Assembly (NCBI GenBank): GCA_036874045.1 | Contig: CM072335.1 | Span: forward strand, 20,653,501-20,717,500 | From: Cymodocea nodosa | Taxonomy: Eukaryota > Streptophyta > Magnoliopsida > Alismatales > Cymodoceaceae | Direction: 5' to 3' | DNA length: 64,000 nucleotides | In this document: positions 1-64,000 of the stretch, piece by piece | Numbering within the stretch: the stretch's first letter is position 1 | Layout of the letters: every line of letters starts with the position of its first letter | Program-made: the position numbers and the translations under genes | The notes under the pieces: generated by a model | What the model was told of the DNA's origin: nothing | Databases searched by the model: none | The model's input: only the letters and a program-made list of their open reading frames with translations

Positions 1-1167
1 TTTCTATTTTCAACTATAGTTGATTCTAATCCAACAAATGAATTTTCTAAGCAATGATTTAATCTTTTAATTTCTTTCTTAAAATCTCTACACTTCACAT
101 ATAAATTATCTACAGTAGACAGAAGACTATTTATGTCTAAATCATCATGCTAATTTTCTGAACTAGAGGAAGTAGAGCATACCTCTTGTGTTGCAAAACA
201 AACATTGGCTGCAGCTTCATCTTCAGAATCTGATGAACAGCTTGAAGAGCTATTGTCATCCCACGTAGCTTTGAAAGCCATCTTCTTTTTGTCCTTCAAT
301 CTCTTCTTCTTATCTCCTTGATCTTCTTCTGTCTAAAATGGACAGAAGGTCTGTATGTGCCCTTGCTTTTTACATTTGAAACATGTAGGGACAGTTCTTT
401 TAAAAGAGCTAGGCTTATTCCTTTTCTTCATAAACTTTTTGAAGTTCCTTGCCAACAACATGATCTCATCATCATTTGAGCTTGGAGCTTCTTCTGTAGA
501 TGGAAATGTTATTTCCTTTTTTTTTCAGGTTTCTTTTCAATAGCTCTTTCTAGTAATTCATCTGAACTTTGTGGGCCAGAAGATTGCCCAACAGTTCTTC
601 AACTGTGTAGTTGTTGAGATCCTTGGAATCCTGAATAGATGTGGACTTCTGTTTCCACTCAATAGTTAAGCTCCTCAAGATCTTCTGTACATGTTCACGT
701 GAAGAGAATTCCTTTCCCAAGTCTTTCAAACTACTAATGATTTCAGTAAATCTTGAAAACATTTCAGTTATGTTTTCATTGTCTTTCATTTTAAACAGTT
801 CAAGTTTTCTCAACAGGATACTGATTTTTGTATCCTTAACTTGGCTTGTACCTTCGTGAGTAACTTGAAGGATTTTCCAAGCCTCATGAGCAGACTTACA
901 TGTAGATACTTTATTATATTGATCAGTAGTTAGTGAACAATAAATGGCATTCAGCCCTCTAGCATCCAACTGGATGAGTTTCTCATCCTCCTTAGACCAG
1001 TTCATAACATCACTAGTTGGAAGTGTAATTCTAAGAACAACAATCTTCTAGAGTTCAACATCAGAACTCCTAAGGAAGCACTCTATTCTATTCTTCCAAT
1101 AGTTATAATTGAAATCATCGAATAAAGGAGGTCTATGAATGTTTTGTCCCTTAGCAAATTGAGCCAT
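1..1167 (-). pseudogene. Copia gag (element A1), decayed, cut by window edge
   Basis: Minus-strand gag of a Ty1/copia element. The ATG at 1167 opens a protein with the N-terminal signature HRPPLFDDFNYNYWKNR, followed by a UBN2-type gag region at about 1005-550 (motifs DARGLNAIYCSL, CKSAHEAWKIL, ILLRKLELFKM). A CCHC zinc knuckle lies near 390-345 (CFKCKKQGHIQTFC), and then a KATWDD-Ser/Glu-rich linker typical of SIRE-like gag. Gag packages the element RNA into cytoplasmic particles. In-frame stops interrupt it just after VQMNY (about 548), in the DVEL segment (about 1050) and after the zinc knuckle, so it is non-functional. The reading frame runs off the window start, so protease to RNase H are not visible. 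Its LTR and PBS lie immediately upstream (1205-3039). Confidence 0.85.
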
Positions 1168-1204
1168 AAATCCAGATGGTTAAATCTTATAAAGGATTAA
1201 CCAA

Positions 1205-1216
1205 GCTCTGATACCA
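1205..1216 (-). other. Primer binding site, initiator-Met tRNA type (A1)
   Basis: Read on the minus strand this is TGGTATCAGAGC, the standard plant retrotransposon primer site complementary to the 3' end of initiator methionine tRNA. It lies two bases inside the LTR end and 38 bases before the gag ATG, which fixes the orientation and LTR boundary of A1. Confidence 0.9.
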
Positions 1217-1218
1217 AT

Positions 1219-3039
1219 TGTTAAGATCGGTAGGCTCACTAGAGGGGGGGGGTGAATGGTGAAAATGTGTAGTTTTTAAAATTCTTTTGATGTTGAATCA
1301 AATGATTCAACAGAAATGTAATGAGATGAAATTAAATGAATGCAAATTAGAGAGAAAAGAAACACACAGCAAATTTTTAGGTGGTTCACCAACTTAGCTA
1401 GTCCACCACCAAGATTCACTTGGACTTCACTAAGTGTTTCAACACTTACACACTTGCTTTCAGGTCAAAGCAAGAACCAACTACATAGAAGTTCTAACGT
1501 ATAAACTTCAGTAAACCAACCTCTAGAGTTTTTAGGTCAAAACTCAAACCAACACTAAATGTAGCTTTCAGGTTGAAGCCACGAACCAACAGCTTGAATC
1601 TTTCAATCAGAGTTTTGGCACACAGAGCTTTTTCTACAGTAGGTCTTTAGAATATTCTTCATTGTTTGCAGACTTGAGTGGAATTGGAATTGGAGTGTAG
1701 CTCACTGTATGTGGTATATCCGTTATCTCTGTATTTTCCTTTCTTAAACTCCTCATATTTATACCAAAGGTATAACGATCATATTTCTGTCAACAGATGT
1801 ATTCTGCTGTACTTGATTAGACACTAGTCAAATACGGTAAGTTACCGTTTAGAAAGTTATTTCAAGATATCTTACCGATTTTCCTAACCTTTCGGATAGT
1901 TAGCTGTGTAACTCTCCGAAGAAAATCTGTAACTCACCGAAAGATCACTTAAACCTTTTTGTTAGGTAGGATTCTAGAATATTTACTACGAGCTGTCATT
2001 CAGTCAGATACTTATAACTGTAACTCACCGAACAATTATATAACTATCAGATAGTTGGCTACAGTAACCCTCTGTTAACTTTCTGATTGCTTCAATTCAG
2101 CTCGTGCATAAAAGGCTGACTTAAGTTTCAGATGGTTATCTCTGTAACTCACTGAAACGCTTCAAGATTTCGGATAGTTATCTTTCTAACTCTCCGAAAA
2201 CTTATTTTAGCTTCTCTCTAGAATTCTGCACGTGGGAAATTCAATGACTTAAGTTTCGAATGGTTATCCCTGTAACTCATCGAAACGCTTCAGGATTTTG
2301 GATAGTTATCTTTCTAACTCTCCGAAAACTTATTTGAGCTTCTTTCTGGAATTCTACACGTAGGAAATTCAATGACTTAAGTTTCAGATAGTTAAACTAT
2401 AACCTACCGAAACTCTCTTTGAAATTTAGAATAGTTATTTAACTCTCCGATTTTCCCTTTTAAGCTTTCAATTACTGTCTTTTCCATTTTGCACGTGCGT
2501 AATAAAATGACTTAAGTTCCGGAAAGTTATACTTGTAACTTACCGAAAAACTCGAATAGTTATCTAACTCTCTAAAAAGAAAACTCGAATAGTTATCTAA
2601 CTCTCCAACAAGTCTTTTAAGCTTCCATTCTGTATTTCTACACGTGATTTATTGAATGACTTAAGTTTCAGATAGTTAGCTTTTCTAACTTTCCGATTAT
2701 CCTTTTTCTTTCGGATAGTTAACTCATTAACTCTCCGATCATTCAACCAACTTAACTGTACGATTATTTAACTCTCCAAAGGCTTTGAAAAATTCGAATA
2801 GTTATCCTTCTAATTGTCCGATAGTCTTGCAGTTGTTTTACTCTTCGGATACTTGGACCTGTAATTGTCCGATTTTCCTGTAGCTTTAAGGCAATATCTT
2901 CTAGAACTTCCTCCATCTATTCGTCTGTTTGGAATTTGTTCTATTTGCCTTCTGATCGAATGCTGCTCTGACTTAACTGTGAAATACAATATGTTTCCTC
3001 ACATAGGTTTTGCATTATCAAAATACTCGGGTTCTAACA
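1219..3039 (-). repeat. LTR of family A (5' LTR of A1)
   Basis: Long terminal repeat of about 1.82 kb. It is bounded by TG at 1219 and CA at 3039 on the plus strand and abuts the PBS. A second copy at 35987-37576 aligns along its whole length and diverges at both of the same borders, which confirms the ends. The U5 end carries the run of G/C next to TGAATGG that recurs in other LTRs here. Its body is an array of imperfect palindromes of the TTCGGATAGTTA / TAACTCTCCGAA type (for example 1891-1920 and 2168-2199), interspersed with CACGTG and ACTTAAGT motifs. The other LTR of A1 lies outside the window. Confidence 0.85.
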
Positions 3040-3169
3040 CGTGTAATACTTTATTAGAAAAAGTATACATTGAGTAGATGTCCTTTATCTCATTTTCTAT
3101 CTTCTGAAGTTCCATCTCTCTTTTCTGTACTTTGGTCATTCTACCATGTCCTCGTCCACATCCTGACAT
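3040..3169 (-). pseudogene. Start of post-pol extra ORF of Copia A2, split by A1
   Basis: On the minus strand an ATG at 3169 opens a short basic Gly/Arg-rich start (MSGCGRGHGRMTKVQKREM) followed by a charged helix. It then runs into the LTR of A1 at 3039. Similar openings (MxxxYKGRGRGKGK-like) occur at 12413 and 63951, each about 1.5 kb after the end of a SIRE-like pol. Here the pol end is at 5303, about 2.1 kb upstream on the same strand. I therefore read this as the 5' end of an env-position ORF of element A2, disrupted by insertion of A1. The rest should lie beyond the window start. Confidence 0.5.
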
Positions 3170-5302
3170 TGTCGATTAATCTTCACCGTTCACTATAGAA
3201 CTTAGTGGAAGTAAAGATTGTGAAACTAGGGTTTTACCAAGGTAAAAATACAAAAGGTTGTTAGTAAAACTTTTATAACTCTTCGAGTTTATAAACGGAT
3301 TCAATCATTAAAATCATAAATATAAGATCTGTTACTAATAAATAACTCGAATGTTTACAATAACTATACGAGTGTTACAACTAATAAAAAGTAGAATACT
3401 TAGCATAACTATTCGTTGAAAGAAAATAACTACGAGCTAATGGAAAATTGAGAAAACTCGAAGATTTATGATAACTATTCGAGTTTTGTGAGAAATAAAG
3501 CACATAACTATACGACAAACTAGAATAGTTATTGTCAGATTTTAAGTCTTTTAAAAAAATAGTAATATTAAGTTAACTATTTGAGTTTCTCGGATGGATA
3601 TGCGAAAAAGTCGAAGACTTAAGAATAACTGTTCGACTTTCAACATGAGACATACTAAAACAATGAAATTCAACACGTGCATAATTCTAACTTAAGGAGT
3701 TCAAATATTTTCATATACTTACAAACCTTACTATCTGATACTCAGATGCATTTCGAAGAGTTACTAGATAACTTACCGAACGTTCACTTAAGGTATGCAT
3801 TAAGCTTCAACATGTGTACTTCAAGAAATAATAAATTATTCTTTTAATCCTTTAAAACATAACTGTCTGGTATATACAATATAACTTTCCGAAATAACAG
3901 AAAATTCAGAGACTTAAGAATTAAAAAGCCTGTAATTCATCGACAGTTCAAAAGTGTACTTAATTAATGTTAATTTCCTGAGATTATGTAGATTCTTCCA
4001 TTAAAGCATATAATAGTGCAATTTGAATATAATGGTTGAATTCTCATATGATAAATTGCTCCCCCTACATAAATGTAGTCTAGAGAATATATGGCGTACT
4101 TAATATTAGGTTGTCAAGCCCTAATAGATTTATCATTAAAGTCTAAGATTAGCTGACTTAAGTTGGTTGCTAAGCTTTAAATAGATTTGTCATTTAAGTT
4201 CAAAATCTGGCATACTTAAACTGGGTTGCGAAGCCCTAAATAGATTTGTCAGTAAAGTTCAAAATCTAACTTACTTAAACAAGGTTGCGAAGCCCTAAAT
4301 AGATTTGTCAGTAAAGTTCAAAATCTAGCTTACTTAAACTAGGTTGCCAAGCCCTAAATAGATTTGAGTCTCTCCTTTTTTCTTTTGTTTTAATTTAAAG
4401 ACAAAAATAAGTAGTAGATTTAACAATTTAGACTTTCTGGCTTTTATCTTATTTAGTTTACAAAAGAAAATTCATAAAGATATACCTTCAAGTAACTTAA
4501 GAGAATTCAATAATGAGTACACGAACTTAAGAAGATAAATACATTACATTATGTGTTAAGGATAGATAGTAACGAAGAAAAATAACAAAGATTATATACA
4601 TAGATTATGGCAAAATTGTTATAACACTTGTAAAAGAAATTAAGCTTGAGTGCATTGCCTCTTTATATATATATATATATATTTTTTATGTATTACCTCC
4701 CACAATATTATCTTTTTACGTGATCACAATCCCTTACATAAGGGAAAGATAACCAGTTACTTAGTGATAAGTGAGAACAGGTATCCTTTTTTTTTTATAA
4801 TTTAAATAGAATCTAAATTACTTGTAAAATGAGTTTTTAGTCAGCACATCCCAAATCAGTTGGTTCAAGTGACTAGGGTTTAAGATCCCCCAACGGACTT
4901 AATTACTCAAGTAATTGCAGATAATAAAAAAATAAAACAAGACAGTAAATTGAATAAGAGGCAACCGCAAGACTTAATTTTTCTAACAGTATGTTAATAA
5001 CTTTCCTTTAATAAACAATACATACTTTCTATGTATTTTCCAGTTAAAATCTCTATAATGGCATATACATAAGTAACAAAAATACAGTTGGCACTCATAT
5101 TGAATCAAATTAACTTTCCTTAAGTAACTTTTTCTTAAATAAATTGACTTCAATAAAAATCAAAATTTCATAAATTCTTAACTACTAGTAAATAGTAATT
5201 CAAAAATAGATATTTTGTTAGTTTATTTTTTTAATAATAAAGAAATTAAATTCTAAAACTACCTTATAACAAATCAAAATGTTATGCAATGAACAAGACA
5301 AT
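3170..5302 (-). other. Post-pol region of Copia A2, with U3-like segment
   Basis: Non-coding stretch between the A2 RNase H stop and the extra ORF. On the minus strand it contains, in order, an AT-rich spacer with a TA microsatellite at 4663-4680, a 59-bp tandem repeat (4090-4370), and a purine tract near 4070-4055 (TAGGGGGAGCAA). Directly after the tract, 4050-3665 matches the U3 end of the Gypsy-F LTR at about 54740-54350 by eye (for example the shared run AAAGCATATAATAGTGCAA). The remainder to 3170 is filled with TCGAATAGTTAT-type motifs, and AAACCCTAG lies about 100 bp before the ORF. No other coding sequence is seen. Confidence 0.55.
4090..4370. repeat. Tandem repeat, about 59 bp x 4.7
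   Basis: Five diverged copies of a unit containing GGTTGCGAAGCCCTAAATAG and GTCAGTAAAGTTCAAAATCT. The GGTTG landmark falls near 4109, 4164, 4223, 4282 and 4341, giving a period of about 59 bp. The last three copies are nearly identical. It lies within the post-pol spacer of A2, just upstream (in element orientation) of its purine tract. Confidence 0.8.
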
Positions 5303-6750
5303 TTAAACATCAGATAACCTACAGATACCAAGTTCTAATCGTAATTTTGAAAATGTATTCTCATCTAAGGGTTTTGTAAATAGATCTACTAGTTGTTCTA
5401 TGGTAGGAACAAAATTTAATATTATTTTTCCTTTTATAACATTATCCCTTAGAAAATAGTGTCGAACTTCTATATGTTTAGCTCGTGAATGTATGACAGG
5501 ATTTTTAGACAAACTTATTACAGAACTACTATCACAGAAAATCTTAGTTGGTTCATAGGCTAAATTAAAATCTTTTAAAGTTTGTTTGATCCACAAGATT
5601 TGAGTACATCAAAGTGCAGTAGCTATATATTCAACTTCAGTTGTAGATAATGCTACACAATTTTACTTTTTGCTATACCATGACACTAAAGAATTTCCTA
5701 ATAATTGACATGTGCCACTCGTGCTTTTTCTTTCAAACTTACATCCTGCGAAATCAACATCACTATAACCTATTAAATTTAAAGAACTATGTTTAAAGTA
5801 AAACAATCTGAAATTGATGGTTCCTAATAGATATTTAAAAATTCGTTTAACAACAAGTAGGTGTGATTCTTTAGGATTAGATTGATATCTAGCACAAGTA
5901 CACATAGTAAACATAATATCTGGTCGGCTAGTTGTTAAATAAAGTAATGAACCAATCATACTTCTATATTGTTTAATATCTACAAATTTTCTAGAGTCAT
6001 CTTTATCCAACTTAGTGATAGTACTCATTGGTATATTCTTTGTTTTAGCGTTGTCTAAACCAAACCTCTTTAATAAATCTCGAGTATATTTTTCTTATGA
6101 AATAAAAGTACCCTAATTTAACTACTTAATTTGTAAGCCTAGGAAAAATGATAGTTCTCCCATCATACTCATTTCAAATTGATTAGTCATGTTTTTCGAA
6201 AAAGACTCAACTAAATTATCATTTGTTGCTCCAAATATGATGTCATTTACATAGATTTGAACTACCAATATATCTTTTTCGACCTTCTTGATAAAAAGAG
6301 TGTGATCTACCTTTCCCATAGAGTACCCTTTTTCCATAAGAAATTTAGATAATCTCTCATACCAAGATATAGGGGCTTGTTTAAGGCTATATAGTGCCTT
6401 TTTAAGCTTGTAAACATACTCGGGATGTTTTGAATCTTCAAAACCTAAAGGTTGTTTTACATAAACTTCTTCTTTTATATATCCATTTAAAAAAGCAGTC
6501 TTAACATCCATTTGATATAATTTGAAATCCATGTAATAAGCATATGCTAACAAAATTCGTATTGATTCTAGTCTAGCAATAGGAGCAAATGTTTCATCAT
6601 AGTCAATTCCTTCCTCTTGCTTGTAACCTTGAGCAACTAACCTAGCTTTATTTTTAACTATATGTCCATCCTGATCTACTTTGTTTCTAAATACCCACCT
6701 TGTTCCTATTATGGAATGATTTTCAGGTGATGGAACAATATCCCATACCT
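5303..6750 (-). pseudogene. Copia reverse transcriptase-RNase H (element A2), SIRE-like
   Basis: C-terminal half of a Copia polyprotein on the minus strand. From 6750 down: [11 protein letters not shown] and the TRWVFRNK block, the RT core ([42 protein letters not shown]), the catalytic motif as YVNDIIFGA instead of [22 protein letters not shown], then RNase H (YSDVDFAG, STSGTCQLLG, HSRAKHIEVRHYF) ending in LGICRLSDV and a stop at 5303. These motifs are those of the SIRE/Maximus lineage. Several frameshifts and stops, and the D-to-N change in the RT active site, make it dead. Everything upstream of the RT is missing: at about 6750 it meets element B in the opposite orientation. Confidence 0.9.
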
Positions 6751-7864
6751 CAAGAAAGCATCAACAGCAAAGGAACAAAATCTTCACATTTCAAGGAAAT
6801 TTTTACTAGGAAATTCAAGAAAGCATGGAAAGCTAGGAAACAGCAAAAGGAACAAAAATGATAAACCCTCAACATCAAAATCACTGAATGACAATAATTC
6901 TTCATCCAGAAAGTATGTATGTTACAACTGTAAGAAACCTGGACATCTTTCTCCAGATTGTCCTATGAGGAAAAATGAAAAGCAAAGTAGGACAAATCAG
7001 AAGAATATGGCTCAGAAAACTCAGAAAAAGTTTTACAAGAAAAAGGCTTTGAAGGTCACATGGGATGACACATCTAAAGAGTCTGAATCTGAGGAATCAG
7101 CATCAAAATCTTCACATTCAGAAGGAGAACAAGAGTTAGAAGACATTGCTCATGTGTGCTTCATGGTAGATGAGTCTAAGGTAATATCTGATCCTGAAAG
7201 TCATTCAGATTTCAACTTTGATGAATTATTATGTGCTTATCATGCATTATTACAAAAACTTAAAGTATGTAAACTAGAAAATAAGAATATTATAAAATCT
7301 TCATCCACTATGGAAGAAGAAAATTGTTTCATGTCTACTACTTTAGAAAAGTTTAAATGTGATAATGAAAATCATGCTAGAGATTTGCAAAAATTTAGAT
7401 TTAACAGATGTATCTTGCATGAACAAATACAGAATATAAATGCTGAAAAATTAAAGATAAAATCAGAAAATGAAATATTGAGAAACAATATAAATGAACT
7501 TGAATTAAAGATAGATAAATTAAAACTAAGAGAACAAGATTTAAATTCTACCATTGAGAAATGGAATTTAAGTCAAACTAAGTTAGACAAACTAACTAGT
7601 ACCCCTACGATGTCTTATAAATTTGGCTTAGGATTTGATTATCTTGAATATCCTGAATCTCAAGCCAATAAAGGATTTATTAGTTGTAGTTCAAGTAAAT
7701 CTAAGACTAAAATTCCTTTTATTATGAAACAATGTAATAAATATGTAGAAGTAGGTACTTCAAGGGATGAATCATGCAGTAATAATATAAATCAATGTGA
7801 AATACTCAAAGGACTTTATGATTTGGGCAGAAAAGTTTACTACAAAATTTTACAAATACCATGA
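6751..7864 (+). pseudogene. Copia gag C-terminal part (element B)
   Basis: Plus-strand gag of SIRE-like element B, beginning abruptly at the junction with A2, so LTR, PBS and the gag N-terminus are absent. It shows a basic stretch, a CCHC zinc knuckle at about 6919-6960 (CYNCKKPGHLSPDC), and the KVTWDD acidic/Ser linker. An open frame from 6965 to 7864 continues with a long charged coiled-coil-like region (about residues 80-210, Lys/Glu/Leu/Asn rich). The last part reaches the protease region, but I do not find the usual Asp-Ser-Gly active-site block before KGSVTFGNK. That block seems to have been deleted or mutated beyond recognition. Confidence 0.8.
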
Positions 7865-9061
7865 AAGGAAGTGTAACATTTGGAAACAAAAGCAAAGATA
7901 AAATCATAGGTATGGGCAATGTTCAAATAACTCTAACTTGTGTTATTTAGAATGTACTATATGTAGAAAACCTAGGATTTAATTTGCTGAGTGTCATAAA
8001 ACTAACTCAAAATGGATATTATGTAGTGTTTGAAGATAATGTATGCAAAATAATTGATAAAAATACAGATGAAATTAAGTTTATTGCTAAAAGAAAAGGT
8101 TTTGTATGTATTTTATCTTTACCTTCTGGTGCAGTTGATTTAAATACATGTTTGCTAGCTGAAACTAGTGATGCATATCTGTGGCATAGAAGGATTGGGC
8201 AGATAAATATGAAACTGTTACATAATCTATCAAAAAAAACATTTAGTGAGAGGTTTACCAAAGATTAAATACTCAAAGGACTTTATATGTGATGCATGTG
8301 AGTTAGGTAAACTTCATAAAAACTCTTTTAAATCCAAAACTGATATTTCAAGCAAGAGAGTCTTAGAACTTATACATATGGATCTATTTGGACCAACAAG
8401 AATTATGAGTCTTGGTGGTAAACGGTATGTATTTGTTTTAGTAGATGACTTCTCTAGATACACTTGGGTATAATTTCTAGCATCTAAGACAGAAGTTTTT
8501 GAAATGTTTAAAATGTTTTGCAATTTTGTTCAAAATGAACAGAGTGTCTCTATTCAAAAACTTAGGAGTGATCATGGAACTGAATTTGATAATGATGTAA
8601 TGGATAATTATTGTAATGAGCATGGCATTGATCATAGATTTTCTTTTCCAAGAGCACCATGTCAAAATGGTGTTGTTGAGAGAAAGAATAGATCACTTCA
8701 AGAAATGGCCAGAACTATGTTGAATGAACATAAGTTACCTCAAAATCTTTGGGCTGAAGTAGTAAATACAGCTTGTTATGTTATTAACAGAAGTCATTTA
8801 AGACCTCATGTTAATAAAACTCCTTTTGAAATTATGTTTAATAGGGTTCCAAAAATTTCCTATATAAAACCATTTGGATGCAAGTGTTTTATTCTTAATA
8901 CTAAAGATAAAAGGGATAAATTTCAAGCCAAATCGGATGAAGGAATTTTTGTAGGTTACTCTACTAGAAGTAAAGCCTATAGAGTATATAACAAGACTTC
9001 TAGGACTATTGAAGAAACCCTCCATGTAAGCTTCAATGAAAATTCCTTTAGAGAATCTTAA
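7865..9061 (+). pseudogene. Copia protease tail and integrase (element B)
   Basis: Continuation of the B polyprotein. The end of the protease region (KGSVTFGNKSKDKIIGMGNV) leads to the GAG-pre-integrase zinc-binding block, with YLWHRRIGQINMKLLHNL and, after a frameshift near 8250, CDACELGK. The integrase core follows, with the three acidic residues visible in HMDLFGPTRI, RSDHGTEF and GVVERKNRSLQEMA, and ends at HVSFNENSFRES. Stops at the YTWV* position (about 8472) and elsewhere break it. Integrase inserts element cDNA into the genome; this copy cannot encode it intact, although all DDE residues survive. Confidence 0.88.
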
Positions 9062-10878
9062 TCTAAAGCTGATAATGATGATTTGATCAATCTTCCAAAA
9101 GAGTTAGGATCAATAGAGAGATTGATGATTTATCTGAGAAAATCAAAAATATGAACTTAAATAATCAAACTAATTATGAAAGTGATGTACCTTCAGATGT
9201 TGATGAGAATATTAAGGAAAATCAGAGAAATTGGCATTATTCTTCATCACATCCCATTACTCAAGTCATTAGTAATATTAATGAGGGAGTTAAAACTAGA
9301 GCTTCAATAAAATTAAATAGTATGTGTATGTTTGTTTCTATGGTGGAACCAAGGAATATACAAGAAGCATTATCTGATGAAAATTGGATAGTGGCAATGT
9401 AAGAAGAACTAAATCAATTCATCAGAAATGATGTATGGGAATTAGTCTCTCCACTAGAAAATCAGTCCATAATAGGGACAAAGTGAATCTTTAGAAACAA
9501 AACTAACGAAACTGGTCAAGTTATAAGGAATAAAGCTAGATTAGTTGCACAAGGGTATACACAGGAAGAAGGATTAGATTATGATGAAACATTTGCTCCT
9601 GTGGCTAGGTTAGAAAGTATTAGAATATTATTGGCCTATGCTTGTTATATGGATTTTAAATTATATCAAATAGATGTAAAGAGTGCATTTTTAAATGGTT
9701 TAATTAATGAAGAAGTCTATGTAAAACAACCACTTGGATTTGAAGATATTAAAAATCCTGACTTTGTGTATAAATTGAAGAAAGCCTTATAAGGTTTGAA
9801 GCAAGCACCTAGATCATGGTATGAAAGATTGTCTACTTTTTTAATAGAAAAAGGCTATATCATGGGAAAAGTGGATCATACTCTATTTATTAAGAGAGAT
9901 GGTAAAGATCAGATTGTTGTTCAAATATACGTGGATGATATAATCTTTGGAGCAACCTCTGATAAGTTGATAAAAATATTCTCTAAAGAGATGACTAATC
10001 AATTTGAAATGAGTATGATAGGAGAACTTTCATATTTTCTAGGACTTCAAATTCAACAAATGGATAAAGGTATATTTTTAAATCAGGAAAAATATGCAGA
10101 TGAAATGCTTAAGAAATTTAATTTTAATGATACAATGATTCGAGGAACTCCTATGAGTACTTCTTTAAAGTTAGATATTGATGACATAGGAAAATCTATA
10201 GATCAAAGAAAATACAGAAGTATGATTGGTTCTTTACTTTATTTGACTGCTAGTAGACCTGATATTATGTTTGCTGTGTGTATTTGTGCTAGATTTCAAT
10301 CTAATCCTAAAGAATCACACTTAATTGCAGTTAAAAGAATATTTAGAAATATACAAGGAACTAAAAATTTAAGACTGTATTATTCTAAGGATAGTTCAAT
10401 AGATCTTATAGGATATACTGATGTTGATTATGCAGGATCTAAATCTGATAAAAAGAGTACCAGTGGCACATGTCAATTATTGGGAAATAATTTGGTGTCA
10501 TCGTTTAGTAAAAAGCAAAACTATGTAGCACTTTCTACTACAGAAGCTGAATATGTTGCTGCTGCACTGTGTTACACTCAGATTCTGTAGATAAGGCAAA
10601 CTTTAGAAGATTTTGGATTATCTTATGATACAACTGAGATTTATTGTGAGAGTAGTTCTGCAATAAATCTTTTCAAAAATCCTATATTACATTCAAGAGC
10701 AAAGCATATAGAGGTTAGACATCATTTTCTAAGAGATAATGTAATTAAATGAAAAATTAAATTAGAATTTGTGTCTAGTAAAAATCAATTAGCTGATATA
10801 TTTACAAAACCTCTAGACGAAAATACATTCTGCAACATTAAATTAAATTTAGGTATTTGTAGGCTATGTGATGTGTAA
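9062..10878 (+). pseudogene. Copia reverse transcriptase-RNase H (element B)
   Basis: RT and RNase H of element B. The linker ORF (about 9151-9402) and the RT core are recognisable: [38 protein letters not shown], then a stop at 9790-9792 where the family has LeuTyrGlyLeuLys. GLKQAPRSWYERL, an intact catalytic YVDDIIFGA near 9930-9960, FEMSMIGELSYFLGLQIQ and RNase H (YTDVDYAG, ALSTTEAEYVAAA, HSRAKHIEVRHHFLRDN) follow. The frame ends at LGICRLCDV with TAA at 10876-10878. Several stops replace Trp or Gln (for example TGA at 9484-9486 in the GTKWIFRNK block). About 75-80% similar by eye to A2 and still closer to C. Confidence 0.92.
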
Positions 10879-12412
10879 AATGCTTAAACTCCACATAAAA
10901 AGATAAATATTATTGATGATGTTGTTCACCTCATAGATATTATATACTTATTATAAATATCTAAAGTAATATCTAAACTGCTGCTTAAGATACTATGTAT
11001 TTATTGTAAAATCATAGTAGTATCTTATTGATTTTAAGTAGTTTATCAATTTTAATGGTTTTTACAATTTTAAGTGGAAGTGTAAATGAAAAACATTAAA
11101 TACTTCTGACATCCTGAAATTTTGATTAAATGTTTTCTTTGAATCAAGGAAAGTGCATATGATCATGCATAAATTTGACTTAATTGATTAAACTTGTAGA
11201 ATAAGTTATATGTAACTTATCTTAACTGTAAATTAAAAGTATAAGCTTATTGAAACTAATTCATATTCTCAGTAAAATCATAGAAGTAAAAATTGTATGA
11301 GATTTGTGTTTTATTGCATCTGTATTAATGGAATACATATATACTGTGCTTAAAATGAAAAGTGCTTACAAAGTGAAAATCTTTGAGAGTTTATTAATCG
11401 GTTTGATCACGAGCCTTTTGTACTTAAGCAGATAGGTATGTAAGGATTGTTGTCCTGAAAAATGATTCTTTAAATCTGGCAAACTAAGGTCCTGATCAAA
11501 TCTGAGATTGTTGACTAAAAGCTCATTACACGAGTACATTAGAAAGCTCTTGTATGATTCAAGCTTTTCAAACTAACTTTTAAAAAAAAAAAAAGTGTTT
11601 TATTAATTACAGATATCTTTGAATCGAATATAGTTTCTACCAATATGACTATTGAGTTATTGCATCAACATTAGTACTTTTGAAAACGTTTATTTGAGAT
11701 ACATTCTTTTATTCTCTTTGAATTAATCACATTGAGTTCAAAGTTGTATTTTGATTCTGGAAATCATTTTTGATGAAGTCAGAATAATGGAAGTTTCTAA
11801 AAAGAAAATTTAAAAGTATAGTTATACTTAACATCTATTGTCACTACAAGTATAGTTTGTATTTTGATTGAATATATTTGAAGTATATTTGTAGAGGGAG
11901 GATTACTAATGTCGAAAACATATTAATATAATTTAGAATACAAATCTTGGTTAATCTAAATTAATGTCCTCTTAAAAGCTTGATGAAATAATTTAAAAAG
12001 ACAAACAAACTATTTTCAAAAGACAAGAATATTAGAATAGTTTACAATGTTCTCAAGATAATGTTAAGTTTAGCATGTGTGTTGTTTTCGGAACGTTTCA
12101 GTTGGAAGCATCCAAAAATTATTTTAAGTGTACTAACTAGACGTTATGTTAGATAAGGTAACGTGTAAAACTGCCTCTAGACAACGTTTTACTCGTTAGG
12201 TTAGTTAACTGAACGAGTTATACTTGAATATTTCAGGTACCTTGATTGAATAAACTTTATTCAATATTCTTTTAATATCTAAACCCGACTTCTCTTCCCG
12301 TTGAGTTATTCGCCTAAAACCCTATTTAAACACTTATTACACGGGCACTTAGGTTATTTGTAAACTTTGTCAAGAAAATATTTCCCACTTGTTGTTGTTA
12401 CAACCTGTGACA
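10879..12412 (+). other. Conserved post-pol spacer of element B
   Basis: Non-coding stretch between pol and the extra ORF. It aligns throughout with 62385-63950 of element C. Its 10910-11700 part also aligns, on the opposite strand, with the Gypsy-F internal region 54960-56060. The best-conserved block, 11391-11590, is about 80-85% identical to both by eye. A purine tract (AGAGGGAGGATT, 11893-11904) is followed by TGTCGAAAACA, which resembles an internal PPT plus a U3-like start. An inverted repeat ACTCGTT...AACGAGT lies at about 12190-12216, and TATTTAAA near 12325 precedes the ORF. Confidence 0.7.
12324..12331 (+). promoter_or_regulatory. Candidate TATA box upstream of extra ORF (B)
   Basis: The sequence CCTATTTAAACACTTA occurs about 85 bp before the ATG at 12413. 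The matching CCTATTTAAACACTTA occurs at about the same distance before the extra-ORF ATG of element C (near 63860). Conservation in two decayed copies suggests an internal promoter, but no transcript evidence can be read from sequence. Confidence 0.4.
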
Positions 12413-12951
12413 ATGGTCTCTAACTTCTATAAAGGTCGTGGCAGAGGAAAAGGCAAAAGCAGAGGAGATGCAAAAGGAAAAGAAATAGAAAATGATGAAG
12501 TTCCATGCACTTGGTTCAAGAAAATATTTCGAGTGGACAAAAGGTTAGCAGAAATTTATAGTGAATATTTCTTTCCTGAAGGTATACTGAATGAAGTTAG
12601 ACAAGAACTTCAAAATACTGATGCAAATATTACATACATGGGTATTTGTAGTAAATTTGATAGAGAAATTTGATGGAAATAAGAGATCTATTTGAATTTC
12701 AATGCCTCATTCAATTCTTGCCAGTAGGAACAAAATGGAAGCAATACACAAAGCTTATTGCAGCTTTTTATAGCAATCTGGTCAAGAATGGAAATTTTCT
12801 GAAAACTCAAATAAATCAACATGAGTTTATATTGTCTCCTGAATTAATTTTTGACATTTTAGGATTAAAGAATGAAGGTGTTGTTGTTACAAATAGATTT
12901 GATATGATTAGACAACTGGATGGAACATTCAGTCTTTATCAAAAATTCTAG
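12413..12951 (+). pseudogene. Extra ORF in env position of SIRE-like Copia B
   Basis: The ATG at 12413 starts MVSNFYKGRGRGKGKSRGD, a basic Gly/Arg/Lys-rich head, followed by a charged region ending at FDREI with a TGA at 12671. The next frame overlaps it (ATG at 12673) and continues MEIRDLFEFQCLIQFLPVG, then WKQYTKLIAAFYSNLV and FILSPELIFDILGLKNEG to a stop at 12951. I read this as one ORF with a -1 frameshift, about 180 residues surviving. The second part resembles in style the 'putative plant transposon protein' domain found in plant retroelement ORFs (EFYANL...I...LG layout); this is from memory, not a search. No signal peptide or transmembrane segment is visible in what remains. It is cut at the 3' side by a deletion running into the LTR end at 13059. 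Confidence 0.5.
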
Positions 12952-13058
12952 ATGTATATTCTAAAATGAGATTAATAGAAAATCTGAATGTAGAGGCAAG
13001 GTTTATTGCAAATATATTGCATGCCAATTTATTTCAGAGAGTCGGACACAATAGTGTC

Positions 13059-13150
13059 TCGACTTGTTTTTAATTTTGAAGTTTCAATTATTATTGAAAA
13101 TGTTGAAAGACACAATTTACCCCCCTCTTATGTACCCATTCGATCCTACA
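13059..13150 (+). repeat. Last ~90 bp of an LTR-T (3' end of B)
   Basis: The stretch from GTGTCTCGACTTGTTTTTAA to CGATCCTACA matches the 3' ends of the LTR-T copies at 29210-29300 and 59680-59773, including the CACCCCCCT-type motif. It lies directly after the truncated extra ORF. Element B therefore seems to have lost the ORF end, its PPT and most of the 3' LTR in one deletion. Confidence 0.75.
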
Positions 13151-13489
13151 ACTAAAATAATTAAAACCTTACGATTACATTCTTTATAGATTTAAAACTT
13201 TCTAACTCTATTAGGAAATCACCAATTCTACCAATCCAAGGCTCCCCTTAAATATGTGCCTTATGATTTAAAAATGAAATTTTCTCAAAAAACATAAAAA
13301 AAATTAATATCAAGAGCAATAAAAAAAATTAAGCTCCCTCTTTTTAAATGCCAAAAAAAATTGTAAAATTATAAAATATCAACAACTTTTTCTTTTAAAC
13401 AAAAAAAATTATTTTTACTTTAAAGTTTTCTATATATAATTACCACTTTAGTAAAAATATTTTAATTAATTAAGTGACGAATATCTCCC
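13151..13489. other. AT-rich interval, nothing recognised
   Basis: About 340 bp of AT-rich sequence with A-runs and no coding or repeat signature that I can recognise. Confidence 0.6.
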
Positions 13490-14687
13490 TATTCAAAACA
13501 TATTTCTCCCTGTTTGAGATCTTCCATTTATTCTTCTACCTCTACAAATCTTCAATGACAAATATCTAAAATGTTACTCTTCATCGAAGTTGTTGAATTC
13601 TTCTCTCTTTTTCTTTCGAATTATTTCTCTAGGGCATATATTGATCAATGAGAATTTTATGTCTTATATAATCAATTTCTATTGCATGCATACCTTTCAC
13701 GTTCATGCACACTCAATATCCACTCTTCACATCTTCTATTTTAATTTCAACTTCAAATTTTGAAATACACATGTTTTGTTCCACATTTTCTTCTTGAATT
13801 TTCTTGAATCATCAATCTTGGATTCTTTGAAAATTTTCCAACAAAATAAACCTTCTCGTCTAAAATTTTTCATCAAGTAAAATAACAAGACGTGTTAATA
13901 TTAACTAAAAGTGTAAAATAGAATAGACTTATAACTCAACGTGTCTAACTTAACAAGTTAAGTATGTGACATACATGTGATATATTCGTTTGGTAACGTG
14001 ATAACCAATAGAGTAAGTTTGTTGATTATTGGGTTGACCAAAGGATTTATATTGAATGTTTAATCAATAAATAATTTTATCACGAGCAAAAATTATAACT
14101 TTACAAGTTTATCATGCTAACCTAACACATTGCCTTAGTATTCAATTAATCAACTCAACACATGTAGTTATGTTAACTTAACGAGTTAAACATGAGCGAC
14201 TCATGTGATACAATATAACATTTGTAAACTTAAATTTCAACACGTACATAATGCTAACTTAATGAGTTTAGATATATAACTTAACGTTTTGTTCACTAAC
14301 TCAACGAGTTCTCACATAACCTTATTTAACATTTAAGCATATAACTCAACAAATTCTCACGTGACATTTTTACAAAAAGAACACTAACTGAACGAGTTAT
14401 TATCGTGCACTATACATAATACAAATATATAAAATTAAAACATATCATGTTTAATACTATAAAAATACATGTTAACTTAACGACAAGTTGTACAAAAAGT
14501 TAATATAACTTTAATGACAATTTATATAACTTAGTATAATTCTAAATCCATTACGGACAAGTATATAACTTTAAACTTTTTCTATATTATTCAATGTTCT
14601 TAATTTACTTTCTCAAACAATAAAATTAATTAATTAAATATGATTATTAACATTTTTGCATACAATATCAAAATATAATACTCAACA
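13490..14687 (-). repeat. LTR-T fragment, inverted
   Basis: The reverse complement of LTR-T. The run CGAAGTTGTTGAATTCTTC, the AATCATCAATCTTGGATTCTTTG segment, many TAACTCAACGAGTT-type motifs and the terminal AATACTCAACA at 14687 (reverse complement of the LTR-T start TGTTGAGTATT) all match the solo LTR at 27747-29300. About 300 bp of the U5 end is missing at the left. It faces the LTR-T remnant of element B in opposite orientation. Confidence 0.75.
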
Positions 14688-15109
14688 GTTATTCACATGC
14701 CTAACCATAACTCTTTAAGTTTTTATCATAAGTCATTGACTTTTTAGACCTATAAACACTTCACTCTACAAGTTTTTATAAATTGAGTGACAAACATTTT
14801 ATGTTGAGGACACTTAACTCTATGAGTTCTTTGAACTTAAATTGCTGACATTCTGACCCTTAAGAAGTCTTAACTATACAAGAGGCAACTACTTACTCTA
14901 GTAACCTACTAAGGATGGACTACCCAACATAGTAAAGATCTTCCAACCCATCATTGCTTGAAGACTTATTCCTATTATTCATCAACCTAGTTGAATAACT
15001 TCTGGATAATATGCTAAATAGAATGAATTATAGTTTTTCATCATCAAAACATTTACTAAATTAGTATGAACTATATTTTTGAGATATCATCAAAAATTAA
15101 TGTTCCTAA
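14688..15109. other. Intergenic, no feature seen
   Basis: AT-rich sequence without recognisable genes. Scattered TAACTC motifs suggest old LTR debris, but no borders are visible. Confidence 0.5.
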
Positions 15110-16055
15110 CACAAAAGGCATAAACCTTATATATGGATGGAGCATGGTAGTGTATAGGAGACATCGTCCTATATTAGTAAGGTAGTAATGTTTACGTTCT
15201 AATATGTCATTTTGATTGAAGTATACAAACAAGTGAATCTATGAGTGATGCCCTGACTTGTGGTGAATTAACGAAAAGCAGGGTTTTGAAACTCAATCTT
15301 GTTGTCATTTTGAATGATTTTAACATTACAAAAGAGAAGATTTTTTATCATACCCACAAATTTTCTAAAGCATGTAAATGCATTAGATTTGTTGGTAAGA
15401 GGATACATCCGTGTAACGTGAAAAGGCATCTACAATAAAAACAGAGAGAATGTAACAACATCTGGTGGAAGCAACAAGTGCTAGGCCTTAGACATCAAGA
15501 TAGAGAAATTTGACAAGGATGATGGTGGTAGAGACACTCTGATCGAAATGAAGCTCACGAGCTTTACTAAGCAAACAAATAAAACATAGACAAGATGGGT
15601 GATGGTGGAGACCAACACATCAAAGTGTGGAATAGAGATAAGTCATGGATGAATGACCCTAACAAAGGTACCGTAGGGACAAAGAGGGATGAGCAGCAAA
15701 GGCACAAGGGGCAGATGTGACCAGAATTTGCTAGGAGCCTTTCATGCTAGGGCCATTGAGGAGAAGTTTGCCTGCCACCGTGTCCTTCACACAATGACTA
15801 CAGTCGTCAAGGATAAAATAGTAGAAATTGTCAAGGGTAAATTTTTGGAGAAATAGAAAACCAACATGAGAAATGGGTAGCCCCTACCCATTGTGCACAA
15901 GAATTGAGCTTCTACTTGTATATGACTCTGAGTTTTGGATGTGATGAAGATTCAGTATCATATATATGCTACGTAGCACTAAAATCAATGCACCATTCGT
16001 TGTTGGTCGACATTTTGCTAAGTTGATCAGCAACAACAATGGAGTAAGGCAAAAT
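15110..16055 (-). pseudogene. Decayed Copia protease-integrase, different lineage
   Basis: Read on the minus strand, fragments of a Copia polyprotein appear in order. NNEWCIDFSAT*HIYD near 16015 is a mutated protease Asp-Ser-Gly-Ala-Thr motif. A GAG-pre-integrase stretch follows with KARELHFDQS and FLYLDV*GLALVAST. The integrase core reads FIVDAFSRYTWMYPLTNKS, IIQNDNKIEF, QGITHS and CLYTS, then a frameshifted ERKH at about 15200-15130. Frames change repeatedly and stops are common, so this is an old fossil. The YSRYTW-YPL and CPYTS-type motifs fit the RE/Ale-like Copia lineages rather than the SIRE-like elements nearby. No LTRs could be assigned. Confidence 0.65.
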
Positions 16056-17466
16056 TTCCTCTTTCATTGTAGACGTGGGCAAATATGTCCCATACGGTTG
16101 CATATATAGCATGGGACATGACTATAAACAGATGTCGAAATTAAGTAGATCAGGGTAGGTTGCATAGAATATGGGTACGTGTGGTATTGGAGTTAAAATT
16201 AACGATTATCAAACAAGAAAATAAAGTGATGGAAAAGTTAAATGATCATGAAAGGTGAAAAATAAGATGATTCAGGGTTAAGTGACAAGCTAAGCTGGTT
16301 GAGGATTCAATTAAATGATTAGTAGCCTGATTAAAAATTAAAATGATTTGAGGACACGACGAAGTACGTTTATTTAGTAAGAACAGTAAATCGATAATAG
16401 TGTTTGATAAAAATTTCAACTCTTTTTCTACAACTTTATCTTTGAGGTGAAATTTTTAAAGAAATATAAATTTATATATTTTTAGTATATATAATAAATA
16501 ATTATCAATAATAATTAATCTACATGTATATATTAATAATTTTATAATTAATATCAATACATAACAATGATATAGTAATTAATATATTACGTATATTACT
16601 TATATTGCATACATATTAAATACGTATATTACTATAATATCATAATTAATATATTACATATATTAATCTTAATTAATAGTATATACGGTAATTAATATAT
16701 TACGGTAAATTAAAATGACTATGGACATGATTAAAGATTAAAATTAAAATGATTAAGGACTAAGTACCAGATTAAGGATTTAATTAAAATGACCAAGGAC
16801 ATGATTAAAGATTTAATTACTCTTATGTTTCAAACTTATATGCGTGCTGTGTAATCTGGAACTTTCCGTAGGCCTGTCAAATGGTTACACCGGCAATCAA
16901 GATAATAACATTTTACCATTAAGGCAAATATCTTTTTGCTTGAACTGGAACATACAAAGTTTCATTTGAACATTAATGAAGAAGAAGACAATCGTAAAGC
17001 AAGTATTTGAACAAGAAACGAGACGTAATTGGGTTTGTCATGGATGGAATTAGGCCTATCAGTCTTTTGCTAATGCTAGAAGCGATCGACTGAAGCTTCG
17101 TTTTCGGGCTCATTAAACCCATAGTGGGACACATGACTTTTGCTCGATCAAAACTTGTATTTCAAATAATCAGTCAAATGACACTATGAAGTAACTAATC
17201 TGTGGCCATGCTTAAGAATAGAAGTTCGAGGCATAGATGATTATCTCAAACTAAAGAAAAAGTGAATGGACAATATGCCACACTTACTTTGTAACAATGT
17301 TTAATTAAAGAACAAGTCTGTTATCTGTGCTAAAATTTCCTACACTAATGCACCACCTGTTGGATATCTCCCAAATCATAATATTCAAAGTAAGCAGGAC
17401 CCCTAAAAAAGCCAACTTTCAAATTTAGAGAATAGTTTTCTGTGGTCATTGTTCCACCACCTTCGG
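16056..17466. other. AT-rich intergenic upstream of the PMEI-like gene
   Basis: No gene found. The 16250-16830 part is a low-complexity zone of AATTAAAATGATTAAGGA-like and TAATATATTACGTATATTA-like repeats. From 16840 onward the composition becomes more balanced and probably includes the upstream regulatory region of the gene starting at 17533. Confidence 0.55.
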
Positions 17467-17474
17467 TATAAATA
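17467..17474 (+). promoter_or_regulatory. TATA box of the Thr-Pro/PMEI-like gene
   Basis: TATAAATA at 17467-17474, 58 bp before the ATG at 17533. Transcription would start near 17500, giving a short 5' leader of about 30 bases. Confidence 0.7.
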
Positions 17475-17532
17475 CGTCTAAAAGAAAACATACATGCATG
17501 GTGCATCTTTAAAGACCACCTCAAGCAAAGCA

Positions 17533-19965
17533 ATGGCCTCCAACACGCATGTCTTCATCATCATTGTCCTGGCAATGTGCCTTGTGGCCCCCATTGTCTT
17601 TGCCCGTGACAAGCAAGACGGCTACGACGACGGATATGGCTACAATGATGAAACCCCTGCGACTCCTGTGAAGAGCGGGTATGAAACTCCTTCAACCTCA
17701 CCTCCCACGGCCCCTTCAACTCCAAGCCCCAACGAAAATCCTTCAACCCCAACTCCTACAACTCCAAGTAATGGCACACCTGCAACCCCTGAAGCAGCAA
17801 CCCCCACAACGACCAATGAAACTCCTTCAACTCCAACGTCTAATGAAACCACTTCAACTTCAACCCCTACAACTCCAAGTCCTACAGCCTCTGACGAAAC
17901 ATCTACAACCACAACTTCGAGGTATCACAATTGCAATACTCAATCAACCCCAACCCCCACAACACCTACCTCTGATGAGGTAGCCACAGCCCCAAGTCCT
18001 ATGAAAAGCAGCCACGAAACTCCTACAACTCCTTCAACTACAACCCCTACGACCCCTAATCAAACTCCTTCAACCCCTACATCCTCCAATGAATCTCCAA
18101 CAACCCCAACTCCATCAGCCAACCAAATTCCCACAAGCCCAACATCTAACGAAACTCCCACAACCCCAACCTCTAACGAAACCCCCACAACCTTGGCTTC
18201 TTCAACAAATGAAACTCCTACAACACCAACCTCTAATGAAGCCCCTACCACTTCAGCTCCTTCGACTAATGAGACTCCCACAATCCCAACCTCTAACGAT
18301 ACCCCTACCACTCTAGCTCCTTCAACTAATGAGACTCCCACAATCCCAACCTCTAATGAAACCCCCACAACTCCAGCTCCTTCAACTAATGAGAATCCCA
18401 CAACCCCAGCTTCTAATGAAACCCTAACTCCTTCAACTAATGAGACTCCCACAATCTCAGCCTCTAATGAAACCCCCACAACTCCAGCTCCTTCAACTAA
18501 TAAGAATCCCACAACCCCAGCCTCTAATGAAACCCCAGCTCCTTCAACTAATGAGACTCCCACAATCCCAACTTCTAATGAAACCCCCACAACTCCAGCT
18601 CTTTCAACAAGTGAAACTCCCACAACCCCAACTTCAAATGAAACTCCTACTACTCCAGCTCCTTCAACTAAAGAAACCCTCACAACCCCAACCTCTAATG
18701 AAACCCCTGCAACCCTAGCTCCTTCAACTAATGAAACTCTCACAACCCCAGCTTCTAATGAAACCCCCACAATCCCAACCCCTTCAAATAATGAAACTCC
18801 AACAACCCAAGCTCCTTCAACTAATGAATCACCCACAACCCTAACCTCTAATGAAACCCCCACAACCCCAACTCCTTCCACAAATGAAACTCCCACAACC
18901 CCAGCTCCTTCATCCAATGAAACTCCTACAATCCAAACCTCTAATGAAACTCCCACAACCCCATCTCCTTCAACTAGTGAAACACCTGCAAGCCCAACTT
19001 CAACAACCTCCAACGAAACACCTACAACCCCAACTCCTTTAAACAATGAAACTCCTACAACCCCAACTCCATCAACCTATGAAACTCCTAGAACCGTAGC
19101 CCCTTCAACATCTGACGAAACTCCTACAACCCCAAATCCTTCAAACAATGAAACTCCTACAACCCCAACTCCTTCAAACAATGAAACTCCTTCAAACAAA
19201 GAAACTCCTGCAACCCCGACCCCTTCAACATCTGATGAAACTCCTGCAGCTCCAACTCCTTCAACTGATGAAGCTCCTACAACCCCAACCCCTACAACTT
19301 CTAATGAAACTCCAACCCCACCACCTGCAACAACTAATGAAACTCCAACTTCTACAACATCTGGTGAAACTCCTACAAATCCATCGACCCCAACTCCACC
19401 AACTCTAGCACCTACAACCCCAATGAACAGTCGCTATGAAAACCCTATGCGGAGCCACCACAATAATAGAGATATCAAAAGCCCACTTGTGAACCAAGTG
19501 TGCGGGAGGTGCCCCTACACTAGCCGTTGCCTTAACATGTTTAGCTTCCACACAGAGGCTAACGTGGCTGCCAATGTGACCGTGCTTGCAAAAATAGCCA
19601 TTCAAGATGCAATCGTAAAGGTTCAAAAGATGTCAGCACGGTGTGACAAGATCCTCGAGGGCTTCCCCACGTCCATATTTCAGAAGTGCTTTGGCCTCTG
19701 CTATCGAAAGTATCTAGGCGTGTACGCCAAGCTCAACCTACTACTTGACATGCTCAACAAGCCCGACTGCAACCCCAAATCCATCATCTTCTCCCTCAAC
19801 GCCAGCCTTTTTGAAGTGAAGGTGTGCGCTAGGGGCCTATCCGTCCTCTCCATCATGTTGAGAGGGCATGTAGAGGCTAGGGCGTTGTTTGGCGACAACA
19901 AGGACTTTAATTACAAGTGCAGGAATGCCATGTCCATTGCCAAGCTCCTCCCAGGTTATAGTTAA
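17533..19965 (+). CDS. Secreted Thr-Pro repeat protein with PMEI-like C-terminal domain
   Basis: Single-exon gene of 810 codons. I chose the ATG at 17533 because AGCAATGGC is a good plant start context and the next ~25 residues form a signal peptide (hydrophobic FIIIVLAMCLVAPIVFA); an upstream in-frame ATG at 17494 would bury it. After a short acidic Tyr/Gly/Asp stretch comes a Thr/Pro/Ser/Asn/Glu array at about residues 50-630, built on a ~20-residue unit (PSTNETPTIPTSNETPTTPA-like). The array has dozens of TP/SP dipeptides suited to Hyp O-glycosylation and many Asn-Glu-Thr sequons followed by Pro. Residues ~650-805 resemble the plant invertase/pectin methylesterase inhibitor fold: a VCGRC...C first Cys cluster, then helices, KCFGLCYRKYLGVYAKLN and later Cys. 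A cell-wall or apoplastic role is inferred; inhibition of an enzyme is not proven. No introns or breaks; higher GC than its surroundings. It is the only intact host gene in the window. Confidence 0.9.
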   Translation: MASNTHVFIIIVLAMCLVAPIVFARDKQDGYDDGYGYNDETPATPVKSGYETPSTSPPTAPSTPSPNENPSTPTPTTPSNGTPATPEAATPTTTNETPSTPTSNETTSTSTPTTPSPTASDETSTTTTSRYHNCNTQSTPTPTTPTSDEVATAPSPMKSSHETPTTPSTTTPTTPNQTPSTPTSSNESPTTPTPSANQIPTSPTSNETPTTPTSNETPTTLASSTNETPTTPTSNEAPTTSAPSTNETPTIPTSNDTPTTLAPSTNETPTIPTSNETPTTPAPSTNENPTTPASNETLTPSTNETPTISASNETPTTPAPSTNKNPTTPASNETPAPSTNETPTIPTSNETPTTPALSTSETPTTPTSNETPTTPAPSTKETLTTPTSNETPATLAPSTNETLTTPASNETPTIPTPSNNETPTTQAPSTNESPTTLTSNETPTTPTPSTNETPTTPAPSSNETPTIQTSNETPTTPSPSTSETPASPTSTTSNETPTTPTPLNNETPTTPTPSTYETPRTVAPSTSDETPTTPNPSNNETPTTPTPSNNETPSNKETPATPTPSTSDETPAAPTPSTDEAPTTPTPTTSNETPTPPPATTNETPTSTTSGETPTNPSTPTPPTLAPTTPMNSRYENPMRSHHNNRDIKSPLVNQVCGRCPYTSRCLNMFSFHTEANVAANVTVLAKIAIQDAIVKVQKMSARCDKILEGFPTSIFQKCFGLCYRKYLGVYAKLNLLLDMLNKPDCNPKSIIFSLNASLFEVKVCARGLSVLSIMLRGHVEARALFGDNKDFNYKCRNAMSIAKLLPGYS
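17690..19420 (+). repeat. Coding minisatellite (20-residue, 60-bp unit) in the PMEI-like gene
   Basis: An internal tandem array encodes the Thr-Pro region. The clearest units, of 60 bp (CCTTCAACTAATGAGACTCC-type followed by CCTCTAATGAAACCCC-type halves), lie between about 18200 and 18960; outer units are more diverged or have partial length. Because the period is a multiple of three, length changes would keep the frame. Confidence 0.85.
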
Positions 19966-21639
19966 TCACTTAAATGTATGAAACATGCATGCACAAGGAA
20001 TTAAGCTTCTCTTGGTTCCCGTCAATAAGTTTTGGCAATTAATTAAGTTGTAGCAAATGAATCACATGCTTGCATGCATGCCAACCCTTAAGTGCGAGAG
20101 GTTGTAACAATCAATAAGGGAGCTCAAGTTTCTATTTCAGAGACTATGGTAGCTCGTTAATTGATTTACTTAGCTATAAACTTGCGTTTTGTGTGAATTG
20201 CATGATCTCTATTTCTTGGGATCATCTTAATTGATTATTAATATCACCTATATATATATATATGCATATGCATATGGTGTTCTTGATTTCATGTCATCTT
20301 TATTTGATGAGAACATAAATAGATTATGATTGCTTTCCGTTCATTAATCTTATCAGTGACATCTACTATGATCATTTGTTTAATGTAGAAGATTAAAACG
20401 GTTCGAGAAATGACATTGAAGGAGTACATATGTCATACTCGCAAACATTCCGCGACAACTACTTTTTAAGAAATCGATCTAATTTCTAATTAATTGGATT
20501 GATTACTGGAAATCAACTTGATTTGTGCAGACCAACTGCTAAAAATCTAGAAAATAATATTCTTGCGATATTAACATAAGTACAAAAGAAGACAAAGACA
20601 ACCAAGCCTAGAAAGAAAAAACAAGTACAAAAAAGCTTAAGAAAATTGATGAGAACTCTAAACTCATGCTTCAAATTTTACAATTACATAAAGTTCATCA
20701 GTAATAACTTTTTTGTTTTTCAACTTCTCATATTGATAGTCTTTATTTATTTTCTCTTATTTTCTTTTTGTTTTTGTTGGTCCAAATTCGTTAGTCTATT
20801 TGGATGGTTTGGATTTTTAGGTTAGTTTATATATATTGATTAAACTGCAACCCAAGTTAAGATTTTTATTGTTTTTATTTTCGCTAAACACTCCTTCATT
20901 TTGATTGTGGCGACTCCTCTCCCTTGCGTGTTCGACAACAGATTTTTCAACTTTGCTTGAGAGAAAACACGAAGACCTAAGATGATATTTATCACACCTC
21001 AAAATTACTTAGTATTGATAATCACTACAGTATTAGAAATAAAATTTGTATATGAAAATTTTCTTCCCAATACTGTAATGTTAAGATTCCTATAACAAAT
21101 TTAACAAGTACCTAAAGGAAAAAATTGTGAGATAAAACCATGTAAACCTCCATTCATGCATAATGTATTCTACACGGTCAAAAAATGTAAGGAATACACT
21201 CAAATCATCGTCCAACCTTACAAACCACATAAATATAACAAAGTTCCAAGATTAAATGTCCACTAGGAGAAAGCTTTAAATAGCAAAACTTTTCTTCTTG
21301 ATAATCCACCCCGATCATGCCTTGGATCTAAACAACATTGAAAGAATTTGATGAGTTACAGCTCAATAAGCATTTTTCTATTTTTTTGAGAAAATGAAAG
21401 AAATGCTAACATGCGAGGCAAGCTCTAATAATGGCACGTAATATAACATGCAACAATTACAAATAAACACAATGAGGCGGTAGGAATGAAAAATGCAATT
21501 CATATTGCCACATGCCATCCAACAAGAGATCCACAATAGTTATAGCTTTAAGCTATGGTCACATACAAGTCAGACAATGTGGGCTCACCACAAGTTACAA
21601 TTAGCTCTATAACGGGTCTTAAAATTATCACACTTAGGC
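19966..21639. other. 3' flank and intergenic region
   Basis: Downstream region of the PMEI-like gene. No perfect AATAAA is seen in the first few hundred bases; AATAAG variants occur near 20024 and 20116. A TA/TG microsatellite lies near 20246-20275. The rest is AT-rich without recognisable coding sequence. Confidence 0.5.
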
Positions 21640-21970
21640 TACATTTGGTAACACCAGTTTCAGCTCCTAAGGAGCTAGAGGTGCTTAACTTTGGAAGACA
21701 TGTTGACTCTAACTCCAACTCTTGAGGAGCTTCCAGGAGTCGTTTGGTTGGGACTACTAATGCCCCAACTCTTATTTTTATTTTTTTTAACTAGTGTTAT
21801 ATCTTTTGACGATTAGACCCTCACTATTTGTACTTAAATAAATATGGTGTATCAAAATATTGTGTAAATAATTTTTTTGAGGTAGCTCGACCCAACCTAA
21901 AATTTGACTTCAATCTAAAAGTGTCAATTGGGTTGGGCCATTATGGGCCAGCCCGGCCCAACTCGATTTT
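21640..21970. mobile_element. MITE/hAT-like terminal debris
   Basis: 21640-21790 contains GGCTACATTTGGTAACACC, paired GAGCT/AGCTCC segments and GTCGTTTGGTTGGGACTAC, the usual look of short non-autonomous hAT elements. 21920-21970 contains AAAGTGTCAATTGGGTTGGGCC followed by GGGCCAGCCCGGCCC, very like the hAT end at 49250-49377 (GTGTCAATTGGGTTGAG). Borders and target duplications could not be fixed, so this is only a class-level call. Confidence 0.45.
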
Positions 21971-23532
21971 TTAATAAACAATGATCATTATTTATAAGAT
22001 TATGCTAATGTAGCATGTTTAGACTTCAAAGTTTACATTTTTTATATGATTATTTATGTATTTTATATATTATAATTGTAATTATATGTGATTTAATGAA
22101 GAATGTATGATAATTATGATTTTTACGATTTTATATATTTTAAATGATTAAATAATGCATAAATTGATATATGATAATTATTATATAAAATATGCTTCAT
22201 GGAAAGATATCTTATATGATTTTATAGGAATAATTGAAGACATTGCAAATTTCATTTTTAAAGTAGAGTTGAAGAAGGAAGAAAGACGAGAATAATTAAT
22301 TTAAAAGGTTATGTGAAAAGTAGTATAGTTAAGTTTAAGTATATGAAAAACTAGAAGAGTTATTATTAATAAACTCATATAGCTATGATTTATGCACATG
22401 TGCTTTAAAAGTTATAAGTTTTCACATATTTTTCATGTGCAGCTTTGAAAAACTAGAAAAGTTATGATAACTATTCGAGTTTTATATATATATAATGGAT
22501 AACTGTTCGAGTTTTATGTATAGTAATAGATAACTGTTTGAGTTCTGTAAAAGGGCCTAATGTTAATTTTTTATTTTAATTTAAAATCAAAAAAATAAAT
22601 ATAAAAAATAATAAACTTGTATAGTTATGATTTATGCACATGTGTTTTAAAAGTTATAAGTTTTCACGTGTTTTTCATGTGAAGCTTTGAAAAACTAGAA
22701 GAGTTATGATAATTGTTCGAGTTTTATATATAGATAATGGATAACTGTTCGAGTTTTATGTATAGTAATGGATAACTATTAGAGTTCTATAAAAATGCCT
22801 CATATTAATTTTTTATTTTAATTTAAAATCAAAAAATAAATATAAAAAATAATAAACTCATATAGTTATTATTTATGCACATGTGTTTTAAAAGTTATAA
22901 GTTTTCACGTGTTTTTCATGTGTAGCTTTGAAAAACTAGAAGAGTTACGATAACTGTTTGACTTTTATATATAGATAATGGATAACAGTTCGAGTTTCAT
23001 GTATAGTAATGGATAATTGTTCAAGTTTTGTAAAAGGGTCTAATATTAATTTTTTATTTTAATTTAAAATCAAAAAAATAAATATAAAAAATAATAAACT
23101 TGTATAGTTAAGATTTATGCACATGTGTTTTAAAAGTTATAAGTTTTCTCATATTTTTTATGTGCAGCTTTGAAAAACTAGAAGAGCTATGATAACTGTT
23201 CGAGTTTTATATATATATAATGGATAACTACTCGAGTTTTATGTATAGTAATGGGTAATTGTTCAAGTTTTGTAAAAGGGTCTAATATTAATTTTTTATT
23301 TTAATTTAAAATCAAAAAAATAAATATAAAAAATAATAAACTTGTATGGTTATGATTTATGCACATGTGTTTTAAAAGTTATAAGTTTTCACATGTTTTA
23401 CATGTGTAGCTTTGAAAAACTAGAAGAGTTATGATAACTGTTCGAGTTTTATATATAGATAATGGATAACTATTCAAGTTTTATGTATAGTAATGGATAA
23501 TTGTTCGAGTTTTGTAAAAGAGCCTAATATTA

Positions 23533-23984
23533 TTTTTTTTTTAGGTGCATTTACACCTACTACCAAGCACTCACTCATGTAAGAACTCTAGAGTTAACTA
23601 TGTTTAGGCGAGAGCAGAATCAAGATGGGTGACCATTTGGAAAGTTCTCGTGCAATGCCTATGAGCATTAGTGCTAGCTCTACTCAAGCCTTACAAGTTA
23701 TAGGTGCGTGCACCACTTACTCAATTCACATACCAGCATTGCGGGTCTTACCTCAATCAGTAATATCAATCGAGTTGGTGGATGAGGCCACTTAGGGTAC
23801 CCCCAATTAGTTGAGAATCTTTGCGAGACAAAGTACGTGATACTTGGAGAAATCTATTACGTTAGGGCCTAACAATACCTCTTATAAGCTTTCACCTTCT
23901 TGGATACTCCTAATTTATACCTTTGAGTGTCCATTGAGACTCATATGTTATCACCTCTATGGATACTCCTAAAGGATAAGAAAA
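23533..23984 (+). mobile_element. 452-bp retroposed-looking insertion carrying a 5S-rRNA-like segment
   Basis: It interrupts a 242-bp array unit. The array sequence CCTAATATTA|ATTTTTTATTT is split, with a 7-bp AATATTA repeated at both borders (23526-23532 and 23985-23991). The insert begins with a run of nine T, then AGGTGCATTT, and ends GGATAAGAAAA. A 5S-like block lies near its left end. It could be a Cassandra-type TRIM LTR (these carry 5S sequence) or a 5S-derived SINE-like retroposon. The 7-bp duplication and homopolymer end favour retroposition, whereas Cassandra would give 5 bp. A palindrome GTTAGGGCCTAAC occurs at about 23863. Confidence 0.65.
23578..23662 (+). pseudogene. 5S rRNA-like sequence (not a functional 5S gene)
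   Basis: The run AAGAACTCTAGAGTTAACTA through TAGGCGAGAGCAGAA, AAGATGGGTGACCATTTGG and AAAGTTCTCGTGCAATGC follows plant 5S rRNA from about nucleotide 30 to the 3' part, including counterparts of the A box, intermediate element and C box of its internal pol III promoter. I estimate 70-75% identity. The 5' third of 5S and the flanking spacer are absent, so this is derived, not a gene copy. Confidence 0.65.
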
Positions 23985-24279
23985 AATATTAATTTTTTAT
24001 TTTAATTTAAAATCAAAAAAATAAATATAAAAAATAATAAACTTGTATAGTTATGATTTATGCACGTGTTTTAAAAGTTAGAAATTTTCACATGTTTTTC
24101 ATGTGCAGCTTTGAAAAACTAGAACAGTTATGATAACTATTCGAGTTTTATATATAGATAATGTATAACTGTTCGAGTTTTATGTATAATAATGGATAAT
24201 TGTTCGAGTTTTGTAAAAGAGCCTAATGTTAATTTTTTATTTTAAAAAATCAAAAAAATAAATATAAAAACTAATAAAC

Positions 24280-24975
24280 TTCGATTGGACCGAAGTTAAG
24301 ATTTGGTCCAACCGAAGGAAAAATAAAGAAAATAAAACACTTCGATCAAATCAAAGAAAAATAATAATAATAAAATGTTTAAAAAATCATAAACTTCGGT
24401 CAGACTGAAGTTGAGCTTCGGTCAAACCAAAAAAGAAAATAAATAAATTAAAATTTCGGTTGGATCGAAGTAAAGATACGGTCATACCGTTAAAAAAATA
24501 AAAAACTAAAAACAATTTGATCGAACTATTTTTTCATTTGTACAATCGAAATTTATTATTATTATTATTTTTTCTTAAGTCTGACTAATTGAAGTTTTTT
24601 ATTTTTTTATTTTATTCGTCTATCTCAACTTCGATCAAATCGAAGTTTTTTTATTTTTTATTTTTTCATTGGTTGACCATATCTCACTTTTGTTCAAATT
24701 GATATTTTTTATTTTTAGTATTTTTTCCTTTAGTTTGATCGAAGCTTAAATTCGGTTGGACCAATGTTTTTTATTTTTTACATTTTTTATTTTATTCGTC
24801 GGTCTAACTGTATCTCAACTTTGGTCAAACTGAAGTTTTTTTTTATTTTTTATTGTGCATTGGTCTAACCGAATCTCACCTTCGGTTAGACTGATGTTTT
24901 TTATTTTTGGTATTTTTTCCTTTAATTTGACTGAAGCTTAAATTCGATTGGACCAACATTTTTTATTTTAAATTA
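24280..24975. repeat. Foldback-like block of TTCGGTYNNACCGAA motifs
   Basis: A dense series of short imperfect palindromes, for example ACTTCGATTGGACCGAAG near 24288, ACTTCGGTCAGACTGAAG near 24392, and CTTCGATCAAATCGAAG near 24631. The left half (to about 24530) is A-rich between motifs and the right half (from about 24540) is T-rich, so the two halves are inverted relative to each other and could form one large hairpin. The right half repeats with a period of roughly 60 or 120 bp. It abuts the end of the 242-bp array. No coding content. Confidence 0.65.
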
Positions 24976-25312
24976 AAATAAAAAAATTACAACATTATTT
25001 AATAATCAATTCATCATTCAAACACATTAATAAATTTATAAATATATGAACATCAAACATAAGTCTTCATTCATGAATCATTTAAACACAAGTAATAAAG
25101 TTAAAATAATTAAAGTTAAAACATTAAAGTCTTCCAATAGTAGAAATGTCTTAAAAACATTAAAGTCTTCTAATTTTTAGATGTTCATGCATGTAACTAA
25201 AAGTCTTTATATCGTATCCGTTCTCTTCCAATTCATGAAGGTCATTTCTAGCCATTGGACCTTCACTGAATCTGGTTCTACCTTTAGAAAGCTTTCTCGA
25301 GTGACTTGTTTC
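24976..25312. other. AT-rich interval beside the Harbinger element
   Basis: About 340 bp of AT-rich sequence, with AAAGTCTTC repeated near 25060-25170. It may hold the 3' terminal region of the Harbinger element, but no terminal inverted repeat was identified. Confidence 0.4.
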
Positions 25313-26126
25313 TCAAACTTCAACATGGCATACACCCATATTTCTGTCTTCCATAAATCCAATCTCTTTAAGCTTCTTGATGTATTCTAGATAATTATAC
25401 ATATGTTTACGTTCTTCAAATTTCAATATGATTGACTCTACTGAATCAATCTGATCATTTAGGCTTGCAATGTGTTGACATCTTCTACCTGTAGAAGATG
25501 TAATGAATGTCGACATTGGTGTACTTCCAACAATGGGTGTGTCAATGTCCACTTCCACGTTAAAATCCTCTACAGGTATCTGCTCACTACATTGGGATGG
25601 ATTTACTTCGGAGCTTGGGATATAAATAGACTCACCTACTACAATAGTACCATCAAAAAGTCTCTCCAACTTGTCAGCAAATTTTATGCCTCCATAACGA
25701 AATTTCTCACAATTTGGTTCGATCTACATGTATCAAACAAAATTATCAAATAAGTTGGTGAATAATGAAATGAAATAAAATTATCAAACAAAATTATTAC
25801 AAAACAATTACATACCTTTTGAAAATTTTCCCACCATGTGTCATCCACGCCTTCCCAAGTCTTGGTTGTAGGATTCCATCTGATACCTATTTAGGAGCCA
25901 ATTGTTTTCCACAATTGCCAATCCTTCCTCAATTTTTTCAATTATTCTTTAAGTGCGACCTTTTTTGCCTTGTTCTTGTCCTCTCCAATAATTTTTTTTC
26001 GCATAAGTCATATCCTTTTGCATCCAAGTGTGTGCCAGGTTTGTGTCCCAAGTCAATAAGCTTTATGCAAATATCTAGCAATATAGAAACTAGATCATCT
26101 TCCCATGCTACTCTAGGAGTGCTCAT
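25313..26126 (-). pseudogene. PIF/Harbinger Myb/SANT-like ORF1
   Basis: Minus-strand companion ORF of a PIF/Harbinger transposon. From the ATG at 26126 the protein reads VAWEDDLVSILLDICIKLID...KKLLE, then after a frame break RKDWQLWKTIG, IRWNPTTKTWEG and DDTWWENFQK. This is the plant Myb/SANT-like DNA-binding layout (three-helix domain with Trp residues, WW near the end). A Ser/Thr-rich linker and a C-terminal charged segment (residues ERLFDGTIVV onward, 25669-25313) follow. In active elements this protein binds the transposon ends and helps the transposase into the nucleus. Stops and frameshifts show that it is dead. It lies about 280 bp downstream of the transposase on the same strand. Confidence 0.75.
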
Positions 26127-26407
26127 CTTTGGGACACATTTCGATGTTTACTCTCCCCTTAAGAAATTCACGTACATTCTGTTAGCAAACATTAGAGAAG
26201 TCCAACAATAACGAATAACATTCAAACACCAGAAATATTTAAGCAATAGAAATGACATTCAATAATGAAATAATAACAATATAGACCAATTTATACTACA
26301 AATCATATTTGAATAATAAAGATAACATTTAAACAATAAAAATAACAAAACAATGGAATAAAATGTTTGAAATTTGAGTTATTAAACAAATCATTCATTT
26401 TGCATTA

Positions 26408-27645
26408 TTAGATCCTTAATATTGTCACTTCATAGTTGGTACTTGTTAACATTTCTTGATCATGAACTTCAATAGGTTCTTCATCTTGATTGATCAATAA
26501 TGCTTCTTGATCCATTACAGGCTTCCGATCAATTATGAAGTTGTGTAAGACCATGCAAGCGACCACTAACTTTACTTGAGTAGTGTATGAAAATGGCGGC
26601 ATATGATTCAAAATGTGCCACCTCCTCTTCAATACTCCAAATGCACACTCAACAACATTCCTCAAAGAAGAATGTAAATAATTGAAATGCTCCTCTGCAC
26701 CGTGTGGTTATGAGGATTGGAATTTTGGTAAGTGATATCTAGTGGTCCTGTATGGTGCAAGAAAATCAACTGCATTTGGATAGCCAAAGTCAACCAAGTA
26801 GTACTTACCTATAAATTTGACAACAATATTAGTTCAAAAATATATTCAAGGTAGACTGTACAATGTTCTTAATAAATTGAAAATATAGTACTTGCAAGTG
26901 GATTAGGAAATTTGTGATGTGGATCAGACATTGCATGCTTAAGTACTCGACAATCATGTGCAATGCCCTCCCACTCGGCTAATGCAAAAATGAATCGCAT
27001 GTTGAAGTCACATATGCCTAATACATTTTGAGTTGTCTACTTGCCATGTCTACCACATCTAAATGAGATTTGTTTATTTTCCCTAACAACACAATGAACA
27101 TGTGTACCATCAAGTGCTCCTATTGCATCTTCAAAATATGGTATAAATCTAGGGTTGTCCTTAAGAAATTGTGGTGTTTCATTGAAAGATTTCTTAGGCC
27201 GAATAACCTCAAGTGCCCATAATAGTAACGCATCTAAAACTTTATGAACATATTTACTAATTGTTTCCCTAGAATGTTGTTGGTAGTTCTATAGTACTCT
27301 ATTTTTATGTTCATGCCCAATTGTTTGCAAAAAAATCTTCACTTGCTCCTCAACAATAACCCACCTCTCATTCTCCAAAAGGTTTTTCCCCCTCAATATT
27401 TGACACGAAGTGATAAAAGTAGATGGGATCATACGACACATGTCAAAACAAACCCTTCAATGTCCTCCTAACATGTTGTCAATAACATCTTTTCCAGAAT
27501 AGGGCATGCTATGCACTCATTGCCTTTTGGTTGAATTATAAGTTTGCAAAAATTGTATTATGCATGCATAAAACAATAGAAGTAAATCAAAAATTTCCTC
27601 AACTTCAAGATCCATCAAATCACCAGTTTCTAAAAATTTCTCCAT
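26408..27645 (-). pseudogene. PIF/Harbinger DDE transposase
   Basis: Minus strand, starting at the ATG at 27645 (MEKFLETGDLMDLEVEEIF). An N-terminal helical region (DMCRMIPSTFITSCQIL, VIVEEQVKIFLQTIGHEHKNR) leads to the DDE_Tnp_4 domain: IGALDGTHVHCVV (first Asp), CDFNMRFIFALAEWEGIAHD (second Asp region), YYLVDFGYPNAVDFLAPYR, and RNVVECAFGVLKRRW with the catalytic Glu, ending in VVACMVLHNFIIDRKP. A probable 84-bp intron with GT/AG ends lies at about 26809-26892, between FPNPLA and KYYLVDF. Stops replace Gln or Trp at several points (for example GK*TTQN and QSS*PHG), so the enzyme is inactive. Some 400 residues are recognisable, near full length for the family. Confidence 0.88.
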
Positions 27646-27741
27646 TGTACTAAACAAATGCACAAATAGGATAGTGTAAGTTCAAATATAATTGCATGAA
27701 ATAAACACAAAATGATTTCAATTAAAAACTATTCAAATAAA

Positions 27742-27746
27742 CTAGT
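27742..27746. repeat. Left target-site duplication of solo LTR-T (CTAGT)
   Basis: CTAGT immediately before the LTR start. The identical pentamer occurs immediately after the LTR end at 29301-29305. Confidence 0.85.
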
Positions 27747-29300
27747 TCTTCAGTATTTTATTTTGATGATGTGTGCTAAATGAATGTAATCATATTACTC
27801 AATTAGTATTGTTTGTGAAAGTAAATTAAGAACATTAATTAATACAGAAAAAGTTTACTGATATAAATACTTGTCTGTATTGGATCTGAAATTATACTAA
27901 GTTAAATAACTAATCGTTATGTTATACTAACTTTTCATTTAACTAAACGTTAAGTTAACGTGTATTTTTATTGCAAAGCATGATATGTTTTAAAGTTATA
28001 TTTTCTGTATCATGTACAATGCATGTTTAGACAACTCGTTGAGTTAGTGAGTTATTTGTATAGAGGTCACGTGAGAACTCGTTGAGTTATAGACTTAAAG
28101 GTTAAAATAGGTCACGTGAGAACTCGTTAAGTTAGTAAGTAAAAGAGCAAAATGAAGAGACAAACTCATTAAGTTAGTATTTTACACGTGGTGAAATTAA
28201 TGTTACGAATGTTATATTGTATCACATGAGTTGCACATGTTTAACTCGTTAAGTTAACATAACTGCACGCGTTGAGTTGCTATATTGAACACTAAGGCAA
28301 TGCGTTAGGTTAGTGTTATAAACTTAAAGTTGTTAATATTGCACATGGTAAAATTCTTAATATAAAAATATTTATTTATTACTGGTTCGTTGAGTTATCT
28401 GTAACACCACGAAGTTGGTTCGTTGAGTTAGCGTAACACTACGAACTTAATTTGTTGAGTTAGCTATAGTATTTGTCACATGAATTAACACATGAGGAAC
28501 TCGTTAAGTTAAATACGTTAAGTTATATATCTACTTGTATTACTCATTTAGTTAACATTAGCACAACGACTTCTTATTACATTTGATGAAAAATTTTGGA
28601 CAAGAAAGTTTATTTTGCAAAAAAATTTTCAAAGATCCAAGATTGATGATTAAAGAAATTCAAAATGTAAACGTGAGTTAGAACGTGTGTATTTCGATGA
28701 AGGAAAAAGAGAAGATGTGAAGAGTGGAAAACTGGTAGTGATTAAGCGTGGAGGATATGCATGAAATGAAGATACAGTATAAAAGGCATAGAATTCTCGT
28801 TAATCAATTATCCTTGCACACCAAAAGAAATATCTTTTTAGGGATCAAAAACACCTCTTCGGGGAAAAGCTCTCAGATAGAAGAAAATTCAATGAAGCAG
28901 AAAAGGGTTAGATTTATGTCACTAAAGATCTGAAGTATCAGAAGAAAGTAAATTCAGTGAAGTAGAGAAAGTCAGATATTCATCATTGAAGAATTGCTAA
29001 AGAAGAAAAAGAAGAAGAAGAAGAAGAAAAATCTCAAACAGGGAGAAATGTTTTAAATTCCGCAAATTTGTTTTCTCTATTTGTAGTTATGAAATTAATT
29101 AGATGAAACATGGTATCGTTATATAATTGCATCTACAATTTCAGAGGAGAATTGAATTGTATATTGTAATTGGAACCTTGAATAAAATGATTTGATTAAA
29201 ACAGTGTTTCGACTTGTTTTTATTTTTGAAGTTTCAATTATAATCGAAAATGTTGAAAAACACAATTCACCCCCCTCTTGTGTAGCCATTCGATCCTACA
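27747..29300 (+). mobile_element. Solo LTR of family T
   Basis: A complete 1,554-bp LTR without internal region. It starts TCTTCAGTATTTT (the intact copy at 52349 reads TGTTGAGTATTTT, so the TG has decayed to TC) and ends CGATCCTACA. Flanking CTAGT duplications at 27742-27746 and 29301-29305 show insertion followed by LTR-LTR recombination. The body is rich in AACTCGTTGAGTT and TTAACTCGTTAAGTTAAC motifs. The U5 end carries the CAATTCACCCCCCTCTTG motif shared with other LTRs here. The short open frame at 28748 inside it is not supported as a gene. Confidence 0.92.
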
Positions 29301-29305
29301 CTAGT

Positions 29306-30066
29306 GATTGAAAACATTCAAATAAAAATAAGCATGATTCATATGACTCCCATCAATAAAAATATAGTTTCCATATTCATTTAATAAAAATAAAGAAACA
29401 ACATAACTCAAAATTTTACAAGTTGCAAAGATTTTTTATCTAGTCCATAGACTTTTTTTTCTTCTACTACTACCACTATTATTTCTTCTTCTTATTGTCT
29501 AAAATATTTCTCCTCTTAGGCAAAGGAGAAAGAGCTAAAAAAGCTCAAGGCTGCACAGAAGACCGAAGCCTTGAAACTTCAAGTAGAGTTCAGAAATATA
29601 TTGACCTAGAAATAAAAGGTAAGTGAAACCTCTTTTGGTGAGCTCAAGGTAGAGTTAATTTATTGACCCAGAAACCCCTTTTGGTGAGAAAACAAAAATT
29701 TCACGTCAAATAGCAAAACCATATAATCCAAATGCAATACAGAAAGGGTAATATATCATTTCTAATGTTCCATTATTTTCATATCTGAAATTAACCTGGA
29801 TTGATGATAAACACCTATAAAAACAATTGTAGAATCTTTTAAAAAAAATATTTTGGTTTTTTTCCCATTTTCAATCATACTCTACAAGAAAAACAAAAGG
29901 CATTGACTAGATCAATGCAAGGGTGCATGTGAGAAGAGATGCATCAACCATAAGGATTTTATTGACCTAAAAACCCCTTTTGGTGAGAAAAAAAAGCTTT
30001 GACGTCAAATGGTAAAGCAATATAATCCAAATGCAGTAGAGAAAGGGTAATATATCATTTCCAATG
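29306..30066 (+). pseudogene. Gene-derived fragment (ValRS-like exon) with ~110-bp direct repeat
   Basis: At about 29519-29600, after a CTCCTCTTAG acceptor-like site, the frame AKEKELKKLKAAQKTEALKL resembles the Lys-rich N-terminal extension of plant valyl-tRNA synthetase, from memory. It then reaches a stop, followed by GGTAAGTGA like a splice donor. Two copies of a segment with TATTGACC, AACCCCTTTTGGTGAGAAAA and CAAATGCAGTAGAGAAAGG follow at about 29650-29760 and 29955-30060, about 290 bp apart. I read this as a captured or duplicated exon-intron fragment, not a gene. Confidence 0.45.
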
Positions 30067-31159
30067 TAATGTGTTGGAGTGTCAAATGTTTCAATGCCTA
30101 AAATATACGATAGTCGCAGATTGACAAAAGAAAAAACCAGATCGACAGAGATTAACGAAGGTGAAAGAGGAGCTTACTCCATTGCAGATTAACGAAGGTG
30201 CTATTTAGGGTGAAAGTCGTGGAGGTGCTATTTAGAGCTGTGGAGGTGACAAGGGTATTCTAGACTTTCGATCGGCGACGCCTTACTAGAGCTAGGAAAA
30301 TACAGCACCCAAAAATATGCTTTATTGGTCATCGCTACAACTCCAACGCTTCCAGCGTCGATGAAGAGCTCGACTATTTGTTTAAAGTGCGCTCCTGACA
30401 CACGTTCCAATGTAGGGGCACGCTCCAGTTCCTTTACCAAATGTAGCCTTAGCTCTACAATGCGACTTGGAATTGTTATAATTAACTTTGTGATGAGGTT
30501 TAAAAATTCAACTTGTCATTCCAATATTATGTGCATAATAACATAGTTTAGCCCTTGTGGTCTAGTTTAGTTTAGAACATAACCTTGTTGTAACATTCCA
30601 ACCATGCACGAAATTCTCAAAAATTTCCCCAAAGGTTAAATGGGGCAAGTATAAGCAAAGATGACATTCACATATTCAAACTTTTATATTCACTCCCATG
30701 TATACTATAGATGAGAGAGAAGGCCATGAATCACATCATGCAAGATTCTCAATAAGTAAATGCACATTTATGCAATAACAAACCCATTTCTACCAACATT
30801 GCATTTAACAAGCTTTATAAAAGCAACAATTCATCAAGATCATGTATGGTTATGCATTAATGTGGTTACAAAGCATCAAAGAATCTCAACCTCATTACTC
30901 ATAAATTAACATGCAATAATAGAAGGATAAGCATTTCAAATGAAAACTAGAGAAATACTTATATTGTGAACTCAAATTAAGCTCCCTAAGGTCAACCCAA
31001 CACCTTCTCAAGCAAAACACCAAATATTCTATAGGTTTCCCTCTTCTCAAGCTATCCATCTTCCTCAAATCTTTGGAAATAGGGTCTCTTTCACTTCCCT
31101 ATGCTATTTCCTTCTTCTTCTACTTTTTCTAGTGAGCTCACACACCCCAACTACCAAAT
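30067..31159. other. Intergenic, no gene recognised
   Basis: 30080-30450 is locally GC-richer, with a short duplicated phrase (GATTAACGAAGGTG and GTGGAGGTGCTATTTAG each occur twice). No protein family is recognisable. The rest is AT-rich. Confidence 0.4.
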
Positions 31160-31525
31160 TTCTAGCCTATAGTGATGGATGTAATCCATCTTTATAAGTT
31201 TAAAATAGTCACTATATTCCTTTTATGTTCTATCACAATAGGTAGCATTACTATAGGTTATAGTGATGATTTTTTGTATCATTTACCATGGATGAGCTAT
31301 AGTGATGGATGTACAACACTATTGTGATAGATTTCTATCCATTACAATAATGTATTAATTGTGATGGATATTTCATCATCACCCCATTGTGATGGATTCA
31401 AATCTATTAGTATATGTTATGAATTCATCACTATAACCTATCTAATCATTATAGGAAACCAATGCTATTGTGATGACTTTTTGGCCATCACAATAGGCTA
31501 TTTGGCAATTGTTACAAGTGTGTTG
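31160..31525 (-). mobile_element. CACTA-like transposon end with subterminal repeats
   Basis: The reverse complement from 31525 begins CACTTGTAACAATTGCC, similar to the CACTACAAGAAAA-type plant CACTA ends. It is followed by at least eight short repeats in both orientations (ATAGTGATGG, ATTGTGATGG, CCATCACAATAG). That layout is typical of CACTA subterminal regions, to which transposase binds. The other end and any transposase were not found. Confidence 0.5.
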
Positions 31526-31579
31526 ACAACAATACTTTATAAAAATATTTATTGTTAAAATAATCATAATAAGATATTA

Positions 31580-32818
31580 TGAAATGGATTGAAGGCTACA
31601 CAATAAGGAGTGAATTGTGTTTTTCAAAAATTAAACGATAATTAAAACTTTGATTCAAACTATCAATAATAACTTTTATTCGAAAATCAATTTATAGAGT
31701 TACAATCAAGATTTACAATTCAAAAACCTCTTGAATTCTAAGTGCTATAAGTTTAATAATCAAAATACACTTTAGCAATTCACTATAACTAGTAAACAAG
31801 AAAATAGATATGCAGAATTTAAATTCTTTCTCCCTATTCATGAAATCCTTCTCTTCAATTCTTCAAATCTTCAATGATTGAACTTCTTGAACTTCATCAA
31901 ATTTGAGAATTCTAGAGAGATTTGATCAATACTCTAAGAGGCTTGTGTGAGTGGCTATTCTCTTCTATTCTCGTAAGTACATTTGATCAACATAAATGCA
32001 TGTCTTAAATAATCAATACTCTCCATAAGGACACTTCCACGTTCATCCACTACTTGATCAACATCCACTCTTCACGTCTTGAACTTGTTCTTTCAATCAT
32101 AATTCAGTATTTTTTAGAAGATCTCAACCTTCCATAAAAAATACCACATTCTTTACCATGTTTCTTCATAATTCATTGTTCTAGATCATTTGAAAAATTC
32201 TCTACAAAACAAACATTCTCGACCAAATTTTTCATCAAATGTAATAACATCTTGTTACATTAATACTAACTTAACATGTCACAGAATATGAAATTGTAAC
32301 TCAGTGTAATTCTATGAGTTCAACAAGTGACATACATGTGACATAAATCAAAGGTTTTAACAATAACAATTTATCACAAGCCAAAATAACTCTTTTATAA
32401 TACTAACATAACATGTTGTCTTAGTACTCAAATATGTAACTCAATGCATGTAGTTATGCTAACTTAACGAGTTAAACATGTACAACTCACGTGATACTCA
32501 ATAACATTTATAAAGTAAAATTCAACACATGCATTATACTAACTCAATGAGTTATAGTATACAACTTGAACATAAATTATAATGTAACATTGCTAACTTA
32601 ACAAGTTACTCATGTGCATAATACATTATAAAAACACATTAAACCAACACAACGACAAGTTGTTTAAAATTTCATCTAACTAAATGATATGTTATTTAAC
32701 TTAGCAAATTTTAAGATCTAATACAAAACAATATATAACTTTCAAACACTTTCTATATAGAATGATACTTTTAACCTTACGTCTTAAACAACAAAATTAA
32801 TTGATTAAATATGATTAA
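31580..32818 (-). repeat. LTR-T copy, inverted, nearly full length
   Basis: The reverse complement of LTR-T: GGATTGAAGGCTACACAATA...GTGAATTGTG at the left (U5 end), then the familiar AACTCAATGAGTTA-type array, up to AAATATGATTAA at 32818. The final ~45 bp expected by comparison with 14640-14687 are missing, and another LTR-T starts there. Confidence 0.7.
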
Positions 32819-33430
32819 TGTGGATCAAAAGGATACACAAGAAGGGGGTGAATTATGTTTTCCTACATTTTCAAATATGACCGAAACTTCAAAATTAAAA
32901 CAATTTGAAATACTGTTTTATTCAATACTTTATATTCAAGGTTTCAATTACAATTTACAATTCAACTTTCCTTAAAAATTTTAGATGCAATGATAAAATG
33001 ATACAATACTTCATCTAATCAATTTTATAATTACAAACAGAGAAAACTAATTTGCAGAATTAAAAACATTACTCCCTATTTGAGATTTTTCTTTTCTTCT
33101 TCTCCTACAAATATTTAGTGACAAATATCTGACATTCTCCTTTTCACCGAAGTTGCTAAATTTTCTTCCTTTAAGAGTTTTCTCCTAAGAGATGTATCCT
33201 TGTAAGTATATTTCTTTAAGTGTGTATGGCTCTATTAATCAGCGAGAATTTTATGCCTTATATAATCAATTTCCATTATATGCATATCTTTCACATCTAT
33301 CCACAATCAATATCCATTCTTAATGTCTTCTATTTTAATTTCAAATTCAAATTTTGAAATACACACATTCTATTCCACAATTTCCTCTCAAATCTTCTTG
33401 AATCATTAATTCTAGATCTTTTGAAAAATT
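32819..33430 (-). repeat. LTR-T fragment, inverted, cut by LTR-E
   Basis: Begins TGTGGATCAAAAGGATACACAAG, which is the U5 end of LTR-T in reverse, and runs in register with the neighbouring copy until 33430, where LTR-E begins. Two LTR-T fragments in the same orientation therefore abut, which points to nested insertion or recombination. Confidence 0.7.
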
Positions 33431-35085
33431 TGTTAGTTCATTATTTTATATGTTAATTTTGATGATGAAAAACATGTGTTTAATATCCCTAAAATAATTT
33501 TCACAGTCATTCTATTGAAACTAAAATTATCTAATAGCTATATATTTAGAAATCTTTTGAAAATAGATTTCATAAGGTTTCCATTTTTGTCAAGTGGCTG
33601 ATCGGAGAGTTACACTGCAAGTCACCGTACAAAATAGGTAAATCAGATAGTTAACTCTTTTTCTTGGTTGATCGGAGAGTTATTTCTGTAACTATTCGAA
33701 AAGAATTTCTCTTCAATGAGTTAAGTTTTTCCCTATTCTAATGGTTTTTATTTCTAAGTATCCGAAATGCCTTTGGTTTTAGATAGTTAAGTTCTTAAGT
33801 TCTAGATAGTTAGCCATTTTCTAACTTAATGTATTTCTCGATTACTTTCTTCTAAAGGACAAGTGTCACACTTTTATTGCTTGACTTAAGTGACTTTTCG
33901 GAAGGTTATGATGTAACTATCCGAAAACCCTTAAGAATCAAAGAGTTACCTTTAGTAAGTATCCGAAATCTGTTTTTAACCTTTGAATAGTTAACTTTAA
34001 TGTTATATCTAACTTAAGTGACTTTTCAAAAAGTTACGAATGTAACTATCCGAAAACCCTTTAGAATCAAAGAGTTATCTTTTGTGATCTGAAACATGTT
34101 TTCTCCATCAGATAGTTTATTTTTAATGTTTTATGCTACTATTTCAGAAGGACACGTGTTTTAATCTAAATACATGACTTAAGTGATCTTTCGAAATGTT
34201 AGCTCTATTTATTCGAAATATTTTTTAAGTTTCAGCAAGTTATCCTTCTATGTCTTCGATTTTCTAAAAACCTCTAAAGATTTTATTCTTACAAAATCTG
34301 CAACTGCTATTTATTAACTAACTATTTTGGCAAGATATCTCTTAATTACATATCTCAAATTAATTATGATTGAACATTGCTGGAAATGAATTACTACACA
34401 AAGAATCTAACCATTTTCAAAATTCTTTCCATATATGCAAATTTCGAAGGAAGAATAGAAAGGGATTTGTAGAAAATAGAAAATATAGAGAACATAGAGA
34501 TTTTCAACACATAGAAAGAGAAATTGGTCTTTCAGCAATCCTGCAAACACTCTAAAGATTCATCTACAACAAAGCATTGAAGATTAAAGCCTACAGATCA
34601 ATTAGGATTTCTCCCAAAGCTTCATCAAATGACTCCCCATAGGAGTTGTCTTTGTGTTGTGTGTTTTAATCATTTTGAGTTTGTGACTCCTGTAATAAAA
34701 TTGTTTTCTCATTGTGTTTGAAAACCCTAACTCACAAGGGTGTTGTGAGTATACCTTCACAAGGTCAAGGCCTTAATGAAGAGAGTGAAGTGTGATACTT
34801 CACTTGCTCAAGATTAGGGTCTTGAGTACAAAAAGTTGGTACTTTGTGTGAAGTTTTTGTTCAGCCTATAAAAACATCTGTAAGGTTGTTGCTTAGCCTG
34901 CAAAAGTAACTTGTTTAAGGTTTGTGCTTAGCCTTAAAAGTACATAGTAGAATTCTCAAGGTTGTGGCCTTGAGGAGTGGACTACCTAGTTTGGGGAAGC
35001 ACTATAAAATCCTTTGTGTCATTTACTTTCTACTTTGCATTTTACAAATATAAAATCAATTAATTGGGGTTCATTAGTGTCAACA
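33431..35085 (+). repeat. LTR of family E, copy 1
   Basis: Starts TGTTAGTTCATTATTTTA and ends GGGGTTCATTAGTGTCAACA (35085). A second copy at 50817-52348 matches along its length. It contains palindromes such as TTTCGGAAGGTTA/TAACTATCCGAAA (33896-33926). Flanks do not share a target duplication (left AAATT, right GCTTC), and no PBS follows. It is therefore probably one LTR of an element whose remainder was lost, or a rearranged copy. Confidence 0.7.
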
Positions 35086-35932
35086 GCTTCCGAAAGTTTA
35101 AAAGCAAAATAAATTTGATTGGAATCATAAAGCATATTGGTGCATTGCTTTTTGATGTGCTAGCATGATTCTTTTTCTTCATCCATTTTCTGAATTTTCT
35201 AGCCAATAGCACAACTTCATCATTATCCGAGCTTTGAAGTTCCTGTGTTGATGGAAAGGCTAGTTCTTTCTTTGTTTCAGTTTTCTTTTTACCATTACCT
35301 TCCTCAACTTTCCATTCCTTCATTTGAACTTCATGGGCTAGCAGGTTGCCCATTAGATCCTCTACTAAGTATTTGTTGAGGTCTTTGGAATCTTGTATCG
35401 ATGTGGACTTTTGCTTCCATTCCACAGTTAAGCTTCTAAGGATTTTCTATACTTGTTCACGGACAGAAAATTTCTTTCCCAAACCTCTTAAGCCATTAAT
35501 AATCTCAGTGAATTTTGAAAACATATCAGTGATAGTTTCAACATCAAGCATTTTAAATAATTCAAACTTTCTGAGTAAAATGCTTATTTTAGTGTCTTTC
35601 ACTTGGCTGGTTCCTTCAAAGGTTATTTGAAGAGTATTCCAAGCCTCGTGAGTAGATTTACAAGCTGAAACTTTATTATATTGTTCAACAGATAAGGCAT
35701 AGTAAATAATATTCAGCCCTCGAGCATCCATTTGGATGATTCTCTCATCCTCCTTAGTCCAATCATCCTCATGACTAGGTGGAATAGGTGTTCTTAGAAC
35801 AACCATTTTCCATAAACTCACATCTGAGCTTCTAAGGAAACATTCCATCCTATTTTTCCATTAATTATAATTAATACCATCAAATAGAGGAGGACGATGG
35901 ATGTTCTAACCTTCTTTGTGAAAAGATGCCAT
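35086..35932 (-). pseudogene. Copia gag, element A3, truncated
   Basis: Second copy of family A. The ATG at 35932 reads MASFHKEG* with a stop, then HRPPLFDGINYN*WKNRMECFL and a long open part (35848-35447 and 35425-35086) with DARGLNIIYYALS, CKSTHEAWNTLQI, ILLRKFELFKM and TVEWKQKSTSIQDSKDLN. It ends where LTR-E begins, at the start of the zinc-knuckle region, which is shifted out of frame. Strongly similar to the gag of A1 at the window start. Non-functional. Confidence 0.85.
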
Positions 35933-35972
35933 AATCTCAGATAGTTAAATCTATAAAAAGAGATCAACCTAC

Positions 35973-35984
35973 TCTAATACCAAT
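35973..35984 (-). other. Primer binding site (A3)
   Basis: The reverse complement reads TGGTATTAGAGT, a one- to two-base decayed form of the initiator-Met tRNA primer site, directly inside the LTR end at 35987. Confidence 0.75.
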
Positions 35985-35986
35985 TG

Positions 35987-37576
35987 TTAGGAACGAATGG
36001 CTTCACCAGAGGGAGGTGAATGGAGAACAGTGTGAATTTATGCCTATTTTTCACTTTACTAACTAATTTGATTAATCAGTTTGCACAAGTAATAATCAGA
36101 TAAAAATATCATGCACAGCGGAAATAAAGGTAAGAAACACAAGAGAATTTTAGGTGGTTCACCAACTCAGCTAGTCCACCCCCAAGGATCACTTGGGCTT
36201 CACTAAGTGTCTCAACACTTATACACTTGCTTTCAGGTCGAAGCAAGAACCAACCACACAGAAGTTTTCAGGTATAAACTCCAGAAAACAACCTCTAGAG
36301 TTTTCAGGTCGAAACTCAAACCAACACTGTATGTAGCTTTCAGGTTGAAACTATGAACCAAATGATCCTTCTTGGATCAGACTTTCAACACATAGAGAGC
36401 TTTAAGAATCTTCTTGTAAATCCAGCTTTCAATCGGTTTTTTGTTGAACTGAATTTGAGCTTTCTTCTATATCAGTAATTGATCTGCAATGTATACTATA
36501 TCTCTGTATGTATATGAGCAAAAAGCTGTTTTAAATCCGTTGTCTGTATCTTGTATATATACCTGATATGTACAACGATCATATTTTCTTCCAACGGATG
36601 TATTCTACTATACTTAATTAGGCTCAAGTACCAATACAGTAAGTGACCGTTCAGAAAATCATTTCAAGATATCTTACCAATTTTCCAGTTCTTTCGGATA
36701 GTTAGCTATGTAACTCTCCGAAGAGTTTCTGTAACTCATCGAAAGATCACTTAACCTTTTTTGCTAGGTAGGATTCCAGAATATTTAAATGTGAGTTGTC
36801 ATCCAATCGGATACTTATAACTGTAACTTACCGAATAGTTATATACTTGCCGATTACATTAATTTAGCACTTGCATAAATGGCTGACTTAAATTTCGGAA
36901 GGTTAACCCTGTAACTCACTGAAATACTTCAGGATTTCGGATAGTTATTTTTCTAACTCTCTGAAAACTTATATGAGCCACTCTCTGGAATTCTGCACAT
37001 GGGAAATTCAATGACTTAAGTTTCGGATGGTTAAATTGTAACTCACCGAAACTCTTTTGAAATTTCGGATAGTTATCTTTCTAACTCTCCGAACACCCAT
37101 TTGAGTATCTGTCTGGAATTCTGCACGTGAGAAATTCAATGACTTAAGTTTCAGATAGTTAAACTGTAACTCACCGAAACACTCTTGAAATTTCGGATAG
37201 TTATCTTTCTAACTCTCCAATTTTCCCTTTTAAGCTTTCAACTGCTGGCTTCTCCATTTTGCACGTGCGTAATAAAATGTCTTAAATTCTGGAAAGTTAT
37301 GTCTATAACTTACCAAAAAACTCGAATAGTTATCTAACTCTCCGACAAGTCCTTTAAGCTTCTATTCTGTATTTCTGCACGTGGTTTATTGAATGACTTA
37401 ACTTTCGAATAGTTATACTTGTAACTCTCCGAAAAGTCCTTTAAGCTTCTATTCTGTTCATCTACAAGAAATTTGTTCTATCTGCCTTCTGATCTAATGC
37501 TGCACTGACTTAACTGTGAAATACAATATATTTCCTCACATAGGTTTTGCATTATCAAAATACTAGGATCCTAACA
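35987..37576 (-). repeat. LTR of family A (5' LTR of A3)
   Basis: Bounded by TGTTAGGAAC and GATCCTAACA, which are mutually inverted ends. Length 1,590 bp. It aligns with the A1 LTR from end to end, with the same palindrome array (TTTCGGATAGTTATCTTTCT...) and CACGTG spacers. Element A3 is inserted into a hAT fragment that continues at 37577. The other LTR was lost or lies behind the LTR-E rearrangement. Confidence 0.85.
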
Positions 37577-37861
37577 ATATATCCTACTTTACTTCTACCC
37601 TCCTAAATATTAGATGTGTGTGCTATAGATGTGTTAATAGAACCTATTATATTAACTAATTTTGTTCTAAGTTTATTATAAAGTTCCATAATAGCTTGCC
37701 TAGTTGTATTTCTAGAAACTTTTTTAAATTGTGGACAATAAGGTTGTGAAATATATTCTTAAAAATGTTGACTATCACCATAATTAATAGGTAAATTTTG
37801 AATAGCAACAAATTTTACATGTAATTCTCTAACATTACTAGGATTATAGTCATTGTGTTAT
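37577..37861 (-). pseudogene. hAT transposase fragment
   Basis: On the minus strand from 37860: NDYNPSNVRELHVKFVAIQN, then LPINYGDSQHF, CPQFKKVSRNTTRQAIMELY and SNI*EGRSKVGYI. This follows the plant hAT pattern just after the BED finger (R..LA..I....LP...V....F...P.F...SR.T...D....Y, then the TSDIWEGR-type block). Two stops are present. It is bordered by LTR-A (37576) and LTR-H (37862). The overlap in protein position with the 48 kb hAT fragment shows that they are two different elements. Confidence 0.65.
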
Positions 37862-38236
37862 TGTTAGGAAAGGTTTATACTTAAGAGGGGGGTGAATTAA
37901 GTATCACACAAATTTCGTAGTATTTTTTGTCCCATTTTAAATCTAGGTAAAGCGAAAATAAAATAGAGATTAAAACACAAACAATTTGTAGTGGTTCCCC
38001 TCAACCTAGGTATGTCCACTCCTTGAGTCTCTACTCAAGAATTCATTATCCTCACGAGTTTTTGATTCACTCAAAACCCAATATCTCTAACTTTAATCAA
38101 AAGCTAAATCAACTTGACAAGGCATCGATTCTTCATCAAGTTCTCCTTCTAACTATACGAACCCTCGTACAGTTATTGTGCTAACTATACCAGCCTTTGT
38201 ATAATTATCTACACAACTTTACATACTCTCATATGT
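37862..38236 (-). repeat. LTR-H, left part (split by Copia D)
   Basis: Begins TGTTAGGAAAGGTTTATACT, followed by the shared U5 motif AAGAGGGGGGTGAATTAAG and a region of CTATACGAACCCTCGTA-type palindromes. It is interrupted at 38237 by element D. The sequence continuing at 47095 (GTAAAGTTTCCCT...) and ending CAAAGTCCTAACA at 47810 is its other part. No clear target duplication is seen around the whole LTR (GTTAT versus TTACA). Confidence 0.6.
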
Positions 38237-40355
38237 TAAGGCAAGTAGATCAGGTGTGGAGTATGCCACAAGTTGCCCAAGCTCAATCAAAAGATTGTGA
38301 ACTATAAGTCTTCGACAAGTTAGATGTTTTGGAAAGTTATCAGCTTGAAGTATCCGAAAATAACAGAGCAGTTAGAAGGTTCAAATCTAACTATCTAAAA
38401 GTTAGGAGATTTCGGAAGGTTACAATTAAAACCCTTCGAAATGACTTAAGTGGATCTTCGGATAGTTAAGAAGCTAAGTATCCGAAAGTTAGGGACTTAA
38501 GTAGATCTTCGGATAGTTAAGAAGCTAAGTATCTAAAAGTCAGAGACTTAAGTGGATCTTTGGATAGTTAAGAAGCTAAGTATCTGAAAGTTAGGGACTT
38601 AAGTAGATCTTCGGATAGTTAAGAAGTAACTATCCAAAAGTCAAGAATAACTATCTAAGAGTCAAAGTTATAGCTAGAACCTTTCGAAAGGACTTAAGAG
38701 AGACTTAAGTGTATCTTCAAATAGTTAGGACAGTAAATATTCGAAAGATAGGATCTCTTCAAATAGTTAGCCTACTACAGTATTTGACCATTTTGACAAA
38801 CGCAGAGAGAAAGAATTCCTTTGGATAATTAAGGCCAGTAACTATCTAAAATGCTGCATTTTGTAGAGAGTTAGGAAGAAAGGCTTCAAAAATGAGTCTT
38901 CCTTCTCCAAAGTGTTTATTTGCTACTATAATGGCTCTATTGTAATTAAAGGTTTGTTAACCCTAAGTTTGGGTAGTATATAAACCTTTATGATGTTATA
39001 AAACATATAGTTGATTGCATCGAAGCTTATAGAAGAACATTCAACTCTGTAGGATCATTGTATCACAAGAGGGAGGGTGAATTGTGTCTTTAGTAATTAA
39101 AATTACCAGTAGATAAAACAAGAGCACAAAACACTCGTAAATAAAATTTTATTCTTTATAAACTTTAAAGAAAGAATTTATAATATCCTTTCAGCTCAAT
39201 TCTCTTCTTGACGGTTTTGATACAGTAATGTTCAATATACAATTCAACTAGAAAATGAAATCATTATTCAAAACTAATTTCAAATTGTATAAAACCTGAT
39301 CTTTATGCATGTAGCTCATTTCCTTCTTTTTGCTCAACTTCTATATCTCTTCTTCTCCAATTGTCAAATTTCCAGACTTCTTACGTTTGCAACTCCTTTT
39401 CTGAAATTGCTTGGAATTTCAAACTTCTTTTGATGTTGGAGAATTTTTCAGTTTGGGATCTAGATTGAATATTCAGACTTTGATTTTGAGATTGGGATCA
39501 TGATTGTAATGTAGTTCGTACTCTCTATTTGTAGTCAAACTATGTCTTCACGTTCAGCATGTTCATCCACTTAATCCACAATCCATAATCCACGTACTAA
39601 TTTTTTCTTTAATCCAAATTACTATCTTTTTGAATTTCCACGATCTCCACTCGTAGATTCACCGAAACTTTATCTTCTTGGAGACTTGTAGAATATCTTC
39701 TAAGTCTTCATTTTAGTCGAACACTTATCCTTTAAGTCTTGTAAAAATTCGAACACTTATTTATAACTCTTCGAGTTTTTCCACCTGCAAAACACGTAAC
39801 TGAACATAGAAAACTTATTTGTTCGTTAGTCATTTTATAAAACTCGAACAGTTATCTAACTCTTCGATTTTCATTACCGAACGCACATGGAAACCATGTG
39901 ACAACTTAAAACATTAAAAACACATGTGCAGATAACTTAACTATGTGAGTTTTTAACATAACTCTTCGACTAAATCGAAACGTTAACTATCCGAAAGTTT
40001 AACTGTCTAAAATGCTAACTATCCGAAAACTTTAACTATTCAAAAATTTTAACTATCCAAAAGTTAACTATACAAAATTTTAAATAAAACTTTCCGATAA
40101 CTTGTCAACATTTAATTACGTGACTATTATACTTAGAAAATATTATTTAGACTTATTTAAAAACTTTAATAAAGCATTCATTACCAAAACAAAATTCCTA
40201 ACAAACTCCCCATACACGTAGGCTGTTGTTGAACCACGTAAATCTTATCTTCTTGTGCATGCTGTTTTTCTTCTACTTCTCTTCACTCTACAGTTTTGGT
40301 GATTTAAGAATCATGCCTAAGTGTCATCATTGAAGGTCCAATTTTACTTCTAATA
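38237..40355 (+). repeat. 5' LTR of Copia D, with nested insertion
   Basis: Aligns with the 3' LTR at 46180-47094. It starts TTAAGGCAAGTAGATC (3' copy TGAGGGCAAGTAGATC) and ends TTTTACTTCTAATA (3' copy ends CTAACA). Without the solo LTR-G at 39048-40203 and one target copy it is about 958 bp, against 915 bp for the 3' LTR. It contains repeated TTCGGATAGTTAAGAAGCTA / TAAGTATCCGAA palindromes (for example 38457-38486). Confidence 0.85.
39048..40203 (-). mobile_element. Solo LTR of family G nested in the 5' LTR of D
   Basis: 1,156 bp from TGTAGGATCATTG to AAATTCCTAACA, flanked by a perfect AACTC duplication (39043-39047 and 40204-40208). The D 3' LTR shows the uninterrupted target (CATTCAACTCTCAGTAGACG, near 46924). 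The position of the AGAGGGAGGGTGAATTGTG motif at the left end implies minus orientation. A 3' part of another LTR-G lies at 49384-50006. Confidence 0.92.
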
Positions 40356-40357
40356 AC

Positions 40358-40368
40358 TGGTATTAGAG
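40358..40368 (+). other. Primer binding site (Copia D)
   Basis: TGGTATTAGAG two bases after the 5' LTR, a slightly decayed initiator-Met tRNA primer site. Confidence 0.75.
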
Positions 40369-40389
40369 TGAAGGTTTCGGATTGATAGA

Positions 40390-41190
40390 ATGGTAGAAGA
40401 CAGAAAGCTCAAAATTGAGAAGTTTGATAGAAAAGATTTCAAATACTAGAGGTCTCAGATAGAATACTATTTGTATCAGAAGGATCTTTATCAACCCCTA
40501 TTTAGAAGAAAACTAGAGAAGATGGACTAGGAAGAGTGAGAGCTGCTGGATAGGAAAGCATTGGTCTTATCAGGTTGTCACTAGCAAGGAACGTTCACTC
40601 GAATGTTGCCAAGGAGAAAACAATAGCTAACTTGATGAAAACATTGTCTAATATGTATGAGAAACCATCAGCCGCCAATAAGATATTTCTCATGTATAGA
40701 TTATTTAATCTGAAAATTCATGAAAGTAGAAATGTAACAGACCACGTTAATGAGCTAAATACTATATTGAATCAACTGCATTCAGTAAACGTAGTATTTG
40801 ATGATGAAGTCAGAACTTTGATTTTTTTATCCTCATTACTAGAAAGTTGGTCTCCTGTTGTGACTAGTGTAAGTAGTTCACTAGGTCATGAAAAGCTCAA
40901 AATGAGTGACATCTAGGATTTAATTTTGAGTGAGGACATTCACAGAACAAGTGAATTGTCAACTTCAACTTCTACCCTTCGTGTTGAAAGTAGAGGGAGA
41001 AGTAAATCAAAACAATTTAAATTCAGAGGAAGGACAAAGTCCAAAGGCACCAGCAAAATGAGGTCAAATATCAAATGTTGGAATTGTAATCAATAGGGGC
41101 ATTTCAAGTCATAGTGTAAGGCTCCCAAGAAAGATAGCAAAGGGAAGGGATCTGAAGGAGTAGGAGTAAATGTTGTCTCCTATGATTCAG
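40390..41190 (+). pseudogene. Copia D gag (Tnt1/Tork-like)
   Basis: The ATG at 40390 opens KLKIEKFDRKDFKY*, QIEYYLYQKDLYQPL and LLDRKALV, then after a frameshift the open part 40575-40916 (LMKTLSNMYEKPSAANK, YRLFNLKI, LNELNTILNQL, FDDEVRTLIFLSSLLESW). A CCHC zinc knuckle at about 41076-41122 reads CWNCNQ*GHFKS*C with two stops. Motifs match the Tnt1/Tork-type gag of plants, distinct from the SIRE-like copies. Nearly all stops sit at positions where the family has Trp or Gln. Confidence 0.88.
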
Positions 41191-42790
41191 ATGATGCCTT
41201 AGTATACTATGTGGACAATTCCATTGACTCATGGGTACTAGACTCAAGAGTTTCATTCCACACTACCTATAGGAAAGATTTGTTGCACAATTATCATGTA
41301 ACTCTTGTAAAGAAAGTGTATCTTACTGACAACACTAGTTTGGATGTGTTGAGAAGAGGAGAGGTACATATAAAAACAAAACAATGGATATGAAAATTGC
41401 ATGAAGTCAAATATGTTCCAGATCTTGCAAAGCAATTAATTTCCATAAGCTCCCTAGATAATGATGGTTACTAGATTGGCTTTGGTGTGGGCAAATGGAA
41501 GGTAACCAAAGGTGCAAGAGTTGTTGCCTCAAGATAGAGGACTGACATCTTGTATTTAACATCAAATCAAGATGACACTGTTGCAGTAGTTAGTGACACT
41601 AAAGACACTGACTTATGGCATTAAGAAATTGGGACACCTTAATGAGAAAGGACTAAAGGTTTTAGTGGCAGAAGGGAAAATCCCTAAATTGAAGAATGTT
41701 AATTTAGGGGTATGTGAGGATTGCATTAAGGGAAAGCAAAAGAGAGTCAACTTTGCCAAGACTCCTCATGATCCAAAGTCACAAAAATTGAAGCTGGTTC
41801 AAACGAATGTATGGGGGCCTACCCCTATTAGTTCTTTAGAAGGTGCTCTTTACTATGTCACCTTCATTGATGACAGTACTAGGAAAGTGTGGATTTATTT
41901 TCTAAAATAGAAGTTTGATGTTTTCTAAGTCTTCAAGAAATGGAAGGTAGAAGTGAAAAATCAGAGTGGGAGGAAAATTAAATCCATCAGATCAAACAAT
42001 GGAAGAGAATATGATAGCCAAAAATTTAAAATCTATTGTAAAGAGTAAAGAATTAGAAGGTAAAGGACTGTAGTTGGAACTCCACAACAAAATGGAGTTG
42101 CTAAAAAAATAAACAAGACCTTGAATAAACGGGCAAGATGCATGAGATTACATGCAAATTTTCCCAAAATATTCTAGGTAGAAGTTATCAATACAGCTAC
42201 CTATCTAATAAATAGAGGACCATTTGTTCCAATGGGGTTTAAAAACCTTGAAGAATTGTGAACTGGGAAAGAGGTCAACTATGCTTACTTGAATGTCTTT
42301 GGATCTAAATCATTTGTCTACTTGAGCAGTGACAAAAGAGACAAGTTGGATTCAAAATCATAGAAGTACTATTTCATTGGCTATAGTAAGGATTATTATG
42401 GTTACAGATTTTGGGTGGAAGAAACCAAGAAAATAATCCGTGCAAAAGATATCACCTTCGTTGAATCCAATATGTATAAGCACAGAGAAAGTGTAGATGA
42501 ATAGCAGTCAAAGTTTCAATCTAAAAGTACTACTGAAATTAGTCTAGATAATGATGTTGAACAACTTCAGAAGGAACCTGTAGATGAAATTTAGCTTCTA
42601 AAGGTTGAACAATAAGAACATCTAGACAACGAGGATGATGAAGTTGTCACTAGACAACTTAGAAGATTTGGAAGGGTTTCCAGACCACCTGAAAGGTATG
42701 CATCATCATTTAATTATTTGTTACTAACTAATGATGGTGAACTTGAAACATATCAAGAAACAGTTTGTGCAAGTGATGCATATGAATGGG
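41191..42790 (+). pseudogene. Copia D protease and integrase
   Basis: Protease motif SWVLDSRVSFHTT at about 41231-41270: the catalytic Asp-Ser-Gly reads Asp-Ser-Arg. GAG-pre-integrase shows KKLGHLNEKGLKVL and CEDCIKGKQKRVNF, then the integrase core VQTNVWGPTPISSL (first Asp replaced by Asn), RSNNGREYDSQ (second Asp replaced by Asn) and TPQQNGVAKKINKTLN (Glu replaced by Lys). All three integrase acidic residues are therefore altered. YFIGYSKDYYGYRFW and RRFGRVSRPPERY follow. Many stops. Clearly dead. Confidence 0.88.
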
Positions 42791-43823
42791 AGTTAGCAAT
42801 GAAAGAGGAACTTAGGTCCCTTAAAAAGAATAAAACTTAAAAGTTAATTCCATTGCTAGAAGGGAAGAAAATCCTAGGAAACAAGTGGGTGTTCAAGCTA
42901 AAAAAACAACTAGATGGCAACAAGAAATATAAAACCAAACTTGTTATTAAGGGTTTCCAGCAAATTCAAGATATAGACTATACTGAAGTATTTTCACTAG
43001 TTGTAAAAATGAATACTATAAGAATAGTCGTGTATTGTTGTTGTAGAATATTTGTTTTTGATGCAAATGGATGTAAATACAGCATTCCTACAGGGAGACT
43101 TGGAGGAAGAGCTTTACATGATGCAGCTAGATAGATTGTAGTAACTAGCAAGAAAGCAAAGACAATATGTAGACTATTGAAGAAGTTTTATGGTTTAAAA
43201 CAAGCACCAAGACAATAGTACAAGAGATTTGATTCCTTTATCTATATCTTAGGCTTCAAGAGATGTGATACAGACTATTACCACTACATAAAATTACTTA
43301 ATGGCTATTTCATCATTCTACTGATTCATGTAAATGATATGTTAATTGTTTGTTCAAGTATAGAATAGGTTAAAAAATTAAAAAGACAACTGTCAAAGGA
43401 ATTTGACATGAAGGATTTGGGAGAAGCCAAGCAAATCTTGGGTATGAGAATCATCCGAGATAGAATGGCAAGTACATTGAGGTTGAATCAGAAGAAGTAC
43501 TTAGAGAAAGTGCTTAGAAGATTCAACATCTCAAAGGAGAGGAGAACTGAATTGCCTCTCAAACCCCAATTCAAGTTGTCTAAAGATCAGTCTGCTAAGA
43601 CTAAAGAAGAGAAGACAAAAATGTCTAGAATACCATATGTTTCAGTAGTGGGAAGTTTAATGTATGTCATGATATGCACAAGACTAGATATATCCCATGT
43701 AGAGGGAGTTGTCAATAGATACATGGCAAATCAAGGAGCTAAGCATTGGTCTGCTGTATTGTGGATACTCAGATATTCCCTAAACATAGATTTGAACTTC
43801 AAGAAATGTGTTCGGGGTTTATA
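42791..43823 (+). pseudogene. Copia D reverse transcriptase
   Basis: RT from WELAMKEELRSLKKNKT through KILGNKWVFKLKKQLDG and DIDYTEVFSLVVKMNTIR, then a frameshift in the DVKTAFL block. FYGLKQAPRQ*Y and the catalytic box as IHVNDMLIV (family YVDDMLI) follow, then FDMKDLGEAKQILGMRI, YLEKVLRRF, YVSVVGSLMYVM and ANQGAKHWSAVLWILRYSLN. The frame is broken at about 43823 by an inserted LTR and resumes at about 45589. Confidence 0.88.
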
Positions 43824-45588
43824 TGTTATAAAATTAACACACAACCAAGTTTTAATATTTATAACCGCAAGCGCACGGAGTCAATTATAGAAAGCATGCA
43901 AGAACAGGTCGAGTCCATAGGGATCAACAATTAAAAATAAAATTCACTAGAGTATAGAGATATGCCTTGTGTAAATGCATTCTTATCACATGTTTGCCTT
44001 AACAATCATGTATATGTTAGAAATGACTTCATATAGAGTTGAATCAGTAATGAGAAACCTCATTCATGTCCCCCTCTATCCATCACTTAAGAGAAAGCAT
44101 CAAACAATAATTATTACACTACAAAAATAGAAAATAAAATTACACTACATCAAACTACTAATTCTACTACAAAACTAGCATACATGGACTTATAACCATA
44201 CATCTAAATCCATGTATGCTATAATCTACTAAGTACAAGCTATATACAATCAAAACCAAGTAAATCAAGAGGTTAGAGTTAAGTAAAAACGTCTAAACTA
44301 TGTTAGAGTTAGAGGAACAAACATTTGAGAAAAATCCATACAAAGAAACATAAAATCAAACATATAGAAGGTGAAAACTCAAACTAAGCTTAGAATTGAA
44401 ATACATTGAAACCAACACAAGAATTCAATAATATACTAAAGGGAAATCACGTAGACTACACAAACAACAACAATTATCAAACATATACTACTGAAATTGA
44501 AATTACAACTCCATCTCCACTCAAATGCCTACTCCTATCACCCTAAGATCACACCTCCAATGGCTTGAGCACAAGGGACGTCACCTCCTTGCTTCACACC
44601 ACTTGAGATGGCTACCTTCTCCAGTAATTCTCCATGTCCAAAGTTGCTTGTTCCCTCCACGGATTGGAGGTCCAACGTTGAAGGGAATACAACAATGTGT
44701 AGAACAATTGAAGAGTTCTCTTGGATGCAAGTTTCCACACCTTCAAGTGTATCTCCAATGGAGCTTCATCCATAGATTCAACACCAACAAGAGTGGATTT
44801 GTAGTAACAATTCACCTCCTCAAGATGTAGAATGTCAGATGAAGTATTGGAGAAGACAAGAAGAAGAAGAACTTTACCTCCAAGAGACGTTTGGAGGAGA
44901 AGATACCAAGAGGGGAGCTCTTCCTTCACCTTGCTTGGAGCACCAAGGGGAATTTTGAAAATTGGAGTTGGGAGAGGGGAGAAAACTTGTGGGATACAAA
45001 GCCTATTTATAGAGATTTTTGATCATCAAGGATTGATGATCCCAAGGCTTGGTCTAAGGGCCCTCATTCACCTATAATCAAATCCATTTAAGTCATGCAT
45101 GTAATGTTAGTAATACATGCCAAAAATAACTCTAGTTATGAACTTGAAATATATTTATTTCTAACGTATGTAACATTCATTTTAACATGTTTACAAATGT
45201 GAAATCTAAGTTCATCCATGAATGAATCAATTAGTAACATGTATTTAAAATCATTCATAACCAATGTCACATTATTGCATTTAATGTCCACAAGTTCATA
45301 ACCATAGTATATAAAATACATGTGGCCATATCAAATTATTTCAATACCTTAATGACCTTTAAATCTCTTTCTTGGCCTAAGAATTATTAAATCATACATT
45401 CAAGCATATAAACATATAGTTTGTTTCGTGAAAATTGCATTAAAGGGATGCATTTGTGCACATATTCATGCAATGTCATAAAAATATGATTAACATGTAT
45501 TTTCTTGTATAAATGCATATTACTTGAGTTTCAAGACATAGAATGCATGAATTATCATATAAAAATGTGCACAAATATCATCCATACA
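43824..45588 (-). mobile_element. Gypsy-type solo LTR inserted in Copia D RNase H
   Basis: About 1.77 kb foreign to Copia D, between FKKCVRGL and KGLVELIGYYDVDLGG of the RNase H reading frame. Its left end TGTTATAAAATTAACACACA, then AACCGCAAGCGCACGG and AAGAACAGGTCGAGTCCATAGG, is the usual signature of plant Tat/Ogre or Athila-like Gypsy LTR ends read in reverse. The right end is near CATCCATACA. It contains no gag or pol, so it is probably a solo LTR. A target duplication is not clear; the coding overlap GGTTTA / GGACTA may be a decayed one. Short open frames at 44525-45077 have no recognisable domain. Confidence 0.65.
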
Positions 45589-46068
45589 AAAGGACTAGTT
45601 GAATTGATTGGCTACTATGATGTTGATTTGGGAGGAGAGGTGGATAAAAGCAAAAGTACTTTAGGCTATGTATTCTGCATAGGAAGTACTGCAATAGGCT
45701 AAAGATCCAAGCTGCAAAGTATTGTTGTACTCTCAATCATAGAAGCTGAATATGTTGCAATTGTAGAGGAAGCTAAAGAAAGGATTTGGTTAGAGAATGT
45801 ACTAGCTGAATTAGGGCACAAACAGAAAAGAAGTATTCTATTCTCTGATAGTCAAAGTGCCATTTACTTAGCTAAAAATCTGAAATTCCATTCAAGGTCC
45901 AAACATATGAGAATGAGGTTTCATTTCATAAGGGAAGAGATAGAGCAAAACAAGTTAGATCTATAGAAGATTGTTGATGCTAAAAATGCTAGAGACATAT
46001 TAACCAAGGTTTTGAATCTACAGAAATTAAGGTTGTGTATGACCTTAATTGGTCTCCTAGATAACTAA
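45589..46068 (+). pseudogene. Copia D RNase H, C-terminal part
   Basis: Resumes after the inserted LTR with KGLVELIGYYDVDLGG, DKSKSTLGYVFCIGSTAIG*, SIIEAEYVAIVEEAKERIWL, LFSDSQSAIYLAKN, FHSRSKHMRMRFHFIRE and NARDILTKVLN, and stops with TAA at 46066-46068. The RNase H acidic residues in the EAEY and SDSQSA motifs remain. Stops elsewhere (for example after STAIG) confirm decay. Confidence 0.85.
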
Positions 46069-46164
46069 CAAAAAGGGGACAAAGTGTTGATGTTCTGTTT
46101 GAGTTGTTGTTGCAAGTTAATTATGAGCCAAGAGTATAGATTCTTTTAATCTTTGTGTCAGACT

Positions 46165-46179
46165 CCAAGTGAGAGATTA
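46165..46179 (+). other. Polypurine tract of Copia D
   Basis: CCAAGTGAGAGATTA directly before the 3' LTR start TGAGGGCAAG. This matches the CTCCAAGTGGGAGATT-type tract of Tnt1/Tork-like elements. Confidence 0.7.
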
Positions 46180-47094
46180 TGAGGGCAAGTAGATCAAGTG
46201 TGGAATATGCCACAAGTTGCCTTGGCCCAATCGAAAGATTGTGAACTGTAAGTCTCTAGTAGGTTAGATGTTTTGGAAAGTTATCAGCTTGAAGTATTTC
46301 AAAATAATTAAGTAGTTGGAAAGCTTATATCTAACTATCCAAAAGTTAAGAGATTTCGAAAGGTTACAGCTAGAACCTTCTGAAATGACTTAAGTGGATC
46401 TTCGGATAGTTAAGAAGCTAATTATCCAAAATTCAGAGACTTATGTGGATCTTCAGATAGTTAAGAAGCTAAGTATTCGAAAGTCAAGAACTTAAGTAGA
46501 TCTTCAGATAGTTAAGAAGGAACTATTCGAAAGTCAAGAGTTTTTCGAAAGGTTATAGCTAGAACCTTCCAAAAGGACTTAAGAGAGACTTAAGTGGATC
46601 TTTGGATAGTTACTGTCATAACTATCTGAAAGATAAGATCTCTTTGAATAGTTAGTCTGCAATAGTATCTGACCATTTTGTTAAATGTAGAGAGAAAGAA
46701 TTCCTTCAGATAGTTAAGACCAGTAATTATCCGAAATACTGCATTTTTCAGAGAGTTAGGAAGAAAGGCTTTGAAAATGAGTCTTCCTTCTCCAAAGTGT
46801 TTATTTGCTACTGTAACGGCTTTGTTGTAATTAAAGGTTTATTAACCTTAGGTTTGGATAGTATATAAACATTTATGATGTTGTAAAACATACGGTTGAT
46901 TGTGTCAAAGCTCATAAAAGAACATTCAACTCTCAGTAGACGTAGGCTGTTGCTAAATCATGTAAATCATGTCGTCTTATGCATGTTGTTTTTCTTCTAC
47001 TTCTCTTCACTCTACATTTTCGGTGAGCTTGAGAGGTGAGATTTAAGAATTGTGCCTAAGTGTCATCGTTAAATGTTCGATTTTACTTCTAACA
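46180..47094 (+). repeat. 3' LTR of Copia D
   Basis: 915 bp, TGAGGGCAAG...TTTTACTTCTAACA. It pairs with the 5' LTR at 38237-40355 and lacks the LTR-G insertion. By eye the two LTRs differ by roughly 10%, so the element is old. Confidence 0.88.
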
Positions 47095-47810
47095 CTGTAA
47101 AGTTTCCCTAAAACTCTTCTGAAAGAACACCTTTCAGAGTTTCTTCCACAACATCCCTTATGGATAGGTTCTCTTTTTCAATTAAAATGATTTAATGCAA
47201 AGAGGAATTAATCATGAAAGCATAAACATAATATAACTTTCCTCTTGTAGATATGGCAACACTTAAATCTTTAGGTAATTGCTTTGTTGCCTTAGAGTTC
47301 CTTCTGGTGACTTTCAACTTTCCTTCTTCATGTATCTTCAAGTCCTTTCAGAATTTTCTCTCTAGATTTTTTGCCGAAAGGGAACTCACTTACAAACATC
47401 AATTTTACTCAATTTATATTTCATTGAGAAAATTTAATTGTTTGCATACAATCCTACAACATGTTCTTTCTCTTCTAGATTTTCTACAACCACTTACTAC
47501 ATGATTGTCAAGACATAACTTGTTCATGGAGTTAGCGAAACTCAACGAACTTACTCTGTGGACTTAACTATAACTCAATGAACTTGCTTCGTGGAGTTAA
47601 CTTTTTTGAACCACGATCTTTAATCTTGACTTTGTCAAATCGATCTCTGATTACCATCTATAAATATTTTGACCGAGTCTTTTGTAATATGGTGAAACAT
47701 GTGTATGTTTATGTGTGTGCCACGTGTCATCTGCAAAACAAATAATCTTGCACCAAAACTTTGATTAAATAAAACTATAATAGTTAAATACATTCATCAA
47801 AGTCCTAACA
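47095..47810 (-). repeat. LTR-H, right part
   Basis: Continuation of the LTR that starts at 37862, ending CAAAGTCCTAACA. It contains GAGTTAGCGAAACTCAACGAAC- and GTGGAGTTAAC-type motifs and a CACGTG. The open frame 47253-47504 has no recognisable domain. Confidence 0.6.
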
Positions 47811-48209
47811 TTACAACCTTTCATAGATTTATGCCCATAACTTTATGAACTTATGCAAAGTAGAATATTACCAACATCTGTAAACTTATCTCCTTAACTT
47901 TAAGAACTCTTACAGGCTAACATGTGTAAAGTATAATTCTATATCTTTTTACAAACTACCTATACTAGACTTATAACTTTACGAACCCCCTTAGGAAATA
48001 ATCTTACAAAGGTCCATCAAGTTATCCTAATAACTTTACAGATTTTATATATCATAAGTTTATAAAGGTTCATAACGTTAAAGTCATATCTTTATGAACT
48101 TAAGACTTAACTTATATAACTCCATAACTTTATGGCTATTCATCAATTTATCATCTTAACTATACGAGTTGTTGTAAAATTATATATTTAAATAAAATTT
48201 AGAGCTTTA
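47811..48209. repeat. LTR-like motif-rich interval
   Basis: About 400 bp filled with CATAACTTTATGAACTTA-type imperfect palindromes. It resembles LTR bodies, but no TG/CA border or second copy was identified. Confidence 0.4.
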
Positions 48210-48722
48210 AACCAAAGTCATAAGTTAGATAAATTTTTGATTATACTTAAACATTATGGACTTGATATTATTTATGAAATTCATCATTTTGCATACTTTA
48301 AAAATCATTTTGTCACTCATCAAAATATATCAATATTAATGAATAAGAACATTATCCCTAATAGTTATATTACCTTTGGTGTTAAAATTAAGTTGTGTTT
48401 GAATCATTTTATTTTTTTCAAGATTTTTAGATGAACAACTAGTTACATGTCTAGATAAATGACTTATACCACCTGAAGCTTTACATGAAAAGTTTACATT
48501 ACAAATTTTGTAGTAGACCCTCTCCACCGTAGTACCATCTCCCAACTCTTTCATCTTTATTGTAAACTTTGACCATAAATTTGACATTCTTCTTGATTTA
48601 GCAATGGTAGTTAAAGTCAATGCTCCACCTTCTTCTATAGCTTGAGCTTAAGAGTATTGTTGTTCCTACTCAAAATTATCGTTAGCATTGACAATATTGT
48701 TGAAGATGAAGTTGTGTGTCAT
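48210..48722 (-). pseudogene. hAT transposase N-terminus with BED zinc finger
   Basis: The ATG near 48720 opens MTHNFIFNNIVNANDNFE* and, after stops, the open segment 48620-48336 with SNLWSKFTIKM, ERVYYKICNVNFSCKASGGI and SHLSRHVTSC. The Cys-X2-Cys...His-X4-Cys spacing is a BED-type finger (the last ligand is Cys or His in this family). It would bind subterminal repeats of the element. A degraded FDE...MI...YNQKFI stretch follows to 48210. Most of the RNase-H-fold catalytic domain is missing. Confidence 0.7.
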
Positions 48723-48935
48723 TTTTGCAAAGAATCTGACTTGAGAGTTGAAGAAAGTTGAAGCCTAAAAGATGATCTTTGTATTTTGTGAAAGAAAGAG
48801 AAAAGATTAAATGAGTATGAATTGTGAAAAAAATTCTAACATTCTTCTCAATTTATAGATTTTTCCATCACCATTCCTCTCTCCCTTTCTTCCCTTCTTT
48901 TTTCCTTTTATTTCTACCATTGGTTTCAATGTTCG

Positions 48936-49175
48936 TTTTTTATGAACGTTGAAAAATGAACAACGATGTTCGTAAAAATCAAACGTTATTTCATTTTTTA
49001 CGAATGTTAAAAAATGTTCGTAAAATAATGTTCATTTTTTACGAACGTTGAAATAACGTTCGTTTTTTACAAACGATAAATAACAAACGTTATTTCATTT
49101 TTTACGAACGTTAAAAAATGTTCGTAAAATAATGTTCATTTTTTTACGAACGTTGAAAACAACATTTGCTTTTAA
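48936..49175. repeat. Palindromic ACGAACGTT subterminal repeats of the hAT
   Basis: About ten copies of AACGTTCGTT / ACGAACGTT in both orientations, arranged in a duplicated ~110-bp unit (49005-49075 and 49087-49160 are nearly identical). It lies between the transposon end and its gene. Such clusters are usually transposase binding sites in hAT elements. Confidence 0.65.
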
Positions 49176-49383
49176 GTTTTAATGAAATTACGAATACAAG
49201 CTAGGCTCGAATTAGCTCGTGGGCTAGCCTAGCTCAATCCAAATCGACCCGTGGGTCAATTTTTTAATATATTATAGCCCAACCCAACCCAATTTTTTAA
49301 ATTAGGTTAGGCTGAGCTAGCCCATAACGAGCCAAGTCAGGCTGGCCCGCAATGACTCAACCCAATTGACACCTCTATCTCCA

Positions 49384-50006
49384 TTGTCTTTTTGAATTTC
49401 CACTATCTCCACTCTATTTTTGAATCTCCACAATCTCCTGTCATAAAACAATCGAAAGTTTTCTTTCTAGAGAGTTGTAGAATATATTTTTTAAGTCACC
49501 GCTTTAGTTGAACACTTATTCTTTAAAACTTGTAAAAACTCAAACACTTATCTATAACTCTTTAAGTTTTTTACTTGCAAAATACATGACTAAAACAAAT
49601 AAATTTAACATTTCGTTAGTCACTTTATAAAATTTGAAAAGTTATCTATCCATGCATAAAAACTTAAACAATTATCTAACACTTTGACTTTTCTTTACTG
49701 AACGCATATGGAAAATACATGAAAACTTAAAACGTTAAAAACACACATGTAGATAACTATACAAATTTTTAACATAACTCTTTGACTAACTAGAAATGTT
49801 AACTTATAACTATACAACTTTTTAAAACCATGTTAACATTTACCAATGTGACTGATTAAAAACTAGTTCATGGAATCAACATAATTTAATGGACTATCTC
49901 CATTGACTTAACTACTAACTCAATGAACTAGTTCCGTTGAGTACGACATATACTTAGACTTATAAACTTTAATAAAATATTTATCATCAAAATAAAATTT
50001 CTAACA
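49384..50006 (-). repeat. LTR-G, partial second copy
   Basis: From GTCTTTTTGAATTTCCAC to AAATTTCTAACA. It aligns with 39620-40203 of the complete solo LTR-G. The missing left part was replaced by the hAT. Confidence 0.75.
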
Positions 50007-50816
50007 CTAAGTAATTTAATTAAATTAAATACTTAAAATAAAACAATAATAATATTTGTTTAATTGAAAATTTTCCTTTTGGTTAAACTAATCATGTATA
50101 ATGTAGTCTTTAAAATTATATATATAAATATGCATTTATTGATTTCACTTGAAACACATTCGACTTAATCGAAATCTAAGAAATATAAAATTATTATTAT
50201 ATATGTTTTGGTGGTTGAATTGAATTAATATCAATTCCACCAAATATAAAAGAAATTAAAAAAAAATTATCAGTTGAATTGAAAAGCGATCAGTTAATCA
50301 ATTCAAAAAATATATATATATTTTCAAAATATCAATTGAACCAAAACAAAATCGATTCAACCAGTTAAAAAACATAAAAATAAATAAAATAATAATAAAG
50401 CAAGTTAAATTGGGAAATTTTTTTTGGTTAAACCAATCTTTTAAATATACATTTATTGGTTTCACTAGAAACATGCTTAATTTAACTGAAATCTTAATAA
50501 TATAAAATTATTATTATATATGTTATGGTGGTTGAATCGAATTAATATCAATTCGGCTAAATATAAAAGAAATTAAAAAATAATAATTGTTAGTTGAAAC
50601 AAAAACTGATGAGTTCAATCAATTCAAAATATATTATTAACATATATATATATATAGCATAAATTATCGGTTGAACCAAAAGATCATCAATTCAATCGTT
50701 TACAACATTAGTAAATATTAATAATTTATAATCTATTAGTTGAACCAATATATTTGTGGTTCAATCATTCTCTAATAAATAAATATGTAAATATTAATAA
50801 TATATTAATATATATA
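50007..50816. repeat. AT-rich interval with ~315-bp tandem duplication
   Basis: The phrase GGTGGTTGAATTGAATTAAT...AAATATAAAAGAAATTAAA occurs at about 50209 and again at about 50526. Flanking CACTTGAAACACATTCG / CACTAGAAACATGCTTA segments also repeat, so a unit of about 315 bp is duplicated. No coding sequence seen. Confidence 0.6.
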
Positions 50817-52348
50817 TGTTAGTTTATTATTTTACAAGTTAATTTTGATAATGAAAAATCGAGTGCTTAATATTAGATTATATGTTGTTAGTACTCATTT
50901 TAATATATTTGTGATTGCCTAATTGTTTTTATTTAGTAAATCTTTGAAAATAGGTTTCGGAAGGTTTCAATTATTCTTAGGTACATTATCAAAAAGTTCC
51001 ATTAGAAGTCATTACAGATCCACGTAAATGGGATAGTTTTATTTTTACTCTATATGTTTAGAGAGTTTCCTTTGAAACTATTTGAAAATCCTTTAACCAT
51101 CGGTGAGTTTCAACCTTCTTATGTTCAAACTATTTTAATTTTTGAAAGTATCTAAAATGTCTTTTATTTTGGAAGGTTTCATTTTATGTACCAGATAATT
51201 TCATTTTTAAATACTTAAAGAGTATTTCATTCACTGTTTCCAAAAAGATACATGTTGTGATCTTAACACATGACTTAAGTTGTCTTTCAAAAGGTTACAA
51301 AGGAAACTATTTGAAATGCTTTAAGCATCAAAGAGTTATATTTTGCAAGTATCTGAAATACCCTTTCACCATCAAATGGTTTGTTTTAAAGTTTTCTACT
51401 ATTATTTATAGAAGGACATGTGTCTTAATTTAAACGCATAACTTTATTTGTCCTTTAGAAGGTTTTGTTTTAAACTATCTAAAATGTTTTTGAGCATCGA
51501 AAGGTTTCAACTCTAAGTCTCTAATTTTCTAAAAGTATCCGATGATTTTGAAATTAAGAATCTACTATTGTTATATCTTAACTTACTGTTTTGGCAATAT
51601 ATCATTTTGATTGTAGATCTTAATTGATGACTATTGATCATTTCTAGAAATGGATTAATGCACAAGGAATCTAACAAATTTAGAGTACTTTTTAGATAAA
51701 GAATTCTCGATGGAAAATAGAAAAACTAGATTTACAGAACAAAGAGAATAAACAAAATACACAAAAGGAGAAAAAGAATTTATACAACTTTGCAAACAAC
51801 TAGAAGATCCTTCTACAACGTCTATTGAAGATCCAACCCTGTAGATTGATCTAGATTTCTCCTTGAACTTCAGCAATTGACTTCTTTACAAGGGTTTTCT
51901 TTTGTTGTGTGTTTTGAATCATTGACTTTTGAGCTAAATCCATCTCATTGATTTTCTGAGAAACCTTAACACACAAGGGTGTGTAAGTGAACCTTCATAA
52001 GGTTGGGGCCTTAGTGAAAGAGTGAAGTATGACACTTCACTTGCTCAAGATTGGGGTATTGAGTACACAAAGTTAGTGTTTTGTATAAGGTTGTTGAACC
52101 TGAAAAACAACACTTGTAGGGTTATTGTTTAGCCCGAGAAAAACAACACTTGTAAGGATTATTGCTTAGCATGCAAAAGCAACTTGACTTAGGTTTATGC
52201 TAAGCCTTAAAAGTACTTAGTAAATTTTCAAGGTTGGGGTCTTAAGGAGTGGACTACCGAGTTTGAGGAACCACTATAAATTTTTTGTGTTCTTTTGTTA
52301 CTACATTGTGCTTACTGTGATTAAATCATTTTAATTAGAGTTCATTAG
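50817..52348 (+). repeat. LTR of family E, copy 2
   Basis: Starts TGTTAGTTTATTATTTTAC and follows the 33431 copy to GAGTTCATTAG, where LTR-T begins. Copy 1 continues with TGTCAACA, so the last 8 bp should lie beyond element C. This gives the order: E first, then C. The minus-strand open frame at 51655-51876 has no recognisable domain. Confidence 0.75.
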
Positions 52349-52835
52349 TGTTGAGTATTTTGTTTTGATGATGTGTGCTAAATGAATGTAATCATATTTA
52401 CTCAATTACTATTGTTTGTAAAAGTAAATTAAGAACATCAATTAATACAGAAAAAGTTTACTAATATAAATACTTGTCTGTAATGGATTTGAAATTATAT
52501 TAAATTAAATAACTAGCCATTAAGTTATACTAACTTTTTATTTAACTAAACATTAAGTTAACGTGTGTTTTTATTGTAAAGCATGATATGTTTTAAAGTT
52601 ACATTTTCTGTATCATGTATAGTGCACGTTAAGACAACTCGTTGAGTTAGTGCTTTATTTGTATAAAGGTCACATGAGAACTCGTTGAGTTACAAGCTTA
52701 AAGGTTAAAATAAGTCATGTGAGAACTCATTGAGTTAGTAAACAAAATGTTAAAGTGAAGAGACAAACTTGTTAACTTAGTATTATGCACGTGGTGAAAT
52801 TAAAGTTTACAAATATTATATTATATCACGTGAGT
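52349..52835 (+). repeat. 5' LTR-T of Copia C, first part
   Basis: Begins TGTTGAGTATTTTGTTTTG immediately after ATTAG of LTR-E and follows the solo LTR-T at 27747. It stops at TCACGTGAGT, where Gypsy element F is inserted. It resumes at 58441. Confidence 0.85.
52831..52835. repeat. Target duplication of Gypsy F (TGAGT), left
   Basis: TGAGT precedes the F insertion and recurs at 58441-58445 directly after it. Joining the flanks restores the LTR-T sequence (CACGTGAGTTGTACATG; compare CACATGAGTTGCACATG of the solo LTR). Confidence 0.92.
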
Positions 52836-54796
52836 TGTCTGCCTTGTTAACTTCTATTTGTAACTTAATTAATTTATCTTTATGCTTATCAGTAATTCCT
52901 TTTTAGAAGTCAACAAACCATCTTTCACACAAATTAGATATTAATTCCAATTTGTATTTTAACTGCAAGTGTACAATGTATATTGTATTTGTGTGCAAGT
53001 ACAGGTCGATCCCATAGAGAATTGAGGACGAATTTTGTACTGTTCCGTTTTTAATAATGAAATTTATATATTTAGTAAGCACTCCGTTATGTTAAAGCTA
53101 ATTCAACAAACTAATCTCGTGAAATTGAAGTAACTCAATGAAGCTATCTATCCAGTTTAATATTGCTACTTACAAATGAATTTGGTCAATCATTGGGTGT
53201 TTCCATAAATTGTAAATAACATCAATTAAGCTCTTTAATGCTAGTTAATATTAGATTTATCATTCAGCAACACTTACATTTAGATATTTCAAACAGTAAC
53301 CATTAAAATCTTTAAGTATCAGAAACGATTCAATTTCAGTAAACTGTAAAACTATTTTCTATTTTCTAAATTAAACAAACATGAAACATTTCAAACACTA
53401 ACATTAATCACGATACAAAACAAATAATACAACACTCAAATACTAACTATAAACATAGATAAGTTATTTTTGGTATTTTTGTTTTTATATGATCATGAAA
53501 ATGGGCGAAAGTTGAAATGTAAAAGTAATCTCTATCGATAGTAAAAACTTTCGTCACTACATGCGACACGATTACACCACTGAAAATCTAACCACTTACA
53601 ATTCTGTCTCCTCTCCCTATAGAATCGCGAGTCTACAATTGCAAGTTGATCTCCTCTTCAACATATTGGCATCACCCGAAACCAAGGCTAGAAGTTTTAA
53701 AATCTCCTGCGATATGAGTCAGTGCTTGGTGAAAATGATTTCCCTTCTCGCGACGCGATCACTCCTCACAGTGGTTGTTAGGCACCGTGTTTGGCTCAAA
53801 ATCGACCTAATATCAAGAAAGTGTCCTCACAGACCTCCGATGGTTAGTGATTATGGTGGTGGTGGTGATGGTAGTGTGGAACTTCAGGGAACTTCTATCG
53901 CTGCTTGTAGTTAGCGCGGTCCTCCTCCTCTACACACACACTAGCCACATAGCTTCGTTTTTTTTTCTCCTTGTCTTTTATATTTCTTAGTAGTAACTAC
54001 TTCTACTTCGATGATCTGTTGGATTTCCTTCGTTCAAATCAACGATGGTGATTTCTTCTTCCTTCCACGAGCAATTTCCTACGTGATACGTGCAATCGTG
54101 GTTTTCCTTTGAATGTCTTGTTTCTGTAACCGCTACAATGGCATATTAGAAAATAAATGGTCCGTGGAGTTATAGATAACTCAACGGACTTACTTCGTTG
54201 ATTTAACTATAAAACACGTGCAATAAAGAAATAAGCCACTAACATAACATGTTACCTTAGTATGTATTCATGTAACTCAACACGTACAGTTATGCTAACT
54301 TAACGAGTTAAACATGTGCATCTCACATGATGTACTAAAGCATTTAAATTCAACACGTGCATAATTCTATCTTAACAAGTCCAAATATTTCGGACACTTA
54401 CGAACCTAACTATCCGATGCTCAGATGCATTTCGGATAGTTACAGATAACCTTCCAAAAATCCACTTAAGTCATACATTGTAGTTTCAACACTTGTAATC
54501 CAGGAAATAATAAAATATTCTTTAAGCATTTAAAACATAACTGTCCAGTACATTAAACATAACTCTCCGAAATAATAGAAAATTCGGATACTTAAGAATT
54601 TCACAGCCTGCAATTTACCGACAGTTCAGAAATGTACTAAATTAACATTAATTCCCTGGAATTATGCAGATTCTTTCATTAAAGCATATAATAGTGCAAT
54701 TATAACATAATGACTTAATTCTCATACGATAAGCTAAATATTATGTAATTAATCATCATTTAACCGTTAATATTATGCACTTTTTCATTCTAAACA
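52836..54796 (-). repeat. 3' LTR of Gypsy F
   Basis: In element orientation it starts TGTTTAGAATGAAAAAGTGC at 54796, directly after a purine tract. The first ~520 bp match the right LTR at 58440-57936. Near its other end it has CTGCAAGTGTACAATG and AAGTACAGGTCGATCCCAT, the Gypsy-type LTR 3' signature also seen at 43860. It contains a TTTCGGATAGTTA palindrome (54430-54459) like those of the Copia LTRs. The open frame at 53561-53914 has no recognisable domain; a short GGTGGTGGTGATGG run lies within it. Confidence 0.75.
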
Positions 54797-54811
54797 CCTT
54801 CCCCCATACTT
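54797..54811 (-). other. Polypurine tract of Gypsy F
   Basis: The reverse complement reads AAGTATGGGGGAAGG and is preceded by GGGACTAGCAAAATTT, a context typical of the 3' PPT in plant Gypsy elements. The LTR starts immediately after. Confidence 0.8.
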
Positions 54812-56425
54812 AAATTTTGCTAGTCCCATAGCAAACTAAGATCTAACTAATTGGTCTTTCTAAAGTGCTAGATTTAATTCTTCATTTCACTCTTCTTCAG
54901 AATAATAAATAAGATTACTATATAGATATTCTGTATGCTTCAGTAATCTATTTTAACTTTGTTTTCTCCTCTTCAACCTGCAAATATATTTAGAATATAT
55001 GTAAATTACATACAAAATATATCAACATCACATAGGTGTTAATTATATTATCATTTTTTCTTTTCAACATCTGTCATCCTGAATTTTCCAATATGATTTC
55101 CAAAATAAATTTCAAGTACATATAAATCAAAGCACAATCCAATTCAATATGATTAAGACAAGTAGAATAAAGAATTGTATCTCAAATAAACAACTTCAAA
55201 AGTCTATTCTAGATTCATACTTCAGCAATTTTAGATAACAGAACATATACTCAATTCAGAAGATATCTGTATTTCACAAAACACTTGTATCTTTTTAGAA
55301 CAGTATATGCATATTTGTACCTTAAAAGTTAATTTGACAAGCTTGAATCATACAAGAACTTTCTAGTGTACCCATGTATCGAGCTTTCAGTCAACAATCC
55401 TAGATCTGATTAGGATCTTAGGTTGCTAGATTTAAAGTCATTTTCAAGTCAACAATCCTTACATACCTATCTACTCAAGTACAAAAGGCTCGTGATCAAA
55501 CAAGTCAATAAACTCTGAAAGTTTTTTTCTTTTTTTCTTTTTTTTCTTTTTTTTCAACACAGTATATATACGTATTTCATTAATACAGATGTAATAAAAA
55601 ACAAATCTCGTATAATCCTGCTTTTATTATGTACTGAAAATATGAATCCATCTCAATAAGCTCATACTTTTTCTATAGTTTAATAAGATCTACACATAAA
55701 TCATTCTACAAGTTTAATCAATCAAATTAAATGTATCTTTGATCATATGTATTTCATTTAATCTAAAAATCAGCATTTCAGCTCTTTCAAGATTTCAGAT
55801 AATTTACTGAGTTTCAGTTAAACATTCTGATTTCTTTTTAAAATCGTGAAACTATTAAACTCATAAATTTCAGCAAAAACATAAGATACTATATCTAGAT
55901 TTGTATAAGGAGTAAAATTTGTAGAATCTTATATAAGATTCTAAATATAACATTCAAGCAGTTACAGTTCTTAAAAAAAAAAATTACAATCTCAATTATC
56001 AATTTCCACAAAACTTTGCAGTACCATTTTAATTCCTTTAATTAACAAACTTACATGGCTATTACTTTAATTACCTCCCCCCCATACCTATTTTTTTTGC
56101 ATTGTCCTCAATGTAAAAGATTTGACAATAAATACAGTAATTGTAACAAGCATGAATATTGTTTCATTGACTTAGCATTTAACTCAATGAACTTAATTCG
56201 TTGAGTTAATAAATAACTCCACGAATTGAGTTTAAATCTAAATTCAGGATAAGTAATTAATTACATACCTTGTTTCATTTGTATCTTCTTCTGTATATTC
56301 TGATTTTTGATTTTGAAAAACTTTTCATTCACAAATAACATTTAATAGATATTGATAAATCAGTGTCTTGTATGGAACCTAGGCCCCTATGCCTTTGGTG
56401 GCTCACAAGCAAGCTAGTTGGTTTC
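54812..56425 (-). other. Internal spacer of Gypsy F homologous to Copia post-pol region
   Basis: Non-coding. On the minus strand, 55521-55330 matches 11391-11590 of Copia B and 62858-63055 of Copia C at about 80-85% by eye (shared runs such as GAGCCTTTTGTACTT, AGATAGGTATGTAAGGATTG and AAAGTTCTTGTATGATTCAA). Similarity extends, more weakly, from about 56060 to 54960. A poly-pyrimidine run at 55525-55553 interrupts it. At 56110-56070 is TGAGGACAATG...TATGGGGGGGAGG, an internal purine tract of the kind that precedes the env-like gene in Athila elements. Confidence 0.7.
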
Positions 56426-56914
56426 CTAGAATAGATACCAACAAACTAGATTGATATTTTTGTTTTTCTTTTTCTTTTTAATCGTTTGATGTGTTGGATA
56501 ATATTTTTCTAGAAAAACAAAGCAAAATTCAGTCCACGTAGAAATTGAATCAAGCGACAAAGTATATAACCATCTCTTAGCTGTGTCTTTTAAAGCAAAA
56601 GGGATATATCTAAGTTTAATAGCATCTATACTCATATTCGGCATTTTCATCATTTGACAAACTTCGTTAAATTCTCTAAGGAAATAATAGGCATCTTCTC
56701 TTTCTAATCCATGAAAATGTGGCAATTGATTGATATAATTAGACTTCAGTTCAAACCTATCTCCCTCAAAGTTTGGCAATCGAATACATGAAGGTTCATC
56801 AACTAATTCAGGATATAGAATTTCCCCTAATGGTTTTTCTACTAGAGCAACCATATCTTCGTTCTCTTTTAAAGAAAGGTTTGCTACACCCCTAAGGATT
56901 TCGTTAAAGTCCAA
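56426..56914 (-). pseudogene. Ty3/gypsy gag N-terminal part (element F)
   Basis: An open frame from the ATG at 56914 encodes ~150 residues of Retrotrans_gag type: CIRLPNFEGDRFELKSNYI, QLPHFHGLEREDAYYFLREF, MSIDAIKLRYIPFALKDTAK and RWLYTLSLDSISTWTEFCF, then FLEKYYPTHQT. These are Athila/Tat-lineage gag features. The frame then enters a Lys-rich run and stops at 56426; the zinc knuckle and all of pol are missing. Gag would form the element's particles. Confidence 0.8.
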
Positions 56915-57935
56915 TTCAGAAAATGTTTCAGTACACCTCTATGTTGAATACTCCTAGCTAGGTGTTCTTACTAATCGTTTAGTGTTAGGAGAACGAGTCA
57001 ATGTGCTCATAAACTCTTAACATATAGTAAAATAGTAGAAGATTAATTACATACCAGTCCGAAGCTTTCTATTCAGTAAATAGTTGTTACGAATGAAGTT
57101 GAATCAGCTGCTTCTCCTTCCAGTTCCCCAATGAATTTTCTTTTCTCTCAAAAGTGCTGGTAACTAGAAAATAACATTTTGTTCTATATTTATAATGCAC
57201 GTCCATAAAGCAAATAAATCTCGTTGCAAGAACGTGTCTTGTGATGTGTAGTGTGGTTCCTATTTTTCTAGGTACGTATGCCACTTCAAATTTCAAATTT
57301 CAGTAACCGCTAAACCCACGAAGTTTCGTTCGTGGCTAAAAGAATAACTGTTTAACTTAATCCACGAACTAACCTCGTTGAGTTACAGATAACTCAACGG
57401 AATAGCTTCGGTTACTACTGCTAACTCCACGGACTAACTTCATTGAGTTACAGATAACTCAATGGAGTGACCTTATATTATATTATTGACCTCGTGGAGT
57501 TAAGGTTAACTCAACGGACTTACTTCATTGAGTTAACACTTAGCAACCTCTAAATTTACTCCTCATAAATACTTTTCTACTCTCCTGCATTTTTCCAACT
57601 TAAATAAAGTTAAATACATGTCATTAATGTAGCATTTTAATTAAAACTCATTTAAATCTGAACATTATATAAATATTTAACTTGCAGTTCATTTCATGTT
57701 ATGCAGAATTTATATTTTACTTTGCAACATGTAGATATTTTCAAGCATTAATCAATTATCTTTCATTTAATCCTGTCATTCAGCAAATTGTAAATCTTTT
57801 AAACAATCTTGCATAATGTTCCACAAATTATATAATATTCAATATAGTTCATCCATTTCATCATTCTAAAACACGAATGAAAAATATATCTGAAAAACAT
57901 ATATTCATTAATATGAATAATTTACATTACAACTT
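56915..57935 (-). other. Leader/5' LTR-derived region of Gypsy F, unresolved
   Basis: Between the F gag and the recognisable 5' LTR. It contains many AACTCAACGGACTTACTTCA-type motifs (57360-57535), like those in the F 3' LTR at 54180-54220, so part of it is probably diverged or rearranged LTR. No PBS could be identified, and the boundary between LTR and leader is not visible. Confidence 0.45.
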
Positions 57936-58440
57936 AATGCTAACTTAACGAGTTAAATATGTGCATCTCACGTGATATACTAAAATATTTAAATTCAACA
58001 CGTGCATAATTCTATCTTAACAAGTTCAAATATTTCGAACACTTATGAACCTAACTATCCGATGCTCAAATACATTTTGGATAGTTATAGATAACCTTTT
58101 GAAAATCCACTTAAGTCATGCATTGTAGTTTCAACACGTGTAATCCAGGAAATAATAAAATATTCTTTAAGCATTTAAAACATAACTGTCCAGTACATTA
58201 AACATAACTCTCCGAAATAACAGAAAATTCAGATATTTAAGAATTTCACAACCTACAATTTACCGATAGTTTAGAAATGTACTAAATTAACATTAATTCC
58301 CTGGAATTATGCAGATTCTTTCATTAAAGCATATAATAGTGCAATTATAACATAATGGCTTAATTCTCATATGTTAACTAAATATTATGTAATTAACTAT
58401 CATTTAATCGTTAATATTATGCACTTTTTCATTCTAAACA
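57936..58440 (-). repeat. 5' LTR of Gypsy F, recognisable part
   Basis: Matches 54275-54796 of the 3' LTR closely (about 90% by eye), ending TTCTAAACA at 58440, directly before the TGAGT duplication. Similarity fades left of 57936. Confidence 0.8.
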
Positions 58441-59773
58441 TGAGTTGTACATGTTTAACTCGTTAAGTTAACGTAACTATACACGTTGAGTTGTTATATT
58501 GAATACTAAGGCAATGCGATAAGTTAGCGTTATAAACTTAAAGTTATTATTATTACATGTGGTAAATACTTTATTGTTTAAGACATTTATTTACTGGTTC
58601 GATAAGTTATCTAAGGATTTTCAGATACTTGCAAGCATAACCATCCAAAACTCAAACTCATTTTGGATAGTTAGCATCTAACCTTTCAAAAGATAGCTTA
58701 AGTCACATTTCCAAGTCACGACATTTGTCTCATTAGTTTTATGATAAAAAGGTATTTCAGATACTTTGAAACTTAACAATCTAATACTTAAACACTTTTC
58801 GATGAGTTAACATTTAACCTTCTGAAAGACAGATTAGTTGGTTCGTTGAGTTATTAGTAACACAACAGAGTTTGTTCGTTGAGTTAACTATAATACCATA
58901 AAGCTAGTTCATTGAGTTAGCGTAACACCACAAACTTAGTATATTGAGTTAACTATAGTACATATCACGTGATTTGGCATATGATGAACTTGCTAAGTTA
59001 GATACGTTAGGTTATAAATCTACTTGTTTTACTCGTTTAGTTAACATTAACACAACGACTTATTATTACACTTGATGGAAAAGTTTTAGACGAGAAAGTT
59101 TATTTTGTAAGAAATTTTTCAGAGATCCAAGATTGATGATAAAAGAAAATTCGAGAGGAAAACGTGAGTCAAAACGTATATATTTCGATGAAGGAAAAAG
59201 AGAAGACGTAAAGAGTGAAAAACTGATTATGGTTAAACGTGGAAGATATGCATGAAATGAAGATATAGTATAAAAGGTATGGAATTCTCGTTTATCAATT
59301 ATCCCTACACATCAAACGAAATATATTTTTAAGGATAAAAACACCTCTCTAGGGAAAATCTCTTAGATAGAAGAAAATTCGGTAAAGAAGAGAACATTAG
59401 ATATATGTTATTGAAGATTTGAAGAATCAAAAGAAAACAAATTCAATGAAGCAAAGAAAGTTAGATATTAGTCACTAAAGATTTGTAGAAGAAGAAGAAA
59501 AAAAAAATCTTAAATAAGGAGAAATGTTTTAAATTTCGCAAATTAGTTTTCTTTGTTTGTAGTTATGAAATTGATTAGATGAAATATGGTATCGTTATAT
59601 AATTGCATCTACAATTTCTAAGGAGAATTGAATTGTATATTATAATTGAAACTTTGAATAAAATGAATTGATTTAATTAGTATCTCGACTTTTTTTAATT
59701 TTGAAGTTTCAATTATAATTGAAAATGTTGAAAAATACAATTCACCCCCCTCGTGTAGCCATTCAATCCTACA
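58441..59773 (+). repeat. 5' LTR-T of Copia C, second part
   Basis: Resumes at TGAGTTGTACATG and follows the solo LTR-T to TCAATCCTACA at 59773. An extra ~220 bp at about 58612-58830 (TTTTGGATAGTTAGC-type motifs) is absent from the solo LTR and resembles LTR-A or LTR-F sequence. The CAATTCACCCCCCTCGTG U5 motif is present. PBS follows. Confidence 0.85.
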
Positions 59774-59775
59774 AG

Positions 59776-59786
59776 TGGTATCAGAG
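59776..59786 (+). other. Primer binding site (Copia C)
   Basis: TGGTATCAGAG, an initiator-Met tRNA type primer site two bases after the LTR. It shows that LTR-T is the LTR of the SIRE-like elements B and C. Confidence 0.88.
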
Positions 59787-59973
59787 TAGGTTAATAATCT
59801 TTGATATAAAATTGATACCAACTTAATTAATATCAGAGCTTATTCTATCTTCCTTATTTTTAAACAGAAATTAATACCTGAGCATACATTTAACTTTGTT
59901 GATTTTAGGCTCAAGTTGTTTTCAAAAGTTTTAAACTATTTAAAATCTTATAAGTTAAAAAATCTAAGGTAAT

Positions 59974-60530
59974 ATGACTAATGGAAATGGTAATTTTTCT
60001 TTGTATGAAGGCTAGAATTTTAACCGTCCTCATTTATTTGATGGAATACATTTTTAATATTGGAAATATAGGATGACAGCTTTTCTTCAAAGTATAGATC
60101 ACAAGTTATGGTTTGTGATTTCTAAACCATATAATCCATTAACTACTTATAATACTACTTTAGAAAAGTTTAAATGTGATAATAAAATCATGCTATAGAT
60201 TTGCATAAATTTAGATTTAATGAATGTGTCTTGTATGAACAAATACAAAATATAAATGCTAAAAAATTAAAGATAAAATCTGAAAATGAAAAGTTGAGAA
60301 ACAACATAAATGATCTTGAGTTAGAGATTGATAAATTAAAAATGAGAGAGCTAGATTTAAATTCCACTATTGAGAAATAGAATTTAAGTCAAACTAAGTT
60401 AGACAGGCTAACTAGTACTCCTACGGTGTCATATAAATTTGGCTTAGGATTTGATTATCTTGAATACATTGAATCTCAAGCCAATAAATGATTTATTAGT
60501 TGTAGTTCAAGTAAATCTAAGACTAAAACC
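59974..60530 (+). pseudogene. Copia C gag with internal deletion
   Basis: The ATG at 59974 gives MTNGNGNFSLYEG*, NRPHLFDGIHF*YWKYRM and AFLQSIDHKLWFVISKPYNP, the SIRE-like gag N-terminus. It then jumps straight to TTLEKFKCDN, part of the coiled-coil region that in element B lies after the zinc knuckle (about 7340). The gag core and zinc knuckle have been deleted. It continues to SCSSSKSKTK near 60525, where a second deletion joins it to the integrase end. Confidence 0.85.
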
Positions 60531-62384
60531 CTTCATGTAAACTTTAATAAAAATTCTTTTAGAGAATCATAATCTAAAGTTGATAATGATGATATGATCA
60601 ATTTCTCAAAAGAATTAGAGATTAATAGAAGAATGAAGATTTATCTAAGAAAATAAAAAATATAAACTTAAATAATCAAACTAATGATCAAAGTCTTGTA
60701 CTTTCAGATGTTGATGAGAATATTAAGGAAAATCATAGAAATTGACGTTATTCTTCATCACATCCCATCACTCAAGTCATTGGTAATATTAATAAGGGAG
60801 TTAAAATTAGAGCTTTAGTAAATTTGAATAGTATGTATATGTTTGTTTCTATGGTGGAACCAAAGAATACAGAAGAAGTATTATCTAATGAAAATTGAAT
60901 AGTGGCAATCCAAGATAAACTAAATCAATTCATAAGAAATAATGTTTGGGAATTAGTTTCTCCACCAGAAAATCAGTCCATAATAGGTACAAAGTAAATC
61001 TTTAGAAACAAAACTAATGAGATTGGTCAAGTTATAAGAAATAAAGCTAGATTAGTTGCACAAGGGTATATATAGGAGAAGGACTTGATTATGATGAAAC
61101 ATTTGCTCTTGTGGCTAGGTTAGAAAGTATTAGAATATTATTAGCTTATGCTTGTTATATGGATTTTAAACTATAACAAATGGATGTAAAGAGTGTATTT
61201 CTAAATGGTTTAATTAATGAAGAAGTTTATGTAAAACAACCACTTGAATTTGAAGATATTAAAAATCTTAATTGTGTATAAACTAAAAAAAACCTTATAT
61301 GGTTTGAAGTAAGCACCTAGATCGTGGTATGAAAGATTATCTACTTTTCTTATAGAGTAAAGATATATCATGGGAAAAGTAGACCATACTCTTTTTATCA
61401 AAAAAGATGATAAATATCAGATTGTTGTTCAAATATATGTGGATGATATAATCTTTAGAGCAACTTTTGATAAACTAATAAAAATATTTTCTAAAGAGAT
61501 GACTAATCACTTTGAAATGAGTATGACAGGGGAACTTTCATATTTTCTAGGACTTCAAATTAAGCAAATAGATAAAGGTATATTTTTAAATCAAGAAAAA
61601 TATGTAGTTAAAATACTTAAGAAATTTAATTTTATGATACAAGAATTCGAGGAACTCCTATGAGTACTTCTTTAAAGTTAGATATTGATGACATAAGAAA
61701 ATTAATAGATCAAAGAAAATACAGAAGTATGATTGGTTCTTTACTTTATTTGACAACTAATAGACCTGATATTATGTTTGTTGTGTATGCTTATACTAGA
61801 TTTCAATCTAATCCTAAAGAATCACATTCAATTATTGTTAAAAGAATATTTAGATATATACAATGAACTAAAAATTTTGAACTATATTATTTTAAGGATA
61901 GTTCAATAGATGTTATAGGATATACTAATGCTGATTACGTATGATATAAATCTGATAGAAATAGTACTAGTGGCATATGTCAATTATTAGGAAATAATTT
62001 GGTATCGTGGTTTAGTAAAAAGCAAAACTATATAGCACTTTCAACTACTAAAGTTGAATATGTTGCTGCTACATTGTGTTGCACTTAAATTCTGTGGATA
62101 AGGCAAACTTTAGAAGATTTTGGATTATCTTATGATACAACTGAGATTTATTGTGACAGTAGTTCTACAATAAATCTTTCCAAAATCCTGTATTACATTC
62201 TAGAGTAAAACATATAGAGGTTAGATATCATTTTCTAAGAGATAACGTAATTAAAAGAAAAATTAAATTAGGATTTTTGTCTAGTAAAAATCAATTAACT
62301 AATATATTTACGAAACTTCTAGATGAAAATACATTCTGCAACATAAGATTAAATTTAGGTATTTGTAGGCTATGTGATGTGTAA
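60531..62384 (+). pseudogene. Copia C integrase tail, RT and RNase H
   Basis: Starts at TLHVNFNKNSFRES (end of integrase), so protease and almost all integrase are gone. RT shows DYDETFALVARLESIR, a stop-ridden [33 protein letters not shown], an intact YVDDIIF box near 61437, FEMSMTGELSYFLGLQIK, and RNase H (YTNADYV*, STSGICQLLG, ALSTTKVEYVAA, HSRVKHIEVRYHFLRDN) to LGICRLCDV with TAA at 62382-62384. It aligns with element B throughout (about 85% by eye). Many stops. Confidence 0.9.
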
Positions 62385-63950
62385 AATAAACATTATTGAT
62401 GATGTTGTTTACCTCATAGATATTATATACTTATTATAAATATCTAAGTAATATTTAAATTGCTACATAAGATACTATGTATTTATGATAAAATTATAGT
62501 AGTATCTTATTGATTTTACTTATTTTTCTAAATTTAATGGTTTTTCAAAATTTTAAATAGAAATGTCAATGAAAAACATTAAATTCCTGAAAGTTTGATT
62601 AAGTGTTTTCTTTGGATTAATGAAAGTGCATATGATCAAGAATGAGTTTGACTTGATTGATTAAACTTGTAGAATAATTTATATGTAAATTATATTAAGC
62701 TACTGATCAAAAGTATGAACTTATTGAAATTGATTTATATTTTCAGTAAAATCATGAAGTAAAAATTGTATGAGATTTGTACTTTATTGCATCTATATTA
62801 ATGAAATACATATATACTGTACTTAAAATAAAAAGTGATTACAAAGTAAAAATCTTAGAGAGTTTATTGATTAGTTTGATCATGAACCTCTTATACTTGA
62901 GTAGATAGGTATGTAAGGATTGTTATCCTCAAAAGGGATTCTTTAAATCTGGTAACCTAAGGTCCTAATCAGACCTTAGATTGTTGATTGAAAGCTCGTT
63001 ACACGGGTACATTAGAAAGTTCTTGTATGATTCATGCTTTTCAAACTTACTTTTAAAGAAAATTATCAATATTTACTATTTTGAAAAAATAAAAGTTTTA
63101 TTAAATACAGATATCTTTGAATCAAATATAGTTTCTACCAATATGATTGTTGATTTGTTGAATTTAAACTAGTACTTTTGAAAATGTTTATTTGAGATAC
63201 ATTTCTTTATTCTCCTTGTGTTAATCATATTAAGTTTAAAGTTATGTTTTGATTCATATACAGTTGGAGTTGATTCTAGAAATCATTCTTGATGAATTCA
63301 GGATAACAGAAATTTCTGAAAAAAAAAATTAAAGTATAGTTATAATTAACACTTATTTTATACAGTATATTTTATATGTTATTGAATATATTTGAAGTAT
63401 ATTTGTAAGGGGAGGAATTACAATGTCCAAAACAGATTAATATCATTTAGAAGATAAACCTTAGTTAATATGAGTTTAGTCCTCTTAAGATCTTGATGAA
63501 ACAATTTAATAGACAAATAAACTATTTTAGGTTCATAAGAAGAATATTAGAATAGTTTACAATGTTCTTAAGATAATATTTTATATGAGTTACTTATAGC
63601 TTGTAAGTTGTTTTCAAAAGCTTTCAATTGAAAACATCCAAAACCTATTTTTTAGTTAAAGTATACTAATTAGACATTATGTTTTGTAAGATAATGTGTA
63701 AAACTACCTCTAGACAGTATTTTACTCGTTAGGTTAGGTAACTCAACGAGTTATGCCTAAATTTTTTGAGTACCTCGATTGAATAAAGTTTATTTAGTAT
63801 TAATTTAAAACTTAAACCCGACTAAAAAACTTGTTTAGTTATTGCTATAGAAATCCTATTTAAACACTTATAACATGAGAACTTAGGTTATCTCGTAATA
63901 TCTTTCTTAAAATCTTTACTATTTGTTTGTTCCTATAACCACCTACGATG
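62385..63950 (+). other. Conserved post-pol spacer of element C
   Basis: Aligns with 10879-12412 of element B. It includes the 62858-63055 block shared with Gypsy F. A hairpin CTAAGGTC...GACCTTAG lies at about 62958-62980, and a purine tract AAGGGGAGGAATT at about 63408-63420 is followed by TGTCCAAAACAG. An ACTCGTT...AACGAGT inverted repeat lies near 63723-63750 and TATTTAAACACTTA near 63858. The short frame at 62981 is not supported as a gene. Confidence 0.7.
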
Positions 63951-64000
63951 ATGTATTCAAAGTTCTACAAAAGATGTGGCAAAGGAAAAGGAAGAGACAT
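63951..64000 (+). pseudogene. Start of extra ORF in env position (element C)
   Basis: ATG at 63951, MYSKFYKRCGKGKGRD, to the window end. It corresponds residue by residue to the ORF at 12413 of element B (MVSNFYKGRGRGKGK). Whether this copy is intact lies outside the window. Confidence 0.5.

Follow-up and report, generated by a model that had tools for sequence, protein, structure and literature searches.

The elements considered here are closest to two described systems, the SIRE elements or Sireviruses of the Copia superfamily and the Athila elements of the Gypsy superfamily. Excerpts of two papers credit Sireviruses with env-like genes, more than one PPT and non-coding motifs that are conserved, and depict the extra ORFs of SIRE elements as very varied (PMC2829016; PMC6317226), and an excerpt of the former adds that Athila4 and Calypso possess an extra PPT (PMC2829016). 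That ORFs may be added downstream of pol, ahead of the 3' LTR, is already known from parts of two further reports (PMC7264820; PMC11963269), and one survey, as far as the excerpt goes, removed elements with domains in unexpected order (PMC6317226). The LTR superfamilies are usually treated as separate, their non-coding parts diverging beyond recognition. The window analysed here, a whole stretch of 64,000 nucleotides from Cymodocea nodosa (C1:20653501-20717500; genome of 374.6 Mb in 28 contigs), is AT-rich (GC 0.308) and contains Copia elements A, B and C and a Gypsy element, F; a non-coding block is shared by B, C and F. The window also holds a tandem repeat at 22367-24281 (unit ~242 bp, ~91% alike) and, at 17494-19965, an 823-aa ORF with an internal repeat (~17956-19427) and a terminal PMEI match under the cut-off.

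A non-coding block in Gypsy element F and Copia elements B and C

Element F is a whole Gypsy insertion on the minus strand (52836..58440), with TGTTTAG...CAGACA ends and the TSD ACTCA on both sides, lying inside the 5' LTR of Copia C, whose LTR flanks it at 52351-52837 and from 58438. Read in its own direction, F comprises a 5' LTR remnant of the first ~500 bp (57937..58440; 93.9% identical to 54292-54796), a leader or "tail" (57062..57932) with a TATA-like box, a repeated AACTCAACGA motif and a splice donor just 3' of the leader, a gag (capsid) ORF (56426..56953; PF03732, 5.2e-06), an internal PPT-like tract (56074..56087) for which a similar stretch occurs in a further family, H, the shared block (54981..55990), a terminal PPT (54797..54809) and a 3' LTR of ~1.96 kb (52836..54796), all on the minus strand. 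A promoter may lie inside the leader. The block was delimited by self-comparison, local alignment and divergence along its length, and within it lies a conserved core (55325..55520) that has evolved more slowly than its flanks between families. Relative to family copies, F has a gap, a deletion that shortened its gag ORF and removed the F-box; the remaining gag is 87.9% identical in amino acids to the family gag. This gag had been considered a possible separate insertion, but the ACTCA TSD of F and the presence of gag in 11/16 family loci make it part of F.

In Copia C the block lies on the plus strand between pol and an env-like ORF (62425..63405; core at 62855..63053); the start of the env-like ORF (63951..64000, plus strand), which runs past the window end, is 57.6% identical in amino acids to that of B, and the primer-binding site (PBS; 59776..59790, plus strand) is of the TGGTATCAGAG type, which we take to be Met-type. 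Copia B, on the same strand, carries the block at 11018..11756, the core at 11382..11580 and an interrupted env-like region at 12413..13052, and its INT-RT order is that of Copia (SH3-like and weak rve matches at 8504-9061, RVT_2 at 9796-10590). The 3' LTR junction, where a terminal AGGGGGAG-AT/TG junction would be expected, is missing or cut short in B and C. Part of the env-like region of B (12676-12888) is 41% identical over 71 aa to the env-like ORF of the Gypsy family.

The original prediction held that the spacers of F, B and C are homologous, and this is borne out by ~1 kb of non-coding DNA at 72-75% identity, far above shuffled sequence. Self-comparison of the window aligned B 11018-11756 with F 55891-55125 (73.1% over 785 bp) and C 62448-63405 with F 55951-54981 (74.7% over 997 bp). 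Local alignment of F with B gave 698/965 identities (72.3%; score 549, the highest of 200 dinucleotide shuffles being 41), and of F with C 783/1045 (74.9%; score 732 vs a maximum of 45 in 200 such shuffles), identities that lie well over 60%. The homology of the block stands at z>160 over shuffles, and AT-rich chance is ruled out by these scores as the source of the similarity. Across the core (F 55520-55325, C 62855-63053, B 11382-11580), Gypsy-Copia identity reaches 85-90% in most 60-column windows; Rfam gave no match up to E 1 over 54700-57000. As had been proposed, the carriers are Copia and Gypsy elements, and a common pol ancestor cannot account for the homology of the block. The further proposal that the module ends at a purine tract in all three elements, and was transferred as a spacer-PPT unit, does not fit if a PPT is meant: the block of B and C is a pol-env linker, that of F stops ~170 bp before its PPT, and the terminal PPT stretch of F resembles that of family H, in which no core was found.

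The genome was searched with a 192-bp core query, for which the best 40 of 3841 first-look candidates were scored (F itself and 39 places at 94-95%), and with a 958-bp query from C, for which the best 40 of 6155 were scored (C itself and 39 places at 90-91%), and neither set amounts to a copy number. Sixteen of the 39 F-type places were fetched without regard to splicing form. When the flanks were classified, many unlinked loci of both superfamilies proved to carry the block: in Copia it separates pol from env, and in Gypsy it follows the F-box and precedes the 3' LTR. Copia pol lies directly upstream in 8/8 Copia loci (L028-L035, L028 being C; seven called by protein match, L033 by DNA match to the end of C pol), and 3' of pol an env-like ORF of the B type is present in 6/8, a Gypsy-type match in L031 and none in L032. 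Among the Gypsy loci, F-box sequence is upstream of the block in 15/16 (not L019; fragments in L013 and L014) and an F-type LTR downstream in 15/16 (not L014); Gypsy pol or env occurs in 8/16 (L010, L011, L012, L014, L017, L018, L022 and L025), with a more distant env-like match in L015. Copia coding matches lie upstream on the same strand in L016, L019, L020, L023 and weakly L025, and reversed in L013 and L021; L016, L020 and L023 were traced, and there the Copia match marks a breakpoint or is found past a nested insertion. In L016 a Copia pol-block-env run is followed by Gypsy gag and F-box sequence, and L023:1149-2953 is a reversed F-type solo LTR within a Copia copy, with flanking matches that overlap by 6 bp. 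Such Copia sequence upstream of several Gypsy loci, the mixed run of L016 and the nesting of F in C would speak for a local artefact, that is, a nested insertion or a misassigned element in the window. However, this explanation is extremely improbable, as misassembly or artefact at this one place is refuted by the same contexts at many unlinked loci and by the TSD that F has of its own.

Gene order and splicing in the Gypsy family

The family of F has the order LTR-PRO-RT-RH-INT-env-leader-gag(capsid)-F-box-block-LTR. One copy, assembled from L026 and L022, is complete at both ends, with 96.5% identity between its LTRs (1861 and 1839 bp), the TSD GAGCT and, in this one copy, the PBS TGGCGCCATTGCCGGGGA of the TGGCGCC type, for which the tRNA assignment is our assumption. 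Protease (matches under the cut-off), RT, RNase H, integrase, leader, gag (PF03732, 7.2e-19), F-box ORF (PF00646, 3.6e-10), block, PPT and LTR follow one another in it; env-like sequence, lacking here, lies between integrase and leader in other copies, and the putative env-like ORF that follows INT in the family matches PF20167 at 4.3e-05, under the cut-off. The description of F as Athila-like agrees with the order of its pol domains, the type of PBS, the additional internal PPT and the putative env-like ORF, but not with its gag: no capsid gag was found between LTR and protease in L026+L022 and L010, the two loci in which the leader was followed (in L010 the match starts ~100 bp after the LTR end). 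A zinc-knuckle-like CCHC stretch between LTR and protease was read by eye. Six upstream stretches were fetched: L045 continues the leader-protease run and L046 begins inside it, and L047 and L048, with Copia or env-like sequence upstream, and L049, with pol reversed, are uninformative on a 5' gag. At L044:1143-2601, upstream of L012, a gag copy is closely followed by an LTR-like stretch, likewise uninformative on this point.

In gag-bearing copies, gag lies in an intron, the leader ending at ACTG/GTATGT and the F-box exon starting at TATACAG/AATCACA, with minor variants. The leader and F-box exons are joined exactly in L020, and in L025 with one letter different, so that the spliced form is present in 2 of 16 loci picked regardless of splicing. 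At all of the best 40 places scored, a 131-bp junction query aligns without the intron; these include L020 and L025, the other 38 being known from alignment only. The 40 are a lower bound on spliced copies and yield no fraction, and descent from few events may apply. From this arrangement we infer that unspliced RNA would give rise to Gag and spliced RNA to the F-box protein, both by way of a putative promoter in the leader.

The F-box ORF shows the mark of purifying selection, with a dN/dS of 0.32-0.47 vs L022 and 0.44 among the other 11 copies (L013, L014, L019 and L020 set aside); the corresponding values are 0.26-0.38 vs L022 and 0.35 among nine others for gag (L016 set aside) and 0.28-0.30 for integrase (L022 and two others), all of these figures including post-insertion decay. 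The integrase of L022 has a dS of ~0.15 to two copies, vs 0.22-0.32 for gag and F-box to theirs, and the lower integrase value suggests recombination within the Gypsy family. A search with the F-box protein against 5.8 billion proteins returned 1352 candidates, none at E 0.001, and PDB sequences gave no match up to E 1; an FBA domain, at E 7.7, is not claimed.

Evolution of the core and direction of a probable transfer

Ten Copia copies, with C itself represented by L028, and 13 of the 17 F-family copies entered the tree and the divergence estimates; of the F family, L014, L019, L020 and the Gypsy copy in L016 were set aside. Gypsy and Copia copies fall on opposite sides of one branch (100/100 for the block, 100/99 for the core). 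Between the families the branches total 0.30 changes/site for the block as a whole and 0.057 for its core, roughly a fivefold difference, with end branches of similar length (medians 0.034 and 0.025). Net divergence, at 0.03-0.07 across the core, is ~0.07-0.33 elsewhere in the block and comes near background by F 54970; within Copia, in decaying copies, core variation equals flank variation. Recent conversion is disfavoured because it would break the family clades, and constraint on the core fits better. Given the homology, the many loci in both families, the separate clades and the slow core, an exchange of the block between the superfamilies is well supported. The core may fold into a hairpin of 13 pairs, with 99% of cells paired and one pair that is AU in some copies and GC in others; two of five measures are not above shuffles (415/500 for pairs in which both sides differ, 499/500 for additional pair types), and folding of single cores is weak or unexceptional (z -0.8 to -1.5). 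Conservation of the hairpin in Copia A is not claimed, as folds differ among copies.

We hold with moderate confidence that the block moved between an Athila-like Gypsy and a SIRE-like Copia element, most likely from Copia to Gypsy by template switching, and was kept for a cis-acting role of its core. This model proposes that the pol-env linker of Copia B/C would have been copied into the Gypsy 3' untranslated region, possibly by reverse-transcriptase template switching between co-packaged RNAs, to land between the internal PPT of the Gypsy element and its own terminal PPT, and would later have been inherited within each lineage. Its retention could reflect selection on the ~200-bp core for a cis-acting role in the element RNA; as the Gypsy family carries an intron holding its gag, one guess is that the core aids nuclear exit or packaging of intron-containing genomic RNA. 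It is unlikely, if conceivable, that the Gypsy lineage has been rebuilt along retrovirus-like lines, with a 3' gag unit possessing its own promoter and intron, a captured F-box protein that is made from spliced RNA and maintained by selection, and a Copia-derived cis-acting export or packaging RNA.

As to direction, Copia to Gypsy appears the likelier, on three points of which none is strong: synonymous divergence between A and B/C exceeds that of the block, A has a weak core-like match, and H gave no match to the core. Copia A is an outgroup to B/C, with an RT dS of 0.78-1.06 vs 0.06-0.24 among B/C copies, and this 0.78-1.06 is greater than the divergence of the block between B/C and Gypsy. 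Among outside sequences the core profile scores highest against the A linker, a weak match of 7.7 bits (E 0.34 over all sequence in the search, E 0.0017 in its own 1.4-kb region). In eight A-family copies, which are non-independent, the best core match is reached by no shuffle of 100 in five copies and by 1-4 of 100 in three; L038 was set aside in this test because it nearly duplicates L037. Overall homology of the A linker to the block is not significant, only the core-profile signal being left. Family H, found in L020:3436-4640 (best 40 places scored at 87-100%, 38 of them spanning nearly all 1205 bp), has the internal-PPT and terminal-PPT stretches in common with F, and no match to the core was found between them. 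The F block and the H interior gave one 31-bp alignment in an A-rich tract (42 vs a maximum of 39 in 200 shuffles), and the score of the C linker against H was reached by 2/200 shuffles. No pol was found within 3 kb upstream of one H copy by which H could be classed as Gypsy, and this weakens the argument on direction drawn from H. The opposite direction, by which B/C would have captured the Gypsy 3' region into their pol-env linker and A the adjoining PPT-U3 stretch, draws on the contiguity in Gypsy of the stretches common with Copia (block, U3 start and U3 middle), which are scattered in Copia; it is nevertheless rather unlikely, as the outgroup A has its core-like match, weak as this is, and H possesses the flanking stretches of F yet gave no core match.

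Further stretches are common to these families. A and H have a ~107-bp block in common (A 4659..4765, minus strand; 72-78%), its score reached by 0/300 shuffles in each of six A-family copies. The segment of A that follows pol (3649..4054, minus strand) is related to the U3 of F at 81-82%; the A linker shares up to ~400 bp with this U3 (74-82%), and at least 270 bp in 8/8 A-family loci. Moreover, F-type and B/C-type LTRs have 151 bp in common at 77%. The F-type stretch in A was rejected as the LTR of A, since other A-family copies continue past it and L040 has an env-like match beyond. More than one exchange between the families is indicated, because the F U3 resembles both the A linker and a stretch of the B/C LTR, and linkers in this genome look mosaic. 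The motif AACTCAACGA, with one mismatch allowed, occurs at 58 places in the window vs 4 expected, and clusters in the leader of F, the linker of C and the LTRs of both superfamilies. Mosaic linkers, the 107-bp block of A and H and a motif common to several families could also be read as the traces of some third origin, in host DNA or in another element, from which the block was inserted into both families. However, the best 40 matches per search, a weak test, include no third carrier with other flanks, and this origin seems improbable beside a transfer from Copia to Gypsy.

Comparison with known elements

A slow core in two superfamilies implies that cis-acting parts may be exchangeable, and it singles out a short element with a testable function; annotation may discard an arrangement such as an intron-borne, displaced gag next to a selected F-box ORF. 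Among the matches listed, judged by title and the opening of the abstract, papers on F-box genes and Athila included and subscription journals mostly outside the scope, there was no precedent for the block, for a gag displaced in this way or for a family of this kind with an F-box gene. Like the SIRE elements and Sireviruses of the excerpts, B and C have INT before RT, a Met-type PBS and an env-like ORF 3' of pol (PMC2829016; PMC6317226), and the AGGGGGAG tract in the A linker and the repeated motifs in LTRs and near env are likewise in keeping with that lineage as described there. However, the motifs in those descriptions are conserved within Sireviruses, whereas the linker block here is common with Gypsy. 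As in the plant LTR elements with additional ORFs presented in part of another report (PMC7264820), the F family has, in many copies, an extra ORF in sense orientation downstream of pol and ahead of the 3' LTR, but its F-box ORF and displaced gag are not described in that part. With Athila the F family has in common the PRO-RT-RH-INT order, the TGGCGCC PBS, a putative env-like ORF and the extra internal PPT; unlike Athila, it carries its capsid gag 3' of env inside an intron, followed by an F-box ORF, and a 3' region that contains the block shared with Copia.
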